The notes under the pieces were generated by a model. That model saw only the letters and a program-made list of their open reading frames with translations. It was not told the origin of the DNA and ran no database searches. From contig JACRJI010000016.1 of assembly GCA_016235665.1 (NCBI GenBank), forward strand, positions 62,001 to 126,000: a stretch of 64,000 nt of DNA, in the 5' to 3' direction. Origin of the DNA: a candidate division TA06 bacterium (GTDB lineage: Bacteria > Edwardsbacteria > AC1 > EtOH8). Position 1 is the stretch's first letter; each line of letters opens with the position of its first letter. Made by a program: the position numbers and the translations under genes. Below are positions 1 through 64,000 of this stretch, in pieces.

Positions 1-1070
1 CCGGGGGCCAGAATGGCCCGGGCAAACTCGCCGTGGCCACCGTAGAGGGCGAACAAAAGGTCCCCCTGCTCGGTGCGGGTGGGAAAGCCGGTGGCCGGGC
101 CGGGCCGCTGGGCAATGAAGACCACCATCGGTACCTCGGTCATCCCAGCCAGCGAGAGACCTTCGGTCATCAGGGCAAAGCCGCCGCCCGAGGTGCAGGT
201 CATGGCCCGCACTCCGGCCACTGAGGCCCCGATGGCCATGTTGACGGCCGAGATCTCGTCCTCGGCCTGTTCCACCAGCAGCCCCGTAACTTCCTTTTGC
301 TTGGCGGCGCAGTATTCCATGATCCCGGTGGAAGGCGACATGGGATAGGCCGACAGGAACTGCAGGCCCGAGACCAAACTGCCGAACCCGGCCGCTTCGC
401 TGCCGGTCATCAGCATCTTGCCGGGGCTTGTGGAAGCTTTCCGGTGCAAAGTACAGTAGGGGCAGACGCCCTTGAACTCCCGCTCGGCATGATCGTACCC
501 GGCCCGGGCCGCCCGGATGTTGGCCTCTACTATAAGATCTCCCTTGCGGTCAAACAGGTCGCCCAAAGTGTCGGCCAGCACGTCAAAATCGTACTCCATC
601 AGGCTGAAGCACACCCCGCAGGCCGCGGCGTTGACCATGATCTTGCTCTGGGCCGCTTCCAGGGCCAGTTTCTCCAGTGGCACCGGGAACAGGTTCAGCT
701 TTTTATCATCGCGGACGCTGAGCTCAGTCGAAGTGCCGCCCTCGTGGGCGCTGAGCCCTGTCGAAGCGCCCGCATCTGATATTTTTTCATCGTAGACCAC
801 CACCCCGCCCTCCACCATTCCGGGCGAATGGATGTCAATCGATTCCCGGTTGAGGGCGATCAGGATGTTGGCCCTTTCCGACAGACTGCCCACCGGCTGG
901 TCGGAGATCCGCAAGACAGCGAAGTTGTGCCCGCCCCGGATCCGGGACATCAGGTCCTGGTAGCAATAGACAAAGTAGCCCTGGCGGGTCAGCGCCTTGG
1001 CCAAAGTGTAGGAGATGGTCTGCATCCCCTGTCCGGCCGCGCCGGCTATGGTGATGGTGAGATCGATCAT
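1..1070 (-). CDS. 2-oxoacid:acceptor oxidoreductase, alpha subunit (partial, runs off left edge)
   Basis: This subunit of a 2-oxoacid:ferredoxin oxidoreductase (KorA/VorB type) would oxidise a 2-oxoacid to acyl-CoA with partner TPP and ferredoxin subunits. The N-terminal 190 residues form the gamma-type domain (GAAGQGMQT near residue 10, then SRIRGGHNF). A pyrimidine-binding PFOR domain follows from about residue 205, with [20 protein letters not shown] and CTSGGG motifs. About 356 codons are present and the C-terminus lies beyond position 1. The start ATG is 1068-1070; no strong ribosome site is visible. The linker near residues 98-121 carries an in-frame tandem insertion made of a dispersed repeat. 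The TPP-binding beta subunit would be expected next, outside the window. Substrate class is not resolved. Confidence 0.88.
718..766. repeat. Two in-frame copies of the REP-like ctgagc/tcgaag repeat inside the oxidoreductase gene
   Basis: The 16-mers at 718-733 and 751-766 both read ctgagc-n4-tcgaag and start 33 bp apart, so the unit is repeated in frame. On the protein they give two similar stretches (STGLS and STELS). The same core recurs at 6151-6186, 18660-18680 and 35331-35349. Confidence 0.75.
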
Positions 1071-1134
1071 ATTATAAGATCAGCCACGTGAATCTAACCC
1101 GGCTTGCCTGACGGCCAGAGTAAAACACTTTTGC

Positions 1135-2448
1135 TCACTTTAAGACCGTAATTTTACCGCAATATTTTTTCTCGTCAATTAAGACACTGTAAAAATACAC
1201 ACCGTTGGGCACTTTTCTGCCACGATTGCCGCAACCATCCCAGGAGATGGTATGACTGCCGGTATTCTGGGGTTTATAAGATATCGTTTTGATCCTTTTC
1301 CCCGAAACGTCATAGATTTGTATATTTATTGCTTCTGTTCTTGCTGTTTGCACCCTCCAGGTGGTTTTGCTTTTAAATGGATTGGGGCCGATATTATATA
1401 TGCGTGGAGATTTTTCCCGGCTGCAGTTGCCGTTGTACTCTTCCGTTATCCCGCTGCTTCCATAATATTCAAATATTTTTATGCCAGGCGCAGCTCCTGC
1501 ATTATTCATATATATATACTCATCATCTATCGTTAAAGTCATCCACCCTTCTGTGCTTTTATAATGGCCAATATTAACTGGCAGGGCAGGATTGCTGACA
1601 TCCAATACTATCAATCCATAAACACAATCTGCAAGATACACTGTGTTACCCAGGCTTTTCACGCCATAATTTTCGTCAATTGAAACTGCATAAGTACCCA
1701 CCAGATACATTGAATCCGGCCGCGCTATATTAACAATTTTTAAACCCTTAGGCCCGTCAGCCACAAAGGCAAAGCTATCATCAACACATACATAATACGC
1801 TTCGCCGTTGGTGTTATAATATCCAGCCATTACTGGCAGAGCGGGATTGGTTACATCCACTGCGATCAGCCCGCCGGATCCGTTAGCCAAATAGGCATAA
1901 TTATCTTTTACAACCACCCACCAAGTATAACCGGAACATGATATTGATCCGGCCAGACAAGGATTGGTTGAATCGCTGATATCTATTATCTGAAGACTGC
2001 TGAGATCGGCTACATAAGCATAATTGCCAGACAAAACCACCGAAAGGGCGTAATTATCTGTGTCGTAATACCCTATTTCCTGAGGATCGTAATAATCATT
2101 AAGGTCTATGATCCTCAAGCCCTGGTCCCCGTCTGCCACATAGGCCAGGCCGCCCCGCACCGCCACGTCCTGGGCCAGGGAGGTCATGAACTTGACAATT
2201 TCAGCCGGGTTCGCCGGATCGCTGACATCCAATACCCGCAAACCCATGTCATGATCCGCCACATAAAGAAGATCTCCGACAATGCAGCTGTTCCATGCCA
2301 AGCTTGGCAGATCATAATATCCGATAGTTCTGACATTGAGCGAATCGGCCATGGCGGTTGAGACCCCCAGGATTAGCAATGCTGCCAGAATAACTGCACT
2401 GGGAGATATTGTTTTTCCTATGCTTTTGGGAAATATCCTACGTTTCAT
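1135..2448 (-). CDS. Secreted LVIVD-repeat beta-propeller protein with C-terminal sorting domain
   Basis: This 437-residue protein has a long N-terminal signal segment (hydrophobic core about residues 17-34). About seven LVIVD-type repeats follow, each with a variant of 'YVAD...GL.I.DVS.P..P...G.Y', a layout that builds a beta-propeller. The last 85 residues are a FlgD-like / type IX sorting domain with the GPNPF, IYDVSGK, WDG and NGVYFY signatures. Such proteins are exported and anchored at or released from the cell surface in FCB bacteria. No enzymatic residues are recognisable, so a binding or scaffold role is possible. It lies 38 bp downstream of the M14 peptidase gene on the same strand and may be co-transcribed with it. 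Confidence 0.85.
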   Translation of the reverse strand: MKRRIFPKSIGKTISPSAVILAALLILGVSTAMADSLNVRTIGYYDLPSLAWNSCIVGDLLYVADHDMGLRVLDVSDPANPAEIVKFMTSLAQDVAVRGGLAYVADGDQGLRIIDLNDYYDPQEIGYYDTDNYALSVVLSGNYAYVADLSSLQIIDISDSTNPCLAGSISCSGYTWWVVVKDNYAYLANGSGGLIAVDVTNPALPVMAGYYNTNGEAYYVCVDDSFAFVADGPKGLKIVNIARPDSMYLVGTYAVSIDENYGVKSLGNTVYLADCVYGLIVLDVSNPALPVNIGHYKSTEGWMTLTIDDEYIYMNNAGAAPGIKIFEYYGSSGITEEYNGNCSREKSPRIYNIGPNPFKSKTTWRVQTARTEAINIQIYDVSGKRIKTISYKPQNTGSHTISWDGCGNRGRKVPNGVYFYSVLIDEKKYCGKITVLK

Positions 2449-2486
2449 TCTATCACCTTCAGATGTTTTGTTTTTTTTGGGGGGGT

Positions 2487-5147
2487 CTACCTTAACACTA
2501 TTATCTTTTTTATCGCTTTAAAATCGTTTATTTCCATCCGGCAGATGTAAATTCCGGCGGCAGCTCTTTTGCCAAGATAATCTTTTCCGTCCCATTTTAC
2601 GGAATAGTACCCGGCCTGCTTAATGGAGTTTTCCAGCACTTTCACCTGCTGCCCTTGAATGTTATAGATTTTCAAGCAGGCCATTCCGGGCCGCGGGATC
2701 TGGTAATCTATCCTGGTTGACCCTGTCATCGGATTGGGATGATTCTGACTGAGCGCATACTTTGCCGGAAGTTCGGAGGTTCTGCTGTCTTGTCCGGCAC
2801 CGGTAGCAGAGTAATATATCCTCGTTTTGGGCGAAAAAAGGCTCCTCTCTTTGCCGTCATCAGCATAGGCCCTCCACCAGTAATTCCCCGGGACCAGCGG
2901 GATAGGCACCTGCCAGCTGGTGTCAGCGGCCGAGCTGTCCGTTTCGGCGTATATCTGGGTGAGCAGGGAATCGCTGTATATCTTATAGCCGTAATGAACC
3001 GCATCCCCGTCGGGATCGCCGGACCGGCTGACATGCAGAACCGGCAGGGGATCGGCAATCGTCTCATCGCAAGGCTCCAGCGCAGACGGCCGGGCTGGGG
3101 CGGCGTTAGCAACATTATAGCCGCTGACCTTGATATCGTCGATATGCCATCCGCTGTAATTGTGCACTGAAATATCTGTATCCATCCTGAATCCCAGCCG
3201 GATAGAACCGGAATATCCGGCCAGACTGATCGTTTTCTTGACCCATCCCCCGGAATTTCCGGTGATTTTATCTCCCAACTGCTTCCAGGTCAGGCCGTTA
3301 TTGGTTGATATCTCCACATAGCCGATATCGTATCCGTTTTCCAAGGAATGGGAATGCCAGAACTCGGTACTTGTAAAGCTGTCCACAGTCATCACCCCAG
3401 AGACCAGACGGCAGTTCATGTTATCCAAATAATCCCAGGTCCCCTCGTTCCCGCAATACCAGCTGTGGCTGGGGGAGTTATATGAATTGGCCGTGATGTG
3501 CCATAGGTCTCCGTCCCCGGAATGGGTCCAGTTGCCGGTGCCGTTCTCGGTGCTGTCTTCAAACACATAACCATCCGTTTGGTTCCCGAGGCGTACCGCC
3601 AGCCCCTCGGAATACAAGTAACTATCGTAATCGGATATAAAAGTCAGGTAAAACTGGGCTTGGTGGCCCGGAGGACAGGCGGCATCAACCTTGAATTCAT
3701 ATTTTTCTATCTGGTTCGATTTTACCTGCCGGGGGGCAAAATCGCCGAAATCGGCGGAGGCCTGGATGATATCTATATAGGCGTCGTCGCTGGATAGGTA
3801 GGCCTTTATCTGGCTGGCGGCATAATCCATGGAATGGTTTTTAACGCTGTCGGCAAAGCAGACTGATTCTCCCGGCTCGATTGATCCGTTGCCGTTCTCA
3901 TCTATCAGTTCCATGCCCCCGGTCTGTCCCACAAAGTAACCGGCGGCCAGCCCGGCCAGCATGCAGGCTCTGATGTTTTCGGCGATCTGCTCCTGTATGA
4001 TCGCCGTGTCCGGCTGAAAAAAATCCTCACCCACCTCTACGCATACGGGGTAGGCTTTGGGCTTTGTTGACCGTTCCCCGTAATGCCAGTCCTCGGCGCA
4101 TCCGTTAATTGACTGGGCTGATATCTCCCAGATGACGCCGTAGGTATACCCGTTATAAAGGCTCATTTCCCGGGCCAGGTCATAGAGTTTAAGGGAATCG
4201 GGGGTCTGGATGTTTTCATAGTTCCAGGGGATGATGTATTGATTTGCAGCGCTGTGAAAATTCAGGATGCTTTTAAAAAAGCCTTTGTCCTGGGTAAAGT
4301 TGACCATGGCCTGCACTTCCGGTTCCGAGGCGGCGTAAGGTCCGCGATAGTCTTCGCGCTCAGTAAGAACGCCTGACCCTTCATCGTCATATCCCCACAT
4401 GTATGGATAGTTGCGGTTCAGATCCACCCCGAAAGTGCCATCGCCATTGTCCCTTCTGTTCTTTCTCCAAAGTCCGTCGCTTGATGAATCGGCGTTAAAA
4501 ATATACCCGTCGGGATTTATGATCGGGACGAACCATAACTGCCGGTTATCGACCATGTACCTGGCCGCCGGATCGTTGTTATAGTTCTCGCAAAGGTATC
4601 TGGCGAATCCCAAACAGACGCTGCAACCTATGGGCTCCCGGCCATGATGCACGCCCGTAATCAATACCCCGGGGCAACCATTGTCAAGCCCGGGGTCCTT
4701 TGACAGACTAAAGGCGGTTATCTTCCGGCTCTGATGGCTGGCTCCTATGGATTCGGGCTGGGAAACCAGGGACGGATAAAGCGCCGCCAGATTGTAGGCC
4801 TCGGCCTGGGCCTCTTGGTAAGTGTAGTATGGCCCAAGATCCAGCTTCATTTTTGCATTTTTTAGGTCTTCATAATACTTTGCCGCATCAGATATAATAA
4901 TCTCTATGGCAATGCCTTTAGAACTTAGCTCGGAGGCAATATCTTTGTCGAGCAAACACACCAGACCCTTGTTGGGATCATACGATATTATATCTAATTC
5001 ATAATTGCGGCATAAGCGTTTTAATGCTTGGAGGTCGTTTGTTTTAATCAATACCTTTTGCAGGGTTGCATATGCTGGGTTTGAAATAAATTGAAATGAA
5101 AATAAAAATAAAAAACATACTGCCATATTAATTTTGAACTTCTTCAT
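2487..5147 (-). CDS. Secreted M14 zinc carboxypeptidase with C-terminal sorting domain
   Basis: This 886-residue protein would remove C-terminal residues from peptides outside the cell. A signal peptide spans residues 1-27 and a propeptide-like segment reaches about residue 100. The M14 domain (about 105-400) has zinc ligands H168 and E171 in HHGRE, a third ligand at H298 (NFHSAANQ), the substrate-binding DLNRNYPY segment at 242-249, and the catalytic glutamate E371 in CVEVG. Beta-sandwich domains follow: a CARDB-like region (about 410-510), a MAM-like region with repeated W/G motifs (about 530-680) and an FN3-like region (690-790). The final 80 residues are a FlgD-like sorting domain (NHPNPM, IYNIQGQ, WDGKD). 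All catalytic residues are present, so activity is expected. Confidence 0.93.
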   Translation of the reverse strand: MKKFKINMAVCFLFLFSFQFISNPAYATLQKVLIKTNDLQALKRLCRNYELDIISYDPNKGLVCLLDKDIASELSSKGIAIEIIISDAAKYYEDLKNAKMKLDLGPYYTYQEAQAEAYNLAALYPSLVSQPESIGASHQSRKITAFSLSKDPGLDNGCPGVLITGVHHGREPIGCSVCLGFARYLCENYNNDPAARYMVDNRQLWFVPIINPDGYIFNADSSSDGLWRKNRRDNGDGTFGVDLNRNYPYMWGYDDEGSGVLTEREDYRGPYAASEPEVQAMVNFTQDKGFFKSILNFHSAANQYIIPWNYENIQTPDSLKLYDLAREMSLYNGYTYGVIWEISAQSINGCAEDWHYGERSTKPKAYPVCVEVGEDFFQPDTAIIQEQIAENIRACMLAGLAAGYFVGQTGGMELIDENGNGSIEPGESVCFADSVKNHSMDYAASQIKAYLSSDDAYIDIIQASADFGDFAPRQVKSNQIEKYEFKVDAACPPGHQAQFYLTFISDYDSYLYSEGLAVRLGNQTDGYVFEDSTENGTGNWTHSGDGDLWHITANSYNSPSHSWYCGNEGTWDYLDNMNCRLVSGVMTVDSFTSTEFWHSHSLENGYDIGYVEISTNNGLTWKQLGDKITGNSGGWVKKTISLAGYSGSIRLGFRMDTDISVHNYSGWHIDDIKVSGYNVANAAPARPSALEPCDETIADPLPVLHVSRSGDPDGDAVHYGYKIYSDSLLTQIYAETDSSAADTSWQVPIPLVPGNYWWRAYADDGKERSLFSPKTRIYYSATGAGQDSRTSELPAKYALSQNHPNPMTGSTRIDYQIPRPGMACLKIYNIQGQQVKVLENSIKQAGYYSVKWDGKDYLGKRAAAGIYICRMEINDFKAIKKIIVLR

Positions 5148-5215
5148 TTATGCTCCCTTCAAAATAATTTTATGCCAAATTTATTTTGTGTCACCGGGCT
5201 TATACCTGCCAACAG

Positions 5216-5245
5216 AATAGCCCCGGCCTTAAGGCCGGGGCTATT
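5216..5245 (-). terminator. Perfect 30-bp palindromic terminator
   Basis: A perfect inverted repeat (arms aatagccccggcctt and its complement) lies just past the stop codon of the metallo-hydrolase gene that ends at 5251. The U-tract is short, so its efficiency is uncertain. Confidence 0.7.
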
Positions 5246-5250
5246 GTAAA

Positions 5251-6078
5251 TCAGACCTCCAGTTTTTCGCCTTCCCGGGCCCCAAAGATGTGGATCTTGG
5301 TGTTGGCCTTCATCTCCCCTATTATCTGCTCCAACTGCCGGTCGCTGCGTTCCGGGTCATGATGGTGGAAGCCCAGCGACTTTACACCGGCGTCCTCGGC
5401 CAGCTTGATCACTTCCAGGAAGGTGGAATGCCCCCAGCCCCGGGTCCGTTTCATATCATCCTCGGTGTACTGGGCGTCGTGGATCAGCAGGTCGGCACCG
5501 GCGCAGAAATCCACGAACTTTTTGTACTCGGTCTGCGGCTTGTCTATGTTCAGCTCGTTGTCGGTCAAAAAACAGAAGGTCTTTCCCTGGTCGTGGATCT
5601 TGACCCCGTAGGTGGGCACCGGGTGGTTGTTGCGAATGATGTCGCAGTGCATCTCGCCCAGGTTAAAGCCCTCGTCGTCGTCCACCACCTGGTAATTGAT
5701 GTTGGACTGGACCTCCTGCAGCTTGGCCGGAAAGACGTAGCCGTCCATCTGGTCGTAGAGGGTGGAATACAGGCGGCCGAAGCTTTCCTTGGCCCCCAGA
5801 AAGCGGATCTTGAAACGGGACATATAGATCGGCAGAAAGAAAGGCAGACCCTGGATGTGGTCCCAGTGGACGTGGGTCACGAAGATCGGAATCTCGGGCA
5901 CTTCTTTTTCCTTTAAAAGATTCAGTCCCAGCTTGCGGATGCCGGTGCCGCAGTCGATGATCAGCCTTTGGCCCTTGCTGGTGACCACCTCCACGCAGGT
6001 GGTGTTGCCGCCGAAATCAACGGTGTCATGCCCCGGCGCCGGGATCGAGCCCCTCACTCCGTAATGGGTGATCTGCAT
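5251..6078 (-). CDS. Metallo-beta-lactamase-fold hydrolase
   Basis: This 275-residue cytoplasmic protein has the di-metal signature THVHWDH at 68-74, a later HDAQY aspartate ligand, and GHST and HHHDP motifs toward the C-terminus. The opening GVRGSIP...GGNTTC is typical of a phosphodiesterase-like branch of the MBL fold related to RNase Z and PhnP. Substrates in this branch vary and none can be assigned here; a phosphodiester is the likeliest guess. The upstream neighbour is an HD-GYP signalling protein on the same strand. The 136-bp spacer contains dispersed repeats, so shared transcription is not certain. Confidence 0.85.
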   Translation of the reverse strand: MQITHYGVRGSIPAPGHDTVDFGGNTTCVEVVTSKGQRLIIDCGTGIRKLGLNLLKEKEVPEIPIFVTHVHWDHIQGLPFFLPIYMSRFKIRFLGAKESFGRLYSTLYDQMDGYVFPAKLQEVQSNINYQVVDDDEGFNLGEMHCDIIRNNHPVPTYGVKIHDQGKTFCFLTDNELNIDKPQTEYKKFVDFCAGADLLIHDAQYTEDDMKRTRGWGHSTFLEVIKLAEDAGVKSLGFHHHDPERSDRQLEQIIGEMKANTKIHIFGAREGEKLEV

Positions 6079-6101
6079 AACTTTGCCTTTAAGGTGTTTC
6101 T

Positions 6102-6205
6102 GGTTCCGTTTGCCGTTTACTTGTCCTGAGCCTACTGTTTACGTGCCCTGAGCCGCCGGGCTGAGCGTGCCGAAGCCCTGTCGAAGGGCTGTTTACTTTT
6201 TACAG
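6102..6205. repeat. Composite repeat: heptamer-like units around REP-like ctgagc/tcgaag copies
   Basis: Short imperfect units (ccgtttg, ccgttta, ctgttta) at 6106-6141 and 6190-6205 flank three partial or full ctgagc...tcgaag elements at 6125-6186. The latter include the inverted pair ccctg/gaagggc. The stretch fills most of the gap between the HD-GYP and MBL genes. Confidence 0.65.
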
Positions 6206-6214
6206 TTCATTGTA

Positions 6215-7411
6215 TCAGACTTCCTTGTACTTCTCGTAGACCTCCATCACCTGGTCCATTCCCTTGACAAAGGCCTCCGTCACCGCCGGGTCGAAATGTG
6301 TGCCGGAGGTCTCGGTGATGATCTGCATGGTCTCAGGCAGGGACATGGCCGGCTTGTAGACCCGCTTGTTGGACAGGGCGTCAAAGACGTCGGCCAGGGC
6401 CACTATCCGGCCCTCCAGCGGGATCTCCTGGCCCTTGAACTTGTTGGGGTAGCCTGTGCCGTCCCACTTTTCGTGATGGGTCATGGCCACGGTCTGGGAA
6501 AGCTGCAGCATCGGCACCGCCGAGTCCTTGAGTATCTCTGCCCCGATGATGGTGTGGGACTCCATGATCTTCCTCTCCAGCACGTTCAGGTGGCCGGGCT
6601 TCAGCAGGATGGCGTCGGGGATGCCCACCTTGCCCACGTCGTGCATGGGACTGGCCAGGCGAATGGCCTCCACCATTTCCTGGGGCAGATCCATCATCTT
6701 GGCGATGATGGCGGAATAGTGGCTCATCCGGTGGATGTGGCCTCCGGTCTCCTTGTCCCGGTACTCGGCCGCCAGGCCCAGCCGCATGATGGTGTCCAGA
6801 TGGGCTTCCTTGATCTCCTTGTTCAACTGGGCGTTCTTGACGGCCACCGCCGCCTGGGAGGCCACCGAGAGCATCAGCTCCTCGGAGTCCTTGTTGAAGG
6901 GAATTATCTTCCCGTTTTCGTCCTTGGCGTTGATCAGCTGCAGTACCCCGATCACCCCGCCCTGAGCGTCCTTCATCGGCAGCTGCAGCATGGAGGTGGT
7001 GCGGTAACTGACCCTCTGGTCGAACGACCTGTCAAAATGGTATTCGGCCGAATCGGGGATGGCGTAGGCATCCGGGATGTTGACCAAGGTCCCGGTGTTG
7101 GCCACATAGCCGGAGAGGGATTTGTTGGAGATGGGCACCGGAAATGGCTTGAACAGCATCTCCTCGGCCTTCTTGCCCTCCCGGGCGGCCAGGGTATCGT
7201 TCTGGCTGACCACGAAATTCAGGTGGTCGCCTTCCTTGATGTACAGGCTGCCGGCGTCGCAGTTGGCGAAAGCCCGTGACTCGCTTACGATCAACTCCAG
7301 CAGTTTCTCCAGCTCCCGCACCGAGGAAAGGGCGATGCCGATCCTGACCAGTTTATCGAAGGCGCTGCTGCACTGTTCCATATTCTGCCTTATTTGGTGG
7401 TTTTTGATCAA
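6215..7411 (-). CDS. GAF plus HD-GYP protein, probable cyclic-di-GMP phosphodiesterase
   Basis: This 398-residue soluble signalling enzyme has a GAF sensor domain at about residues 30-195 and a C-terminal HD-GYP domain. The metal-binding H257-D258 pair sits in PMHDVGKVG, and the GYP loop reads HHEKWDGTGYP at 312-322. HD-GYP domains hydrolyse c-di-GMP to pGpG or GMP; all hallmark residues are present, so catalysis is expected. The GAF domain has no visible haem or bilin cysteine, and its ligand is unknown. No diguanylate cyclase lies in this window. Confidence 0.93.
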   Translation of the reverse strand: MIKNHQIRQNMEQCSSAFDKLVRIGIALSSVRELEKLLELIVSESRAFANCDAGSLYIKEGDHLNFVVSQNDTLAAREGKKAEEMLFKPFPVPISNKSLSGYVANTGTLVNIPDAYAIPDSAEYHFDRSFDQRVSYRTTSMLQLPMKDAQGGVIGVLQLINAKDENGKIIPFNKDSEELMLSVASQAAVAVKNAQLNKEIKEAHLDTIMRLGLAAEYRDKETGGHIHRMSHYSAIIAKMMDLPQEMVEAIRLASPMHDVGKVGIPDAILLKPGHLNVLERKIMESHTIIGAEILKDSAVPMLQLSQTVAMTHHEKWDGTGYPNKFKGQEIPLEGRIVALADVFDALSNKRVYKPAMSLPETMQIITETSGTHFDPAVTEAFVKGMDQVMEVYEKYKEV

Positions 7412-7452
7412 CCGTCGAGTTAGATCCTGATTTACCTTGTATATAACTTTTT

Positions 7453-7481
7453 TGACAGGATTTGCAGGATTTTATTTATTG
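7453..7481. repeat. Dispersed 'tgacaggatt.gcaggatt' repeat
   Basis: The gap upstream of the HD-GYP gene holds a doubled caggatt unit preceded by ttttttga. A related copy in inverted orientation (taatcctgtc) is at 23585-23594. These short units recur only between genes here. Confidence 0.45.
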
Positions 7482-7555
7482 GGGATCTGATCCCGACCCT
7501 ACCTGAAAAGGTTTGATCCGAGGAATAATGTAAATGCCGTCTGACGGGTCCAAGC

Positions 7556-7756
7556 TCACAGCATGTTCCGGGGCACAAACTCCTCGTCCTCAAAATCCTC
7601 GTCTATCCCTTCAAAGACCTCCTTGCCGGCTCCGCACTCGGGGCAGATCCAGTCCAGGGGCAGATATTCAAAATAGGTTCCCGGCCTGACATCGCCGTCC
7701 GGATCCCCCAGGTTGGGATCATAGACATAGCCGCAGATTGAACATCGCCATTCCAT
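7556..7756 (-). CDS. Rubredoxin
   Basis: This 66-residue electron carrier has two CxxC knuckles, CSICGY at 5-10 and CPECGA at 38-43, which bind one iron. The aromatic core residues (W3, Y11, Y13, W36) are conserved. The body is the usual 52 residues, followed by an acidic tail of about 14. Rubredoxins pass single electrons to oxygen- and peroxide-detoxifying enzymes in anaerobes or to other redox partners; none is adjacent. Its presence fits the low-potential metabolism implied by the oxidoreductase at the left edge. It stands 35 bp downstream of the TolB-like gene and may be read through from it. Confidence 0.97.
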
Positions 7757-7791
7757 TTTTGCCTCCCATTTTTATTGTTGTCGGAATTATT

Positions 7792-8970
7792 TTATTGCCC
7801 CTGGGCCAGGGCCTGGATGATCCGGTCGGCCGGGATCAGCCGGTCCAGATGCAGCAGGTAGACCTCGCGGTCGCCGTCGCGCTGGGAATCGAACAGTATC
7901 GTCTTTTGGTCCGGGAAAATGCCGAAAACCATATCCTCGGCCGGATTGACGGTCAGCCGGATATTTTCATCTTCACGGCGGTCGTAAAGGTAGATCTCAT
8001 CATTACCCTGGCGGGAGGAAGTATACAGCAGATATCTAACATCCGGAGTTAGAATGGTGGGGATCCCGCCCCGGAACGACGGGCATCTGACCGGCCTGGG
8101 CTCCCCCCCGGCCAGGGGCCATAATTTCAGTACCTTCTGGTTTTCCTGGGCCTGCTGGTATAACACCTGGCCGGATACGATGTCAAAGAATTCTTTGTCC
8201 CCCTTTTCCTGCGGGTCGGGGCGAACCAATTGGGGCCGGGCATTCTTTGCCAGGGACAGCCTCCAAAGCGCCCAAAAGGTGCCGCTGTCGCTTAAAAAAT
8301 ACATCTCGCTTCCATCCGGGGCGAACCGGGGCATCTGCTCATTGAATTTGTTGAAGGTCAGCCTCCGGTCATTTTTAGTCTGCAGGTCAAAAAGATAGAT
8401 CTCATCATTGCCGTCACGATCGGAAACGTAGGCCAGGCTCTTTCCGTCCGGGCTGAAGGACGGCATAAAATCAAGGCCCTGGTAGTTGGTGATCCGTTTC
8501 TGGTTTTGGCCGTCGGCATCCATAACATAAATCTCCGGGTTGCCGTCCCGCTTGCTGGAAAATGCTATCTTACTCCCGTCGGGGGACAGTGCCGGCAGGG
8601 CGTCGTTGCCCGGCGAAAATGTCAGCCGGGTCACTTCATAGGGTTCCATTCCCAGATACACCGCCACCCTTTGGCGGAGGAAGGTATCCTGGGCCGCCGT
8701 GTAATCCAACCGGCTCAGTATCCCGTACTCCTTGCAGGCCGGTCCGGCCGAATCGGCCAGGCAGTACGCTTTGGCCAGATAGTAATGGCCCCTGGGATCC
8801 TTGGGGGAATCCTGCACGGCTTGGGAGAATTGTTCTATGGCCTTGCCCAGATCGCCGATCTCCAGGAACTGCCTTCCTTTGTTGATGGCCGCATTGTGGC
8901 CGCAGCTTAAGGCTGTCAGTGCCAGGAACAGGCATGCGGCATGCACTGCAAGTCTTTTTGTTCTGATCAT
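7792..8970 (-). CDS. TPR and TolB-like beta-propeller lipoprotein
   Basis: This 392-residue envelope protein has a lipobox ending at Cys23 (LTALSC), so it is probably lipidated. Residues 25-110 hold TPR-like helices (GRQFLEIGDLGKAIEQF). The rest is a WD40-like PD40 propeller with repeated 'LSPDGSKIAFSSKRDGNPEIYVMD'-style blades, the pattern seen in TolB. It could be an outer-membrane or periplasmic scaffold. True TolB has a different N-terminal domain and sits beside pal and tolA; neither is here, so it is better called a TolB-like PD40 protein. It is divergent from the lpxH operon across a 153-bp gap. Confidence 0.88.
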   Translation of the reverse strand: MIRTKRLAVHAACLFLALTALSCGHNAAINKGRQFLEIGDLGKAIEQFSQAVQDSPKDPRGHYYLAKAYCLADSAGPACKEYGILSRLDYTAAQDTFLRQRVAVYLGMEPYEVTRLTFSPGNDALPALSPDGSKIAFSSKRDGNPEIYVMDADGQNQKRITNYQGLDFMPSFSPDGKSLAYVSDRDGNDEIYLFDLQTKNDRRLTFNKFNEQMPRFAPDGSEMYFLSDSGTFWALWRLSLAKNARPQLVRPDPQEKGDKEFFDIVSGQVLYQQAQENQKVLKLWPLAGGEPRPVRCPSFRGGIPTILTPDVRYLLYTSSRQGNDEIYLYDRREDENIRLTVNPAEDMVFGIFPDQKTILFDSQRDGDREVYLLHLDRLIPADRIIQALAQGQ

Positions 8971-9024
8971 TTTTTATCTGTCTATTTTAAGCATCATCTG
9001 GTTAAAAGTCAATAAAAAATTCAG

Positions 9025-9053
9025 TTGCCTTTTATTTTTGCATGTGATATAGT
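9025..9053 (+). promoter_or_regulatory. Sigma-70-like promoter for lpxH-eno-divIC
   Basis: TTGCCT at 9025-9030 and TATAGT at 9048-9053 are separated by 17 bp. It lies 71 bp ahead of the chosen lpxH start in an AT-rich divergent gap. Confidence 0.5.
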
Positions 9054-9123
9054 TTTAAGGTATTTAAGCCTGCAGGTCCCTGCCAAAACTTTAAACAATT
9101 TAAGATACCACGACTGCATTTTT

Positions 9124-9852
9124 ATGTCAATACCCTTTTACTTTTTATCTGACGTTCACCTGGGAGCGAGCAGCCCTGAACTGGAACGGTTGAAACTGAC
9201 AAGGCTGAAGGAGCTTTTTGCCAGGATCAAGGATCAGCCAGGACCCTTATACATATTGGGCGATCTGTTCGATTTCTGGTTTGAATACCGGACTGTGATC
9301 CAGTCCGAACATTTTGAAGTATTGTCGGAAATGCTGGAGCTGCGGAAGTCCGGGGTCAGCATCACCCTGCTGGCCGGCAACCACGATTACTGGACCGGGC
9401 CTTTCCTGGAAGAACAACTGGGGATAAAGACCGTCAAGGACGACCTGACCATTGAACTGGACGGCCAAAAAGTGCTGCTTTGCCACGGCGACGGACTGGA
9501 TCAGATGGACTGGGGCTACCGGGCGCTGAAGGCGGTGCTGAGGAATCCCCTCAGCATCCGGGCTTTCAGCCTGATCCATCCCGGCCTGGCCGTCTCCTTT
9601 GCCCATTGGTTCTCTAGATTTTCCCGCAACCACCTGACCAAGCATAAATATGTGGACCAGGCGCCGCTGGAGCGCCAAGCCGCCAGGTTTTTTGCCCTGG
9701 GCTACCGGGCGGTGGTGTTCGGCCACACCCACCAGCCGGCGTTGAAGGACATGGGGGGCCATGTCTTCCTGAACCTGGGTGATTTCTTTAAGAATTTCAC
9801 CTATGCCGTTTACCGGGACGGAAAATTCAAACTGGAAAAGGTCATTGACTAG
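9124..9852 (+). CDS. lpxH: UDP-2,3-diacylglucosamine pyrophosphatase (LpxH)
   Basis: This calcineurin-like phosphoesterase cleaves UDP-2,3-diacylglucosamine to lipid X and UMP in lipid A synthesis at the inner membrane. The metal-site motifs are SDVHLG (D10, H12), GDLFDFW (D47), GNHDYW (N86, H87), HGDGLDQ and GHTHQP. The ATG at 9124 gives 242 residues, the usual LpxH length, and places SDVHLG at residue 9. An upstream in-frame ATG at 9025 would add 33 residues and start inside the putative promoter. Together with the outer-membrane proteins it shows a lipid A-bearing envelope. Confidence 0.9.
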   Translation: MSIPFYFLSDVHLGASSPELERLKLTRLKELFARIKDQPGPLYILGDLFDFWFEYRTVIQSEHFEVLSEMLELRKSGVSITLLAGNHDYWTGPFLEEQLGIKTVKDDLTIELDGQKVLLCHGDGLDQMDWGYRALKAVLRNPLSIRAFSLIHPGLAVSFAHWFSRFSRNHLTKHKYVDQAPLERQAARFFALGYRAVVFGHTHQPALKDMGGHVFLNLGDFFKNFTYAVYRDGKFKLEKVID

Positions 9853-9871
9853 ATCAACAAATACTCATTAA

Positions 9872-11167
<1,296 letters not shown>

Positions 11168-11177
11168 ATTGTACCTG

Positions 11178-11273
11178 CCGCAAAGGCGCGGAAGCACAAA
11201 GTATATCAACACCAGATTATATTTAAGTAATTTTAATCTTCTTGGTATCTTGGTATCTTTGTGTCTTTGTGGC
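11178..11273. repeat. Inverted dispersed repeat with 7-bp periodicity
   Basis: The eno-divIC gap has a left arm near 11178-11202 (gccgcaaagg...cacaaag) and a right arm at 11257-11273 (ctttgtgtctttgtggc) that can pair in RNA. The right side begins with doubled cttggtat units at 11241-11256. A related 'ctgtgtctctgtg' string is at 18598-18610. Confidence 0.5.
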
Positions 11274-11293
11274 TGAACAGCTACTATCAGTAA

Positions 11294-11620
11294 ATGAACC
11301 GTTCGGCAAAAAATAAAAAAATCCGCCATAAGCTGGCGCTGGCTTTGATCATGGGGATCACCGGAGTGGTGGTGGTTTCCTTTGGCCTGGGGAATTACGG
11401 CTGGATCAAGACCATCAAAATGCACAAACGGCAGGCCTCGCTTAAAAGACAGATAATGGTCAACCTGGCCCATAACGAGATCCTGAAGCGGGAGATCCGG
11501 CTGGTCCAGGAGAACCGGCTGATAATTGAGTCTCTGGTGCGCGAGAACCTGGGAATGGTGAAACCCGGCGAGATCTCCTACCGCTTTTATTCTTCCGACT
11601 CCCTGAACCGGAAACGCTGA
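11294..11620 (+). CDS. Septum formation initiator, DivIC/FtsB family
   Basis: This 108-residue bitopic membrane protein is likely to act in the divisome with FtsL/FtsQ. Residues 1-12 are basic, one transmembrane helix spans about 13-33, and a coiled coil runs through about 38-80 (KRQASLKRQ, KREIRLVQENR). It ends with the family's ENLGMVKPGE motif. The order eno-ftsB is widespread in bacteria, which supports the call. A strong bidirectional hairpin follows at 11657-11695. Confidence 0.9.
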   Translation: MNRSAKNKKIRHKLALALIMGITGVVVVSFGLGNYGWIKTIKMHKRQASLKRQIMVNLAHNEILKREIRLVQENRLIIESLVRENLGMVKPGEISYRFYSSDSLNRKR

Positions 11621-11656
11621 AATTTCCCGGTGGCCGGGAAATTTTCCTGTGAAGGC

Positions 11657-11695
11657 AAAAAAGGGCTTTCCCGAAATAATCGGGAAAGCCCTTTT
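11657..11695. terminator. Bidirectional terminator between divIC and the minus-strand hypothetical gene
   Basis: A 14-bp stem (aagggctttcccg / cgggaaagccctt) with A-tract before and T-tract after serves both converging units. Confidence 0.9.
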
Positions 11696-11710
11696 GACAA
11701 TAGCAGGAGA

Positions 11711-11956
11711 TTAGGCCGCCTGAAGGGTGGAGATCTTCTCCGACAGCTCTTTGGCCTTGTTCTTGTCTATCAACAGCCCGGCCGAGATCATCACCCAGCG
11801 CGAAAGATCGGGCAGGTGGTTTTTTTCCAGGTAATCGAAGATCACCCCGTTCATATGGCGCTTGGTCTGGCGGTCCAAAAAGATCTTGGAGGCCGGACCC
11901 AGATAGGGGGTGGTGGTCTCTAAAACTTTTTGCGCTAATGGTGTCACTGGCGTCAC
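11711..11956 (-). CDS. Small hypothetical protein following the HAMP receptor
   Basis: This 81-residue soluble protein starts at GTG 11954-11956, one base after the stop codon of the HAMP receptor gene, so translation is probably coupled. The sequence is helical, with LAQKVLETTTPYLGPASKIFLDRQ at the start and a hydrophobic WVMISAGLLI segment. The 'YLGP.AKIFL.R' pattern recalls a small domain found at the C-termini of some bacterial signalling proteins, but I cannot name it with confidence. Position suggests it is a partner or output module of the receptor. Confidence 0.7.
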   Translation of the reverse strand: MTPVTPLAQKVLETTTPYLGPASKIFLDRQTKRHMNGVIFDYLEKNHLPDLSRWVMISAGLLIDKNKAKELSEKISTLQAA

Positions 11957-11957
11957 C

Positions 11958-12791
11958 TTACTTCTCGCTTTCGTTTGGGTTTTCGTCCTGGTTCATCATG
12001 ATCTTAAGACTGGCCTCCATCCGGGAGAATGATTCCGCCAGATCGCCGATCTCGTCTTTGCGTTTGACGTCAAGATTGATGTTCATGTTGCCCATGCTGA
12101 TTTGGTTGGCTGTCTGGTTGAGCTTGTTGATGTCCCGGATGATGGTCTGGGAGAAAAGCAGCACGATGACCCCGGCCAGGATGATGGCGATCCCTATCAG
12201 ATAATAAATGGAATTTTGGATGACCTTTAAACGGGCGACCACATCCTTGCTGTCCATGTCTATGCCCACCAGGCCTGCCGGATTGCCCAATGAATCCCGG
12301 ATCGGGGAATACCCGGAAAGCACCACCCCCCACTGGTCGGTCGTCATCTCATAATCGGCGCTGGTCTTCTCAAATCCTTCCAGCAGCTGGGGAAACTGCA
12401 GGCCTTCCTCATAGAACTGGCCGATCCTGACGGTGTCTTCGCCGGTGCCGTAATCTGCGTCCACCACAAATTCCGGCCCCTGCTGGGTCCGGCGCATGGT
12501 ATAGATGTATTTGATGCCCGGATTGTTCCCCTGTACGGCGCGCAATTGCTCCAGGATCTTCCGGAACTCCGGCGTGTTCTCGTCCCCCGGTTTAAGCCCG
12601 GCATGGACATTGCCGTCGATGACCGCCGACACTGCCGCCGCCGTGGACATCAGCTCGTTCCGGAGCTGGTCCTTGAGGGCCTTCTTGGTGGCCCTGAAGG
12701 TATAGAAGAAAACCATCCCGGAAATGACGACTATCAGCAATACAAAACTCAAGGTCAGCTTGGTCTGAAGGCTGTGAAAGATTTTGGACAT
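11958..12791 (-). CDS. Membrane receptor with periplasmic sensor and HAMP domain, no output domain
   Basis: This 277-residue inner-membrane protein has one transmembrane helix at about residues 10-30, an extracytoplasmic cache-like domain (about 31-185) and a second helix at about 190-212. A HAMP domain follows (about 212-265, with DEIGDLAESF). The sequence then stops: no histidine kinase, methyl-accepting, GGDEF or other output module is attached. The sensor half resembles those of chemoreceptors. The 81-residue gene that follows by one base is the obvious candidate partner. Confidence 0.85.
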   Translation of the reverse strand: MSKIFHSLQTKLTLSFVLLIVVISGMVFFYTFRATKKALKDQLRNELMSTAAAVSAVIDGNVHAGLKPGDENTPEFRKILEQLRAVQGNNPGIKYIYTMRRTQQGPEFVVDADYGTGEDTVRIGQFYEEGLQFPQLLEGFEKTSADYEMTTDQWGVVLSGYSPIRDSLGNPAGLVGIDMDSKDVVARLKVIQNSIYYLIGIAIILAGVIVLLFSQTIIRDINKLNQTANQISMGNMNINLDVKRKDEIGDLAESFSRMEASLKIMMNQDENPNESEK

Positions 12792-12867
12792 AGGTCTCCT
12801 GCGGTTGATATGTACCGTAATTATAAATTACCTACCCCCCGGCTGTCAAGCCCCAGATAGAATTACC

Positions 12868-12897
12868 TTGACATTAGGCCCCAAAGTTTGGTATCAT
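12868..12897 (+). promoter_or_regulatory. Sigma-70-like promoter for the initiator tRNA gene
   Basis: TTGACA at 12868-12873 and TATCAT at 12892-12897 are spaced by 18 bp. The expected start is about 15 bp ahead of the tRNA at 12921. Confidence 0.6.
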
Positions 12898-12920
12898 TGG
12901 ATTTTATAGTGGAAATACGT

Positions 12921-12997
<77 letters not shown>

Positions 12998-13027
12998 TTA
13001 CATTGGGCCTTAGGGACGAGGCCATCG

Positions 13028-13052
13028 GCCCAAGCAGACATACTTGGGCTTT
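13028..13052 (+). terminator. Terminator between the two tRNA genes
   Basis: A 7-bp stem (gcccaag / cttgggc) with an 8-nt loop is followed by tttt, 31 bp after the initiator tRNA. Confidence 0.65.
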
Positions 13053-13113
13053 TACTTTGGATAGACCACAAGAACCAAAAGCTGAAAAGCGTGACCCCGG
13101 TTCTTGATCAAGT

Positions 13114-13190
13114 GGCGGCTTAGCTCAGTTGGTTAGAGCAGCGGAATCATAATCCGCGTGTCCGGGGTTCAAATCCCTGAGCCGCTACCA
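13114..13190 (+). tRNA. tRNA with CAT anticodon, probably elongator tRNA-Met
   Basis: This 77-nt cloverleaf has a GGCGGCT / AGCCGCT acceptor stem (G1-U72 wobble), anticodon stem GCGGA/TCCGC, loop ATCATAA and encoded CCA. It lacks the initiator features. A CAT anticodon can also belong to lysidine-modified tRNA-Ile2; the overall sequence looks more like elongator Met, but the distinction is not certain. Confidence 0.9.
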
Positions 13191-13202
13191 GAACATCTTC
13201 AA

Positions 13203-13226
13203 GCCAGACGAAAGTCTGGCTTTTTT
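13203..13226 (+). terminator. Terminator after the second tRNA
   Basis: The stem gccagac / gtctggc with a gaaa tetraloop is followed by six T, starting 13 bp after the tRNA. Confidence 0.9.
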
Positions 13227-13248
13227 GTTTTTGAGTTTGTATGGCCAC

Positions 13249-13322
13249 AAAAAACCGCCCCGCAAAATTGTCCGCCATAATCCCGCCAAAACGGGACGAA
13301 GAAGGACAGCGGGGCGGTTTTT
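13249..13322 (-). terminator. Long nested terminator hairpin for the PpiD-like gene
   Basis: The outer arms aaaaccgccccgc and gcggggcggtttt bracket two inner stems (tgtcc/ggaca and tcccg/cggga) with runs of A and T on the outside. It lies 20 bp past the stop codon of the PpiD-like gene. Confidence 0.85.
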
Positions 13323-13342
13323 TATTTGGCAGATACCGGAGG

Positions 13343-15157
13343 CTAGATCCCCGAAACCCGGTAATCCTTGATCTTCAGCCCGCTCTGGAAATAGTTGTAC
13401 CACTGCTGCATGGCCTGGCGCTGTTTGGTCTGCAGCAGCTGCTGGGAGATCTGGGGGGCCTGCTGGCTGAGCAGGGCCTGGTCGGGCATGATGTGCTTTT
13501 CCACCCGGATCAGATATACCCCGTATTCGGTGGCCACCGGGATGCCGACTATCCCCAGAGGCTGGTTGAAGGCCGCTCCGGAGAATTCGTTGCGGGAGCC
13601 CACACCCGGCACCATGTCATCGCGGGTGATCAGGGCGGTGGTGTCGAACCTGGCCCCGGCGGCGGCGGCGGCCTGCGGCATGGTCTGCCCGGCATCGATG
13701 GAAGATTTTATCTGCTGGGCCAGGGCCTTGGCCTGGTCCATGGCCCGTTCTCTGATGATGGTCATCTTAATGCGCTGTTCCACGTCGGCCAGGGGCTGGA
13801 TGCCCTCCTTGCGTTTCTCCAGCACCCGGACCACTACCAGCGCTCCTTCGTTCTCCATCACCTGGCTCACCGATCCGGCCTTTTCGTCAAAGGCAAAGTT
13901 GAGGGCCTCGGGGAAGGAGCCCAGTCCCGGAATGTAGGAACCCCGGGGCAGAAAGCCGGTGGGTGTGGCCTGCAATCCTTCGGCCTGGGCCGCCTTTTCA
14001 AAATCCTCAGTTTTGGCCCTTTCCGCCAAGGCCTCGGCCTTGGTGCGCAGCTGGGACAGGGTCTCCTCGCCCGGTTGCTTGCGCAGCAGGATGTGGCGGG
14101 CCCTTACCTTGAGCTTTCCGGCTTCGGTCTTTCTTTCCTCCACCTTGACTATGTGCCAGCCAAAACTGCTCTGGAATGGCTTTGAGATCTGCCTGGGCGA
14201 AAGTTTGAAGGCCACCTCGGCAAAAGCCGGGTCCATGGTCTCCTTCTCGAAGAATCCCAGATCGCCGCCGTTGACGGCCGAGCCCGGATCCTCGGAGTAT
14301 TCCATGGCCAGGGTGTCAAAGTTGGCGCCGGGTCTCGCCGCTTGGGCATAAATGTCGTCTATCTTCAGTTTAAGCTCGGCCAGGTCCTTTTCGGCGGGCT
14401 CCTTGATCAAAGCCACGAAGGAGATCTTCACCCGCTCCGGAGCCTTGAAATCGTCCTGATGCGACTTGTAATAGGCCGCTATCTCGGCGGCGGCCACTTC
14501 CTGCTGGGCGTTGAAGAACCTGCCCGGATCAACAGCAATGAAGCTGGCCTTGACCTTTTCATTCTGGTCCTGGAAGGCTTTGATGATCTCCTGATCGGTC
14601 ACCCGCACCCCGGCCAGCACCTGCAGGTTCAGCTTCTGCTGGGGCAGCTGTTCCCGCAGCTGATTCTCGTAATTGACCAGCCAGGCCAGGTTCTGGGGGT
14701 TGGAGATTATTGACTGGTATTTTTGCATGTCGAACTGGCCGTTGGTCATAAGCTGGGGATCCTGCATCAGCTCGTTGGGAGGCCGGTTCTTGATGATGCC
14801 AACGATCTCCTCGTCATATACCCTGATCCCGTACTGGCGGTAGGCCCGCTGCAGGACCATCGAGCCCAGCAGCGACTGCCAGGCCTCCTGCTCCAGCTGG
14901 CGGAAGGTGGCCTCGTCGGGATCGGCTCCGAACCGGCTGCGGTACTGCTCCCGGCTTTGGCTCAGGGCCTGCTGGTACTGGCGGGTGGAGATCTCCTGCC
15001 CGCCCACTTCGCCGATTATGCCCCGGGCCAGCTTGTCCTGCCTTTTTCCCAGGCTGCCGCCGGTGCCCATGATGACATAGACGAATCCCACCACGAAGGT
15101 GACCACCACTACCCACATGATAGCCTTCATTTTGCGGCGCATCATTTGCATGACCAT
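13343..15157 (-). CDS. PpiD/SurA-type peptidyl-prolyl isomerase chaperone
   Basis: This 604-residue protein is anchored by one N-terminal transmembrane helix (about residues 12-30) with the rest in the periplasm, the PpiD layout. A SurA_N-like chaperone region runs from about 35 to 230. A parvulin domain (about 225-340) carries the GGDLGFF and GWHIVKVEER signatures, and a second, less regular parvulin-like segment begins with RARHILLRK (about 345-450). The role would be folding or escorting of outer-membrane and secreted proteins, which are abundant in this window. A nested hairpin follows the gene. Confidence 0.9.
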   Translation of the reverse strand: MVMQMMRRKMKAIMWVVVVTFVVGFVYVIMGTGGSLGKRQDKLARGIIGEVGGQEISTRQYQQALSQSREQYRSRFGADPDEATFRQLEQEAWQSLLGSMVLQRAYRQYGIRVYDEEIVGIIKNRPPNELMQDPQLMTNGQFDMQKYQSIISNPQNLAWLVNYENQLREQLPQQKLNLQVLAGVRVTDQEIIKAFQDQNEKVKASFIAVDPGRFFNAQQEVAAAEIAAYYKSHQDDFKAPERVKISFVALIKEPAEKDLAELKLKIDDIYAQAARPGANFDTLAMEYSEDPGSAVNGGDLGFFEKETMDPAFAEVAFKLSPRQISKPFQSSFGWHIVKVEERKTEAGKLKVRARHILLRKQPGEETLSQLRTKAEALAERAKTEDFEKAAQAEGLQATPTGFLPRGSYIPGLGSFPEALNFAFDEKAGSVSQVMENEGALVVVRVLEKRKEGIQPLADVEQRIKMTIIRERAMDQAKALAQQIKSSIDAGQTMPQAAAAAGARFDTTALITRDDMVPGVGSRNEFSGAAFNQPLGIVGIPVATEYGVYLIRVEKHIMPDQALLSQQAPQISQQLLQTKQRQAMQQWYNYFQSGLKIKDYRVSGI

Positions 15158-15210
15158 AACGATTTTTCTCCCTGCTGCTTATTTGTACTTGGATTTTTTG
15201 TAAAAGTTAG

Positions 15211-15246
15211 AGGTCAGGGACGGCCGGTTTGTTTTGACCCTGACCT
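15211..15246 (-). terminator. Possible terminator after the M18 aminopeptidase gene
   Basis: 9-bp arms aggtcaggg / ccctgacct enclose an 18-nt loop. The U-tract is poor, so this may be only a hairpin. Confidence 0.35.
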
Positions 15247-15324
15247 TTAATTATAGCTTAAATGGAAAGGGGATTCAAGGGAATTTTAGTCTATGGCTGT
15301 CTGCCGGTCGCAAAGGCAAACAGG

Positions 15325-16731
15325 TCAGCCGTTGACCAGAAACGCCTTGTACCCCAGATACGAAGCATGCAGGTCGGCCACCGAGACCAGCTCGAACGGA
15401 GAGTGCATGGATAACAGCCCCGGGCCGCAGTCCAGCACGTTCATTCCGTACTTGGCCAGGTACTTGGCCACCGTTCCGCCGCCGCCCTCGTCCACCTTGC
15501 CCAGCACCGCCGCCTGCCAGGGCACCCCGGCCTGGTTGAATACTTTGCGGACATGGCCCACGAACTCGGCGTTGGCGTCGCTGGCCCCGCCCTTGCCGCC
15601 GTGGCCGGTGTACTTGGTGATGGCTATCCCAAAGCCGGCCCGGCAGGCGTTGGACATCTCGTGCACCCCCTTGAAGTTCGGCTCCACCGCCGCGCTGACG
15701 TCGCCCGACAGGCAATGGCTGTTGGCCAGGCACTTGCGCAGGCTGCTTTCGGAGTACTTCGGTTCGGCCAGGGCCATCAGGTCGCCCAGGAAATTGACGA
15801 TGAAATTGGACTGCATCCCCGTGTTGCCCTCGGAGCCTATCTCCTCCTTGTCCACGCAGATGGCCACCGCGGTCCGCTCCGGGACTTTTACGTCGAAGAT
15901 GGCCCGGACCGAGGTATAGGAGCAGATCTTGTCGTCCTGGCCGTAGCCGCCCAGAAAGCTCTTGTCGAAGCCCACAAAGCGGGCCGGGGTCAGCGGCACG
16001 GCTTCCAGCTCGGCGCTGACGAAATCCTCTTCCTCCATCTTGTACAGCTTGTGCAGGTGCTCCATCACCGCGGCCTTGACCCTCTGCTTGACGTCCTGGT
16101 CGGCCACCGGGATCCCGCCGCAGATCAAGAGCATCTCCTCGCCCTTGATTACCTCGCCGGCCTTGCGCTCGGACTGATCCTTCTTGTTGAGGTGGGGCAG
16201 AATGTCGGGGATCACCAGACAGGGATCGTCCGGATCCTTTCCCAGGGCGATGTCCACGTAAGTGCCGTCCCGGCGGACCACCCGGCCGAACAGCCCCAGC
16301 GGTACGTTGACCCACTGGTATTTCTTGACCCCGCCGTAATAGTGGGTCCGCAGCAGGGCCATCTGCAGCTCCTCGTCCTGATAGAGCGGGTTCTGCTTCA
16401 GGTCCACCCGGGGGGCGTCCAGGTGCGAGGCGATCAAGTTGGCGCCTTGCTCCAGGGGCTTTTTGCCCAGCACCGCCAGCACTATGTTCTTGCTATGATT
16501 GAGGGCGTAGACCCGGGCCCCGGCCTGCCATTTTTTCTGCTTTTCCAGCGGAACGAAACCGTGCTTTTGGGCCAGCCTGGTCAGGAAATCCACCGCCATC
16601 CTTTCGGTGCGGCCCTCGTCCAGAAATACCGAGTAATCCTTGGCCAGGGCAAAGAAATTCTTCTTGTCGCTTTCCTTGGCTGTCTCCCAGATCGACTTAG
16701 GGTTCATTAAAAGCTTGTGCTCTTTGGCCAT
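15325..16731 (-). CDS. M18-family zinc aminopeptidase
   Basis: This 468-residue cytoplasmic enzyme would cleave N-terminal residues from peptides, often acidic ones in this family. The metal ligands sit in SHLDAPR (H103, D105), DKEEIGSEG, SGDVSAAVEP and the C-terminal SMHSPFELVSVADL histidine. GYGQDDKICSYTS and GGGGTVAKYLA are also family signatures. The length fits bacterial M18 proteins. The ATG at 16731 is the first in frame. There is no signal peptide. It is preceded by a 246-bp gap full of repeats, so its promoter is not evident. Confidence 0.95.
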   Translation of the reverse strand: MAKEHKLLMNPKSIWETAKESDKKNFFALAKDYSVFLDEGRTERMAVDFLTRLAQKHGFVPLEKQKKWQAGARVYALNHSKNIVLAVLGKKPLEQGANLIASHLDAPRVDLKQNPLYQDEELQMALLRTHYYGGVKKYQWVNVPLGLFGRVVRRDGTYVDIALGKDPDDPCLVIPDILPHLNKKDQSERKAGEVIKGEEMLLICGGIPVADQDVKQRVKAAVMEHLHKLYKMEEEDFVSAELEAVPLTPARFVGFDKSFLGGYGQDDKICSYTSVRAIFDVKVPERTAVAICVDKEEIGSEGNTGMQSNFIVNFLGDLMALAEPKYSESSLRKCLANSHCLSGDVSAAVEPNFKGVHEMSNACRAGFGIAITKYTGHGGKGGASDANAEFVGHVRKVFNQAGVPWQAAVLGKVDEGGGGTVAKYLAKYGMNVLDCGPGLLSMHSPFELVSVADLHASYLGYKAFLVNG

Positions 16732-16772
16732 GATGGTTCCTTAATTTTTATATTTTAAAAGTATTAATGTAC

Positions 16773-16800
16773 AAAGTAGTAAAGTAGTAAAGTAGTAAAG
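16773..16800. repeat. Tandem 8-bp array (tagtaaag)
   Basis: Three full copies of tagtaaag follow a partial one, just upstream of the M18 gene. It belongs with the other short-period arrays of the window. Confidence 0.75.
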
Positions 16801-16854
16801 CCTGATATATTGTTGGTTCAGAAGCTATAGAACATGGTTTTCTTTGGAACTCAT

Positions 16855-16921
16855 CCCCTCTGTCCCCTTCTCTTGGATAAATTAGGACTATCTTAGAGTA
16901 AGAGAAGGGGAAGCGAAGGGG
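16855..16921. repeat. Interrupted inverted repeat of about 67 bp
   Basis: The left arm 16855-16874 (cccctctgtccccttctctt) and right arm 16900-16921 (aagagaaggggaagcgaagggg) pair with one offset. A 25-bp centre contains 'aggactatctta'. It looks like a small non-coding dispersed element. Confidence 0.6.
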
Positions 16922-16977
16922 TTGAGTTTAGGTTTACGGCTATCCCTATTCTCCCCCGGCAGAGGAAGAACAATCTT

Positions 16978-18495
16978 TCATTTTTGGGTTGTTTTGCCCC
17001 GCCCCAATTCCTCGCGCATCAGCTCGGCCCAGGAGGTGGCTGGATATTTGATGACCCCTTCCTCCCAGCACTTTATGGCTTCCTTGGGAACGGATAACTT
17101 ATCCCTTAACAGCAGGCCCCTTTGGTAGCAGGCTTCGGCCGCCAGCAAGGAATCTTGGGATGTGCTGAACAGCCTGCCCCAGTACTCGGCCGCTTTTTTG
17201 TGGTCCCCTTCGCTTAAAGACATCCCGGCCAGACCGTAAAGGGACAGGTCGGACAATTGTCCCGAGGTGTCGCTTTGGATCACCTTTTTATATGACGTTT
17301 CCGCCTGGGGATACCTGAACTGGTTCTGATATTTGAACCCCTTGGCCCATTCCTGTAAAAGATTTATTTTATCAGTTTTATGGTCACTAATCAAGAGTAA
17401 TCGTGACAGGGCGTCGTTGACCACATCGTTATCCGAACCCAGCAAGGATGCCTGCCGGTAGAATGCCAGAGCGCCATCAAAGTCACAGTTCATCAGGGAC
17501 TGCTCCCCGGAATGGAACAGGGCCGGTTGGCGTACATTTACGGGTTTGGCGGAATCGCTGAGCGCAGAGTAAATTGCCTTGGCGCTGTCGGGCAGGTCCA
17601 GGGCGATGAAGCAGCGGGCCTTTAGGAACTGGCCTTCGGTTTTCAGGGAATCGGACCAGGTTCTTTGCTTGCTTTTGACGATCTCCAGCGCTTCATCAGG
17701 CTTATGGCTTTGCTCTAGCAACAGCCGGGACAGCTCCAGCCCGGCCCGGCCGTCATTCATACTGCGGTAGACCTGTTCGGCCTTATCGGTTTGGCCGTTC
17801 TCTGCCAGCAATCCGGCCAGACGGTGTTGCCAGTAATTCTTGTCCGGGGGTTCTTGGGAGATGTATTCAGTTACGATATCAATGGCCAGGTTAGAGGAAA
17901 GGCCGGGGGCATTCAAAAGCCGCCGCAGGATCGTTCCCGAGACATTTTTGTCTTTGATCTTTTTACAGTGATCCCAGGCCTGCTTAAGATCGGAGCCTTT
18001 AAGATAAAGACCGGCCAATAGAGCCTGCCAGTCGTCGCTCTTGGACTCACCGGCATCCTCCAGCAGTTTGGCGGTGGGCAGGAAGCCGAACACCGGGGCG
18101 ATCTCCTCTATCTTAAGCCGGGCAATATCGGGCAGGGTTTCAAAAGTTACGGCCCATTCGGGCAAGGCCTGGGGGTAGCTTAATTGGGCCGAGTAGATCT
18201 CGGCCAGCTCCCGGGCAAAGGCCTTTTTGTCTTTTAAAGTTTTGCGGCTCCAAAGATAGAGCTTCAAATGCTCGTCCTTGGCCCCGCTGTTCTGTAATAT
18301 TGTGGCCGCCTGCCGGAAGATGTTTTGGTCCTTGACCGGGTTCAAGGCTGTCTGGTATTTTTCCAGCGCGGTGGAATGCTGGCCGGATTTGGCCAATGCC
18401 GCGGCCTCCTGCCACAGCTTTTGGTCAGGCTTTTGGGCCTGAATTGAAGCGGCGGAGAAAAACAAAAGTAATATTAATGGTATTTTGGGGAACAT
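16978..18495 (-). CDS. Periplasmic TPR-repeat protein
   Basis: This 505-residue protein begins MFPKIPLILLLFFSAASIQAQ, a signal peptide cleaved near residue 20. Many degenerate tetratricopeptide repeats follow (for example AALAKSGQHSTALEKYQ and RLAGLLAENGQTDKAEQVYRS), suggesting a protein-binding solenoid. The reading frame is open to a further ATG at 18636, but that extension would encode dispersed repeats and displace the signal peptide, so the start at 18495 is preferred. It lies downstream of the DUF4175-like gene; together with the DUF4159-like protein this looks like part of an envelope module. Its partner is unknown. Confidence 0.85.
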   Translation of the reverse strand: MFPKIPLILLLFFSAASIQAQKPDQKLWQEAAALAKSGQHSTALEKYQTALNPVKDQNIFRQAATILQNSGAKDEHLKLYLWSRKTLKDKKAFARELAEIYSAQLSYPQALPEWAVTFETLPDIARLKIEEIAPVFGFLPTAKLLEDAGESKSDDWQALLAGLYLKGSDLKQAWDHCKKIKDKNVSGTILRRLLNAPGLSSNLAIDIVTEYISQEPPDKNYWQHRLAGLLAENGQTDKAEQVYRSMNDGRAGLELSRLLLEQSHKPDEALEIVKSKQRTWSDSLKTEGQFLKARCFIALDLPDSAKAIYSALSDSAKPVNVRQPALFHSGEQSLMNCDFDGALAFYRQASLLGSDNDVVNDALSRLLLISDHKTDKINLLQEWAKGFKYQNQFRYPQAETSYKKVIQSDTSGQLSDLSLYGLAGMSLSEGDHKKAAEYWGRLFSTSQDSLLAAEACYQRGLLLRDKLSVPKEAIKCWEEGVIKYPATSWAELMREELGRGKTTQK

Positions 18496-18591
18496 GATTC
18501 TATCGTGTAATTGCTTAAATAAAAGGTGGACTGATTTGTCTGCCTGGCACGGAAGCTTTCTCGCAGTGACACCCTCTGTACCCAGTTTATT

Positions 18592-18682
18592 GTTCCTCTG
18601 TGTCTCTGTGCCGGAAGCCTGCCCTGAGCATGACATTGAATTTCACAAGCGAAGGGTTTACCCTGAGTATATCGAAGGGTGG
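18592..18682. repeat. Composite repeat ahead of the TPR gene
   Basis: A 7-bp-period stretch (ctgtgtctctgtg, 18598-18610) abuts two REP-like elements: ccctgagc...gcgaaggg at 18622-18656 and accctgagtatatcgaagggt at 18660-18680. It is the same combination seen at 6102-6205 and 35315-35366. Confidence 0.65.
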
Positions 18683-18686
18683 CAAT

Positions 18687-21600
18687 TCACCGTCCCAGCG
18701 ACCTATAATACTTCTCCAGCAATTCCCTGTATTCCAGCGGATACGGCTGGTTTCTCCAGTCCGGCAGATTCTTCCAGGCCGGGTCGCCCTGGTTGGGCTT
18801 TGCCGGCCGGCCCGGCACCTGGTATTCTCCCGGCTGGGCCTGCCGCTGGGGCGAAGTGTCCTGCTCCTTTAACGAATGCCCGGCCGAGAGCATCCGGGCC
18901 AGTATCCTCTCCTGCCGATCTATGGTCTGTCGGTCAACTTTATTCTTCTTCAGGTCCTCCACCACCTTCTCCATTTCCTGCGCCATGTCGTCCAGATTTC
19001 CGGCCCGGTCCGGCCGGCCCCCGTATTTCTGGTTGAACTCCTCCATCCCCTGGCGCACCGCCTCCTGTTCGGCGGCCAGCCGGGCCATCTGGCTGCGGGC
19101 TTGCTGGGACATCCCGCCCTGCTCCCCGCCCGGCATGGGCATCAGCCCCTGGCTGGCCTGGTTGATGTTCTGCTGCATCCCGGACATGCCCTCCAGATCG
19201 CCCAGCATGTCGCCGGACCCCGAGGACCCGCCGCTTTTGGAAGAAGACTGGATCAAGGCCGCGGCCGACTGGTTCAAGAGCCCCTGAGCCGCCTTGCCGC
19301 TGATCCCGGCCTGCTGGCCCCGGCCTTCGGAAAGGGACCGGGCGGAATTCTCCATCTGCCTGCCGGCCTCCTGCAGGGCCTGGGCCGCCTGAGGCGAAAG
19401 AAGGAAGTTCTTCCTGGTCAGTTCGTCCAATTTCTGTTTGACCCGTGCAGATTGTCTCTGCAAGACCTGCTGTCTCCAGGCCAGTTCGGCCGGGTCGTCC
19501 GAACTATTTTGGATCCTCTGGTTGAGCTGTTCCTGCTGCTGGGAAAGCTTTATCAGTTCCTTAGCCTTGTCCCGCATTGCTTTTGAGGCCGCCTTGCTGC
19601 GCTGGGAGCCCATGGTGTTCTTGGCGCTCTGCAGTCCGGCCGATAGTTCGGTCAGATCTGTCAACGCTTCCTGCTGAAGTTCCTGGGCTTCCCGGTTCTG
19701 GTTGGATTCCATTTTCTGCCCGGCCTGGCGCATCTTTTGGGAGGTCTTCTGTTCTTGAGCCTTCTGCATGGCCTGCTGCATCTTCTGCGAGGCCTCGCGG
19801 TTCCCCTCGTTCATCTGCTTGGCCAGTTCGTTCATCTGCTGAAGTGAGGTTTCCAGGTCCCTGGCCAGCTGTTCCTGCCGCTGTTTGAGGTTGCTTGAGG
19901 CTTCTTTGCCGGGATCTTTTGCCAGACTGTCCTTGACGGCCTTCTGCTCCGCCGCCATCCTGTCCGTTTCCTGTTTGAGCAGGGACAGCATCCGCTCCTG
20001 CTTGAGTTCCTTGAGCGAGGCGATGGCCGCATCCAGCTTTTGCTGGAACTCCTCCTGGGACAGCTTGAAATTCTCCAGGGCCTGCTCTATCTGTTTCCGG
20101 TCCATGTTCTGCAAAGCCTGCTGCATCTGCTCCATCGACTTGCGCATCTCCTCGCTGGCCACCTGGTCAAACAGCTCTTTCAGCTCGGCCAGTTTTTCCA
20201 CGGTCTGGGGATCGAACTTAAAGCCCTGGGCCTGCTGTTTCACGTCCTGGCGGGCCTGCTCGGCGGTCTGCTCCATCCGGCTGACCAGCTCCTCCTGCTT
20301 CTTCAAAGCCTCTTCCACCGCAGCCTTCTGCTGCCAGTCCATCTTGCGGTTCTCCTTCACCGCCTGGCTTAAGCGCTCCATCTCCTGTTTTAGGGACTGG
20401 TTCTGCTTTTGGGCCTGGTCCAGGTTCTGCTGGTAGGCCGAGTCGGCCTGGGCCGCCGACTTAAAGAATTCCTCTTTGGTGGGCACCCGGAATTTCTGGA
20501 TATTGGACTTTGAGTTTTTGGGGCCGCTGACCGCATCGTTGTCCCAGACCTCGGCCCAGTAAAGCACCGAGTCTCCCGGCAGCAGGAAGGACTCGGAACT
20601 GTTCCATGTAAATAACACCTGGGTGTCGGAAACGGCAGAAGATATTTTTATTTGGTAAAGCTTCTCGAATTGAGTATCCTGGATATGAAGCACGGCCCGG
20701 CTTAAGCCGTAATCATCGGAGAACCTGAGCCGGATCTCCGCCAACATCCCTTCGGGCAGGGGGCTGTCATCGGCCGGGGCCAGGATCTCGGCGGCGGGCC
20801 GCGAATCCTCCAACGCGGTGATGGCATATTCCAGGCCATGCAACAGAGTGTCCCCTGTCCCGCCTTTGGCCCAAAGATGATATCGTGAATCTTTTTGAAC
20901 CTTGAAACTCAGCTTGAACAAACTATCCTTGATATCCTGGGCCTTGCTTACCAAACCGTCGTCGTGGATCATCCCGGCCGATTGCAGGGGCTGGCTGGCC
21001 CGGGCTGTCAGCGATACTTTGGTTCCCCTGGGCGCGGTGATGCTGCCGTCGTTCTCCTGGGAATAGGAACGGATTCCGGTGTAGGCCGGGGGGAATATCT
21101 CCAGTCTGAGATAGCTCAGGGTCAGGGGCTGGTAGACCTGAACTGAATATTCTGCGCTCTGCCTGCGGCCCTGAATGATGCGGTAGCCAAAGGCTTCGTT
21201 TCCATTCTCCACTCTTGCGGACAAACGTCCGCTCCCGGCATCCTGGAATTTTATTCTCTGAGACTTATTGTGCTCTTGGACCAACAGGTCAAACCTCGAA
21301 CTGTCCGGGTTGGCCAAAGACAATTCCGCAGTAAAAGTTTCTCCTCTGGCCAGCAGGGCATGGCCGGGCAGGATCTGGATCCCATCCCAGTCGCCGCAGA
21401 TGCCGTTGGGATCATGGAACCTTTGCCAGGTTAGTTTGCAGGAATCGGGCCAGACCAGCAGGGTCAGGGCCAGCACCGCGGACAAAGCCAGTGCTGCTCC
21501 TTTGATCTTCGGTGACGGTCCGGGGAATATTTTCTTGTGGTCAAGCTGGTCCAGCTCTCTTGCCATCTTGTCCTGCAAGGCCTGCAACAGGTCCGGGGAA

Positions 21601-21962
21601 TAACCTTCTATGGACAGTTGGGCATCCTCCCACTGCAGGGCGGTGGAAAGCTCCTGGCGCATTTCCGGGACCCTGGCTTCGATCATGGCGGCGATCGTTT
21701 TTGGGGAGGCCGGTTTGAACAGGTGATAGAGCAGGTAGATAACGTCGGCTGCGGCCAGAAACAGCGAAGACCGGGCTGCAAAAGATCTGGCACTGGAAGG
21801 CAGGATCAGCAGCACATCCAGGCAATGCCACAGAAGCGCCCAGCCCAGGGAAAGGGCCACGGCAAATATCCCCGATCTCAGCAGACCGGCTGTTTTAAAG
21901 CGGCTGGTGGCGGCCTGTAATCCGCTCTTTACCGGCCCTATGTTGTCAGTGGTGGATTTCAT
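18687..21962 (-). CDS. DUF4175-like membrane protein with long glutamine-rich coiled coil
   Basis: This 1091-residue protein has two N-terminal hydrophobic segments (about 28-50 and 66-85) and another near 155-172. A beta-rich extracytoplasmic region (about 180-490) contains FPPAYTGI and DDYGLSRA motifs typical of DUF4175. From about residue 500 to 960 it is almost all coiled coil, rich in Q, E, K and M. The tail is low-complexity (GMSQQARSQM, QPGEYQVPGRP). DUF4175 proteins are usually encoded with DUF4159, BatA and MoxR genes in FCB bacteria; a DUF4159-like gene lies two positions upstream. A mechanical or scaffold role is inferred; no catalytic site is visible. Confidence 0.85.
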   Translation of the reverse strand: MKSTTDNIGPVKSGLQAATSRFKTAGLLRSGIFAVALSLGWALLWHCLDVLLILPSSARSFAARSSLFLAAADVIYLLYHLFKPASPKTIAAMIEARVPEMRQELSTALQWEDAQLSIEGYSPDLLQALQDKMARELDQLDHKKIFPGPSPKIKGAALALSAVLALTLLVWPDSCKLTWQRFHDPNGICGDWDGIQILPGHALLARGETFTAELSLANPDSSRFDLLVQEHNKSQRIKFQDAGSGRLSARVENGNEAFGYRIIQGRRQSAEYSVQVYQPLTLSYLRLEIFPPAYTGIRSYSQENDGSITAPRGTKVSLTARASQPLQSAGMIHDDGLVSKAQDIKDSLFKLSFKVQKDSRYHLWAKGGTGDTLLHGLEYAITALEDSRPAAEILAPADDSPLPEGMLAEIRLRFSDDYGLSRAVLHIQDTQFEKLYQIKISSAVSDTQVLFTWNSSESFLLPGDSVLYWAEVWDNDAVSGPKNSKSNIQKFRVPTKEEFFKSAAQADSAYQQNLDQAQKQNQSLKQEMERLSQAVKENRKMDWQQKAAVEEALKKQEELVSRMEQTAEQARQDVKQQAQGFKFDPQTVEKLAELKELFDQVASEEMRKSMEQMQQALQNMDRKQIEQALENFKLSQEEFQQKLDAAIASLKELKQERMLSLLKQETDRMAAEQKAVKDSLAKDPGKEASSNLKQRQEQLARDLETSLQQMNELAKQMNEGNREASQKMQQAMQKAQEQKTSQKMRQAGQKMESNQNREAQELQQEALTDLTELSAGLQSAKNTMGSQRSKAASKAMRDKAKELIKLSQQQEQLNQRIQNSSDDPAELAWRQQVLQRQSARVKQKLDELTRKNFLLSPQAAQALQEAGRQMENSARSLSEGRGQQAGISGKAAQGLLNQSAAALIQSSSKSGGSSGSGDMLGDLEGMSGMQQNINQASQGLMPMPGGEQGGMSQQARSQMARLAAEQEAVRQGMEEFNQKYGGRPDRAGNLDDMAQEMEKVVEDLKKNKVDRQTIDRQERILARMLSAGHSLKEQDTSPQRQAQPGEYQVPGRPAKPNQGDPAWKNLPDWRNQPYPLEYRELLEKYYRSLGR

Positions 21963-21976
21963 TCAAGTTGTTTTGT

Positions 21977-23152
21977 TTATTCCTTGCCCTTCAATAGCAG
22001 CAGCATCAAGGGAACCGCCATCAGCACTAAGGAACCGGCTTGGACCGCCCGGTTGATGTTAAAGGTCTGGGCAATGAACCCGAACAACGGGGCCGCCGCC
22101 GCAATCCCCAGCTGGCTGGCAAAACTATTGGCGGAGATGATCGTGGCCCTTTGGCCGGATGATATCTCTTTGTTCAACAGATGGTCTATCACCGGGTTCT
22201 TCAGTCCGAAGCAGATCGATGGCAGGGTGAACAAGACCACCGTACCCCAGCCTCCGGCAAAGGTGGCGGCCAGCGTCAGGATGGGGGATATCAACGTTAT
22301 GATGATCAAAGATACTTTGTCTCCCAGCCGCTTGGCAAAATTGTGCGAAAGATAATGCCCCAGCGATGAAAGCCCGTAGGTAAGCGCTGAGATATAACCG
22401 AAATGCTGTATGGGTATCAATTTGAATTTGAAGTACAATGGATTCAGGTAATGTATCGTTTCCCCCAGCGACATCATGACCAGGGAAGCCGAGATCAGCA
22501 CTAGTAACTGTTTGTTCCCGGAAATGGTCCTGAACGCGTCTTTCATATGCTTTAAAATGTTCCGATGTTCCACCCTTTGATACCGGGGTTCCGTCAAAAA
22601 AAAACATCCCGCCAAGGCCATTGTTACCGGAACAAATGTCCAGAGTACTGGAAGTTGCAGTGAATCTTTGGCCAGGTATCCCCCGATTATCGAGCCGGCC
22701 GAAGCGCCCAAAGGCCAAAGGGCGTAATTGATACCGATTATCTTTTTATAATCCTGTTCCCTGCCTTCTTCCTTTAATGTGTCATAGATAATAGCGCTTT
22801 CCGTCCCGCTGGAAAGGCTGCGGGCCAGGGCGTTAAAAACAGCATAACCAACGAACATCGGCATGGACCTGGCAAAATAGAGGAAGGCCAAACCCGACAG
22901 ATCGGCCACCCGGCTGAGAATGAGCGTCCTTTTACGGCCGAACAGGTCGGCCACTGCGCCGGTGGGAACTTCGAACAAAACCAGGCAGATGGCTTCGATG
23001 GAAAATACCAGGGCCACATTGGTGGCGGTGTATAATTTACTTTGGAAATACAAGGCCAGCACCGGCAGAAAGAACAGCATCCCGCCTATGGCCGTAGTGG
23101 CATACATGATGGGAATGTTGCGCGATTTGATTTGGATCTGTTCGTCTTTCAT
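21977..23152 (-). CDS. Major facilitator superfamily transporter
   Basis: This 391-residue inner-membrane protein has about 12 hydrophobic helices. The loop 2-3 motif is present as GAVADLFGRKRTLI, the usual MFS motif A, with a weaker counterpart in the second half (FAKRLGDKVSLI). The substrate cannot be read from sequence; closest in style are drug or sugar efflux members. It ends 14 bp upstream of the DUF4175-like gene, so both may be transcribed together, and the 469-bp repeat-filled gap ahead of it probably holds the promoter. Confidence 0.9.
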   Translation of the reverse strand: MKDEQIQIKSRNIPIMYATTAIGGMLFFLPVLALYFQSKLYTATNVALVFSIEAICLVLFEVPTGAVADLFGRKRTLILSRVADLSGLAFLYFARSMPMFVGYAVFNALARSLSSGTESAIIYDTLKEEGREQDYKKIIGINYALWPLGASAGSIIGGYLAKDSLQLPVLWTFVPVTMALAGCFFLTEPRYQRVEHRNILKHMKDAFRTISGNKQLLVLISASLVMMSLGETIHYLNPLYFKFKLIPIQHFGYISALTYGLSSLGHYLSHNFAKRLGDKVSLIIITLISPILTLAATFAGGWGTVVLFTLPSICFGLKNPVIDHLLNKEISSGQRATIISANSFASQLGIAAAAPLFGFIAQTFNINRAVQAGSLVLMAVPLMLLLLKGKE

Positions 23153-23621
23153 GGTTTGCAGTAAATGAATATCTAACTTGCTCAGGAAAAGTAGAATGTA
23201 TGTAACAGATATGGCAAAAATCCTGATTTAGCCCGATTAAATTCTTTTCTTTTTGTACCGCCAAAAAGCAAATAACCAAAAGAAAAAGCTCGTCGCAAAG
23301 AACTATCCGGGCCACGCTTACGCCCTGCCTACGTATAGCTTCGGCGGGCAAGCAGGGCTTCAGCGGGCCCGCGCTGCGCTTCTCGTTGCCAGCGGGCTTG
23401 TCTGAACTCGGGCTTTGGCCATGCCCTCAAACACGCCAGACAAGCTTTTAACCGCCGTCAACTGCGATGCTCACTGATGGTTCTTAACGCGACATACCGG
23501 GGTTGGCACCTTTTGTTCTCCATGTCTCCTGCGCTGATTGGATTTTCATTTAGGATTTTAGGGTATTAACCTCCGTAAATCATGTTAATCCTGTCTGGTT
23601 AGTTCCATGGTTGTCCAGGAC
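23153..23621. repeat. 469-bp gene-free gap made of dispersed repeat sequence
   Basis: No credible gene is present on either strand. The sequence contains a stem gccctgc/gcagggc (23322-23328 and 23352-23358), a cagcgggcccgcgctg palindrome (23361-23376), and alternating AT-rich and very GC-rich blocks. An inverted copy of the 'aggattaaca' repeat lies at 23583-23592. The boundaries coincide with the flanking gene ends. Confidence 0.5.
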
Positions 23622-24272
23622 TCACGGCCTGGTCAGCGCGTACCACAATATATTTATCCCCACCTTGACCGCCTGTTCCCTGGTCTCGGGCGGGTCGTTG
23701 TGGTCGTTGGTCCAGCCATCTGAAATATTTGTGTTGAAAGTGTAAAAGACCACCAGCCGCCCCTGGTAAAATAATCCGTAGGCTTTGGGCCGCCCCTTTT
23801 CGTGTTCGTGGATCTTGGGCAGTCCGGCGGAGAGGTCGTAGTAGCAGGTGAACAACGGATGATCCGGCGGAAGTTCCTGCAGTTCAGATTCCGGGAACAC
23901 CCGCTTCAGCTCCCGGCGGAAGGAAACATCCATCCCGTAGTCGTCGTCGGCGTAGAGAAAGCCGCCCGAGGTCAAAAACAGCCTCAGCCGCTCCACTTCG
24001 CGGGCGGTAAACTTTATCTCCCCGTGCCCGGTGATGAACAGGAAGGGGTGCATGAACAGGTCGTCATCGGCGGCCGAAAACGAGACCTTCCCTGCATTGA
24101 CGCTGACCCCGGTGCTGGCCGAGAACTCTTTCAGCAGATTGGTCTCCTCCTCGGGATCGTTGTACCAGTCGCCGCCTCCGCCGTATTTCAGGCGGGCGAT
24201 GTCTATCGGCCCGGCAAACAGACAGCCCGCCAAAAGCACGATGAAAAGGGATATGAAAATGGTAATGCGCAT
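23622..24272 (-). CDS. DUF4159-like secreted protein
   Basis: This 216-residue protein has a signal peptide of about 20 residues and then the DUF4159 pattern: IARLKYGGGGDWY, LFITGHGEIKFT, GGFLYADDDYG, RELKRVFPE and FTYNTNISDGWTN-like segments. The fold resembles the glutamine amidotransferase-like domains found in this family, but no catalytic triad is obvious. DUF4159 genes usually lie beside DUF4175 and Bat-like genes; here a DUF4175-like gene follows after an MFS gene and a 469-bp gap. The function is unknown. Confidence 0.85.
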   Translation of the reverse strand: MRITIFISLFIVLLAGCLFAGPIDIARLKYGGGGDWYNDPEEETNLLKEFSASTGVSVNAGKVSFSAADDDLFMHPFLFITGHGEIKFTAREVERLRLFLTSGGFLYADDDYGMDVSFRRELKRVFPESELQELPPDHPLFTCYYDLSAGLPKIHEHEKGRPKAYGLFYQGRLVVFYTFNTNISDGWTNDHNDPPETREQAVKVGINILWYALTRP

Positions 24273-24316
24273 AGATAAGTATTTTACAACGCTGGATGCT
24301 TAAAAGCAAGGACAAA

Positions 24317-24352
24317 ACAAAGCCGCCCCGCTGGACAGCGGGACGGCTTTTG
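24317..24352 (-). terminator. Terminator downstream of clpP
   Basis: A 14-bp stem (aagccgccccgctg / cagcgggacggctt) with a T-rich tail on the minus strand lies 18 bp past the clpP stop. Confidence 0.85.
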
Positions 24353-24369
24353 TGAAATATTGGAGCAGG

Positions 24370-24981
24370 TTACTTTTTATCCTCGTTCTTCAGGGCATGG
24401 ACCCTGGTCTTCATGATATCGTCTATGATCCCGTACTCCTTGGCCTCGTCGGACGACATCCAGAAGTTCCGATCGGTGTCCTTGGCGATCCTCTCCACCG
24501 ACTGCCCGGTATGGTGGGCCAGTATGCCGTTGAGCTTCTCCCGGATCAAAAGGATCTCCTTGGCGTGGATGTCGATGTCGGTGGCCTGGCCCTGGACCCC
24601 GCCCAGCGGCTGGTGGATCATGATCCGGGAATTGGGCAGGGCAAAGCGCTTGCCCTTGGCCCCTGCGGCCAGAAGCAGGGCCCCCATGCTGGCAGCCATC
24701 CCCATGCAGATGGTGACCACGTCGGACTTGATGTACTGGATGGTGTCGTAGATGGCCATGCCCGAGGTGACCGACCCACCGGGGGAGTTGATGTAGAACT
24801 GGATGTCTTTTTCCGGGTCCTCGGCCTCCAGGAACAGAAGCTGGGCGATGATCAGGTTGGCCACCACGTCGTCGATGGGCGAGCCGATGAAGATGATCCG
24901 GTCCTTTAGCAGCCGGGAATAGATGTCGTAGGCCCGTTCGCCGCGGCCACTCTGCTCGATCACAAATGGGACTAAGCTCAT
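24370..24981 (-). CDS. clpP: ATP-dependent Clp protease proteolytic subunit
   Basis: This serine protease forms the barrel that degrades proteins fed by ClpX or ClpA. It has 203 residues and aligns without gaps to the Bacillus protein. Ser98 (GMAASMG) and His123 (MIHQP) are in place. The catalytic aspartate position, residue 172, is asparagine here (DTDRNFWM), confirmed by the codon aac. The oligomerisation segment [17 protein letters not shown] is intact. It lies 78 bp downstream of tig, the classic tig-clpP order, but clpX does not follow. Whether the Asn variant is fully active is not known from sequence. Confidence 0.97.
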
Positions 24982-25059
24982 TGTTTTTCCTCTTTTAAAT
25001 TCCCGTTTTCGCGGGTATGAGGTTATTGGAAATTTTCGTGTCTTTAGTGGGTGGGTGTT

Positions 25060-26370
25060 CTACTTGGGCCCCTCGATGAATTCTTCCTTGACCGCGGCCG
25101 CTTCGGCCACCAGTTTGCCGGCCTTGGTCACCGCTATCCGGTCCTTCAGGTCGTCCAGCCGGTCCTGGCTGGAGCTGAAGGTGGCCTTGATCTCCTCGGT
25201 TGTTTTCCGGTAATAGCGGGCCAGGTCGGCAAAGGCTTCTTCCAGCTCTGCCTCTGAAGCCACTATCTTCTCCTGCCGGGCCACCTCAGCCAGCAGCAGC
25301 TCCTCCTTTATCTTCCACTCGGCTATGGGCTGGTACTGTTCCTTCAGCTTGGCGTCATCGGGACAGTCCTGGCATTCCTTGCCGTCCTGGTGCTTATGCT
25401 GGTGGTGGTGGCGCTCCTTGGCATCGGCCACCATCTTCTCCAGTTCACTCTTGACCAGCGACTGGGGCAGTTCCATCGGGTTGTCCTCTATCATTTTCTG
25501 CAGCACCTGGACCCTCACCCCCTCGGCGGCCTCGGAGTTGGAGCGGGACTCCAGCCCGTTCTTGATCTTTTCCTTCAGCTCGGCCAGTGTCTGGTACTCG
25601 CTGACCTTTTTGGCAAATTCGTCATCCAGCACCGGCAGGTGCTTTTCCCGCACCTCCTTGACCGTGACCTTGAACACCGCTTCCTTGCCGGCCAATCCGC
25701 CGCCCTGGTAATCGTCGGGGTACTTGACGGTGATATCCTTTATGACCCCGGCTTTGGTCCCGACCAGGTTCTTGTTGAACTCCGGCAGTACCTGGGGCGT
25801 GCCCAGATCCACCGGATAGTTCTGGCCCTTGGATTTTTCTGGGTTGTCCAGGCCGGAAACCGGAACGAAATCTATGATCAGCCGGTCGCCGTCCTTGGCC
25901 GGGTTATCGGTCTGTTTGTATTCGGCATACAGCCCCTGCAGGTACTCTATCTCCCGGTCCACATCCAGGCCGGATATCTTGCGCAGACGCTTGGTGGCCG
26001 GCAAGCCCTTATACTGCTTTATGGTCACCGGGGGCAGCACTTCAAAAGTGGCCTTGAACTTGATGCTCCGGTCGGAAGTGAAGTCCAGGTCCGAGATCTC
26101 GGCCCGGTTGATGGGCACGATCTTGTGGTCCACCAGGGCCTTTTCGTAGGATTCCGGCACCAGCCGCTCGATGGCCTCGGCCTCGATACCCTTGCCGAAA
26201 CGGGCCTCCAGCACGGTGCGCGGGACCTTGCCCGGGCGGAACCCGGGGATCTTGGCATTGCGGCTGTAATCCAGATAAAGTTCTTCGATGGCGGCCCTGA
26301 CCTGCTCGCCCGGCACCTCGATCTCAAAAACGCGCTGCCAAACCTTTGGTTCCTTTAACTCGACCTTCAA
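25060..26370 (-). CDS. tig: Trigger factor, ribosome-associated chaperone
   Basis: Trigger factor binds the ribosome exit tunnel and shields nascent chains. With the chosen start it has 436 residues. The ribosome-binding signature GFRPGKVP is at 43-50, an FKBP-like domain lies at about 150-240, and the C-terminal chaperone arms follow. TTG at 26368-26370 is preferred because AAAGGAGAT sits 5-6 bases ahead and the protein then begins KVELKE like other family members; an ATG at 26400 is the alternative. A histidine/cysteine-rich insertion (HHHQHKH and CQDC, residues 321-336) interrupts the C-terminal domain and is unusual. Confidence 0.95.
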   Translation of the reverse strand: MKVELKEPKVWQRVFEIEVPGEQVRAAIEELYLDYSRNAKIPGFRPGKVPRTVLEARFGKGIEAEAIERLVPESYEKALVDHKIVPINRAEISDLDFTSDRSIKFKATFEVLPPVTIKQYKGLPATKRLRKISGLDVDREIEYLQGLYAEYKQTDNPAKDGDRLIIDFVPVSGLDNPEKSKGQNYPVDLGTPQVLPEFNKNLVGTKAGVIKDITVKYPDDYQGGGLAGKEAVFKVTVKEVREKHLPVLDDEFAKKVSEYQTLAELKEKIKNGLESRSNSEAAEGVRVQVLQKMIEDNPMELPQSLVKSELEKMVADAKERHHHQHKHQDGKECQDCPDDAKLKEQYQPIAEWKIKEELLLAEVARQEKIVASEAELEEAFADLARYYRKTTEEIKATFSSSQDRLDDLKDRIAVTKAGKLVAEAAAVKEEFIEGPK

Positions 26371-26373
26371 AAT

Positions 26374-26382
26374 ATCTCCTTT
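26374..26382 (-). promoter_or_regulatory. Strong ribosome binding site deciding a TTG start for tig
   Basis: The minus strand reads AAAGGAGAT and is followed after three bases by TTG. The upstream ATG at 26398-26400 lacks a comparably placed site. Confidence 0.65.
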
Positions 26383-26392
26383 ATGATTATTC

Positions 26393-26498
26393 TGTGTCAT
26401 CCTGAGCCCGGCTCCATCATTGGCTGGAAGAAGGATTTCTTTGAAATTAACCGGATTCTTCGAGGGCCGAAGCCGGTAAGTATTTCTCAGAATGACAT
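26393..26498. repeat. 106-bp interrupted inverted repeat between tig and tRNA-Leu
   Basis: The outer arms tgtcatcctgag (26393-26404) and ctcagaatgaca (26487-26498) are inverted copies with one mismatch. Inner aaggattt and ggattctt units strengthen the symmetry. This resembles paired REP-type elements. Confidence 0.65.
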
Positions 26499-26513
26499 TA
26501 TAGTTACGCAGAT

Positions 26514-26600
26514 TGGTGCGAAGGGGGGGATTTGAACCCCCATGCCTTTTACGGCACCAGATCCTAAGTCTGGCGCGTCTGCCAGTTCCGCCACCCTCGC
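26514..26600 (-). tRNA. tRNA-Leu (anticodon TAG)
   Basis: This 87-nt class II tRNA has encoded CCA, acceptor stem GCGAGGG / CCTTCGC, anticodon loop CTTAGGA and a variable arm (TGCCGTAAAAGGCA) typical of leucine tRNAs. Confidence 0.97.
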
Positions 26601-26658
26601 AAACCTTGAAAAAACCGGGGGATACAGAAAGTAATTATAACAAATATAACCGCCAGCG

Positions 26659-28068
26659 TCAAGGTTGGCCGGCCAGCCGCCGGGCTTCTTTTAAAAGAAA
26701 GGTTTTGCGGTTGTTTTTGGGATTCTCCAGCACCATTTCAAAAAGCTGTTTCAATATCCGCCCCATTTCCGGCCCCGGGGCAAGGTCCAGTTCCTTCATC
26801 AGGTCGTTCCCGTCAATTTTCAGGTCCTTGAGGGAAAAGGCCGGTTTTTTGCCGAGTTCCTCTTTGACGGCCTGTTTGAAGGATTCCAGGTAACCCGTAT
26901 CGCCCTCCATGCCCTGGGCCAGGATGTCGGCCCGGCGCAGCCCGATCAGGTCTTCCAGGCCCTCCAGGCCGGTCTTGGATATCAGCCGCCTTAATCCCTT
27001 GCCGGTCTCCGGCACGGCGAACATGTGTTTGGCGATAAGCCCGGTGACCCGGGAGGTGATCTGACCGGAGTATTTCAACCGGGCCAGGATCTCTCCGGCC
27101 ATTTTTGCCCCCAGTTTGTCGTGGCCGTAAAAATGGGCCCCGCCTTCCACGATCTCCCGGCATTGGGGCTTGGCCGCGTCATGCAGCAGGGCCGCCAAAC
27201 GCAGTTCCAGAGTTTTGGGAGCGAAGTCCGCGGTTTTGATGGAGTGTTCAAAAACTTTGTAGCGGTGAAAGCCTCCTGGCTGGGTGACATCCACCCCCTG
27301 TTCCAGCTCGGGCAGCAATATTTTGAGCAGGCCGCTGCGCTGCATCAGCCACAGGCCGATGGATGGCTGATCGGACATCAGCATCTTGTTCAGCTCCTGC
27401 TGGATCCGCTCAGGGGAAACGGTAGTGATAAGTTTGGCGTTCTTCCTGATGGACTTGAAGGTCTTTTCCTCGACCGAGAACCCCAGCCGGGCGGCGAACT
27501 GACAGGCTCGCAGCATCCGCAGGGGGTCCTCGGCAAAGGCATTCGGCGAGACCATCCGGATCAGTTTGTCCTTGACATCCTGAAGTCCATCATATGGATC
27601 TATCAATTCCGAATTCTGCAGTTTGCAGTTTGCAGTTTGCAGTTGCAGCGCCATGGCGTTGACGGTAAAGTCCCTCCGCCCCAGATCCTGCTCCACCGGA
27701 ATATTTGGGTCATACTCCACCGCAAAATCCCGGTGACCCGGTCCGGTGCTTTGCTCCCGGCGCGGCAGGGCAATGTCAAACGTCTTGAATTTGCAATCTG
27801 CAATCTGCAATTTATATTTGATCACGCCAAATGACCGTCCCACCAGTTCCACCCGGCCGAATTGCTTTAGCAGTCTGGTCAGCTCGTCCATCGGAATGCC
27901 GGTGACCAGATAATCCACCTCTTCCGGCTGGAATTGGGAAAAGCTCTCCTGGTCTATGCTGCCCGAATCATCAAGGGCAAAGCGGATGCGGTCGCGCACC
28001 GCCCCGCCCACCTCGTAAAGCCGGCCGGAGGAGTTAATGGCTTTAATTATTTCCGAAGAAAGGTACAT
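26659..28068 (-). CDS. cca: CCA-adding enzyme / poly(A) polymerase family nucleotidyltransferase with HD domain
   Basis: This 469-residue protein would add or repair the 3' CCA of tRNAs. Motifs are VGGAVRD (near residue 20), an altered DYLVTG strand at the catalytic-site position, DFTVNAMAL, LIDPYDGLQDVKDKLIR and AEDPLRMLRACQFAARL. A C-terminal HD domain follows (LAALLHDAAKP, HMFAVPE). Two surface loops contain insertions encoded by 7-bp tandem repeats (LQIADCKFK and LQTANCKLQ). The usual nucleotidyltransferase acidic pair is partly displaced (DIALPRRE is present), so poly(A) polymerase or CCA addition cannot be separated by eye. All tRNAs seen here encode CCA, which suggests a repair role. 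Confidence 0.85.
   Translation of the reverse strand: MYLSSEIIKAINSSGRLYEVGGAVRDRIRFALDDSGSIDQESFSQFQPEEVDYLVTGIPMDELTRLLKQFGRVELVGRSFGVIKYKLQIADCKFKTFDIALPRREQSTGPGHRDFAVEYDPNIPVEQDLGRRDFTVNAMALQLQTANCKLQNSELIDPYDGLQDVKDKLIRMVSPNAFAEDPLRMLRACQFAARLGFSVEEKTFKSIRKNAKLITTVSPERIQQELNKMLMSDQPSIGLWLMQRSGLLKILLPELEQGVDVTQPGGFHRYKVFEHSIKTADFAPKTLELRLAALLHDAAKPQCREIVEGGAHFYGHDKLGAKMAGEILARLKYSGQITSRVTGLIAKHMFAVPETGKGLRRLISKTGLEGLEDLIGLRRADILAQGMEGDTGYLESFKQAVKEELGKKPAFSLKDLKIDGNDLMKELDLAPGPEMGRILKQLFEMVLENPKNNRKTFLLKEARRLAGQP
27617..27648. repeat. In-gene heptamer array (gcagttt, four units)
   Basis: Four consecutive gcagtt(t/g) units lie inside the CCA-enzyme gene and keep its frame, encoding QLQTANCKLQ. 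Confidence 0.85.
27791..27814. repeat. In-gene heptamer array (ctgcaat, three units)
   Basis: Three consecutive (t/c)tgcaat units lie in the same gene as the previous array, encoding KLQIADCKF. Both sit at loop positions between conserved motifs. Confidence 0.85.
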
Positions 28069-28106
28069 GGGGATATTTTATATTAATTATTGGGGCTTTA
28101 CAAGCA

Positions 28107-28135
28107 AAAAAGCCCGGTCTTTAAGACCGGGCTTT
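28107..28135 (-). terminator. Terminator after the B12 radical SAM gene
   Basis: A 10-bp stem (agcccggtct / agaccgggct) with a 3-nt loop is followed by six T on the minus strand. Confidence 0.92.
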
Positions 28136-28155
28136 GGGCAATTCCCTTAAATCTT

Positions 28156-29631
28156 TCAGCAGTTGAACACTTTCCGGAAATGGTAACCGTAGATGGTCAA
28201 GGTGATGGCGGTGGGAAACAGTTTCGGCCTTTTAAACAGGGTCCAGAATACCAGTCCCCAGTACTGAAAACGCTCCCTTCCCCACACTCCCAGCACCACG
28301 ATGGAACTAGCAAAGGCAGCCAGCCGGGAGAAGCTGAACCTGGGCTTCTGCACCCTCACCGGTTGGTATTCCCTCAAAAAGATCCTGAGCCTCCGGTAAT
28401 AGTTCCGGGGCGAGTAAACGGTGCTGACTATCTTTTTGTAACCATCCAGCAGTTGGTCCGGGCCCATCTTGGGGATGAAATTCAGGTTAAAATCGGTGTT
28501 GTCCCCGGAGAAGGCCGTGGTCAGACGGTTCTGGTCTCTGAGCCGCCAGTAAAGTTTGGTCTTGGGAAGAACGTTTAGCAGGCTGACCATGGCGGTGGCG
28601 ATCCCGCTCTGCTGAATGAACTTTATCTGGGTGTCAAAGATGCTCTTGGGGTCGCTGTCGAAGCCCACGATGAACCCGGCGTGGACCTGGATGCCGTAGC
28701 CCTGTATCTTTTTTACGCTGGCGATCAGGTCCCGGTCCCTGTTCTGGTACTTCCCGCATTCCTTCAGGCTGTCCTCGTCCGGGGTCTCTATGCCCACGAA
28801 CACCTGGTCGAATCCGGCCCGGGCCATCAGAGACAGCAGTTCATCGTCGTCGGTCATCTCTATGGAGGCCTGGGTGATGAACGTGAATGGATGCTTGTGC
28901 TCCTCCATCCAGGTGATGATCCGGGGCAGCACCTCGGTCTTCAGACGGGCCTTGTTGCCCACGAAGTTGTCGTCCACTATGAAGGCCCCTCCCCTCCATC
29001 CCATCTTGTAAAGGGCCTCCAGTTCGCCGGTGATCTGCCCGGCACTCTTGGCACGGGGCACCCGGCCGTAAAGCAGTGAGATGTCGCAGAAATCGCAGTT
29101 ATAGGGGCAGCCCCGGGAATACTGGAGGTTCATGGAGGAATATTTTCTGGCGTCGGCCAGTTCCCACAAGGGACGGGGCGATCTTTCCAGGTCGGCCCAC
29201 TGGTCGGTGTCATAGATATGCTGGGGACAGCCTTTCTCCAGATCGGACAGGAAAAGGAGCAGGGTGATCTCCGCCTCCTTCAGCACCAGGTGGTCGATAT
29301 CGGGAAAATCCTGGGGGTTGGCCGAGAACAGCGGGCCGCCGGCCACTGTTTTTACTCCGTGCTTCCTGCACAATTTCACTATCCGCCGGACCGAGGGCCG
29401 CTGGGCGTCCATGGCGCTGATCAGCACCAGATCGGCCCAAGCAATGTCCTTTTCTTTCAGTTTTTCCAGGTTGAGGTCCGCCAGCTTAAGTGTCCAGTCC
29501 TTGGGCAACAGGGCGGCCACTGTCAGTAGCCCCAGGGGCGGGACATTGGCCTTTTTAAGGATGAATTTTAAGGCATGCTTAAAACTCCAGAAGGTGTCCG
29601 GATACTCCGGGTAGACGAGGAGGGCTTTCAT
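28156..29631 (-). CDS. B12-binding radical SAM protein, HpnP/DUF4070 group
   Basis: This 491-residue enzyme has an N-terminal cobalamin-binding Rossmann region (about 1-140, with VAGGPLF and LKEAEITL). The radical SAM core has the [4Fe-4S] cysteines C175, C179 and C182 in RGCPYNCDFC. GGAFIVDDNFVGNK, FVGIETPDEDSLKECGK and GFIVGFDSDPKSIF match the DUF4070 group that contains the hopanoid C2 methylase HpnP. The C-terminal 90 residues are hydrophobic and basic. Methylation of an unactivated carbon in a lipid is a fair hypothesis, but no hopanoid genes are in the window and the group has other members, so the substrate is open. Confidence 0.9.
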   Translation of the reverse strand: MKALLVYPEYPDTFWSFKHALKFILKKANVPPLGLLTVAALLPKDWTLKLADLNLEKLKEKDIAWADLVLISAMDAQRPSVRRIVKLCRKHGVKTVAGGPLFSANPQDFPDIDHLVLKEAEITLLLFLSDLEKGCPQHIYDTDQWADLERSPRPLWELADARKYSSMNLQYSRGCPYNCDFCDISLLYGRVPRAKSAGQITGELEALYKMGWRGGAFIVDDNFVGNKARLKTEVLPRIITWMEEHKHPFTFITQASIEMTDDDELLSLMARAGFDQVFVGIETPDEDSLKECGKYQNRDRDLIASVKKIQGYGIQVHAGFIVGFDSDPKSIFDTQIKFIQQSGIATAMVSLLNVLPKTKLYWRLRDQNRLTTAFSGDNTDFNLNFIPKMGPDQLLDGYKKIVSTVYSPRNYYRRLRIFLREYQPVRVQKPRFSFSRLAAFASSIVVLGVWGRERFQYWGLVFWTLFKRPKLFPTAITLTIYGYHFRKVFNC

Positions 29632-29740
29632 GGAAATGGCTTTCTTTGCCGGGAGTTACTTCGGTCAGACCGGGTTGAAGCCCTTTTATTATGGCAATAT
29701 AGACCCGGAAAAGCGGTTTGTCAAGGGGTTAAGAGAAAAT

Positions 29741-29770
29741 AAAAAACCGCCTTGATCGGCGGTTTTAAAA
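29741..29770 (-). terminator. Terminator after the MFS_3-type gene
   Basis: The arms aaaaccgcc / ggcggtttt with a 6-nt loop have A and T runs on both sides. Confidence 0.88.
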
Positions 29771-29787
29771 GATGATCAATCAGATCA

Positions 29788-31038
29788 TCACATTATCTCT
29801 TCCAAGGTCTGCTTGGCCGGGTCAAAGTTGAAGAACCTGATGACCGAGGGCACAAAGATCAACACGAAGAAGGCCGTAAAGGTCAGGATGAAGCAGCTGG
29901 TCATCAATGGTCTTAACGGGAATATCTCGCCCAGCCAGCCGCCAGCCGCAAAAGCTATGGGAGTCAGGCTGCCGGCCATGGTTCCCAGCAGGCCGAAGAC
30001 CTTGCCCCGCATCTCGGCCGGCACGGTGATCTGCATCACCGCGCTGATCAGGGCGTTGACCACCGCTATGGACATACCGATCAGAGCCGCCATCACCGAC
30101 ATGTATATCATGTTCATGTGCACCGGGAACAGCGCCATGCATGCCGCGCTCATCAATGCTCCCAGGTAGAAGACCAGGAATCTTTTATTGATGGGAATTT
30201 TTATGACCGATGTCATAAAATAGCCCAAAAAGGACCCCCCGGTCAGCACTCCCATCACTATGCCGTATTTAGCCGCACCCAGGTAGGGGATCTTCTGGAA
30301 CATCGGCAGCACCAGGAAAAACCCGATATTGGCGAAGAAATTCAGCACCCCGAAGATCACAAAAGAATATTTGAGCCCGCTGAATTTTTTTACGAACAGC
30401 AAACCTCCCTTCATATCCTCAAAAAAACTTAGTTTGTGAGCCTGGTGCTTTACTGCCGGGATCTTCATGAATAGTATGGCCACTGCGGAAATGACATAAG
30501 ATATCCCGTCGAACAGGAACATCAGCGGAGCCTTAAGCGCCTGGTACAGAAATCCGCCCCCGGCGGTACCGATGATGGCGGTGCCGTTGTAGGCCAGGCT
30601 GAACACCGAATTGGCCTGGACGATCTGCTCCGGCGGCACGATGTCCGGAATGGCCGAGCTGACAGCCGGGTTGAAAAAAGACCCGCAGATGCTTAAGACT
30701 ATCCCGGCGGCGAAGACCATCCATATCTCCAGCATCCCGGCCCAGGCTGCCAGTCCCACCCCGGCTGAGGCCAGTCCCCGTAGGACATCCATAACGATCA
30801 GAAGTTTCCTGCGCTCGACCCGGTCCACCCACACCCCGGCAAAGGGCGAGATCAGCACCCGGGGCAAAGTGGAGACGGCCATCAGGGTCCCCATCAGGCC
30901 GGTGGAACCGGTCTTCTCCAGCACCCAGAAGCCCAGGGCTATGGCGTAAAAATTGTCGCCCAGCGAGGAGACCAGCTGTCCCTGCCAGAGGAGGAGGAAA
31001 TTGCGGTTCCAGAGGGATGGCGTTTTTTCTTTCAGCAT
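29788..31038 (-). CDS. MFS efflux transporter
   Basis: This 416-residue inner-membrane protein has about 12 helices and an N-terminal motif WNRNFLLLWQGQLVSSLGD characteristic of the macrolide-efflux-like MFS group. Motif A reads GVWVDRVERRKLLI. The substrate is not predictable. Its start is 27 bp beyond the DUF5916-like gene stop, so the two probably share a transcript although their functions look unrelated. Confidence 0.92.
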   Translation of the reverse strand: MLKEKTPSLWNRNFLLLWQGQLVSSLGDNFYAIALGFWVLEKTGSTGLMGTLMAVSTLPRVLISPFAGVWVDRVERRKLLIVMDVLRGLASAGVGLAAWAGMLEIWMVFAAGIVLSICGSFFNPAVSSAIPDIVPPEQIVQANSVFSLAYNGTAIIGTAGGGFLYQALKAPLMFLFDGISYVISAVAILFMKIPAVKHQAHKLSFFEDMKGGLLFVKKFSGLKYSFVIFGVLNFFANIGFFLVLPMFQKIPYLGAAKYGIVMGVLTGGSFLGYFMTSVIKIPINKRFLVFYLGALMSAACMALFPVHMNMIYMSVMAALIGMSIAVVNALISAVMQITVPAEMRGKVFGLLGTMAGSLTPIAFAAGGWLGEIFPLRPLMTSCFILTFTAFFVLIFVPSVIRFFNFDPAKQTLEEIM

Positions 31039-31065
31039 GTTGTTCCTGTTGAAATATTTTTATCG

Positions 31066-33114
31066 TTAGAATCTGATCGAATAACTGAACTTTGCCAGAA
31101 AATAGTGATCGAACTCATCCGTGATAAGGTTACGGGGATGGTTATAGACCAGATACAGCATGGATCCGGGACGCACTTCACAACCCAGCAGGATATTTGA
31201 ATTGAGATCTTCCACATCCTCTAATTGAAAATATCTTTGAGCCGGGGTCCCGGAGGTGGTGCTGGTCCTGATGAACACCCGGGCAAACAGCCTGGAGGTT
31301 ATCTGGCAGGATATTCTGGTGTTGGAGATCCACTGCCATTCATTGCTTCCCTGCCTGACGGCGAAAATTGAGGGGTACACCGTCAGGTTGGAAAGCGGCA
31401 AAAAGATCAGCCCCATGGTAGCCTGCCGGAAATTGTCATTGTACAGTTCTCCCGCGCCATATGACAAGGCGATCCCGGTCATACCGCCAACGTTGGTCTC
31501 GAATTCCAGGACGCCCATCTTGTTTGCAAACTCCTCCTGTCCGTACCGCTCAAAAGAACGTCCGCCGTTCAGACCGAAGCGGTATTTGCCGGTGGTAACA
31601 ATATTGGTCCACAGACCCACCTCGTTATTGGTCATCCGGTCACCCAACTCCTGTTTGCGGATCCATTTGCCGCCCGCATCTAGATACTGGAATGTCCCGC
31701 TCAACGGGAATTTATGGTACCCCTCAAAGTGCGATCCCCACCGATCAATGTCCACTGTTTCTATGAATCCCTGGGATACCCAAAATTCAGGCCCGGACCG
31801 GAAGAACCTTGCTTCCCAAAAGTTCAATGCCGTTTCTGATTTGAACTCCGCCACTCCGGCCCATTCATCACCGGTAATTCCCTGATTGGCGGATCTGGCG
31901 GTCTGAACGGTCAGTTGCAGCGGACCGTAGAGAGGAAGGTTCAGGTCCAGCCCGGCTGACCGGCTGTAATTGCCTCCCTTCTGCTGATTGGTAGCCGTGA
32001 TCCCGGCAAAGGCTTGCCCTAATAACGGGTGTTTGGCCCGCAGCAGGGAGAAATTCTGGCCGTTATCCTTTGTCTGGACGTCCAGGCAGAGAAGTTCGGC
32101 CCGTCCGATCTTGCCGTAAAGCTTGGCCCCGGCCTCTATCTCGTTCATCCGGCGGGTATAGAAAAGCTTGATCGGCGTATACAATATGCTGGCGCCCTCC
32201 ATGAAGAACGGCCTTTTTTCGGCCAGGAAAAGCTCCTGCCCCTGCTGGTAGGAAAGATTGAACCGGAACTGGTCGGCCTCTATCTGCCCGAAATCAGGCA
32301 GGTAGGTGGCGTTAAGGTTTAGATCCGATGTAATGCCATACTTAAAATCCAAGCCGGCCCGGAATTTGAGCGAATCGGTGCCATGCTGGTACTGGGACAA
32401 GCCAAAAGGCAGCAGCTCAAAACGTTTAATTTTCGGGTCGATGGTCATTCCCGCCAGCTGGCCGTACTGGGAAACACGGCACCAGTTGTCGATCCTGGCC
32501 CAGCTGGAGGTTTCCCAGTGGGGCCGTTCCAGCCGGTAAAAGTTTATTCCCCAGGACATGGTATCGGCTTTGTTAAAACGCAGTTCTCCGAACGGAATGG
32601 CCATTTCCACCGCCCAACCGGCTGAACCAATTGACGCCCGGGCCTGCCAGCGGCAGTCCCAGTTGGCATCCACGGTCCGGCCCTCGTCAATTATCCTGCC
32701 GTCGGTTCTGGTGCTCTGAGGATTGACGGCAAAATAGTAGGCATTGCTCTTGTCATTATAAGTATCGATGGTCACTTCCAGACAGTCATCCAGATATACC
32801 TCTCCGTCCCGCTGGTTACAGGAGGCCTGTATTCTGTCAGGCTGGTCCTCATGCATGTAGGCGCCGATGTACAGGTTCTGGTCGTCGTGGCAAAGGTATA
32901 TCCTGGTAGGCTGGGTAACGGCGCCGCCCGGTGTGGGCAATAAAAGATAGAACTCTCCGGTCATTCCGGCGTTCTGCCAGCATGAGTCGTCAAGCTTGCC
33001 GTCCAAAACTGGGGCCTGTTCAACCCGGACCGCCCTGAGGCTGGGGGCTTGGGCAACGGAAACTGATGCCTTAACAAGTAACAGCAACATTATTACAAGC
33101 GTTTTGACATTCAT
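31066..33114 (-). CDS. DUF5916-like outer-membrane protein with CBM9-like N-terminal domain
   Basis: This 682-residue exported protein begins with a signal peptide (about 1-21). A CBM9/DOMON-like sandwich follows (about 25-220), opening 'APVLDGKLDDSCWQ' and containing LYIGAYMHEDQP and FAVNPQSTRTDGR. The remaining residues are alternating amphipathic strands ending KFSYSIRF, with a terminal phenylalanine as in barrel proteins. This is the DUF5916 layout. The ATG at 33114 is preferred over the in-frame GTG at 33123 because AAGGAAG then has normal spacing. A role in binding or uptake of an external carbohydrate is possible but unproven. Confidence 0.88.
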   Translation of the reverse strand: MNVKTLVIMLLLLVKASVSVAQAPSLRAVRVEQAPVLDGKLDDSCWQNAGMTGEFYLLLPTPGGAVTQPTRIYLCHDDQNLYIGAYMHEDQPDRIQASCNQRDGEVYLDDCLEVTIDTYNDKSNAYYFAVNPQSTRTDGRIIDEGRTVDANWDCRWQARASIGSAGWAVEMAIPFGELRFNKADTMSWGINFYRLERPHWETSSWARIDNWCRVSQYGQLAGMTIDPKIKRFELLPFGLSQYQHGTDSLKFRAGLDFKYGITSDLNLNATYLPDFGQIEADQFRFNLSYQQGQELFLAEKRPFFMEGASILYTPIKLFYTRRMNEIEAGAKLYGKIGRAELLCLDVQTKDNGQNFSLLRAKHPLLGQAFAGITATNQQKGGNYSRSAGLDLNLPLYGPLQLTVQTARSANQGITGDEWAGVAEFKSETALNFWEARFFRSGPEFWVSQGFIETVDIDRWGSHFEGYHKFPLSGTFQYLDAGGKWIRKQELGDRMTNNEVGLWTNIVTTGKYRFGLNGGRSFERYGQEEFANKMGVLEFETNVGGMTGIALSYGAGELYNDNFRQATMGLIFLPLSNLTVYPSIFAVRQGSNEWQWISNTRISCQITSRLFARVFIRTSTTSGTPAQRYFQLEDVEDLNSNILLGCEVRPGSMLYLVYNHPRNLITDEFDHYFLAKFSYSIRF

Positions 33115-33177
33115 AAAGCCCACTTCCTTTTAAAGGTTTTCAATATTTTCCCAATTATAGTTATGCCAATGAAATTT

Positions 33178-34128
33178 CTATTTAGTCTTGCACCCCTTTA
33201 TGGCAAAGAACTGCCTGGCGCAAAATACATAATAACTGCCTTCTTGAACATGCCGTTTATACAGCTTCTCCCGGCAACGGTACTTGCTTTTCAAAGACAA
33301 ATATCTTTCATAATCCTTTGTATTGCCGCCGCCCGCAATAATCAATTTTTTAAGCTTTCTCATCTCCTGTCTTTTTTCATTTTTCTTTTCTTCTATTTTT
33401 AACTCTTTTCTCCAGTTTTCCATTACCATTTTTTGTTTTGGGGTTTCATACGGTGGTATGGCCATCAAGGGCTGGCTATTTATTTTCGCATCAATCTTAG
33501 TGAAACCGGCGATTTTCAACCATTGCGGTACGTACTGTGCGGCGTTATAATGACCCAAACCCAAGGCGGCATTGCCTTTGCTGCACAATATAGATATTTT
33601 ATGGAAAAACAGTTCGTCTTTTATCGGCAACTCTGGTTCCGAGGTTATTGTGTGCTGCAGAGACATTGATAAATTATCCGGTTCTTTGCATAGCACTGTC
33701 CCGCCCGGTTTTAATATCCGATGCATCTCATTTACAGCTTTCTGTGGGTTAGACAGATGCATCAGCATTGTCTGGCATATCACCACATCGGCAAAATTAT
33801 CAGGATACGGCAGTTTATAGGCATCTCCTGTTTTAAACTCGGTGGTACCGCCCTTGGCCCAGTTTAGCGATAGTTTTTTTGCCTCAGTTACCAGCTTGGG
33901 ACTTATGTCCACCCCGCAATATTTCCCGCCTTTCCCAAAGTACTGCCAATATAATGTTCCCAGATACCCCAGGCCACAACCAACATCGACCACCGTCTGT
34001 CCGTGTTTGAACCCTGTCCACCTGGACAAAAGAGTGACGTATTCCGGCTCCCACATGAGCTTTCTCTGATCAATGATTCTACGTTTATAACGTTCTTTGG
34101 CCCATTTGTTCTTGGCTGGTTTTCTCAT
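33178..34128 (-). CDS. SAM-dependent methyltransferase (AT-rich)
   Basis: This 316-residue class I methyltransferase has motif [13 protein letters not shown] (near residue 50), an acidic GVDIS strand and the motif IV-like [13 protein letters not shown] followed by [12 protein letters not shown]. The last 100 residues are lysine-rich and of unknown fold. Its start overlaps the stop of the YgiQ gene by ATGA, so the two are translationally coupled. Base composition is visibly lower in GC than in all neighbours, and codons such as aaa, tat and ttt dominate. That suggests more recent acquisition or relaxed selection. The substrate is unknown. Confidence 0.87.
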
Positions 34129-35909
34129 GATTGCCTCTTATTGCGTTTACCTGCCTGAAGTTTTCTTTCATGATCCCCAGCCCTTTTCCATCCCTCATCC
34201 TGGGTTACATCAAGGGCATACCTCTGTTTCAATTTCCCGGCAGCAGTCCGCTCAACGAAAAGCTCTTCACCGTTAAATGGGTTTTTACCAGTATGATACA
34301 TGACGGCCGAGGCGGTCATGGGCAGGGGTATGAAGTCCTGTACCTGTTCCACAGCCAGGATGTGCTTCTTTAGGAAGCGCTTCAGTTCCAGCATGTCCTC
34401 CAGTCGGCAGCCGGGGTGGCTGGATATCAGATACGGCACCAGGTACTGCTCCCGCCTGCTCAAGCGCCGGAAGATCTCCAGGAATTCAACGAAGGTGCCG
34501 ATGCCTGGCTTGTTCATCTGTTTCAGGACGGTGGCCGAGCAGTGCTCTGGGGCGACCTTAAGGTGCCCCCCGGTGTGCTCCTGTATCAGTTCCTTCAGAT
34601 ATTTGCGGTCGTGCAGCGCCAGGTCGTAGCGCACCCCGGAGGCCACGAAGACCTTCCGCATTCCCGGCACTTTCAGGGCTTCGTGCCAGAGCTTGACGCT
34701 GGGATGCTGTCCCGGCTTCAGGTTTTCGCAGATCTGCGGCGCCAGACAGCTGGGCTTCCGGCAGAATTTCTCCCGGCCATCAGCTTTGCACCCGGTGCCG
34801 TACATGTTGGCGGTCGGCCCGCCGATGTCGCTGATCACACCTTTGAACTTGGGATCCTTGGCCAGGAGTTTTATTTCATTTACGATCGATTCCTGGCTGC
34901 GCGACTGGATGACCGGGCCCTGATGAAAATACAGGGTGCAGAAGCTGCAGCCTCCGTAACAGCCCCGGTGTGAGGTGATGGAATATTTAACTGTTTCCAG
35001 GGCCGGGACCGGTTCTTTGTATGAAGGATGGGCTTGGCGCTGATATGGCAGGGAATAGACCGCGTCCAGCTCTTCGGTATCCAAAGGCATGGCCGGGGGA
35101 TTTGCCAGCAGGTACCTGTCCCCGTGCTTTTGCAGCAGTTTTTTTCCAAAATGCGGATTGGCCTCGCTGGACGCAATGACAAAAGCCTGGTTGAATGCTT
35201 CCTTTGAGGAGGACACTTCCTCGAACGACGGCAGCTCGGCATATTCTGATGCTCCGAAATTCGGAAGTTCCGAATTTCGGCAAATGACCGCCGTTCCGGG
35301 TATGCTTTGTAATTCTGCATTCTGCATGCACCCTGAGCTTGTCGAAGGGTTGCATTCTGCATTCAGCAGTCCGGCTATTCTGCCTACCGCCCTCTCCCCC
35401 ATCCCGTAGACCAGCAGGTCTGCTTTGGCGTCGAACAGGATCGAGCGCCGCACCGCGTCGTCCCAATAATCATAGTGGGCCAGCCGGCGCAGGGAAGCCT
35501 CTATCCCGCCCAGTACTATGGGAACATCCTTGCAGGACTGGCGGATCAGGTTGGAATAAACTATCACCGCCCGGTTGGGGCGCAGGCCGTGGCGGCCGCC
35601 GGGGGAATAGGGGTCGTCGTGCCGTAGTTTTTTGTTGGCGGTGTAATGGTGCAGCATGCTGTCTATGTTCCCGGAGGTGACCCCGAAGAACAGCCGGGGC
35701 CTCCCCAGCCGCATGACATCGGCGGGGCTGCGCCAGTCCGGCTGGGCGATGATGCCCACCTTGAAACCCTGTACCCCCAGCACCCGCCCGATCACCGCTG
35801 CGCCGAACGAAGGCTGGTCCACATAAGCGTCGCCGGTGACCAGGATCACATCGCATTGATCCCAGCCCAGGGCTTGTATTTCTTTTTTGGTTGTCGGTAA
35901 AAAAGCCAT
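34125..35909 (-). CDS. YgiQ-family radical SAM protein
   Basis: This 594-residue protein of the YgiQ/UPF0313 family has the N-terminal [29 protein letters not shown] block, [22 protein letters not shown], and the radical SAM cysteines in GCYGGCSFC (about residue 330). [13 protein letters not shown] appears in the C-terminal part. The reaction is unknown for the family. Between [12 protein letters not shown] and the ELPSFEEV block the chain carries an extra low-complexity stretch (about residues 183-220), encoded by heptamer, REP-like and inverted repeats. The last part, after about residue 560, is short and basic. It is coupled to the methyltransferase that follows. Confidence 0.93.
35254..35280. 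repeat. Perfect 27-bp inverted repeat inside the YgiQ gene
   Basis: The 13-bp arms ccgaaattcggaa and ttccgaatttcgg are separated by one base. The repeat is in frame and encodes SELPNFGAS on the minus strand. Confidence 0.85.
35315..35366. repeat. Heptamer array split by a REP-like element inside the YgiQ gene
   Basis: Units of tctgcat at 35315-35329 and again at 35353-35366 flank ccctgagcttgtcgaaggg (35331-35349). The element seems to have inserted into a pre-existing array; tgca stands on both sides. Confidence 0.8.
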
Positions 35910-35947
35910 GACTAAAGAATATCATATTTATTTTTAATAAGCAAATA

Positions 35948-35977
35948 AAAAAGGGAGATCCTGCGATCTCCCTTTTT
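35948..35977 (-). terminator. Terminator after the C_GCAxxG_C_C gene
   Basis: The stem agggagatc / gatctccct has a 4-nt loop, A-run before and T-run after; it lies 14 bp beyond the stop codon. Confidence 0.88.
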
Positions 35978-35990
35978 AAGTTTCGGTATC

Positions 35991-36461
35991 TCAGGCTGTT
36001 TGAGCTTTGCCCGGTGAATATTCAGAAATGATCTCCGCCGTCCGGCGGGCGGTCCAACAGACCATGGGCACACAGCGATCGTTGTGCAACTGCTCCTGGT
36101 AACGTTGGCGGTCCGGCTCGTGCTTCATGTCCAGTCCGGTCAGTTCCCGGCAGGTGGAGTGGCCGAACCTTTCCACGAATTCATTGTATAACCGGTCGGC
36201 CGCCGGATAACAGGGGTCCCGGCTTTCTTGGGCGTCATCCCGACCCAGGGCCAGACCCAGGGCCATGATTGCACCGGATAATGCCCCGCATATTCCGCCG
36301 TTGCGGGCGATCCCGCCGCCAAATCCGGTGGCTATCCGGGGTATGCATATCCCATACTCTTTTGGATCATATCCCATCTGACCGCAGACTGCCAATAGCA
36401 CCGACTCGGCGCAGTTGTAGCCGTTGTTGAAATAGTGTTTGGCCTGATCTTCAATATTCAT
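35991..36461 (-). CDS. C_GCAxxG_C_C family putative redox protein
   Basis: This 156-residue soluble protein has the family-defining cysteines: NCAES (C17), GICGALSGA (near residue 58), CYPAADR, STCREL and the late CVPMVC pair. FGGGIARNGGICGA is the central glycine-rich motif. These proteins are thought to bind a metal or take part in redox chemistry, but no activity is established. It starts 4 bp after the small zinc-ribbon membrane protein gene and is probably in one operon with it. Confidence 0.88.
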   Translation of the reverse strand: MNIEDQAKHYFNNGYNCAESVLLAVCGQMGYDPKEYGICIPRIATGFGGGIARNGGICGALSGAIMALGLALGRDDAQESRDPCYPAADRLYNEFVERFGHSTCRELTGLDMKHEPDRQRYQEQLHNDRCVPMVCWTARRTAEIISEYSPGKAQTA

Positions 36462-36465
36462 CTTT

Positions 36466-36828
36466 TCACCACTTCGGTTCTTCGGTTATCTGGTAGGTGC
36501 TTTGACAATAGGGGCAGTTGATGAACACCGCCCCTTCCCTGACCGCCACCGTATCTTTGGAGAGCGGGGCCCCGCATTGCCGGCACTTCATCTGCTCTGG
36601 CAAAGACTTCCCGGCCAGGTCTATCTTCTGGACGATCTCGATCTTCTGGGCCGGCTTGGGCTGGCTTTTTTTGAGCACCACCGCAATGGCGATACCGGTC
36701 CCGATCAGCGCCAGCCCGGTGATGATCCGGCTTCCCGGATCGGCGGTATATTCGGCCCGGGCCGACATCAGGAACAGCACCCCGAAGAATATCAGGATGG
36801 ATGCGACGATATACCCGGCTGTTTTCAC
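36466..36828 (-). CDS. Small membrane protein with zinc ribbon
   Basis: This 120-residue protein has two N-terminal transmembrane helices (about 5-24 and 35-52), then a linker and a cytoplasmic zinc ribbon with CRQCG and CPYC knuckles near the C-terminus. I do not recognise the family. The 4-bp spacing to the C_GCAxxG_C_C gene suggests joint function in metal or redox handling. The gap to the Nramp-like gene is 54 bp. Confidence 0.75.
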   Translation of the reverse strand: MKTAGYIVASILIFFGVLFLMSARAEYTADPGSRIITGLALIGTGIAIAVVLKKSQPKPAQKIEIVQKIDLAGKSLPEQMKCRQCGAPLSKDTVAVREGAVFINCPYCQSTYQITEEPKW

Positions 36829-36882
36829 TTAAACCTCCCTTTCACCTGTTGAACCCGTTAAACATCTTCAACTGAATATTTG

Positions 36883-38118
36883 TCAGGTCTTCCCCATCAG
36901 CGTCAGCACCAGCAGGATCAGCGAGGCCAGCACTATCCCGGCCACCGAGATCAGAGCGGCGATGTTGTAGAATTTTGAATTTACATGGTTCCCCATCACG
37001 TCCCGGTTGTTCAACAGCAGCAGGATGAAGATCAGGATGATGGGCAGCAGGATGCCCTGCACAGTCTGGGCGAACAGCATCACTTTGATCAGGGGCAGGC
37101 CTGGGATCAGGATGGCCGCCCCGCCCAGTATCAGCAGCAGGGTGTACAGGCTGAAGAATATGGGGGCCTGGTTGAAGTTCTTGTTGATTCCGGTCTCCAT
37201 CCCAAAGGCCTCGCAGATGGCGTAGGAGGTGGACAGGGGCACGATGGAGGCGGCCATCATCGAGGCCACGAACAGCCCCAGGGCAAAAAGCACCGAGGAA
37301 TATTTTCCGGCGATGGGAGCCAGGGCCAGGGCGGCGTCCTCGGCGTTGTGCACAGGAATGCCGGCCTTGAACAGGGTGGCGGCGCAGGTGACAATGATGA
37401 AAAAGGAGATGAAGTTGGTGAAGAAGGTCCCCACGAACACATCCAGCTTGGCATAGTTGTAATGCTTCATGGTGATCCCCTTGTCCACGATCGAGGACTG
37501 CAGGTAGAACTGCATCCAGGGGGTGATGGTGGTGCCGATGGTGGCGATGAAGATCACCCAGTAATCCGCCTTCCAGACCAGGGTCGGCCTGATCAGGCTG
37601 CCCACCGCCCGGCCCCAGTCCGGCTTGGACATGAACCCGGCGATGACATAGGCGGCGAAGAACAAAGCCACTATCAGGAAGAACCTTTCCACAAAACGGT
37701 AGGAACCCTTGACCACCAAAAGCCAGAGGGCCAAAACCGTCACCGGAACGGAGACGTACTTGCTGACCCCCAGGATCTCCAGGCTGGCCGCGATCCCGGC
37801 GAAATTGGCGATGGTGGTGGTGAAATTGGCCACCAAAAGGACGATCATGGCAAACAGCGTCCAGCGCAGGCCGAACTCCTCCCGGATCAGGTCGGACAGC
37901 CCCTTGCCGGTGACCGCCGCCAGCCGGGCCACCATCTCCTGGAAAAAGGCCAGCACGAAGGTGATCAACAGCAGCATCCACAGCAGGGAATACCCGTAGC
38001 GGGCCCCGGCGATGGAGTAGGTGGTGATGCCTCCGGCGTCGTTGTCGGCAAAGGAGGTGATCAGGCCCGGCCCCACTATGCCGAAGATCAGCACCAATTT
38101 TATCCAGAGTTTCTTCAT
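36883..38118 (-). CDS. Nramp-family-like divalent cation transporter with altered metal site
   Basis: This 411-residue inner-membrane protein has about 11 helices. Helix 1 has GPGLITSFADNDAGG where Nramp proteins have the DPGN metal motif: the aspartate is kept (D27) but the asparagine is glycine (G30). Helix 6 has GTTITPW (195-201) where GAT.MPH is usual, so the metal-coordinating methionine is threonine (T199) and the histidine is tryptophan (W201). Loss of the sulfur ligand points away from Mn/Fe toward harder ions such as Mg. It begins one base after the MgtE-N/CBS gene. Magnesium transport is an inference from the site change plus context. Confidence 0.85.
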   Translation of the reverse strand: MKKLWIKLVLIFGIVGPGLITSFADNDAGGITTYSIAGARYGYSLLWMLLLITFVLAFFQEMVARLAAVTGKGLSDLIREEFGLRWTLFAMIVLLVANFTTTIANFAGIAASLEILGVSKYVSVPVTVLALWLLVVKGSYRFVERFFLIVALFFAAYVIAGFMSKPDWGRAVGSLIRPTLVWKADYWVIFIATIGTTITPWMQFYLQSSIVDKGITMKHYNYAKLDVFVGTFFTNFISFFIIVTCAATLFKAGIPVHNAEDAALALAPIAGKYSSVLFALGLFVASMMAASIVPLSTSYAICEAFGMETGINKNFNQAPIFFSLYTLLLILGGAAILIPGLPLIKVMLFAQTVQGILLPIILIFILLLLNNRDVMGNHVNSKFYNIAALISVAGIVLASLILLVLTLMGKT

Positions 38119-38119
38119 G

Positions 38120-39343
38120 TCAGATCAGGCGTTTGCGGTGGGAGCGTTTCCATTTTTCCGGGACCATCAGTTCTATCACATCGTCCACCGTGATCACACC
38201 CAGCACCTGCCGGGCCTGGTCGGTCACCGGCAGCATCACCAGGTCGTACTTGGAGAACAGGTCGGCCACCTCGCTTAAGGGAGTATCCGGGCGGACCGAG
38301 GGGGTGTCGGGAGCGATCAGGTCGTCGATCTTGGACTGGGGCTGGGCCACCACCAGGTCGCGCAGAGACAGCATCCCGGCCAGCTTTTCCCCGGCCTCGG
38401 TCACGATCAGGTTATAGGCCACTTCGGGCTCGGGCTGGTCGGCCCGGAATTTATTGAGCACCTGCTCCACCGTCAGCCCCCTGGTCACCGCCAGGTAATC
38501 GTTGTTCATGATGCCGCCGGCCGAGTCCTCCGGGTACTGCAGCAGTTCCTGGACCTCGGCCTTTTCCTCGGATTCCATCTCGTTCATGATCTGGCGGGCG
38601 GTCTCCTGGGGCAGGTCGGAGATCAGGTCGGCGGCGTCGTCCGGCTCCATCTCCTCGATGATGTCGGCGGCGTCCTGGGGCTTGATCTCCTCCACGATAT
38701 CGCTCTGCATCTCCGGCTCCACCTCGGTCAGGGTCTCGGCCGCGGTCTCGTCGTCCAGCCGCTCCAAAAGATCCGCCCCCTGGGTGACCCCCAGTTCCTC
38801 CACGATGTCGGCGATGTCGGCCGGATGCATCTTGGAAAGCTTCTCAAAGCTGGATTTCAGGTCGGGGTCCAGCGGCTCCACGTCGGCCCAGGCTATCCGC
38901 CGCTGCATCTTTCCCGGCTTGGGCTGCAGCGATTCCGGCAGTCCCAGCCGGTTCAAAAGCCCGGCCAGCCCGGCGTCCACCCAGCGCACCAGGAAGCGGT
39001 CGCCCTCCTGCTCCACTTCGATATCGTTGACCCGGTATACTTTTTTCTTCCTGGTGTCCACCACCTGCTTGTCCAGGATGTGCTCGGCCAGCCGGATCTG
39101 GTCATCGGCCGGAGCCAGCTCCGGGCATTCGCCCAGGCTCCGCTTCAGGTAGATGTAACTGTGGCCCAGCGATTCCACGTCGTTCAGGGAAATGCTCCTC
39201 TCCCGTCCCTCATTGTCCAGGATCACCAGACCGGCCAGTTCGGCCTGGGTGGGCCGGGCGTTCATGACCCAGTCCACCAGTTCTCCAAGGTGCTGTTTTT
39301 TGAAATGCACCTGGCGGTGAAGATAGTGCGATAGGTATCTCAT
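38120..39343 (-). CDS. PRC-barrel, MgtE N-domain and CBS-pair protein without membrane helices
   Basis: This 407-residue protein is cytoplasmic. Two PRC-barrel-like segments cover about residues 25-180 (GLVILDNEGRERSISL and QVVDTRKKKVYRVNDIEV). The MgtE intracellular N domain follows at about 185-280, with repeated 'ADIADIVEEL...ADLLERL' and 'DPADAADLI' units. A CBS pair closes at about 285-395 (TVEQVLNKFRA, VLGVITVDDVIELM). In MgtE these same domains sense Mg2+ and gate the attached pore; here the pore is missing and an Nramp-like transporter is encoded one base downstream. It overlaps the upstream PRC gene by ATGA. Confidence 0.9.
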   Translation of the reverse strand: MRYLSHYLHRQVHFKKQHLGELVDWVMNARPTQAELAGLVILDNEGRERSISLNDVESLGHSYIYLKRSLGECPELAPADDQIRLAEHILDKQVVDTRKKKVYRVNDIEVEQEGDRFLVRWVDAGLAGLLNRLGLPESLQPKPGKMQRRIAWADVEPLDPDLKSSFEKLSKMHPADIADIVEELGVTQGADLLERLDDETAAETLTEVEPEMQSDIVEEIKPQDAADIIEEMEPDDAADLISDLPQETARQIMNEMESEEKAEVQELLQYPEDSAGGIMNNDYLAVTRGLTVEQVLNKFRADQPEPEVAYNLIVTEAGEKLAGMLSLRDLVVAQPQSKIDDLIAPDTPSVRPDTPLSEVADLFSKYDLVMLPVTDQARQVLGVITVDDVIELMVPEKWKRSHRKRLI

Positions 39344-39966
39344 AGGTTTATCAGGTCCTTAAGCATCTCCTGGGAGATGGAAAGTTTTATCCTTTTCATT
39401 TCGTTGTCAAACTGCTCCACCAGGTCCCACATGATGATGTTTTCCATGATCTTCACGTTCAGCAGATTGGCCACCCGCACCAGCCGCCGCCCCGCCCCCA
39501 GCCGGTACAACAGGCCCTTGATGCCGGTCTCCACCCCCACCAGCCGGAGGTGCTCGTTGAAGGCCTTCAGCTTAACGTCGTTGACCCGGAGGATCTTGCG
39601 GCCTTCGTTGTCCACTATCTGCTGGTCCATCACGTTCTTCTTCAACAGCAGCTCCCTCTGGTTCAGCTTGCCGGTCTTCACTTCGCTGAAGGCGATGCCC
39701 AGGGCGATCCCGTCCTCATCCAGGCTTTTCACCTGGCGCCAGGGAATGACGGCCTCGAATTTGGCCGAGCCGAACAGGCTGATCCTCAACTTGACCGCCA
39801 CCACCAGCGAGGAGACATTGGGGAATTCCTCGCCCATGGTGATGGCCAGGTCGGACACCCGCCCGATCTTGATTCCTTCCTTGTCAAAGACCCAGAGATC
39901 CAGGAAGTCCTTGGTAAAGCTGGTGGCCTGCTCGGGCAGGGAGATGTTCTTCTTGCTGTTGGGCAT
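39340..39966 (-). CDS. PRC-barrel domain protein
   Basis: This 208-residue cytoplasmic protein has two PRC-barrel-like repeats, LWVFDKEGIKIGRVSDL (about 27-43) and QQIVDNEGRKILRVNDVKL (about 114-132), and ends in a helical tail. It is homologous in layout to the N-terminal part of the next protein, with which it overlaps by four bases. It is the first gene of the PRC / MgtE-N-CBS / Nramp-like operon and may act as a regulator or assembly partner. Known PRC domains bind RNA or membranes in other settings; nothing specific can be assigned. Confidence 0.85.
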   Translation of the reverse strand: MPNSKKNISLPEQATSFTKDFLDLWVFDKEGIKIGRVSDLAITMGEEFPNVSSLVVAVKLRISLFGSAKFEAVIPWRQVKSLDEDGIALGIAFSEVKTGKLNQRELLLKKNVMDQQIVDNEGRKILRVNDVKLKAFNEHLRLVGVETGIKGLLYRLGAGRRLVRVANLLNVKIMENIIMWDLVEQFDNEMKRIKLSISQEMLKDLINL

Positions 39967-39979
39967 TTATGACCGTTCG

Positions 39980-40032
39980 GCGTTTAACGTTTAACGTTTG
40001 ACGTTTACAGTTGACAAGTTTACAGTTTAGCG
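39980..40032. repeat. Heptamer array (cgtttaa type)
   Basis: Degenerate 7-bp units cgtttaa, cgtttaa, cgtttga, cgtttac, agttgac and others run through the 178-bp gap ahead of the PRC operon. Confidence 0.75.
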
Positions 40033-40105
40033 TCCATTCGTTTGTCAGACAAGCCGGCCTTCTTCAGGACAAGTTTAGTGCTTACCGTTAAGCGTATACG
40101 TATTA

Positions 40106-40150
40106 CACTTCACACTTCACACTTCACACTTCACACTTCACGTTTCACAG
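40106..40150. repeat. Heptamer array (cacttca, five or six units)
   Basis: Near-perfect tandem copies of cacttca end at the stop codon of the zinc-ribbon gene (40145-40147); the array overlaps its last codon. Confidence 0.85.
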
Positions 40151-40651
40151 TTTAGGCAGGTATTCCGCCAGCTGCTTGAAGAACCGCACCGCTTCAGGGT
40201 CCCTGAATTTTTGGCTCCACAGGTGGGCCGCCAAACCGGACTGGCACAGGCCATAGTATCCTAAAACGATCTGTCCCACCGCGATGTAACCGGTGGCCAG
40301 CTGCCCCATCCCGAACAGCAGGGCTACCGCGATCTGGGCGATGGCCGTGGTTCCCAGGATGATCTGGCCGAAGCCGAACACTATCCCCACCCCGAACTGG
40401 GCGATGGTGATGGCGCCGATGCCGAACTGCCCGATGGCGATCCAGCCCCTGGCCACCCTGAGCTTGCCGTTACGGTCCTTGCCGACCGAGACGTGTACCA
40501 AGGGCCAGCCATAGTAGGATGTTTTGGACTTCCAGTCGAAGCCCCACCCGTTCCAGCTTTGGTTGGCCGGCTGGGGAGCCCCGCAGTGGGGGCAACTCCG
40601 GGCATTGGGGCTGACCTCCTTTTTGCATTCCCGGCAGCTGGACAGGCTCAT
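40145..40651 (-). CDS. Zinc-ribbon protein with glycine/glutamine decapeptide-like repeats
   Basis: This 168-residue protein has a zinc ribbon at residues 6-25 (CREC and CPHC). A region from about 67 to 145 then holds about seven repeats of 9-11 residues, each ending in G/A-Q-F/I/L (IAIGQF, ITIAQF, GFGQI, AIAQI, GMGQL, IAVGQI). The regular spacing and lack of charge suggest a beta-solenoid or a set of membrane hairpins. I do not recognise the family. The ATG at 40651 overlaps the stop of the preceding 100-codon gene by ATGA and begins just ahead of the zinc ribbon; an earlier in-frame ATG would run in another gene's coding region. Confidence 0.7.
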   Translation of the reverse strand: MSLSSCRECKKEVSPNARSCPHCGAPQPANQSWNGWGFDWKSKTSYYGWPLVHVSVGKDRNGKLRVARGWIAIGQFGIGAITIAQFGVGIVFGFGQIILGTTAIAQIAVALLFGMGQLATGYIAVGQIVLGYYGLCQSGLAAHLWSQKFRDPEAVRFFKQLAEYLPKL

Positions 40652-40950
40652 TTTTCCTTGACCTCCAATTCGGTTTGAGGCTCCTCTTTTTCCGGGAGTT
40701 CCTCCTTGGCGTCGTCTATCATCTGGCGGACCCTGGGCGGCATGGCCAGCTCCTCGGTGGGATACCGGGCCAGGATCTGGGCCAGGATCCGGGTCTGCTC
40801 CTTGGGCATCATCCGCTTGTTGATGATGATCTTCTCGGTGCCCTTGAGCTTGCACCAGCCGCCCCGGCCGTCGAACTCGTCGAATTTGATGGACAGGCCC
40901 AGCTTTTCGGCCAGCCCGGTCATGGTTTCGATTATTTGATTGTCGCGCAT
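40648..40950 (-). CDS. Conserved-looking small hypothetical protein
   Basis: This 100-residue soluble protein is not recognised. It has a mixed alpha/beta N-terminal half (GLSIKFDEFDGRGGWCKLKGTEKIIINKR) that resembles small domains with a short catalytic-free beta sheet. A helical, acidic tail (PEKEEPQTELEVKEK) follows. It overlaps the zinc-ribbon gene by ATGA and follows the RAYT gene by 26 bp on the same strand. The coupling implies a role with the zinc-ribbon protein. Confidence 0.7.
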   Translation of the reverse strand: MRDNQIIETMTGLAEKLGLSIKFDEFDGRGGWCKLKGTEKIIINKRMMPKEQTRILAQILARYPTEELAMPPRVRQMIDDAKEELPEKEEPQTELEVKEK

Positions 40951-40976
40951 ATTTGTCCGTTATTTGATTTCGTTTT

Positions 40977-41528
40977 TCATTTTTTATTTATGGTCGGTCG
41001 GTCAGGGTTTTTGTCATCCTGCGCCCAGTATAAAGGATTTTCGAGTATATATTGTCTTATTCTATCGTATGATTTATCGTTTCGGATGACATGTTCAAAA
41101 TAATTACGTTGCCATATTTTGTGACCCTGCGTATTACGCAATTTATTTATTTGACGGGTCACCGCCGCCGTGTAACAACGGATGATTGTTGGCAATGATC
41201 CTGCGACGGGTTTTCCAAAACATTCGGTCGTACCCGTAGGGGCACGATGCATCGTGCCCCTACAATGATCATTATCTGTTATTATCAATATCCCGTGAAT
41301 ATGATTCGGCATAACCACAAATACGTCCGGCATGACATATGGCCGCAATTCACCGGTTTTAACCCATTCATTGCGTGCAATTTCTCCGTATGGGTTTAAT
41401 TTCATTTGCCCATTGGTTATTTCGCCAAACAAACATTTGCGGTCACGAGCGCAGATTGTAACGTAATACGCCCCTTCCTGCGAATAATCATATTCCGGCA
41501 GGCGGATGGAACGACGGTGATTCAACAT
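40977..41528 (-). mobile_element. RAYT-type (REP-associated tyrosine) transposase gene
   Basis: This 183-residue Y1-type HUH transposase has an opening RRSIRLPEYDYSQEGAYYVTICARDR, the metal-binding HUH motif MPNHIHGIL (near residue 73), and a C-terminal WQRNYFEHVIRNDKSYDRIRQYI block with the expected catalytic tyrosine near residue 160. This is the layout of IS200/IS605-related single-gene REP transposases. It starts 4 bp after the stop of amrA, so it may be read from that transcript. No flanking repeats mark a classical insertion sequence. A perfect 28-bp palindrome lies within its coding sequence. Confidence 0.9.
41236..41263. repeat. Perfect 28-bp palindrome with GTAG foot inside the RAYT gene
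   Basis: The arms gtaggggcacgatg and its exact complement abut with no loop. GTAG at the foot of a hairpin is the tetranucleotide that REP elements carry for RAYT recognition. The palindrome is in frame and encodes part of CRGTMHRAPTG. Confidence 0.9.
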
Positions 41529-41532
41529 GTTA

Positions 41533-42087
41533 TTATTTCAGGTCCTTTTCCTCTATTACCTCGGCCTCAAACACAAACAACTTCGTCTCCTTCTCCCTCC
41601 AGGCCCCGGCCGGCAGGCCCGCCTTGTGGGCGCAGAGATAATTCAAGGTCTCCTCGCCTGTCCAGCCCTCTTCGGCCGCCACCTGCGGCAAGAACACCCC
41701 GGAGCGCCCGCCCCGCTGGACTATTATCCCGTGCTGGCCGGGAATGAATTCTTCCGGAGAACCTATCTGCCTTTTCGGTGTCAGCACCGAGATCTCGTAT
41801 TCCAAATGAGGCAGTTCTTCTTCGGTCACTTCGGGGAACCTTGGGTCGCCCACCGCCGCGGCCACCGCCATCTCGGCCACCGCTAGATACAGCGGCTTGA
41901 TGCCCTCGATGTACCCGATGCAACCCCGTAGCTGCCCCTGTTCTTTTAAGGTGACGAACACCCCGCGCAGTTCGGTCAGTTTTGGAGTCAGAGGTGTGAA
42001 TTTCGGTTTTGGCAGTCCCCTGACCTCAGCCTCGATGGACAGGTGAGCTATCCGAAAAAGCTCTTTTTTTTCTTCTGTGGTTAACAT
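41533..42087 (-). CDS. amrA: AmmeMemoRadiSam system protein A (AMMECR1 domain)
   Basis: This 184-residue cytoplasmic protein has the AMMECR1 core: RGVFVTLKEQGQLRGCIGY, the middle DPRFPEVTEEEL segment and LPQVAAEEGW followed by YLCAHKAGLPAGAW. It belongs with MEMO1-like and radical SAM proteins in the 'AmmeMemoRadiSam' set, which is thought to carry out a poorly understood modification. Its partner B gene is 62 bp upstream. A dedicated radical SAM partner (AmrS) is not adjacent; the two radical SAM genes in this window are of other types. The RAYT gene follows directly. Confidence 0.95.
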   Translation of the reverse strand: MLTTEEKKELFRIAHLSIEAEVRGLPKPKFTPLTPKLTELRGVFVTLKEQGQLRGCIGYIEGIKPLYLAVAEMAVAAAVGDPRFPEVTEEELPHLEYEISVLTPKRQIGSPEEFIPGQHGIIVQRGGRSGVFLPQVAAEEGWTGEETLNYLCAHKAGLPAGAWREKETKLFVFEAEVIEEKDLK

Positions 42088-42149
42088 ATTTTTAATTATG
42101 ATCTGCCGACTGAGATCTGGGATGTTTTTTATTTTTGATTTCTGATCTT

Positions 42150-42995
42150 TTATTTTGTCCTGTAGAGCCCCGCAGCCAGATACCCCACCACCTGCTCCTT
42201 CTCGCCCGTTATGTCTCCCGAGGTCCGGTAATCGTAGACCACGCCCTTATCCGCCCCCAGCAGTTTGCAGGCGATCATCACGGCCACTATTGGCCCGCCT
42301 CCGCAGGCCTCGCATTTCTCGAAGGCCAGCTCCCCGGCCAGTTTTTCGGGGTCGTAGTTCTCGATCGCCCTGGCCACCTTCTGGTCCAGCTTCCTGGCCT
42401 CGGCCTGGGAGTGAAAGTGTGACAGGTCGCTGGAGGCCAACAGCATCACTCCATCGTCCCCTTTGACCGCCCGGACTATGGAGTGGGCCAGCCTTTCGCA
42501 GGAGGACAGGGAATGATCGGACATCATGATGGGAACGATCCTGAACCCGGGTTCCAAAACTGTCTGCAGGAAGGGCAGCTGGATCTCCAGCGAATGCTCC
42601 TGGGCGTGGGCCGCCGGCAGATCATTGATATGGGTCTGGTCCTGGCCGATGATCTTCTGGCAGAGACCAGCATCGATCCCCACTTTGCCCAGCGGGGTCT
42701 CCCATTCGCCGGAGGCATAGACCGCAGCACCATCGAAATAGGCGCGGTGGCTTGGACCTATCAGCACCACGGTCTTTATGCAGAGACCTTTGAGGTTCTT
42801 GTAAGCATAGGCCGCCACCGGCCCGGAATACATCAATCCCGCGTGGGGGGCCACTATCCCCAGCAGTTCGGAATCCGTAGGATATGTTTGGGCCGCCGTC
42901 AGATACTTTTCGACCTCGGCCTTAAGCTTGGCCGCCTCGCCCGGGTACCAGCTCCCGGCAATGATGGATCGACGAATATTCATTTCACGCTTCAC
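42150..42995 (-). CDS. amrB: AmmeMemoRadiSam system protein B (MEMO1-like)
   Basis: This 281-residue cytoplasmic protein is homologous to human MEMO1, related to class III extradiol dioxygenases. The start RRSIIAGSWYPGE, VAPHAGLMYSGPVAAYAY, GPSHRAYFDGAAVY, HAQEHSLEIQLPFL and LLASSDLSHF are the family blocks and contain the metal-binding histidines. Length is normal. The protein is encoded immediately before amrA, which supports joint function. The ATG at 42995 is followed by a heptamer array just 5'. Confidence 0.95.
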   Translation of the reverse strand: MKREMNIRRSIIAGSWYPGEAAKLKAEVEKYLTAAQTYPTDSELLGIVAPHAGLMYSGPVAAYAYKNLKGLCIKTVVLIGPSHRAYFDGAAVYASGEWETPLGKVGIDAGLCQKIIGQDQTHINDLPAAHAQEHSLEIQLPFLQTVLEPGFRIVPIMMSDHSLSSCERLAHSIVRAVKGDDGVMLLASSDLSHFHSQAEARKLDQKVARAIENYDPEKLAGELAFEKCEACGGGPIVAVMIACKLLGADKGVVYDYRTSGDITGEKEQVVGYLAAGLYRTK

Positions 42996-43020
42996 ATTTT
43001 ACATTTCACAATTCACAATG
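42981..43020. repeat. Heptamer array (catttca / ttcacaa type)
   Basis: Five or six degenerate 7-bp units occupy the gap between the UbiA gene and amrB and run over the first codons of amrB. They resemble the array at 40106-40150 in sense and phase. Confidence 0.7.
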
Positions 43021-43971
43021 TCATCCCCGGTCCGCGAACCTCGGATAATCCATGTTGAACCGCTTCTTATGATAAACCTTCAGCGCCAGGTAGGTGGCTC
43101 CCAAAAGCAGGAAGAACACCGGGAACATCATTCCCACCAGTAGCACCAGTACCAGGGAGCCGCCCTGGTAGGACAGCATGGTCCACTTCATCTTTCCGGT
43201 GATCACCGCTATCAGGAACAGCGGCAGGGCGCATAGCGCGGCGATCAGGCACAGCCTGTCGTTCAGGTAATAAGCCAGTCCCGCCGAACCGGCCATCAGG
43301 GCCAGTCCCAGCCCGATGGTGGCCGTTCCGCCCAGAAAGACCCCGGTAGTAATGTTGCCGGTGGCCTTGTCCGAATGATAGTCGGGAATGGTGGTATTGA
43401 CGTAGACCGCAGCCACCGCCAGCATGTAGGGCGCCGCCGCCAGCCATATTTTTTCACTATACTGCCCAAAGACCAGCCAGCCAGTGGCAAAGGCCAGTCC
43501 GCCGTAGCCGAAACCGTTGGCCGCCATGTCCAGGAATGGTTTGGCCTTGAACTTGAACGGAGGCACCGAATACAGCAGGCCCAGGATCCCCGAGGCCAGA
43601 ATGATCACCGCGAAGGTCCGGCTGAAAAAATAGACAGCCAGGGCCAGGGCCAGCACCATCAGTATCACCGCCTCGGCCCAGATGCCGGACTTGCTGACAT
43701 AGCCCTCGGCCACCAGGAACAGCTTCTTGTTGATTCGGTCGGTCTCGATGTCAAATATCTGGTTGACGATGTAGACAGCTCCCATCAGCCCGCTGTACAG
43801 GGCCAGGGCCAGCCACAGCTTTCCCGGCAGCAGCCAGAGCGGCTTGGCCGGGACCCCAGACTGGAGCTGAGCCTGGTAAAAACCCGCCAGCAGCATGGTC
43901 CAGGCCGGCACCAAAAGGATGGGCCGGAGGACGAAGAAGTAATCCAGAAAATTGCTTTTTTTATTGTTCAT
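43021..43971 (-). CDS. UbiA-family prenyltransferase
   Basis: This 316-residue membrane enzyme has about 8-9 helices. The first aspartate-rich motif is NQIFDIETDR (N70, D74, D78) and the second is DYHSDKATGN (about 197-206), which bind the prenyl diphosphate through magnesium. Members join isoprenoid chains to aromatic acceptors or other small molecules (quinones, haem O, chlorophyll-like or ether lipids). The acceptor cannot be identified here; no quinone biosynthesis genes are adjacent. It probably starts the operon with the AmmeMemoRadiSam genes. Confidence 0.93.
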   Translation of the reverse strand: MNNKKSNFLDYFFVLRPILLVPAWTMLLAGFYQAQLQSGVPAKPLWLLPGKLWLALALYSGLMGAVYIVNQIFDIETDRINKKLFLVAEGYVSKSGIWAEAVILMVLALALAVYFFSRTFAVIILASGILGLLYSVPPFKFKAKPFLDMAANGFGYGGLAFATGWLVFGQYSEKIWLAAAPYMLAVAAVYVNTTIPDYHSDKATGNITTGVFLGGTATIGLGLALMAGSAGLAYYLNDRLCLIAALCALPLFLIAVITGKMKWTMLSYQGGSLVLVLLVGMMFPVFFLLLGATYLALKVYHKKRFNMDYPRFADRG

Positions 43972-44090
43972 GATGCAACTTTAGCTCAAATTGGCTCGTC
44001 AATATGATGAAAAGGGATAACGGGATTATAGCAAGGGGCACTTATGAAGTCAAGAAAAGAAGCGGGGTTTTACCGCCCGGCCAAATGCGA

Positions 44091-44129
44091 TATCACAAAG
44101 GCCCGGTATTCAACCGGGCCTTTGTGATA
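44091..44129 (-). terminator. Terminator with 17-bp perfect stem
   Basis: The arms tatcacaaaggcccggt and its complement, with a 5-nt loop, lie 16 bp past the stop codon of the small zinc-ribbon gene. Confidence 0.8.
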
Positions 44130-44145
44130 AAGACCTCTATGGGGC

Positions 44146-44352
44146 TTATATTGATCCCGCTCGAGTAAAATTCCAGCAGTTCAATGCCTCCTGCGGCGCG
44201 GCCACTTCCAATCCGGAACGTCCGCAGTGCTTGCAGCATACCCGGTAGCGCACTTTGGACAGCAGTTTTTTGACCCGGACCAGCCTGATGTCATGCCTCT
44301 CCCCGCAGTGAGGACAGGGATGCAGATGATCCATAAAATATTCCATCGTCAT
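44146..44352 (-). CDS. Small Lar-like zinc-ribbon protein
   Basis: This 68-residue protein has four cysteines in two knuckles (CPHCG near residue 13 and CKHCG near residue 40) and a terminal 'APQEALNCWN' segment. This is the layout of restriction-alleviation Lar-type ribbons, small proteins that in phages block type I restriction. No restriction genes or phage genes are nearby, so that role is only a resemblance. The stop of the large sorting-domain gene upstream lies 9 bp ahead of it, so it could be the last gene of the long operon. Confidence 0.6.
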   Translation of the reverse strand: MTMEYFMDHLHPCPHCGERHDIRLVRVKKLLSKVRYRVCCKHCGRSGLEVAAPQEALNCWNFTRAGSI

Positions 44353-44361
44353 GTCTGGTTC

Positions 44362-46344
44362 CTATCTTATTATTGTTATTTTTTTAACTGCCGAATATTC
44401 CACGGTTGAAAGCTTGTAAAAATATACTCCGTTTTGGATTTTCTTCCCGTTTTGATTATATCCGTTCCAATTGACACTATGATCCCCGGCTTCCTGTTTT
44501 CCGCTTACTAAAGTCTGGACCAAACGTCCGCAGATATCGTAAAGTTTCAGATCCACTTGCCCCGGAATTTTCAAACTGTAATTGAACGTTAACTGGCCGC
44601 CGCCGGGATTTGGGTAGCAAGGCCGCAGATAAGTCTCAATCGTCTGGTCAGGCAGACCGTGGCCACCTGCCACACCGGTGAACTCGGACAAACGTATCTC
44701 CCCGGTCTGTAAATTTTCCTTCTGACCCTGCTTTTCGGCCCATGCCACAAATGATAAATTAGCAATATTCCATCCTGGGTTTACAATAAACGCATAATTT
44801 CTGGTGGCCATGCCTCCATTAACGCTGTAAACGTCGCCAATCGAAGAGGGAAGAACATCGCGCACAAAATCGAAAATGCTGTCCTGGGGCAGGGCGCTGG
44901 CTACCGTTGGCCAGTGGGTGTGCTTGCTGGCCTCGATGATGGCAACCCTGACCGTCACCGGAATGGGCGAGGACCCTGGATAATCGGTGGTCACGTTCAA
45001 TGTGCCGACGCCTCCGCTGTACGTGCCGTCCAGGGTGATCTTAAACGGAGATTTTATGGATTTACGCTTGTCGAAGCTTGCGCGGAAATCATTGTACTGG
45101 GAGGCCCCGGCTCCAGCCGTATCGGAACCGACCCATGTGATAAGCCCGTCCATCATTGATGTGGGCAGGCCGGCTGAGGCGGTATAATATGTGTAAAGGT
45201 CGGCGCAGTGGGCCACATAAAAGCTATCTCCGCTGCTGCTGGAGTGAAGCCCCAACACGCAAAGGGAATCCCCTGTCTCATCCTTCAACATCTTCCAGGC
45301 CACCTGGTGCCAGGGGCACCAGGTGCACCACAGGGCTGTGAAATCCATTCCCAGTACAGTCCGTTGCACCGAATAAGTATTGAAATTCCACACCAGAGTA
45401 TCGTTATTAGGATCAGCGTCCCCTGCCAGTATTGTATTGTAAGTGGCAGTATATATATTTGCATTGCCGAGGATCGGAGAGTAGGAAGCAAAAGCAACTG
45501 ATTGCTGGGCTCCGGCCGCCAGGCCGGTGACAAATTTTGAATCAGCGTACACTTCCGTCCCCGACGAATCAATACTGCAGATGACCTCAAAGGTCTCAGC
45601 CCCGGTGCCGTTGTTGGCCACGATGGCCTCTGGCGCGGCCGGTCCTGGCATCGAGGCTCCGGGTGACGTCACCCTGACCACACCTACATCGTGCAAAGGT
45701 CTTTTTCCGACCTTGACCTCGTCGATGCCAAGATTGGAAGCCCCGTAATCGCTCTTGGCCCGGAACCTGATCTGGATGTTCTGTCCGGCATATGTGCTAA
45801 GGGAAAAGCCCCTGAACGACCAGGCATCAATGTCCCCGGCAATGGAGGCAATGTTGCTCCAGTTCCCGCCCCCATTGGTTGTTACTTGGACGAAAAGGGA
45901 ATCAAAATTGTAGCCCGGGGTTGAATATGAGTGGTTCCATACATAGAAACTCAAGCTGCAATCATCGGCCGGATTGGGAAGGGTGACCTCCGGGGAGATG
46001 ATATCGCCCATCACTCCCACCGGGTAGTCCCAGGAATCGAACTCGGCAAAGTTCAGTGTGCCGTCACAGCCGCTGTCCGGGGACACCCCGATACCCATAT
46101 CCAGTGACCCATGCTGCCAGGCACCGGATCCAGAGGATGGGTTGATCATCCAGCCGCCGTTGGGCGGCCAGGTATTGAAGGAATTTGCGGTATAGTCCCC
46201 GGCCTTGGCTCCGGCCTGATCAACGGTGCTTAGGTACACAGCAGGCCCGTAAGTTTTGCGGACACCGCCGTTGACACCGATCGCCATGGAGGAAATGGCG
46301 CCAAGCAAGGCAAGAAAGACCGCCATCAATGCTGGTCTTTTCAC
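44362..46344 (-). CDS. Secreted Omp28-like thioredoxin-fold protein with sorting domain
   Basis: This 660-residue protein has a signal peptide (about 1-22) and a MAM-like beta-sandwich (about 45-215). A CARDB-like segment (about 215-325) is followed by a thioredoxin-like region with the CTWC redox motif (C340, C343) in ALWCTWCPWHQVAW, the Omp28 pattern. A second sandwich follows. The last 85 residues are a FlgD-like sorting domain (CYPNPGGG, LYDICGR, WNGYNQ, NGVYFYKL). It is exported to the surface or medium by a type IX-like route. A disulfide or oxidant-handling role is inferred from the CxxC motif. It is the last large gene of a five-gene cluster. Confidence 0.88.
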   Translation of the reverse strand: MKRPALMAVFLALLGAISSMAIGVNGGVRKTYGPAVYLSTVDQAGAKAGDYTANSFNTWPPNGGWMINPSSGSGAWQHGSLDMGIGVSPDSGCDGTLNFAEFDSWDYPVGVMGDIISPEVTLPNPADDCSLSFYVWNHSYSTPGYNFDSLFVQVTTNGGGNWSNIASIAGDIDAWSFRGFSLSTYAGQNIQIRFRAKSDYGASNLGIDEVKVGKRPLHDVGVVRVTSPGASMPGPAAPEAIVANNGTGAETFEVICSIDSSGTEVYADSKFVTGLAAGAQQSVAFASYSPILGNANIYTATYNTILAGDADPNNDTLVWNFNTYSVQRTVLGMDFTALWCTWCPWHQVAWKMLKDETGDSLCVLGLHSSSSGDSFYVAHCADLYTYYTASAGLPTSMMDGLITWVGSDTAGAGASQYNDFRASFDKRKSIKSPFKITLDGTYSGGVGTLNVTTDYPGSSPIPVTVRVAIIEASKHTHWPTVASALPQDSIFDFVRDVLPSSIGDVYSVNGGMATRNYAFIVNPGWNIANLSFVAWAEKQGQKENLQTGEIRLSEFTGVAGGHGLPDQTIETYLRPCYPNPGGGQLTFNYSLKIPGQVDLKLYDICGRLVQTLVSGKQEAGDHSVNWNGYNQNGKKIQNGVYFYKLSTVEYSAVKKITIIR

Positions 46345-46398
46345 TACGCTTCCCTTTCTTTTATCATTGACTTAATGTTTTTCTGGTGATCCTGTTCT

Positions 46399-47913
46399 TT
46401 AGAACTTCCAGTTCCAAACGGCTTTAAACCCCTGGAAGGCCGGCTCCCAGCGGCAGAACCCCCCGGAGCAGACCAGGCCTCCCTTGGTTTTTCCCACAGA
46501 AAGCTTAAGCTGCTGCTTGCCCTGGTCGAGATCAGCTGTGCATCCGGCCTCGCCCCAGCTTTTTTGGCCATCGTACTCGGCCACCGGCTTGTCGGCCAGG
46601 TCGGCCGAGGCAAAGACATTAAGCCATTCCAAAGGCACCCAGCCCAGTTCGGCCAGGACTTCGTAATAATCAAAGTCTTCGGTTTGGTAAATATTGTTAT
46701 AGCGGTTGCCCCCGGCTTTTAAGGACAAAGTCTGATCCGTGCTGTATCTCCAGACGATCCCGGCCGAAGCCCCCTGGTATTTTTTAACGATGATATCGGG
46801 CTGCAGATTATCCTCCAGCCTGATTCGTCCCTCGGCGTTAAATGTGATGGTCTCGTACGCCTCCCAGCGTCCATCGATGAAAAGATCCTGCCACTTCAGG
46901 GCGCCGGAGTATAACCGGCCGTCTGATGTTTCCACATTATCAGGCTGATCATTTGTTTTGGCCCAGGAATAGTTGCCCCGAAGTTCCAGTAAAGCCCAGG
47001 GGGTGGCCGTCAGGTCGGCCTGAAAACCGTATTCATCCCGGCCGTTGTTCAAAAGCCGGCCCTCCCGGTTGCAAGGCGGCGGAGCATTGATGCCGGCTTC
47101 GAAGTCCCGGTAGTCTTTGAAATCCATCATCACGCCCACCCCGCTGAACGATGCTGACAAACTGCCGTAAAAGGCGTGGCCGTTGACGTCGTTTATACCG
47201 ATCCATCCGGCGGTGGGAGAAAATTCACCATAGGTGCGCCGGCTACCGTATTCGCCGTAGTATTCCAAGGGGCCTATGTTCCCGGACAGGCTTCCGCTGT
47301 ATTGCTCGTCCACCGTCTGGCCCAGGGAGGGATCGGAGGCCGGCCCGGCCGCATTGGCTCTAAGGTAAACCAAACCCGGTGTGATGAAAGACAGACTGGC
47401 AAATTTGATCTCGGCGCCCATATATGTTTTGGAGGTATCCAGTTCCCTGGTATTCTCCTTGATCCGGCCGAACAGCAGGCGGGCATCGCCCCAATTTTCC
47501 AGCGAAGCGGCGACCAGTGCCCCGTCCAGATACCGGTCTATCTTGGCGGCCTGCTCGTTGGCGCAGTTCAGCACCAGCCCCCGCCCCAATGTGGCGTAAT
47601 AGGTGCCGATCCGGGCTGTCAGCATATCGGTTCTAAGCTGGAGATAACGTTTGGAAAAGCCGGAGAACAACGGATCATCGTCCCAGGTCTCCTGGTCGTA
47701 AAGGAATTTTAGCCCGGCCTCGAGCTTTAGACCATCCTTTAAACTACCTGCCAGCCGCAGGTCGCAAGATTCCTTGTAATGGAGCACATCGTAACTGTTG
47801 CCGGAATCGTTCTGTGATATCCAAATGGTTGCCTGGTTGCTACCGGAAAGGTCCCAGGCAGGGGCAGTGGAGGCCACCGTCATCAGAGCAACGGTTAAAA
47901 GCATCTTTCTCAT
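46399..47913 (-). CDS. Outer-membrane barrel, DUF6029-like
   Basis: This 504-residue protein begins MRKMLLTVALMTVASTAPAW, a clear signal peptide. The rest is alternating beta-strands with aromatic girdles and ends in VWNWKF, a terminal phenylalanine typical of barrel assembly. The composition resembles DUF6029 proteins. The start at 47913 overlaps the stop of the Omp28-like lipoprotein gene by ATGA; a longer frame reaching 48114 would lie inside that gene and lacks a signal peptide. The overlap suggests the barrel and lipoprotein work as a unit at the outer membrane. Confidence 0.82.
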   Translation of the reverse strand: MRKMLLTVALMTVASTAPAWDLSGSNQATIWISQNDSGNSYDVLHYKESCDLRLAGSLKDGLKLEAGLKFLYDQETWDDDPLFSGFSKRYLQLRTDMLTARIGTYYATLGRGLVLNCANEQAAKIDRYLDGALVAASLENWGDARLLFGRIKENTRELDTSKTYMGAEIKFASLSFITPGLVYLRANAAGPASDPSLGQTVDEQYSGSLSGNIGPLEYYGEYGSRRTYGEFSPTAGWIGINDVNGHAFYGSLSASFSGVGVMMDFKDYRDFEAGINAPPPCNREGRLLNNGRDEYGFQADLTATPWALLELRGNYSWAKTNDQPDNVETSDGRLYSGALKWQDLFIDGRWEAYETITFNAEGRIRLEDNLQPDIIVKKYQGASAGIVWRYSTDQTLSLKAGGNRYNNIYQTEDFDYYEVLAELGWVPLEWLNVFASADLADKPVAEYDGQKSWGEAGCTADLDQGKQQLKLSVGKTKGGLVCSGGFCRWEPAFQGFKAVWNWKF

Positions 47914-49997
47914 GGCAGCACCTCCACATAAAGCTTGCGGCTCATGATGTGGGAGGGATTGTCGGCAGCCCAAAGCTTCAATATCAGCCAGTGCAGACCC
48001 TCCGGCGGCGGGTTGGTGTTGAAGTTGAAATGAACAGTCCAGTGCTGGGTGGCCCCGTCGTTGAAGGTGGCGTAGGCTGTGCCGTTTGGCCCCTGGCAAC
48101 CGGTCTCGGTGCAAAGGAATCCCCAGAAAAGCGTCGAATCGGAGTTCAGCGCGGTAGGAGCCTGGGCATAGATATTCATCCGGGCTGAGAGGTTGGTCAA
48201 AAAGAAGTGGAATCCCAGCTCGGGCGGTTCGGGATCCGACAGGCTGTAACTGATGATGGTGTCCGACAGCCAGGCAGTGGAGTCAGGTGTTATCACCCGC
48301 GAAAATCCATACCCCCTGGCATCTGTAAACTTCCAGACCGTTGACCAGTTTGATGTTCCGAAGATGTTCGTGGCGTTCGTCCTCCAATGATAAGTGGTCA
48401 GCGAGTCAAGACCGGGCACTGTCCGGGCGGTGTCGGCCAAACCGTTTTGATTATATGAAGCATACCGGAAATCATTGTAAGGCGAGAGCTGAAGTCCGTA
48501 GCTGGATGCCCCGTAGCTTGAGTTCCAGGCCAGGGCCAATGAGGGATCCAGGGCGGCATTAGTTATGCCGTTGACCGGTGAGATCAGCACCGGGGGTTCG
48601 GGGGCTGGATTGGTGGTGGTGGTGAAATATCCTGTGTTCGCCCATTCAGAAGTCCCCGCAACATTGGAGGCATTGACCCGCCAGTAATATGTTACCCCGG
48701 GGGCAAGACCCAGCAGGCAGCTTGCTGTGTCGGCCAGGCCTGATAAAGAAATAAAAATACTAGCCGGATAGAATGAATTGCTGGTAGCCACCTGAAGTTC
48801 GTAGCTGTTCGCCCCGGATACAGTTTTCCAGATCAGCGCCGGGCTTTTACTGATCCCGGTATCTCCGTCCGCCGGGAACAAAAGCACCGGTTGTGCTGGC
48901 TTTAACGTGGCGGTGGTAGTGAACCTGTGCCAAACCGACCAAGGTGAGGTCCCGGCATTGTTGCTGGCGTTGACCCGCCAATAGTACGTTGTGGAATTTA
49001 AAAGCCCGCTCAGCGTTAAGCTGGTTGCAGTCAATCCGCTGGGATATTTTATCAGGTTACTGAAAAGACTGTCCGCAGCCAAATGCAGCGTATAGCTGGC
49101 CGCTCCGCTGCTGGCCAGCCAGCTCAAGGTGGGGCTTAGGCTTTGTTCAATCGCATTATTGGCTGGCAGGTTCAGAACGGGCGCGGCCGGAGGCTCCACC
49201 GCTGCGATTATACGCACCTTAGCCGCCTGCACGATCTCCCTGGTATCGTTGTTGCGGACATAGGCTATCAGCGACAGGCGCCAGGGCAGCCATCCGGAAT
49301 TTCTTGCTATTCTACCCGCTTTGGATACGGAGGAAGCCGGCTGGATATCCAACTGATCACCTTTGGTGTTCGGGGTCAACGAACGGGCAACATAACGGAA
49401 TACTTTACCGTATTCGTTCACCGAATCTTCAACCACCACCAAAACCAGGCCCAGGTTGGAACTCTGGGACAACGAGGCGTCGGAATCGATCTTAAGGGAA
49501 TAAACTATGTCATTCTGGTCCAGTTGGGCGCTCAAACTTAGCTTTAGAGAACTGGCCACAAGTTTACGCAGATCCGCCTTTTGTTTGTAAACCTGGTATG
49601 TGGCCACTGCATCATTTGCCACTATGTCTTTCTTGTATTCGATGCCATCGCAAGAGAAAAACGGCAGGCCCATAGGACTGATGTTAGCTTCATAGCTCTG
49701 AACCAGGGTGTCAGACGCAAAAAGCCCCATGCTGTCGCCCATCGATTCAAAATTCACCGGATGCATCTCCACCAAACAAAGAGCATCACCCATTTCCGCA
49801 GCCAAGCTCTCGGCCGCAGCATCTGCTTTGGGACAGTTCGTGCATTCTTCCGAAGTGAACAGCTCCACCAGCACAGTACGCTGGTAACCCTGACCGGAAT
49901 TGATAGTTGTAGGAAGCCTCTTGCCGCAGCCGTTGAGAAATAAAACGATCGTTACTATTATCCCGGCCCAAAGCAGGAAAAAGTGCCTGTTTTTCAT
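47910..49997 (-). CDS. Omp28-like lipoprotein with thioredoxin domain and FN3 repeats
   Basis: This 695-residue protein has a signal peptide ending in the lipobox FLNGC (Cys24). An Omp28-type thioredoxin domain follows with SEECTNCPKAD (C52, C55; about residues 38-270). Three FN3-like repeats of about 95 residues (beginning near 275, 372 and 467) each contain 'TYYWRVNASNNAGTS'-type strands. A C-terminal region of about 135 residues of unknown fold ends RKLYVEVLP. It is not fused to a sorting domain; the lipid likely holds it at the outer membrane. It is coupled by ATGA overlaps to tlpA upstream and the barrel gene downstream. Confidence 0.88.
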   Translation of the reverse strand: MKNRHFFLLWAGIIVTIVLFLNGCGKRLPTTINSGQGYQRTVLVELFTSEECTNCPKADAAAESLAAEMGDALCLVEMHPVNFESMGDSMGLFASDTLVQSYEANISPMGLPFFSCDGIEYKKDIVANDAVATYQVYKQKADLRKLVASSLKLSLSAQLDQNDIVYSLKIDSDASLSQSSNLGLVLVVVEDSVNEYGKVFRYVARSLTPNTKGDQLDIQPASSVSKAGRIARNSGWLPWRLSLIAYVRNNDTREIVQAAKVRIIAAVEPPAAPVLNLPANNAIEQSLSPTLSWLASSGAASYTLHLAADSLFSNLIKYPSGLTATSLTLSGLLNSTTYYWRVNASNNAGTSPWSVWHRFTTTATLKPAQPVLLFPADGDTGISKSPALIWKTVSGANSYELQVATSNSFYPASIFISLSGLADTASCLLGLAPGVTYYWRVNASNVAGTSEWANTGYFTTTTNPAPEPPVLISPVNGITNAALDPSLALAWNSSYGASSYGLQLSPYNDFRYASYNQNGLADTARTVPGLDSLTTYHWRTNATNIFGTSNWSTVWKFTDARGYGFSRVITPDSTAWLSDTIISYSLSDPEPPELGFHFFLTNLSARMNIYAQAPTALNSDSTLFWGFLCTETGCQGPNGTAYATFNDGATQHWTVHFNFNTNPPPEGLHWLILKLWAADNPSHIMSRKLYVEVLP

Positions 49998-50569
49998 TTA
50001 TCCTCCTTGCCGGAGGTTGTGGTGGTGTCGCAGACCGACGAAGAATCGGCAGGCTGGCACCTTTTTGGCCGCGGATTCTGGCCAGCTGCGCCTTTGACCG
50101 CCTCCCCCAAGCCGGCCTCGTCCCCCGGCTTGTAGCCGGTATGCTGGTAAAGCAGTTTTCCGTCCTTGCCCACTATGAAGACTCCGGGGACGTTTGAAAG
50201 CCCGAAGGCCTGCATGGCCTCCTGCTCCGGGTCCAAAAGAATGGGAATGGTCAGGCGCTTGCCGCTGGCCACTGTTTTCACCTTGCTGGCGGTCTTGGCG
50301 TCGTCGATTGAAATTGCGAAGAAGCTGAGTCCGCTGTCCTGGTATGCCTCGTATATCTTCTGCAGCTGGACCAGCTCATCCTGGCAGGGGTGGCACCAGG
50401 TGGCCCAGAAAGCCACCAGCACCGGACCCGTTTCCAGCACTTTGGCCAGTTCCACCCTGCCCTTGCCCTCCAGAGGCTTCAGTTTGAAATTCAAGTCCCC
50501 GGCGGCGCCATTTGCGGGTGTCAGGAACAATCCTGCAATTAAGATCAGAAAAGATGAAAGTATTTTCAT
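49994..50569 (-). CDS. TlpA-like thioredoxin
   Basis: This 191-residue periplasmic thioredoxin has a signal peptide (about 1-22) and the active site WCHPC (C59, C62). DDAKTASKV and the cis-proline loop VPGVFIV also match TlpA/ResA-like disulfide reductases. GGAGG-type ribosome site spacing favours the ATG at 50569 rather than the one eight codons earlier. The C-terminal tail is extended and of low complexity. Its stop overlaps the start of the Omp28-like gene, suggesting it supplies electrons to that lipoprotein or keeps its cysteines reduced. Confidence 0.93.
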   Translation of the reverse strand: MKILSSFLILIAGLFLTPANGAAGDLNFKLKPLEGKGRVELAKVLETGPVLVAFWATWCHPCQDELVQLQKIYEAYQDSGLSFFAISIDDAKTASKVKTVASGKRLTIPILLDPEQEAMQAFGLSNVPGVFIVGKDGKLLYQHTGYKPGDEAGLGEAVKGAAGQNPRPKRCQPADSSSVCDTTTTSGKEDK

Positions 50570-50592
50570 TAAAGGCCTCCGTTTTGATGGCA

Positions 50593-52806
50593 CTATCTGA
50601 GTACTGTTATTTTTCTGGTGGCGGTTTGTCCCCCGGCCGTCATCCTGAAGAAATATATTCCGTTGGCCGCGGCCTGGCCCGCGTCATTCCGCAGATCCCA
50701 TACCGCCTGCTGCACCCCGGCATTCCGCCGCCCTTCCTGCAGCGTGCTGACCAGACGGCCGCTGATATCGTATATCCTGGCTGAAACTTCGCCCGGCATT
50801 GGCAGGACATATTCAAAGGTTGTCAGGTTACTGCAGGGATTGGGATGTCCGGGAGCCAGTTGAAATTCGGTAATGACCCGGCCCTGGCTGGTCACCAGCA
50901 CCGTTCCGTACCAGGTGATGTTTCCTTTGATATCCTTGCCGCCCAGGCGATAATAGTAATCTGTGAACGGTTCAACAGTGTTATCATTAAAACTATAGTC
51001 CTGCTCGTTGGGATTATTGGCAGCCTCTATCTCGGTTATTCTGGCAAAACCGTTTTCCGGATAAGTGGACCGTTCAATGAGCCATAAATAATTATCTGTT
51101 TCACTCCCGGTCCGCCACTTTATGGTAACTGTCCCGTTCCCAGCCAGGGCGGTAAACTCGGAAAGTTCAATTCCCAGCGGAGTGATTTCCTGCACCTTGG
51201 CAGTAGCGCTCTGCAGTACCTCCTTGGTGGCGTCATTCTGAACATAGACCACAAACTGGCAGTTTTTTTCTGTCCAAGTGTACGGTATGACCCCTCCGGT
51301 GTATACCGTGAATTTTTGGGAATCGGCCACGGTCTGGCCCTTGTCGATGGTGATGGGGATCCCGCTGTTGTCCGGGATCATGTCCCGCAATACCTGAAAA
51401 TGCTCGGGGTCGCCGTTGGTACCGGTATAAAAACTGCTGTCCTCGGTAATGGCATAGCGCAAGGTAAGCGCGGCTTTGGAAGCAGATGGAAATCTGCCGG
51501 TGGCTTTTATAACCGCAGTTACCACTCCAGAATCCCCGCTGGCGCTGTACCAGCCACCCAGGGTGATGGTCAGGGGCTTGGCGATCTTCCTCTGGTTTAA
51601 TATGTAAGCCCTGGCTTCGGTGTAATTGGGATGAACGATTCCACCCACCGTGACCCAGGGTACATAGGAAACCGTGTTATAGGTACGGCGGGCGCGGTTT
51701 TCCATGGTATCCGGGCCCCGTCCCAGGTAATAGGGATCATTGTTGGTCGGCCACCAGACATGGGTGCGGATCAGGGTCAGGGAGTCTTTCAGGTCACGGT
51801 ATACGTCATTCATGGTGTCATTGCCGGCCACGCAGGGGTCACAGCTGGTGCAGGTGAACTGATCCACCATCACCCGGTTGGGCGAATAATAGGCCGAGGG
51901 TGTGCTTTTGGTGGTATCGTTGGCGGCATAGAGGTCCCCGGCCAGGCTGGTGTAGCCTGCAACCGTATACATCTCGCCGGAATCCGGGGTCCAGTTGGCA
52001 AATGTCAGGGTTTGGGTGGCTCCGGCCGCCAGGTTGGTAACCGGCAGGGTCTGGCTGTAAACCTGGCTGCCTCCGATGGGAGCGATGGCGCAGGTAACGT
52101 TGAAACTCTCGGTGTTCTGCCCCATGTTCTTCACCAGCACCTGGGGCGCCACCGCCGCTTTGGGGGTGATGGGTCCGGCCGGGGCTCTTACACTCATGGC
52201 GCAGACATCATGGGCCTGGGACGGCGATGATATCTTGACATTGTCTATGTACAGATTGTTTCCGGCGGCCGATTTGGCCATGAACTTTATCTTGTTGGTC
52301 CCGGCCGGAAGGGTGTACATTTTGGTGGCCCATTGGGCGGCGGTGGGAACGAACTCCGATGCTGTATATCCCCCGGTATTAAGGGGCCCCAGCCGTCCCC
52401 CGATCAGGGTTATCAATACGGTCCAGTTAGAGCCCCCGTCGGTGGAGGTGGATATCCTCAGGGTATCCTTCTCTCCCCCGCTAGTTGACGAGTAGCAGGC
52501 ATAGGCATGGTCGAACTTAAGCGAGTCACTGGCCCCGGTCGGGGGCACGGTTAAAGTGATCAGATCCTCCCAGCGTCCGGCCACCGTCCAAATATAGTAA
52601 GTATTGAAAAAATCCGCCTTGGCCGAAGCCACCCCGGTTCCGTATCCGCTGCATTTGGTGGAACGCAACCAGACGGGAAATTCGTAGCTTTTCGACCAGC
52701 CGTTAGGCGGGAAAGTGGCGGGCTCGAAATCTTCCACCCAGACCCCGGCCCGCGCCGGCGCAACGGCCAGCATGATGAAAACCAGGGGCATCAATACTTT
52801 CTTCAC
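50593..52806 (-). CDS. Secreted Omp28-like protein with sorting domain
   Basis: This 737-residue exported protein has a signal peptide (about 1-20) and a MAM-like sandwich (about 25-195). A CARDB-like segment follows, then a redox region with DQFTCTSCDPC (about residue 312), a triple-cysteine variant of the Omp28 motif. Further sandwich domains precede a FlgD-like sorting domain (GHPNPC, IYDISGR, WDLRND, NGIYFFRM). Domain order matches the 660-residue protein, so the two are paralogues. It is the first gene of the cluster that continues into tlpA 23 bp downstream. Confidence 0.88.
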   Translation of the reverse strand: MKKVLMPLVFIMLAVAPARAGVWVEDFEPATFPPNGWSKSYEFPVWLRSTKCSGYGTGVASAKADFFNTYYIWTVAGRWEDLITLTVPPTGASDSLKFDHAYACYSSTSGGEKDTLRISTSTDGGSNWTVLITLIGGRLGPLNTGGYTASEFVPTAAQWATKMYTLPAGTNKIKFMAKSAAGNNLYIDNVKISSPSQAHDVCAMSVRAPAGPITPKAAVAPQVLVKNMGQNTESFNVTCAIAPIGGSQVYSQTLPVTNLAAGATQTLTFANWTPDSGEMYTVAGYTSLAGDLYAANDTTKSTPSAYYSPNRVMVDQFTCTSCDPCVAGNDTMNDVYRDLKDSLTLIRTHVWWPTNNDPYYLGRGPDTMENRARRTYNTVSYVPWVTVGGIVHPNYTEARAYILNQRKIAKPLTITLGGWYSASGDSGVVTAVIKATGRFPSASKAALTLRYAITEDSSFYTGTNGDPEHFQVLRDMIPDNSGIPITIDKGQTVADSQKFTVYTGGVIPYTWTEKNCQFVVYVQNDATKEVLQSATAKVQEITPLGIELSEFTALAGNGTVTIKWRTGSETDNYLWLIERSTYPENGFARITEIEAANNPNEQDYSFNDNTVEPFTDYYYRLGGKDIKGNITWYGTVLVTSQGRVITEFQLAPGHPNPCSNLTTFEYVLPMPGEVSARIYDISGRLVSTLQEGRRNAGVQQAVWDLRNDAGQAAANGIYFFRMTAGGQTATRKITVLR

Positions 52807-52863
52807 TTTTCTTTCTCCTTTTGGCCTTATTTTTAAAAACCAAAGATGCTCGCTGTTTGTTAT

Positions 52864-55128
52864 TTACCGGACATACTGCATTTTCTTGATAACGGTCTGG
52901 CCTTCTGCGCTCAGGCAATAAATGTAGATCCCACTGGAGACCTTTTGCCCGTTGTGGTCCCGGCCGTCCCATTTTACTCCATAACGGCCCGCAGATTGAG
53001 CAGCGTTCACAAGGGTTTTTACCAATTGCCCCTGAATGTTGTACACCTTAAGATATGCCAACCCCGGCCTTGATAATTGATAATTGATCACAGTTGATTG
53101 TTTAAAGGGGTTGGGGGCGTTCTGATCCAACCTGAAATCCTTTATCCGTTCCCTGTTGTCCGGGGCTCCCTCCACACCTCCGGCTACCAAAGACATTACA
53201 TTGGATTGGTGTGTTTCGTAGCAGGTATCAATGGAGCTCACCGCGGTCACGCTGTAATAATACTCGGTGCCGCCGTAAGTGGTTGTGTCGGTGTACATGG
53301 TGTCAGCAATGATATCGGCATTGATCCTGACAAAGGGCCCGGCCGCGTTATCGGCCCGGTAAACGTTGTACCCGGCACAGGCTGTGTCTATCCAGAAATC
53401 ATGCCAATAAACGCGAATGTCGCTTCCGGCGTATTTTTTTGGGGTAGTGTCAAGATACCCTAATTCCGGCAGGAAATCGGTCCACTCCTTCAAAACCCAG
53501 CTGTCCGGGTCGAGCATGACCCTGGCCACCGGCTGGTCGTCCTGCACCAGGAAATCCTGCGAGGCCAGGCTGTCCCAGACCACAACCGTACTGTCGATCC
53601 CGTTTGAGGTGCTGCAGGCCAGGGCCAGCGGCATCTTATAGAGCTCTCCGGTGTTGGAAGTGTGGGTCAATTTCAACCAGGCCGAATTGCTGTCCCCGTG
53701 TGTTTTATAGTAAGTGGCTGTGAAGTATATGGGGTGCCCGGCCCGGTATACCCACTGGTCAAAATACCATTGCAGCGAGGAACCGTAATGCTGCTCGGCG
53801 ATCCTCTGGTAGTCGGCGGTCACCGCGTTGCCGTAGCTGAAGCTGTCGCCATAGGCGTTCAGGGCCGCAAAGAACGTGGAATCGCCCAACACCCAGCGCA
53901 AACCATGCAGCACCCAGGCTCCCTTGGAATAAACCATGGAGGAGGCGAACAGGGATTCCGGCGGGGGATTGTAGATGGGATAGCCGGTGGCCCTCAGCGC
54001 CCTCCAAAAATACTGGTTCATGTAAGCTCCGGGCTGGCGGCCGGTCTTGTACTCATCATAAACAGCCTCGGAATAGCTGGCAAATCCTTCATTAAGCCAG
54101 ATGTCCTGCCAATAACCGCAGGTAACCTCGTCGCCCCACCACATGTGAGCCAGTTCGTGGGCTATTCCCCGCTGGGCGTTGCCGGTTATCCAATTGCGGT
54201 GAATGGTGGTCATGCCCTGGTGCTCCATGCCGCCGAATTGGAAGGGATAGGCCGCGGCCATCCCGTACTTGTTGAATGGATAGGGACCGAACTTGGCGGT
54301 AAAGCAATCCATCATCTGGGAGACCGAGTCGAAGACTACCGAGGCCTGAACCGAGTCCTCGGGCCACACATAATAATTCAGCGGCACGGTGTCGCCCCGG
54401 GCGGTGTAGGCGGTATCGGCCCAGAAGGAATATTTGGAAACGGCAAAGGACATCAAGTAGGTGGCTATGGGCTTATCGTCCTGCCAGTGCCAGGTCAGGG
54501 TGTCGCCGGAACGGATGGTGTCCATCAGCAGGCCGTTGGAGGCCACTTTAAAGCTGTCTGGAACGGTAACATAAAAACTGCATCCCTGTGTCGTCTTGAA
54601 CCAGGGTTCATCCATGCAAGGCATCCAGTAACGTGCGTCCTGGGGCTCGCTCATGGTGTAGGCTATAGTATGGAAGGTGTTGGCATCATAGCCCTGGGGA
54701 TAATAATAAAAACCCTTGGTGAAATCCCCCCCCCGATAGTAAATATTTACCGCAAAACAGCTGGGGAATTTAAAACTGACATAGATGTTAAGAACTCCCG
54801 AAGAGGTGTCATAATCGTAAGGATATCCATCCATATCCAACACCGAGTCTATGACCAGATCTCCGTAGTTAAAGGTTATCGTTACACCCCCTGCATCACG
54901 GGTACACATTGAAACATATGACCTCCCGTAAACAGAGTCGTTGTACATCGGCAGATTGAGGTAAAGTTTGTACTCATCGATGTAATACGGCAGGATGGTA
55001 TCGAACTTGACCCCGCCCGGCTTGGGCATATAACTATTCACCGGAAGCCTGGTTTCCAGGTCGGAGGCGGATACCAACCCCGCAGTTAACAGAACCGCCA
55101 GCAGCACCAACATTAAGGATTTCTTCAT
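52864..55128 (-). CDS. Secreted M1 family aminopeptidase with sorting domain
   Basis: This 754-residue metallopeptidase has a signal peptide (about 1-21). The zinc site is HELAH at 324-328 with the third ligand E347 in WLNEGFA. The substrate-anchoring loop reads GGMEHQGM at 299-306 in place of GAMEN, a variant also seen in bacterial secreted members. A tyrosine about 65 residues after E347 fits the transition-state role. An FN3-like region follows, then a FlgD-like sorting domain (QNAPNPF, VYNIQGQ, WDGRDH, SGIYIY). It would trim N-terminal residues from external peptides, complementing the M14 carboxypeptidase at 2487-5147. Confidence 0.95.
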   Translation of the reverse strand: MKKSLMLVLLAVLLTAGLVSASDLETRLPVNSYMPKPGGVKFDTILPYYIDEYKLYLNLPMYNDSVYGRSYVSMCTRDAGGVTITFNYGDLVIDSVLDMDGYPYDYDTSSGVLNIYVSFKFPSCFAVNIYYRGGDFTKGFYYYPQGYDANTFHTIAYTMSEPQDARYWMPCMDEPWFKTTQGCSFYVTVPDSFKVASNGLLMDTIRSGDTLTWHWQDDKPIATYLMSFAVSKYSFWADTAYTARGDTVPLNYYVWPEDSVQASVVFDSVSQMMDCFTAKFGPYPFNKYGMAAAYPFQFGGMEHQGMTTIHRNWITGNAQRGIAHELAHMWWGDEVTCGYWQDIWLNEGFASYSEAVYDEYKTGRQPGAYMNQYFWRALRATGYPIYNPPPESLFASSMVYSKGAWVLHGLRWVLGDSTFFAALNAYGDSFSYGNAVTADYQRIAEQHYGSSLQWYFDQWVYRAGHPIYFTATYYKTHGDSNSAWLKLTHTSNTGELYKMPLALACSTSNGIDSTVVVWDSLASQDFLVQDDQPVARVMLDPDSWVLKEWTDFLPELGYLDTTPKKYAGSDIRVYWHDFWIDTACAGYNVYRADNAAGPFVRINADIIADTMYTDTTTYGGTEYYYSVTAVSSIDTCYETHQSNVMSLVAGGVEGAPDNRERIKDFRLDQNAPNPFKQSTVINYQLSRPGLAYLKVYNIQGQLVKTLVNAAQSAGRYGVKWDGRDHNGQKVSSGIYIYCLSAEGQTVIKKMQYVR

Positions 55129-55194
55129 AGTCCCCCCATAATAATTTTAACTAATTCGTTCTTTGTTCAGATAATAAGACAACCGGGCGTGCCG

Positions 55195-55722
55195 CTATTT
55201 CCCCGCCCGGTATTCATCGTAGCTCTTGATCTTGTATGACCCGGAAGTTATGTATTCCAGCATCTTCAGATAGTTGGGAACATCTATGTACCCTGCGATC
55301 TGCACCAGCACCTTGCCCTGGGCGTCCATGATGACGGTGGTGGGAAAGCCTTCCACCTTGAGCAGCTGGGTGAGCTCCGTTTGGGACATCATCTTGCCCT
55401 GGTAGGTCAGCTTCTCCTGGCTTTCCCCGTCTATCTTAACAGCCATGAAATTCCTGTTGATGGCCTCCACCACCCCGGGATCGGTATAGGTTTTCTCGTC
55501 CATCACCTTGCACCATTTGCACCAGGAAGTGTAATAGTCGGTGATCACAAAACGCTTCTCTGCTGATGCCCGGGCCATGGCCTGGTCGAACCCAATCCAC
55601 TCTGTCTTGGCCCCGCCGCCTTTGACCGCAGACTCCTTGTTTTCCGCTTCTTTCTTGCCGGAACAGGCGATGCCGGAAATCAGCAGCAGCAACAAAGCCG
55701 GCAGGAATAGATATCTTCTCAT
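55195..55722 (-). CDS. Thioredoxin-family lipoprotein
   Basis: This 175-residue protein has a lipobox ending at Cys20 (ISGIAC) and an extracytoplasmic thioredoxin domain. The active site is WCKWC (C68, C71), and KVEGFPTTVIMD carries the cis-proline. The pattern resembles the DsbD gamma or SoxW-like domains that pass electrons outward. Position next to four other CxxC-bearing envelope proteins suggests a shared redox pathway. It is 66 bp downstream-oriented from the argR side and separate from the M1 gene by 66 bp. Confidence 0.92.
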   Translation of the reverse strand: MRRYLFLPALLLLLISGIACSGKKEAENKESAVKGGGAKTEWIGFDQAMARASAEKRFVITDYYTSWCKWCKVMDEKTYTDPGVVEAINRNFMAVKIDGESQEKLTYQGKMMSQTELTQLLKVEGFPTTVIMDAQGKVLVQIAGYIDVPNYLKMLEYITSGSYKIKSYDEYRAGK

Positions 55723-55764
55723 GTTTCACTCCCAATGGTTTTATTTTGTATTTTTGAGTTTGAG

Positions 55765-56214
55765 CTATGTCCGGTGGATGGCCTGTTTGATGATGGAGAC
55801 CACTTTGGGAACCTGGGCAGTGGAGGCCGGTATCACCAGCACCGTGCAGAACCCGCCGATGGTTCCGATGATCTCCCTGCGGTTCAACTGTTCGACGTAT
55901 CTGGCCACTCCCTGGGCCCGGCCAGCCAGGGTGTGGATCACTACCATAGACTCGTTGTTGCGGATGCTTAGGATCTCGAATCCCAGCAGCCGGTCTATGT
56001 GTTTTCCGGTCTCGTCCTCGGCCATCTGGTAGCGGGGACCGTCCGGGGTGACGGTGCGGACCACGCCCATCTCTGCGAAATCGCGGCTTAGGGTGGCCTG
56101 GGTGGCCTTGATGCCTATTCCTGCCAAAGCTCGTGACAACTGACCGTACCCGGAGATCGCCCGCTCGCTCAAAAGCTCCTTGATGACGCTCTGTCTTTTT
56201 ATCTTGGTGGTCAT
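55765..56214 (-). CDS. argR: Arginine repressor
   Basis: This 149-residue hexameric regulator binds DNA with L-arginine as corepressor. The N-terminal winged helix has the ATQATLSRDFAEMGVV recognition element, and the C-terminal arginine-binding domain has NNESMVVIHTLAGRAQGVA and IGTIGGFCTVLVI. Length is normal. No arginine biosynthesis genes are in the window. A sound promoter lies just upstream with a palindrome overlapping the expected start, which fits autoregulation. It is divergent from the RNA/rsgA region. Confidence 0.95.
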   Translation of the reverse strand: MTTKIKRQSVIKELLSERAISGYGQLSRALAGIGIKATQATLSRDFAEMGVVRTVTPDGPRYQMAEDETGKHIDRLLGFEILSIRNNESMVVIHTLAGRAQGVARYVEQLNRREIIGTIGGFCTVLVIPASTAQVPKVVSIIKQAIHRT

Positions 56215-56223
56215 TGATCTCTC

Positions 56224-56238
56224 TTCAATTAATTTGAA
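56224..56238 (-). promoter_or_regulatory. Candidate ARG box at the argR start site
   Basis: ttcaattaatttgaa is a near-palindrome lying between the -10 box and the argR start codon. Its A/T-rich centre and ttcaa/ttgaa arms resemble ArgR operators, and the position fits autorepression. Confidence 0.45.
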
Positions 56239-56240
56239 AA

Positions 56241-56269
56241 AGTATAATATATACCATTCCTGAAGTCAA
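56241..56269 (-). promoter_or_regulatory. Promoter of argR
   Basis: On the minus strand TTGACT (56269-56264) and TATACT (56246-56241) are 17 bp apart, with the start codon 27 bp beyond. Confidence 0.65.
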
Positions 56270-56276
56270 TATCAAA

Positions 56277-56292
56277 ATGTAAATATTTACAT
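56277..56292. promoter_or_regulatory. 16-bp palindrome, possible ArgR operator
   Basis: atgtaaatatttacat is perfectly symmetrical and lies just upstream of the argR -35 box. Confidence 0.35.
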
Positions 56293-56327
56293 ATTTTTTA
56301 TTTATATATACATTTTTCAAACGGAAT

Positions 56328-56345
56328 AATGCAATTAATTGCATT
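56328..56345. promoter_or_regulatory. 18-bp palindrome, possible ArgR operator
   Basis: aatgcaattaattgcatt is perfectly symmetrical with the length of an ARG box; it sits between the divergent argR and RNA promoters. Confidence 0.4.
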
Positions 56346-56460
56346 GCCCTGATTTCAAAAGGTCCTTGATGGAAATCCCTGATATGTTAAGAAAAGATCC
56401 GTAAAATATTGTAAAGCAGGCTATCTCCCGTTAATATTTACAGATTATTGAAAAAAAGAC

Positions 56461-56490
56461 TTGACAAATAACCTGGTTATGCTATACAAT
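56461..56490 (+). promoter_or_regulatory. Strong promoter for the putative structured RNA
   Basis: A consensus TTGACA (56461-56466) is followed after 16 bp by TATACA (or after 18 bp by TACAAT). Transcription should begin near 56496. Confidence 0.65.
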
Positions 56491-56496
56491 ACGGCA

Positions 56497-56695
56497 TTAA
56501 CTTAAAATCTTAATTTTCTAAAGGTACCCAAGGGGGGTGCGCAAAAATGATCAACTATACTAACATAATCGCGAATCTGCTTCCCGTGGATAATTTTCCT
56601 GGGATAGTTGCGCCCCCATGCCACAGTTGATTTGAATTTATCTTCTTTACAAGGCCATGGGTTTGCGCAAAACCTGCGGCCTTTTTCTTTTACCA
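56497..56695 (+). ncRNA. Putative structured small RNA (about 195 nt), unassigned
   Basis: The segment lies between a consensus promoter and a terminator and has no credible ORF. A GC-rich stem pairs 56534-56541 with 56611-56617 and extends through caactat (56552-56558) / atagttg (56604-56610). An inner ttccc/gggat hairpin is possible. It does not match tmRNA, SRP RNA, RNase P or the common riboswitches that I can recall. A 6S-like RNA is conceivable from size and long-stem shape but is not supported by specific sequence. It could also be a leader of the downstream genes. Confidence 0.4.
56650..56694 (+). terminator. First terminator downstream of the RNA
   Basis: aaggcc and ggcctt arms with inner ggttt/aaacc pairing are followed by tttttctttt. 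Confidence 0.75.
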
Positions 56696-56724
56696 TTCTT
56701 CGCCCCGGTGCTGATGCCGGGCCT

Positions 56725-56764
56725 AAAGCTGCAGGAAAATTTTTACCCTGTGGCTTTTTTATTT
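56725..56764 (+). terminator. Second terminator
   Basis: The arms aagctgcagg / cctgtggctt (two G-U pairs) are followed by tttttt. It may stop readthrough toward the 43-codon ORF or act as an attenuator. Confidence 0.75.
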
Positions 56765-56834
56765 ACCTGTCATCTCCCCAACCCGCAGAGGCGGTTTAAA
56801 GCGAGATCAGCCACGACACCGAAGGGAGGACAAT

Positions 56835-56966
56835 ATGCTGAAGATACTGGAACGCTGTTTAAAAGATGACCCCAAACTCTGCGAATTGCATAAATTGGAT
56901 CAGACCATAAAGAGCATCTCGTTGCCGGATCTTAGAACCATCAGCGGGAAACCCATCATCAATTAA
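56835..56966 (+). CDS. Small 43-residue ORF upstream of rsgA
   Basis: The ORF begins MLKILERCLKDD and ends ISGKPIIN. A strong ribosome site (gggagga, 56824-56830) stands 4 bases ahead of the ATG. The protein would be amphipathic and helical with two cysteines seven apart (C8, C16). It does not match a family I know. The stop is 24 bp ahead of the rsgA start, which suggests a shared transcript. It is too short for confident protein identity, but the ribosome site is better than that of most neighbours. Confidence 0.6.
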   Translation: MLKILERCLKDDPKLCELHKLDQTIKSISLPDLRTISGKPIIN

Positions 56967-56990
56967 AAAACAGAGACATTGAGGTAAATA

Positions 56991-58097
56991 ATGAACCTTT
57001 CAATCCTGGGCTGGGATTATCATTTCGAACGGAATTTTCGATTGCTGGTCTCCGCCCTGCCTGAAAACAACAACATCCTGCCCGGCCGGGTGGCGGCCGT
57101 CCATTTAAGCTTAGTGAGGGTTTTAACGGAACTTGGCGAACTGGAGCTGGCGGTCTCGGGAAAACTGCGGGACGGGATACTGACCGAAGGACTGCCGGAA
57201 GAATGGCTGACCGGGATCCCGGCGGTAGGCGACTGGGTGGCTTTTGACCACGATCCGGCCAACCGCAGCGGGACCATCAAGGCCATTCTGCCACGGAAGA
57301 ACTGTCTGACCAGAAACCGGGCCGGAGCCTTGACCGATCAGCAGGCCATGGCCGCCAACATCGACACGGTGTTCATCGTGGGGGCCCTGAACGACGAGCT
57401 TAATTTCAGCCGGCTGGAGCGGTATCTGGTGGCGGCCCGGAACTGCGGGGCCAGTCCGGTGATAGTGCTGAACAAATCGGACCTCTGCTTGGACCCCGCA
57501 AAAAAACAAAGGGAAGCGGAACAAGCGGCCAGGGAGATCCCGGTGGTGGTGGTCAGCGCTTTGGCTGGCCAGGGGCTGGAAAGGCTTTGGGAATTTCTGC
57601 CGGAAGGCGGGACCTGCGTCTTTGTCGGCAGTTCAGGAGTGGGAAAATCCACTATTGTCAACCGGTTGACCGGGACCGATTCCCTGGCCACCGGCGAGCT
57701 GTCGGCATACAAAGACAAGGGCCGGCATGTCACCAGCAGCCGCAACCTGTTTTTGCTGCCCAACAAGAGGATGGTGATCGACACTCCCGGCTTAAGGGAA
57801 ATGCAGCTCTGGGACGGGGGCGACGGCCTGGCCCAAACCTTTGACGACATCGAGGAACTGGCCGGCGCCTGCCGCTTCCAGGACTGCCGCCATGACGGTG
57901 AGCCGGGCTGCGCCGTAAAAAAGGCCTTGGAGAACGGCGGCCTGGAGCCCTCCCGCTATAAGAATTACCAGAAGATGCACCGGGAGCTGGCGGCTCACAA
58001 AAAAAGGCAGGCCCTGAAAGAAAAGATCACGGAACACCGGAGCTCCCAGAAAAAAGTGCGGAGCGGGCAGCGGCGGAATGTTTTGGAAGATGAATGA
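56991..58097 (+). CDS. rsgA: Ribosome small-subunit GTPase RsgA
   Basis: This 368-residue circularly permuted GTPase matures the 30S subunit. The order of motifs is permuted as expected: NKSD at 161-164 (G4), VVSALAGQG (G5), P-loop GSSGVGKST at 213-221 (G1), and DTPG at 264-267 (G3). An OB-fold domain occupies about 30-105 and the C-terminal zinc site is C294, C299, H301 and C307. A basic C-terminal tail follows. It lies behind the 43-codon ORF and 49 bp ahead of the first ABC gene. Confidence 0.96.
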   Translation: MNLSILGWDYHFERNFRLLVSALPENNNILPGRVAAVHLSLVRVLTELGELELAVSGKLRDGILTEGLPEEWLTGIPAVGDWVAFDHDPANRSGTIKAILPRKNCLTRNRAGALTDQQAMAANIDTVFIVGALNDELNFSRLERYLVAARNCGASPVIVLNKSDLCLDPAKKQREAEQAAREIPVVVVSALAGQGLERLWEFLPEGGTCVFVGSSGVGKSTIVNRLTGTDSLATGELSAYKDKGRHVTSSRNLFLLPNKRMVIDTPGLREMQLWDGGDGLAQTFDDIEELAGACRFQDCRHDGEPGCAVKKALENGGLEPSRYKNYQKMHRELAAHKKRQALKEKITEHRSSQKKVRSGQRRNVLEDE

Positions 58098-58146
58098 CCA
58101 TTCCCCCTCTATTCTAAATTAAAAATGAAATTATTGGAATTATATT

Positions 58147-59937
58147 ATGTGGTTCGATGAAATCGACGAAAATATTGAAGACCTGCCGTCCAAGAAGATC
58201 TACGACCGGCAGCTGATGCGAAGGATGCTGCCCCTGCTAAAACCGTTTAGATTAAAAATAATCGGCGGCGGGTTGATCCTCATTGTCTCTGCAACCCTGG
58301 AATTGCTGCCTCCCCTTCTGCTGAAGCGGGCCATAGACGTCAACATCGCCGGCTCGGATATTAATGGGTTGGCCATAACTGTGGGGCTATTTGCTTTGCT
58401 TCAACTGGCCACCTTCGGGGTCGACTATCTGATGTTAGTAATATTGGAATCGTTAGGGGTGAAGATAGTGTCGGCCCTAAAGGAGCAGTTGTTCGGGCAC
58501 ATGCTGGGCCTGGATATCGCCTATTTCGACCAGCACCCGGTCGGTCGTCTTATTGCCCGGGTGGAAAGCGATACCGAGGCCATCCGCCGGTTGTTCAGTT
58601 CCACCATGTTTATGGTGCTACGGGCTATGGTTAAGCTGGCCGGAATGGTTTATTTACTGGTCAGGACAAGTCCGCAGCTGTTCCTGGCTGTTTCCACCCT
58701 CTTCCCGGTGATAATATTGCTGGCCGTGCTTTACCAGAAGAAGGTTCGTCCGATGTTCCTGGTGGTCCGGAAAAAATACGCCGACATTGTGGCCTATCTA
58801 ACCGAAATGGTCCAGGGCATGAAAGTGATCCAGGCTTTTTCCCGTGAGGAAGCGGTTAAAAATAACATGGACAGATTGAATCGGTCCTACATAAAGACCC
58901 TGCTTCCGGCCGATGTTTTGACCATGGGGTTCTTTAGCATGGTCGACGTCTTCGAGATCATCGGCCTGGCCATCATCCTCATAGTAGGAGGAAGAATGGT
59001 TTCCCGAAACGCCCTGACCATCGGAGCCATGGCGCTTTTCCTGAATTACGTCAGGCAGTTCTTTTACCCGGTGCATCAATTTTCCGAACAGGTGGGCATA
59101 ATGCAGCGGGCCTTTGCCGGTGCCCAACGGGTCTTCGAGATCATTGACCTCAGACCCCAAGTGGTCAGCGCCGCCGAAAATAGTTGGGACGGGTTCAAAG
59201 AGTCAATTGAGTTCCGGGATGTGAACTTCTCCTACCTGACCCGGGCCGGGAAGGACGAGCCGGACTGGGTGCTGCGCGACATCAATTTCACCATCAACAA
59301 AGGCGAGAAGATAGCTCTGGTGGGCGCCACCGGCGGCGGCAAAAGCTCCATCATCAACCTGATGCTCAGGTTCTACGATCCCCAGTCGGGCTCCATTGCC
59401 ATTGACGGGACCGATGTCCGGGAGATACCGGTGGATAAGCTGCGCCGCCATTTTGGGCTGGTGCTGCAGGACGTCTTCCTCTTTCCCGGAACGGTGAAGG
59501 AGAACCTGACCCTGGGGGCGGAAATGAGCCGGGAGCAGCTGAACCGGGCGGTGGATATACTGGGGCTGAAGCGGATGCTGGACAAGATGCCACACGGACT
59601 GGAGTCGGAGCTGGCCGAGCGGGGCGCCAACCTCTCCCAAGGCGAACGCCAGCTGGTCTCCTTTGCCCGGGCTTTGGCCTTCGACCCCCAGATCCTGATA
59701 TTGGACGAGGCCACCTCCTCGGTGGACCCGATGTCGGAAAGACTGATCCAGGAAGGCATCAAGCGCCTGCTGGAGGGCCGGACCGCGGTGATCGTGGCCC
59801 ACCGGCTGTCCACCATTCTGGACGCCGACAAAATAATGGTGATCCACAAGGGCCGGATCGTGGAATCCGGCAAGCATCAAGAATTATTGAAAAAGAACGG
59901 TTATTATGCAAAATTATACCGAATCCAATTCGCCTAG
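58147..59937 (+). CDS. ABC exporter half, catalytically complete Walker B
   Basis: This 596-residue protein has six N-terminal helices (about 30-320) and a nucleotide-binding domain. Walker A is GATGGGKSS, the signature motif is LSQGE (not LSGGQ), and Walker B ends LILDEATSSVD with the catalytic glutamate. The H-loop is VAHRLS. Its last 32 bp overlap the start of the second exporter gene, so a heterodimer is expected. Such pairs export lipids, peptides or drugs. The noncanonical signature would help build the degenerate site together with the partner's altered Walker B. Confidence 0.93.
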   Translation: MWFDEIDENIEDLPSKKIYDRQLMRRMLPLLKPFRLKIIGGGLILIVSATLELLPPLLLKRAIDVNIAGSDINGLAITVGLFALLQLATFGVDYLMLVILESLGVKIVSALKEQLFGHMLGLDIAYFDQHPVGRLIARVESDTEAIRRLFSSTMFMVLRAMVKLAGMVYLLVRTSPQLFLAVSTLFPVIILLAVLYQKKVRPMFLVVRKKYADIVAYLTEMVQGMKVIQAFSREEAVKNNMDRLNRSYIKTLLPADVLTMGFFSMVDVFEIIGLAIILIVGGRMVSRNALTIGAMALFLNYVRQFFYPVHQFSEQVGIMQRAFAGAQRVFEIIDLRPQVVSAAENSWDGFKESIEFRDVNFSYLTRAGKDEPDWVLRDINFTINKGEKIALVGATGGGKSSIINLMLRFYDPQSGSIAIDGTDVREIPVDKLRRHFGLVLQDVFLFPGTVKENLTLGAEMSREQLNRAVDILGLKRMLDKMPHGLESELAERGANLSQGERQLVSFARALAFDPQILILDEATSSVDPMSERLIQEGIKRLLEGRTAVIVAHRLSTILDADKIMVIHKGRIVESGKHQELLKKNGYYAKLYRIQFA

Positions 59938-61732
59938 AGATTCCGGCAGCTTGAAGCTTATCTTTGGATGGCTTCGCCGTTACTGGGGGTCACACCGGTT
60001 GGCACTGGTTGTCCTGCTGGTCATGACCGTTATCCAGGCAGCTTTGGCCACTAGATACCCCATTTATTTTAAACTGGTGGTGGACGGTCTGGTCAATAAA
60101 CTTCCCACCCAGCAATTGAACCGCAACGTGCTAATTCTCTTTCTGCTGGGGGTGGGTGCGGCTCTAGTCTATTGGGTATTGATGTCCACCCGGGGCTGGA
60201 CCAACATGAAAGTCGAGGCCGAACTAAGGAACAGGATATTTGCCAACCTCACCAGGCTGGGGCCCTCCGCCCTTTCTGGTTACCGTACCGGTGATGTGGT
60301 CACCCGTCTGACCGACGATCTGGCGGAAAAGCTATCCTGGTTCACCTGTTCCGGCTTGTTCCGGGCGGTCCATGGGTTTGTGCAGTTCAGCTTCGTTTTG
60401 TTTGAAATGTTCAAGATGAACACCACCCTGGCGGCCTTTTCCCTTATTCCCCTGCCGCTGGTGGCCATTCTTTTCATGGCAAACGAAAGCACTCTGGAAC
60501 GGCGCTTCCTCAAGCTGCAGAAGGCCATCTCGGCAGTCAACGATTTCCTGGAGGCTTGCTTCTCCGGCATCAGGGTGCTCAAGATCTACAATCGCCAGGA
60601 ACACCAGAAAATCGGATTCTCGAAGGCCATGGATCGGCGGGTTAAGACTGAAGTCAAAAGCATCCAGTCGGAAGGCCTGTTCAACTCCTCCAACAACTTG
60701 GTTGATCAGTTGGGATTGCTGGTAGTTATTTTGGCCGGGGGGTATTTGGTGATCCAGGGTAAATTAACATTGGGCGGCTTCGTGGCCTTCAATACATATA
60801 GCCTGATGCTGGTGGGGCCGCTGTTTGACATGGGCAACTTCTTTGTCTCCGGTAAGCGGGCAGCGGTCTCCTACGCCCGGGTCCGGGAGCTGGAGACCGC
60901 TTTGCCCGAGGTCGGCGATCCGTCAGAACCAAGCAAGATATCCTTTGAGCATTCCCTGGATTTCCAACAGGTGTTCTTCAGCTACGGGAAGAACGGCAAA
61001 TACCAGCTGCAGGATGTCAGCTTCCGGGTGGCCCGGGGGGAAAAGATCGCCCTGATGGGCGAGGTGGGCTGCGGCAAGACCACCCTGGTCCATATGCTGC
61101 TCCGCCTGCACGACCCGGCCTCCGGCGCGGTCAAGATTGACGGTGTCGATATCCGGCAATTCAAGCTGTCAGAACTGCGGAGCATCATCGGCTATGCCCC
61201 GCAGGAGGCCCTGCTGTTCTCCGAAAGCATCTTGAACAACGTCATCTTCCACCGGGACAACGTTGACCAGGACCGGGCGTTAGAGGCCGGGCGCATCTCC
61301 CAGCTGGAGAAGGAGGTCAAAGGCTTCGCCCAGGGCTACGACACCATGATCGGCCAGCGCGGCACCAGCCTCTCCGGCGGCCAGAAACAGCGGGCCTCCC
61401 TGGCCCGGGCCATCGTGGAAAGGATCGCCCTGGGGCATCCCAAGATACTGATCCTGGACGACATCACTTCGGCCCTGGACGCCACCACCGAAGCCCTGGT
61501 CTGGCAGGAGCTGAATGAGAAGCTCCCCGGAGTCACCTGCTTCATCATCTCCCATCGGACCTCCACCATCGAACGGGCCGACCAGATACTGGTGCTGAAG
61601 GACGGAAAGATCGTGGAACAGGGCAGCCACCGGGAACTAATGGCCAGGGACGGGTATTATGTGACGTTAAGGGAGAAAGAAAAGCTCGAAGAGAATGGCA
61701 ATGGCAGCGCCCCAATTCTCTCCGCCAATTGA
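59906..61732 (+). CDS. ABC exporter half with degenerate Walker B
   Basis: This 608-residue protein has six membrane helices (about 30-330) and a nucleotide-binding domain with Walker A GEVGCGKTT, a canonical LSGGQ signature and Walker B LILDDITSALD. The catalytic glutamate is aspartate, as in the degenerate site of known heterodimeric exporters such as TM287/288. The H-loop is IISHRTS. Together with the first half it should make one active site (its LSGGQ with the partner's Walker B) and one degenerate site. The substrate is unknown. A terminator follows at 61765. Confidence 0.94.
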   Translation: MQNYTESNSPRDSGSLKLIFGWLRRYWGSHRLALVVLLVMTVIQAALATRYPIYFKLVVDGLVNKLPTQQLNRNVLILFLLGVGAALVYWVLMSTRGWTNMKVEAELRNRIFANLTRLGPSALSGYRTGDVVTRLTDDLAEKLSWFTCSGLFRAVHGFVQFSFVLFEMFKMNTTLAAFSLIPLPLVAILFMANESTLERRFLKLQKAISAVNDFLEACFSGIRVLKIYNRQEHQKIGFSKAMDRRVKTEVKSIQSEGLFNSSNNLVDQLGLLVVILAGGYLVIQGKLTLGGFVAFNTYSLMLVGPLFDMGNFFVSGKRAAVSYARVRELETALPEVGDPSEPSKISFEHSLDFQQVFFSYGKNGKYQLQDVSFRVARGEKIALMGEVGCGKTTLVHMLLRLHDPASGAVKIDGVDIRQFKLSELRSIIGYAPQEALLFSESILNNVIFHRDNVDQDRALEAGRISQLEKEVKGFAQGYDTMIGQRGTSLSGGQKQRASLARAIVERIALGHPKILILDDITSALDATTEALVWQELNEKLPGVTCFIISHRTSTIERADQILVLKDGKIVEQGSHRELMARDGYYVTLREKEKLEENGNGSAPILSAN

Positions 61733-61764
61733 ACAACAGTGGCATCAGGGTACTAACCGGCAAA

Positions 61765-61797
61765 ACAAAACGGCGCAGTTAAACTGCGCCGTTTGTT
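61765..61797 (+). terminator. Terminator after the ABC exporter genes
   Basis: Near-perfect arms acaaaacggcgcagtt / aaactgcgccgtttgt form a stem at the end of the plus-strand operon. It may also serve the converging endonuclease gene. Confidence 0.85.
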
Positions 61798-61817
61798 AAA
61801 TGAAAATCCCGAAAACA

Positions 61818-62909
61818 TTATTTAACCAAAACCATCTTCCCGGCCGCAAACGGTTTTCCATTAGTTTGAAAACGGAACATATAGACTCCATTGGGAAGCG
61901 CCTCTCCCCTTTCGTTCCTGCCGTTCCAGTTAACGGCGTGTTCCCCGGCATTCAGTTTTTTCGTCCAACTATAGACCCTCCGGCCGCTCACATCATAGAT
62001 GACAAATTCTGCGGCAGCCCCGGCGGAAAGAGAGAAGCTGATGTTGGTTGAACTGGAGAACGGATTGGGCCGGCTGGGATATACTTTGATGCCCCTGGTC
62101 AGTTCCCTGTTGTCCGCTCCGCCCTCCACCCCCAGCGCCGGAAAGAAGGCCCGGCGGATCAGGGTGCTGTCCAGCACGAAGGGATTGACCTTGTTCTGCT
62201 GGTAGGCAGCTATTTTCTTGGTGCGGGTTATTTCCCGGGCATCGGCCGGGTCGCTGACATGCCAGGCATACAGTCCGTCCCTCTGGCCGGTCCACCAGGC
62301 CAGATTGGTGTCACCCAGCTGCCACATGGTCAGTACGTAGTACATGGCCCGGGCGGTATTGCCCTTTTGAGCCTCGCGCGGTTCGAATCTGACGCTGGTC
62401 AGCAGTTCGGCATACTGCTCTATGTTCGAAGTGGGAACAGTGGTGGTGATCACATTGTTGCGGTACCATTTGTTGGTCTGATTGTCCGTGATGTCGCCGA
62501 AAGGCAGCGTCCCCCGGTCGCCGTTGACCTGGACCTCGGTGGGAAACAGGTGGTGCAGGTCGGCCTCGGCGGTGCCCGAGGCCAGCATGCTCTGAGGCCA
62601 GGTATGCTCGCAGTTTATATCCAGGCTGTAGGCCCAGGTGCTGGGATCCTGACCCGGCTGCATGTAAATTTTGTAACCGCTGTAAACGCATTCCAGGCTA
62701 TCGTTCAGCTTGTCGATCACCCCATACATGGTATCGCGGCCGGCGTCGTAACCCAGGTTGGTGGTAGATTTATAAGAAGCCACCAGCGAGTTTATCAGCG
62801 TGATCCCTGTCTGCCCGGCAAATATCGTGGAATCCGGGGGCACGGTGCCGGCCCAGACTATGGAGACAGCCGTCAGGGAAAGAATAATCGTAAAATATTG
62901 TTTTTTCAC
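61818..62909 (-). CDS. Secreted endonuclease I with sorting domain
   Basis: This 363-residue nuclease has a signal peptide (about 1-20) and the endonuclease I domain (about 35-255) with NCEHTWPQS (H102), DLHHLFPT (H119, H120) and the RGTLPFGD segment. These are the ββα-metal catalytic residues. The last 80 residues form a FlgD-like sorting domain (SRPNPF, IYDVSGR, WNGRNE, NGVYMFRF). It would degrade external DNA for nutrient or defence use. It is convergent with the ABC exporter operon and divergent from the ABC-F gene. Confidence 0.94.
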   Translation of the reverse strand: MKKQYFTIILSLTAVSIVWAGTVPPDSTIFAGQTGITLINSLVASYKSTTNLGYDAGRDTMYGVIDKLNDSLECVYSGYKIYMQPGQDPSTWAYSLDINCEHTWPQSMLASGTAEADLHHLFPTEVQVNGDRGTLPFGDITDNQTNKWYRNNVITTTVPTSNIEQYAELLTSVRFEPREAQKGNTARAMYYVLTMWQLGDTNLAWWTGQRDGLYAWHVSDPADAREITRTKKIAAYQQNKVNPFVLDSTLIRRAFFPALGVEGGADNRELTRGIKVYPSRPNPFSSSTNISFSLSAGAAAEFVIYDVSGRRVYSWTKKLNAGEHAVNWNGRNERGEALPNGVYMFRFQTNGKPFAAGKMVLVK

Positions 62910-62969
62910 TTATAAATCCTTTATTATCCTTTAATTATCAACCCATTTCACCAGTTTGTCAAGTGCCGT

Positions 62970-62998
62970 TTGTATATTTTTTGGAATTATGATAGAAT
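62970..62998 (+). promoter_or_regulatory. Possible promoter of the ABC-F gene
   Basis: TTGTAT (62970-62975) and TAGAAT (62993-62998) are spaced by 17 bp in an AT-rich divergent gap. Confidence 0.35.
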
Positions 62999-63051
62999 TG
63001 ACTGCCTGCGCTCCACCATTTTAAAAATAACCATTTTACTGTTTTCCTTAA

Positions 63052-64000
63052 ATGATCCAGCTTTCCAACATATCGGTCTCCTTCGGCGAAAAGGTCCTCT
63101 TCAGGGACATCACCTGGAACATCGGGCTTTCCGAGCGCATCGCCCTGGTGGGCCCCAACGGCGCCGGCAAGACCACCCTGTTCAAGATCGCCCTGGGGCT
63201 CCAGAGCCCCACTACCGGCGGGGTGGCCTCGGCCAAAAAGATGCGCACCGGCTATCTGCCCCAGCAGGAGGTGGTATTCAAGGGCCGGACGGTGCTGGAG
63301 GAGGCCTCCTCCGTCTTTGCCGACCGCCATGCCATGCGGGACGAGGCCGAGGAGCTTTCCCATCTGATGGCCGCCATGTCCCAGGATGACCCGGAGCTGC
63401 CGGCGGTGGTGGAGCGCTACGGCGAACTGCATCACCTGTTCGAGGGACAGGACGGCTACCAGCTGGAAAGCCGCACCAAGTCGGTGCTTCAGGGGCTGGG
63501 TTTTTCCGAGGATGACTTCTCCCGCCCGGTGGAGACGTTCTCCGGTGGCTGGCAGATGCGCCTGGCCCTGGTCAAGCTGCTGCTGCAGGACCCTTCCTAT
63601 CTGTTTCTGGATGAGCCCACCAACCACCTGGACATCGAGTCCATGGAATACCTGGAGGGCTTTCTGAAAAGCTTCAAGGGCACCGCGGTGATGATCTCCC
63701 ACGATCGTTATTTCATCGACCGCACCGTCAAGAAGATCTTTGAACTGGAGCACGGCCGGCTGGACATCTACCACACCAACTATTCCGGATATCTGACCGA
63801 AAAGGAAAAACGCCGGGAGCTGCTGATCAAACAGCAGGCGGAGCAGGACAAGGAGATCGAGCATTTAAAGGAATTCGTCAGCCGCTGGAAGGGCAATTAT
63901 ATCAAGCGGGCCATGGTCACCAGCCGGGAGAAGATGATCGAAAAGCTCCGGCAGCAGCGGGTGGACCTTCCCTCCACCGTCAAAAGCTTCCGGCTCAACC
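63052..64000 (+). CDS. ABC-F family ATPase (partial, runs off right edge)
   Basis: This soluble ABC-F protein has no membrane helices and probably acts on the ribosome (EttA/Uup-like translation or resistance factors). The first nucleotide-binding domain has GPNGAGKTT (about residue 36), the signature FSGGWQ and Walker B LFLDEPTNHLD. The inter-domain linker (PtIM-like) with long helical QAEQDKEIEHLKEFVSRWKGN begins near residue 263. The second domain lies beyond 64000. Start ATG is 63052; the ribosome site is weak. The subgroup cannot be set without the rest. Confidence 0.9.
   Translation, partial: MIQLSNISVSFGEKVLFRDITWNIGLSERIALVGPNGAGKTTLFKIALGLQSPTTGGVASAKKMRTGYLPQQEVVFKGRTVLEEASSVFADRHAMRDEAEELSHLMAAMSQDDPELPAVVERYGELHHLFEGQDGYQLESRTKSVLQGLGFSEDDFSRPVETFSGGWQMRLALVKLLLQDPSYLFLDEPTNHLDIESMEYLEGFLKSFKGTAVMISHDRYFIDRTVKKIFELEHGRLDIYHTNYSGYLTEKEKRRELLIKQQAEQDKEIEHLKEFVSRWKGNYIKRAMVTSREKMIEKLRQQRVDLPSTVKSFRLN

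Follow-up and report, generated by a model that had tools for sequence, protein, structure and literature searches.

Nramp-related magnesium transporters (NRMT or NrmT) carry an ion-site signature that is given in the NRMT passages of PMC8806188 as DxxG in TM1, TxxA/T in TM6 and a His to Trp change in TM6. Most NrmT genes adjoin an MgtE-like gene, as reported by Shin et al. (2014, PMC4072509), who speculated that this partner provides feedback regulation from the cytoplasm or serves as a chaperone. The same study found that NrmT transporters are active without the sensor gene and that co-expression of an NrmT and MgtE-like pair from A. capsulatum did not improve rescue. Two later papers, on NRMT structure and evolution (PMC8806188, PMC12873925), are silent on the partner in their NRMT passages, and our literature search returned no paper that brings together PRC-barrel, MgtE and Nramp or CBS. 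In MgtE itself, the Mg2+ sites of the plug helix are required for the conformational change of the whole molecule (PMC5882242). Some NRMTs are additionally known to have an upstream M-box riboswitch, which is a feature of a subset and is not required for membership.

Here we describe a locus that is a further example of this published and widespread arrangement, located in a 64,000-nucleotide stretch of DNA from a candidate division TA06 bacterium (the window, whose positions are used throughout unless another locus is named). The operon consists of three minus-strand open reading frames that encode, in order, a free-standing tandem PRC-barrel protein (39340-39966, 208 amino acids; Pfam PRC 5.3e-06 and an AlphaFold model), a soluble MgtE-like sensor with a PRC2-MgtE_N-CBS2 layout (38120-39343, 407 amino acids; Pfam MgtE_N 2.9e-29, CBS 8.6e-17) and an NRMT (36883-38118, 411 amino acids; Pfam Nramp 6.6e-96). 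The PRC and sensor frames overlap by 4 bp (ATGA) while a 1-bp gap separates the sensor and transporter frames, exactly as a first-pass annotation of this DNA had described. Two short 7-bp tandem repeat tracts of the AAACGTT and GAAGTGT types (39970-40153) fill the intergenic stretch immediately upstream of the PRC gene. About 1 kb upstream of the operon is an ORF resembling a REP-associated tyrosine transposase (40977-41528, minus strand), which matches NF047646 at 2.7e-16 and 59.8 bits, under the curated cut-off of 80, and the neighboring genes at 41533-42995 (minus strand) encode an AMMECR1-family protein and a Memo-like protein.

The best explanation of this locus, to which we assign a probability of roughly 0.62, is an Nramp-related Mg2+ uptake operon that is equipped with its own cytosolic Mg2+ sensor. 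The first-pass annotation had pointed to G30, T199 and W201 as altered ion-site residues of the transporter, and all of these are present. Alignment with the published signature places D27-A-G-G30 in TM1 (38029-38040, minus strand) as the NRMT DxxG motif and T196-T-I-T199-P-W201 in TM6 (37516-37533, minus strand) as the TxxT form with Trp in place of His, so that DAGG and TPW stand where canonical Mn/Fe Nramps (MntH) have DPGN and MPH. The NCBIfam MntH model scores 129 bits on the transporter against a cut-off of 430, and a ranking of solved structures places EleNRMT (PDB 7qia) first at 1.6e-109, with a canonical Nramp as runner-up at 3.8e-29. A tree of 55 sequences that included EleNRMT and four canonical Nramps gave a support of 100 to the branch dividing NRMTs, with EleNRMT and the window protein among them, from the canonical Nramps. 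Thus the phylogeny that had been suggested as a check agrees with the assignment of the transporter to the Nramp-related Mg type and not to the Mn/Fe type.

Mg2+ would then be the physiological substrate, taken up via an NRMT ion site that is free of the canonical Met/His ligands, and proton coupling is probably absent as it is in EleNRMT. An operon that serves Mn2+ or another divalent metal, with the sensor reading that metal, appears quite improbable, even though an A. capsulatum NrmT that is located beside an MgtE-like gene and lacks an M-box preferred Mn2+, giving full rescue of a Mn-uptake mutant and only partial rescue of a Mg-uptake mutant (PMC4072509). The window protein clusters with relatives from Margulisbacteria and Saganbacteria and with M-box-controlled clostridial NRMTs (SH-aLRT 80, which is modest), and hence is nearer to the latter than to acidobacterial NRMTs; moreover, the Met and Asn ligands found in Mn transporters are absent from its ion site. 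The window operon also has no M-box, and the genome has a CorA for Mg2+, both of which would be in keeping with Mn2+ transport. However, absence of the riboswitch says little since nearly all Gram-negative relatives lack it as well. In riboswitch-bearing genomes, 13 of 13 loci had an M-box upstream of the sensor-NRMT pair or of an NRMT on its own, while no M-box or other credible RNA element was found upstream of the window operon and no M-box was found in its genome or in its family. A Pelosinus MAG has two M-box riboswitches in tandem upstream of its sensor-NRMT pair (L089, 3004-3493, plus strand). Beyond the single CorA, the genome of the window revealed no MgtE pore domain (PF01769), either in the sensor or elsewhere, and no P-type ATPase that passed the MgtA cut-off, so that Mg2+ could enter by at least two routes, of which the NRMT is one.

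The pairing of sensor and transporter genes is conserved well beyond the window. In a scan of genome contigs, a sensor gene was located no more than 300 bp upstream of the NRMT and on the same strand in 63 of 80 named loci, which are the best 80 of 586 relatives passing the scan; 25 of 65 closely spaced pairs have a 4-bp overlap. Record titles of these loci include Firmicutes, Actinobacteria, Nitrospirae, Acidobacteria, Deltaproteobacteria, Omnitrophota, Chloroflexi, Zixibacteria and others. The ion-site motif was part of the search patterns, which makes its presence in the 80 loci partly circular, whereas relatives in a sample of 386 genomes were found without the motif in the search. Among the 30 NRMTs of that sample that most resemble the one in the window, 27 have a sensor within 1.5 kb, as do 8 of 20 intermediate NRMTs and none of 15 distant ones. 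The family of the window has the sensor only where the NRMT is present. There are also NRMTs with no sensor nearby, several of which are M-box-controlled (L049, L059, L080 and L101). Since the transporter is of the NRMT type and the pair recurs in other genomes, neither of the two outcomes that the first-pass annotation had named as fatal to its reading, a transporter grouping with Mn/Fe Nramps or a pair that is not conserved, was obtained.

No fusion of an NRMT to a sensor was found among the 80 named loci (best 80 of 586) and 69 loci from the genome sample. A 793-aa NRMT frame (L153) and a 914-aa sensor frame (L162) were rejected as fusions, as their domain-free N-terminal stretches look like over-extended frames. 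A 633-aa Nramp protein with a C-terminal universal stress protein (Usp) domain (L155, 2608-4509, minus strand) was also rejected, being a distant relative only. Comparison of distance matrices gave correlations with the NRMT of r 0.61 for the second PRC barrel of the sensor, 0.47 for CBS and 0.34 for both the first barrel and MgtE_N, values that are only suggestive, given that length and rate vary between the domains and that the effect of shared descent was not removed.

The sensor has MgtE N and CBS homology, adjoins the NrmT gene and is devoid of membrane segments (the maximal 19-residue Kyte-Doolittle value is 1.17), as had been claimed; the free-standing PRC protein is likewise without membrane segments. 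Residues 143-403 of the sensor align with Thermus MgtE at 1.7e-41, and an AlphaFold model built on 51 sequences (pLDDT 90.6) matches the MgtE cytosolic domain (2yvy) with a TM-score by target of 0.85 and an rmsd of 2.3. Pfam makes no call on the N-terminal PRC region of the window protein (residues 1-158; 38870-39343, minus strand), but this tandem region is found by a family HMM in near-identical orthologues and is visible in the model, which bears out its earlier recognition; D91, Q93, D96, N106 and D107 of this region are invariant in 51 sensors. The MgtE_N domain follows (residues 172-273; 38525-38830, minus strand), with E203, D235 and D239 as counterparts of MgtE E59, D91 and D95, and then the CBS pair (residues 274-396; 38156-38524, minus strand), in which D367, D388 and E391 are counterparts of MgtE D226, D247 and D250. 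A basic C-terminal tail in the KWKRSHRKRLI region (residues 397-407; 38123-38155, minus strand) completes the protein.

The residues that we mapped are those tied by mutagenesis to MgtE gating (PMC5882242). In MgtE numbering, the window sensor retains the residues of Mg4 (D91, D247), Mg6 (D95) and Mg7 (E59), and at Mg5 D226 is identical while D250 is replaced by Glu. The plug-helix residues of Mg2 and Mg3, E258 and D259, are replaced by K399 and R400. Across the sensor family, D95 is invariant in 73 of 73 sensors and ranks first in conservation among 59 acidic positions, followed at some distance by E59 (rank 7), D247 (13) and D91 (15), with D226 (51), E258 (55) and D259 (56) near the bottom and the latter two positions mostly Lys, Arg or a gap. 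As for the ATP-contact residues of MgtE, as defined in PMC5529423, the window sensor retains R187 and D188, and Y170, N203, V207 and F227 are changed. Because the interdomain Mg2+ sites are conserved but the plug-helix sites have become basic, Mg2+ sensing may be kept while contact to the transporter has been rebuilt.

Gating in trans is a plausible and, we infer, the best explanation of the pair. Cytosolic Mg2+ would be bound between the MgtE_N and CBS domains of the sensor much as it is in the cytosolic half of MgtE, the PRC barrels and/or the basic tail would probably bind to the inner face of the transporter, and uptake would be damped by the sensor when Mg2+ is plentiful. Activity of NrmT without the sensor gene and failure of the A. 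capsulatum sensor to improve rescue (PMC4072509) count against gating, although an inhibitory gate is not expected to improve rescue. Further evidence against gating is that the plug-helix Mg2+ sites are lost, most ATP-contact residues differ, some NRMTs have no sensor nearby and no fusion was seen. It is conceivable, albeit unlikely, that the MgtE-like protein is no gate at all but a Mg2+ buffer, chaperone or other regulator that is co-transcribed since both genes serve Mg2+ homeostasis. Transport without the MgtE-like gene and the chaperone alternative offered by Shin et al. (PMC4072509) would fit such a role, as would loss of the very sites that couple the sensor of MgtE to its pore. On the other hand, tight and very widespread adjacency, frequent translational coupling and co-loss with the transporter in the family of the window are better explained by a stoichiometric partner. 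A more elaborate version of gating in trans treats the MgtE sensing half as a regulatory subunit in its own right that acts on an unrelated transporter of the LeuT fold, with the interdomain Mg2+ switch kept, a basic tail substituting for the plug helix and docking by PRC barrels, for which in this lineage the free-standing PRC protein would pair with the sensor; with all of its parts this version is tentative and, on balance, rather doubtful. If the sensor does gate the transporter, then a single Mg2+-sensing module controls transport proteins of two unrelated kinds, one a channel and the other a carrier with the LeuT fold, and this would be a clear instance of a regulatory domain being used again in trans.

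The additional, free-standing PRC gene is specific to the lineage of the window, as elsewhere the sensor is a single gene and standalone PRC genes beside an NRMT are almost absent. Its AlphaFold model (pLDDT 81) has PRC-barrel proteins as its best PDB matches, the closest by Foldseek being the archaeal CdpB1/CdpB2 PRC pair of Archaeoglobus (PDB 8qzo, E 7e-9). CdpB proteins are archaeal cell-division proteins, and the resemblance is one of fold (~15% identity) and not of function. With a PRC pair as best match, it is a reasonable guess, though only a guess, that this protein pairs with the sensor's PRC region; as a lineage accessory, it may associate with the sensor in this manner. That it is unrelated to the transporter and merely shares its transcript is a real, if not the leading, possibility. 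In two members of the window's family, G007 and G008, deletions with different end points have removed the sensor and almost the whole NRMT, and yet both retain an intact PRC gene with a dN/dS between them of ~0.11, indicating purifying selection; unless these losses are recent, the protein is therefore probably of some use even where the transporter is missing. The deletions left the initial codons of the sensor fused to the end portion of the NRMT gene (L041, 3667-4520, in G008; L042, 7700-8534, in G007). A connection to the transporter is favored by homology to the sensor's own PRC region, by translational coupling to the sensor gene and by one member of the clade of this protein from outside the family, in a distant genome (L172, 3898-7211, minus strand), where a CorC/CNNM-type gene, a free-standing tandem PRC gene and an NRMT occur in this order and no MgtE_N gene was found within the 9-kb stretch.

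The first-pass annotation had regarded gating by a separate MgtE sensor as new, which is incorrect as the association was reported, and feedback gating proposed, by Shin et al. (2014, PMC4072509); its identification of the parts was good. Its term split MgtE is loose because the plug-helix sites are lost and no NRMT-sensor fusion was found. Three details of note are the pattern of Mg2+ sites kept and lost across the sensor family, which is new, the PRC front end and a free-standing PRC gene that outlives the transporter. The 2014 feedback hypothesis is now directly testable, given that the residues in question are known: the retained interdomain sites, the basic plug-helix positions and the invariant PRC motif.

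In comparison with known systems, the window operon has the NrmT and MgtE-like pairing in common with the operons of Shin et al. (2014), from which it differs in having no M-box and an additional free-standing PRC gene. With EleNRMT of Eggerthella lenta (PDB 7qia; PMC8806188) the transporter shares its class, the DxxG and TxxA/T signature and the TM6 His to Trp change, while Asn106 stands at the place of the TM3 Glu of EleNRMT and Thr199 at the place of its Ala. Finally, the sensor and the cytosolic domain of Thermus MgtE (PDB 2yvy/2zy9) have in common an N domain, a CBS pair and the Mg4, Mg6 and Mg7 residues, but the sensor has no pore domain, has Lys and Arg in place of the acidic plug helix, has several ATP-contact residues altered and has acquired a PRC tandem at its N-terminus.
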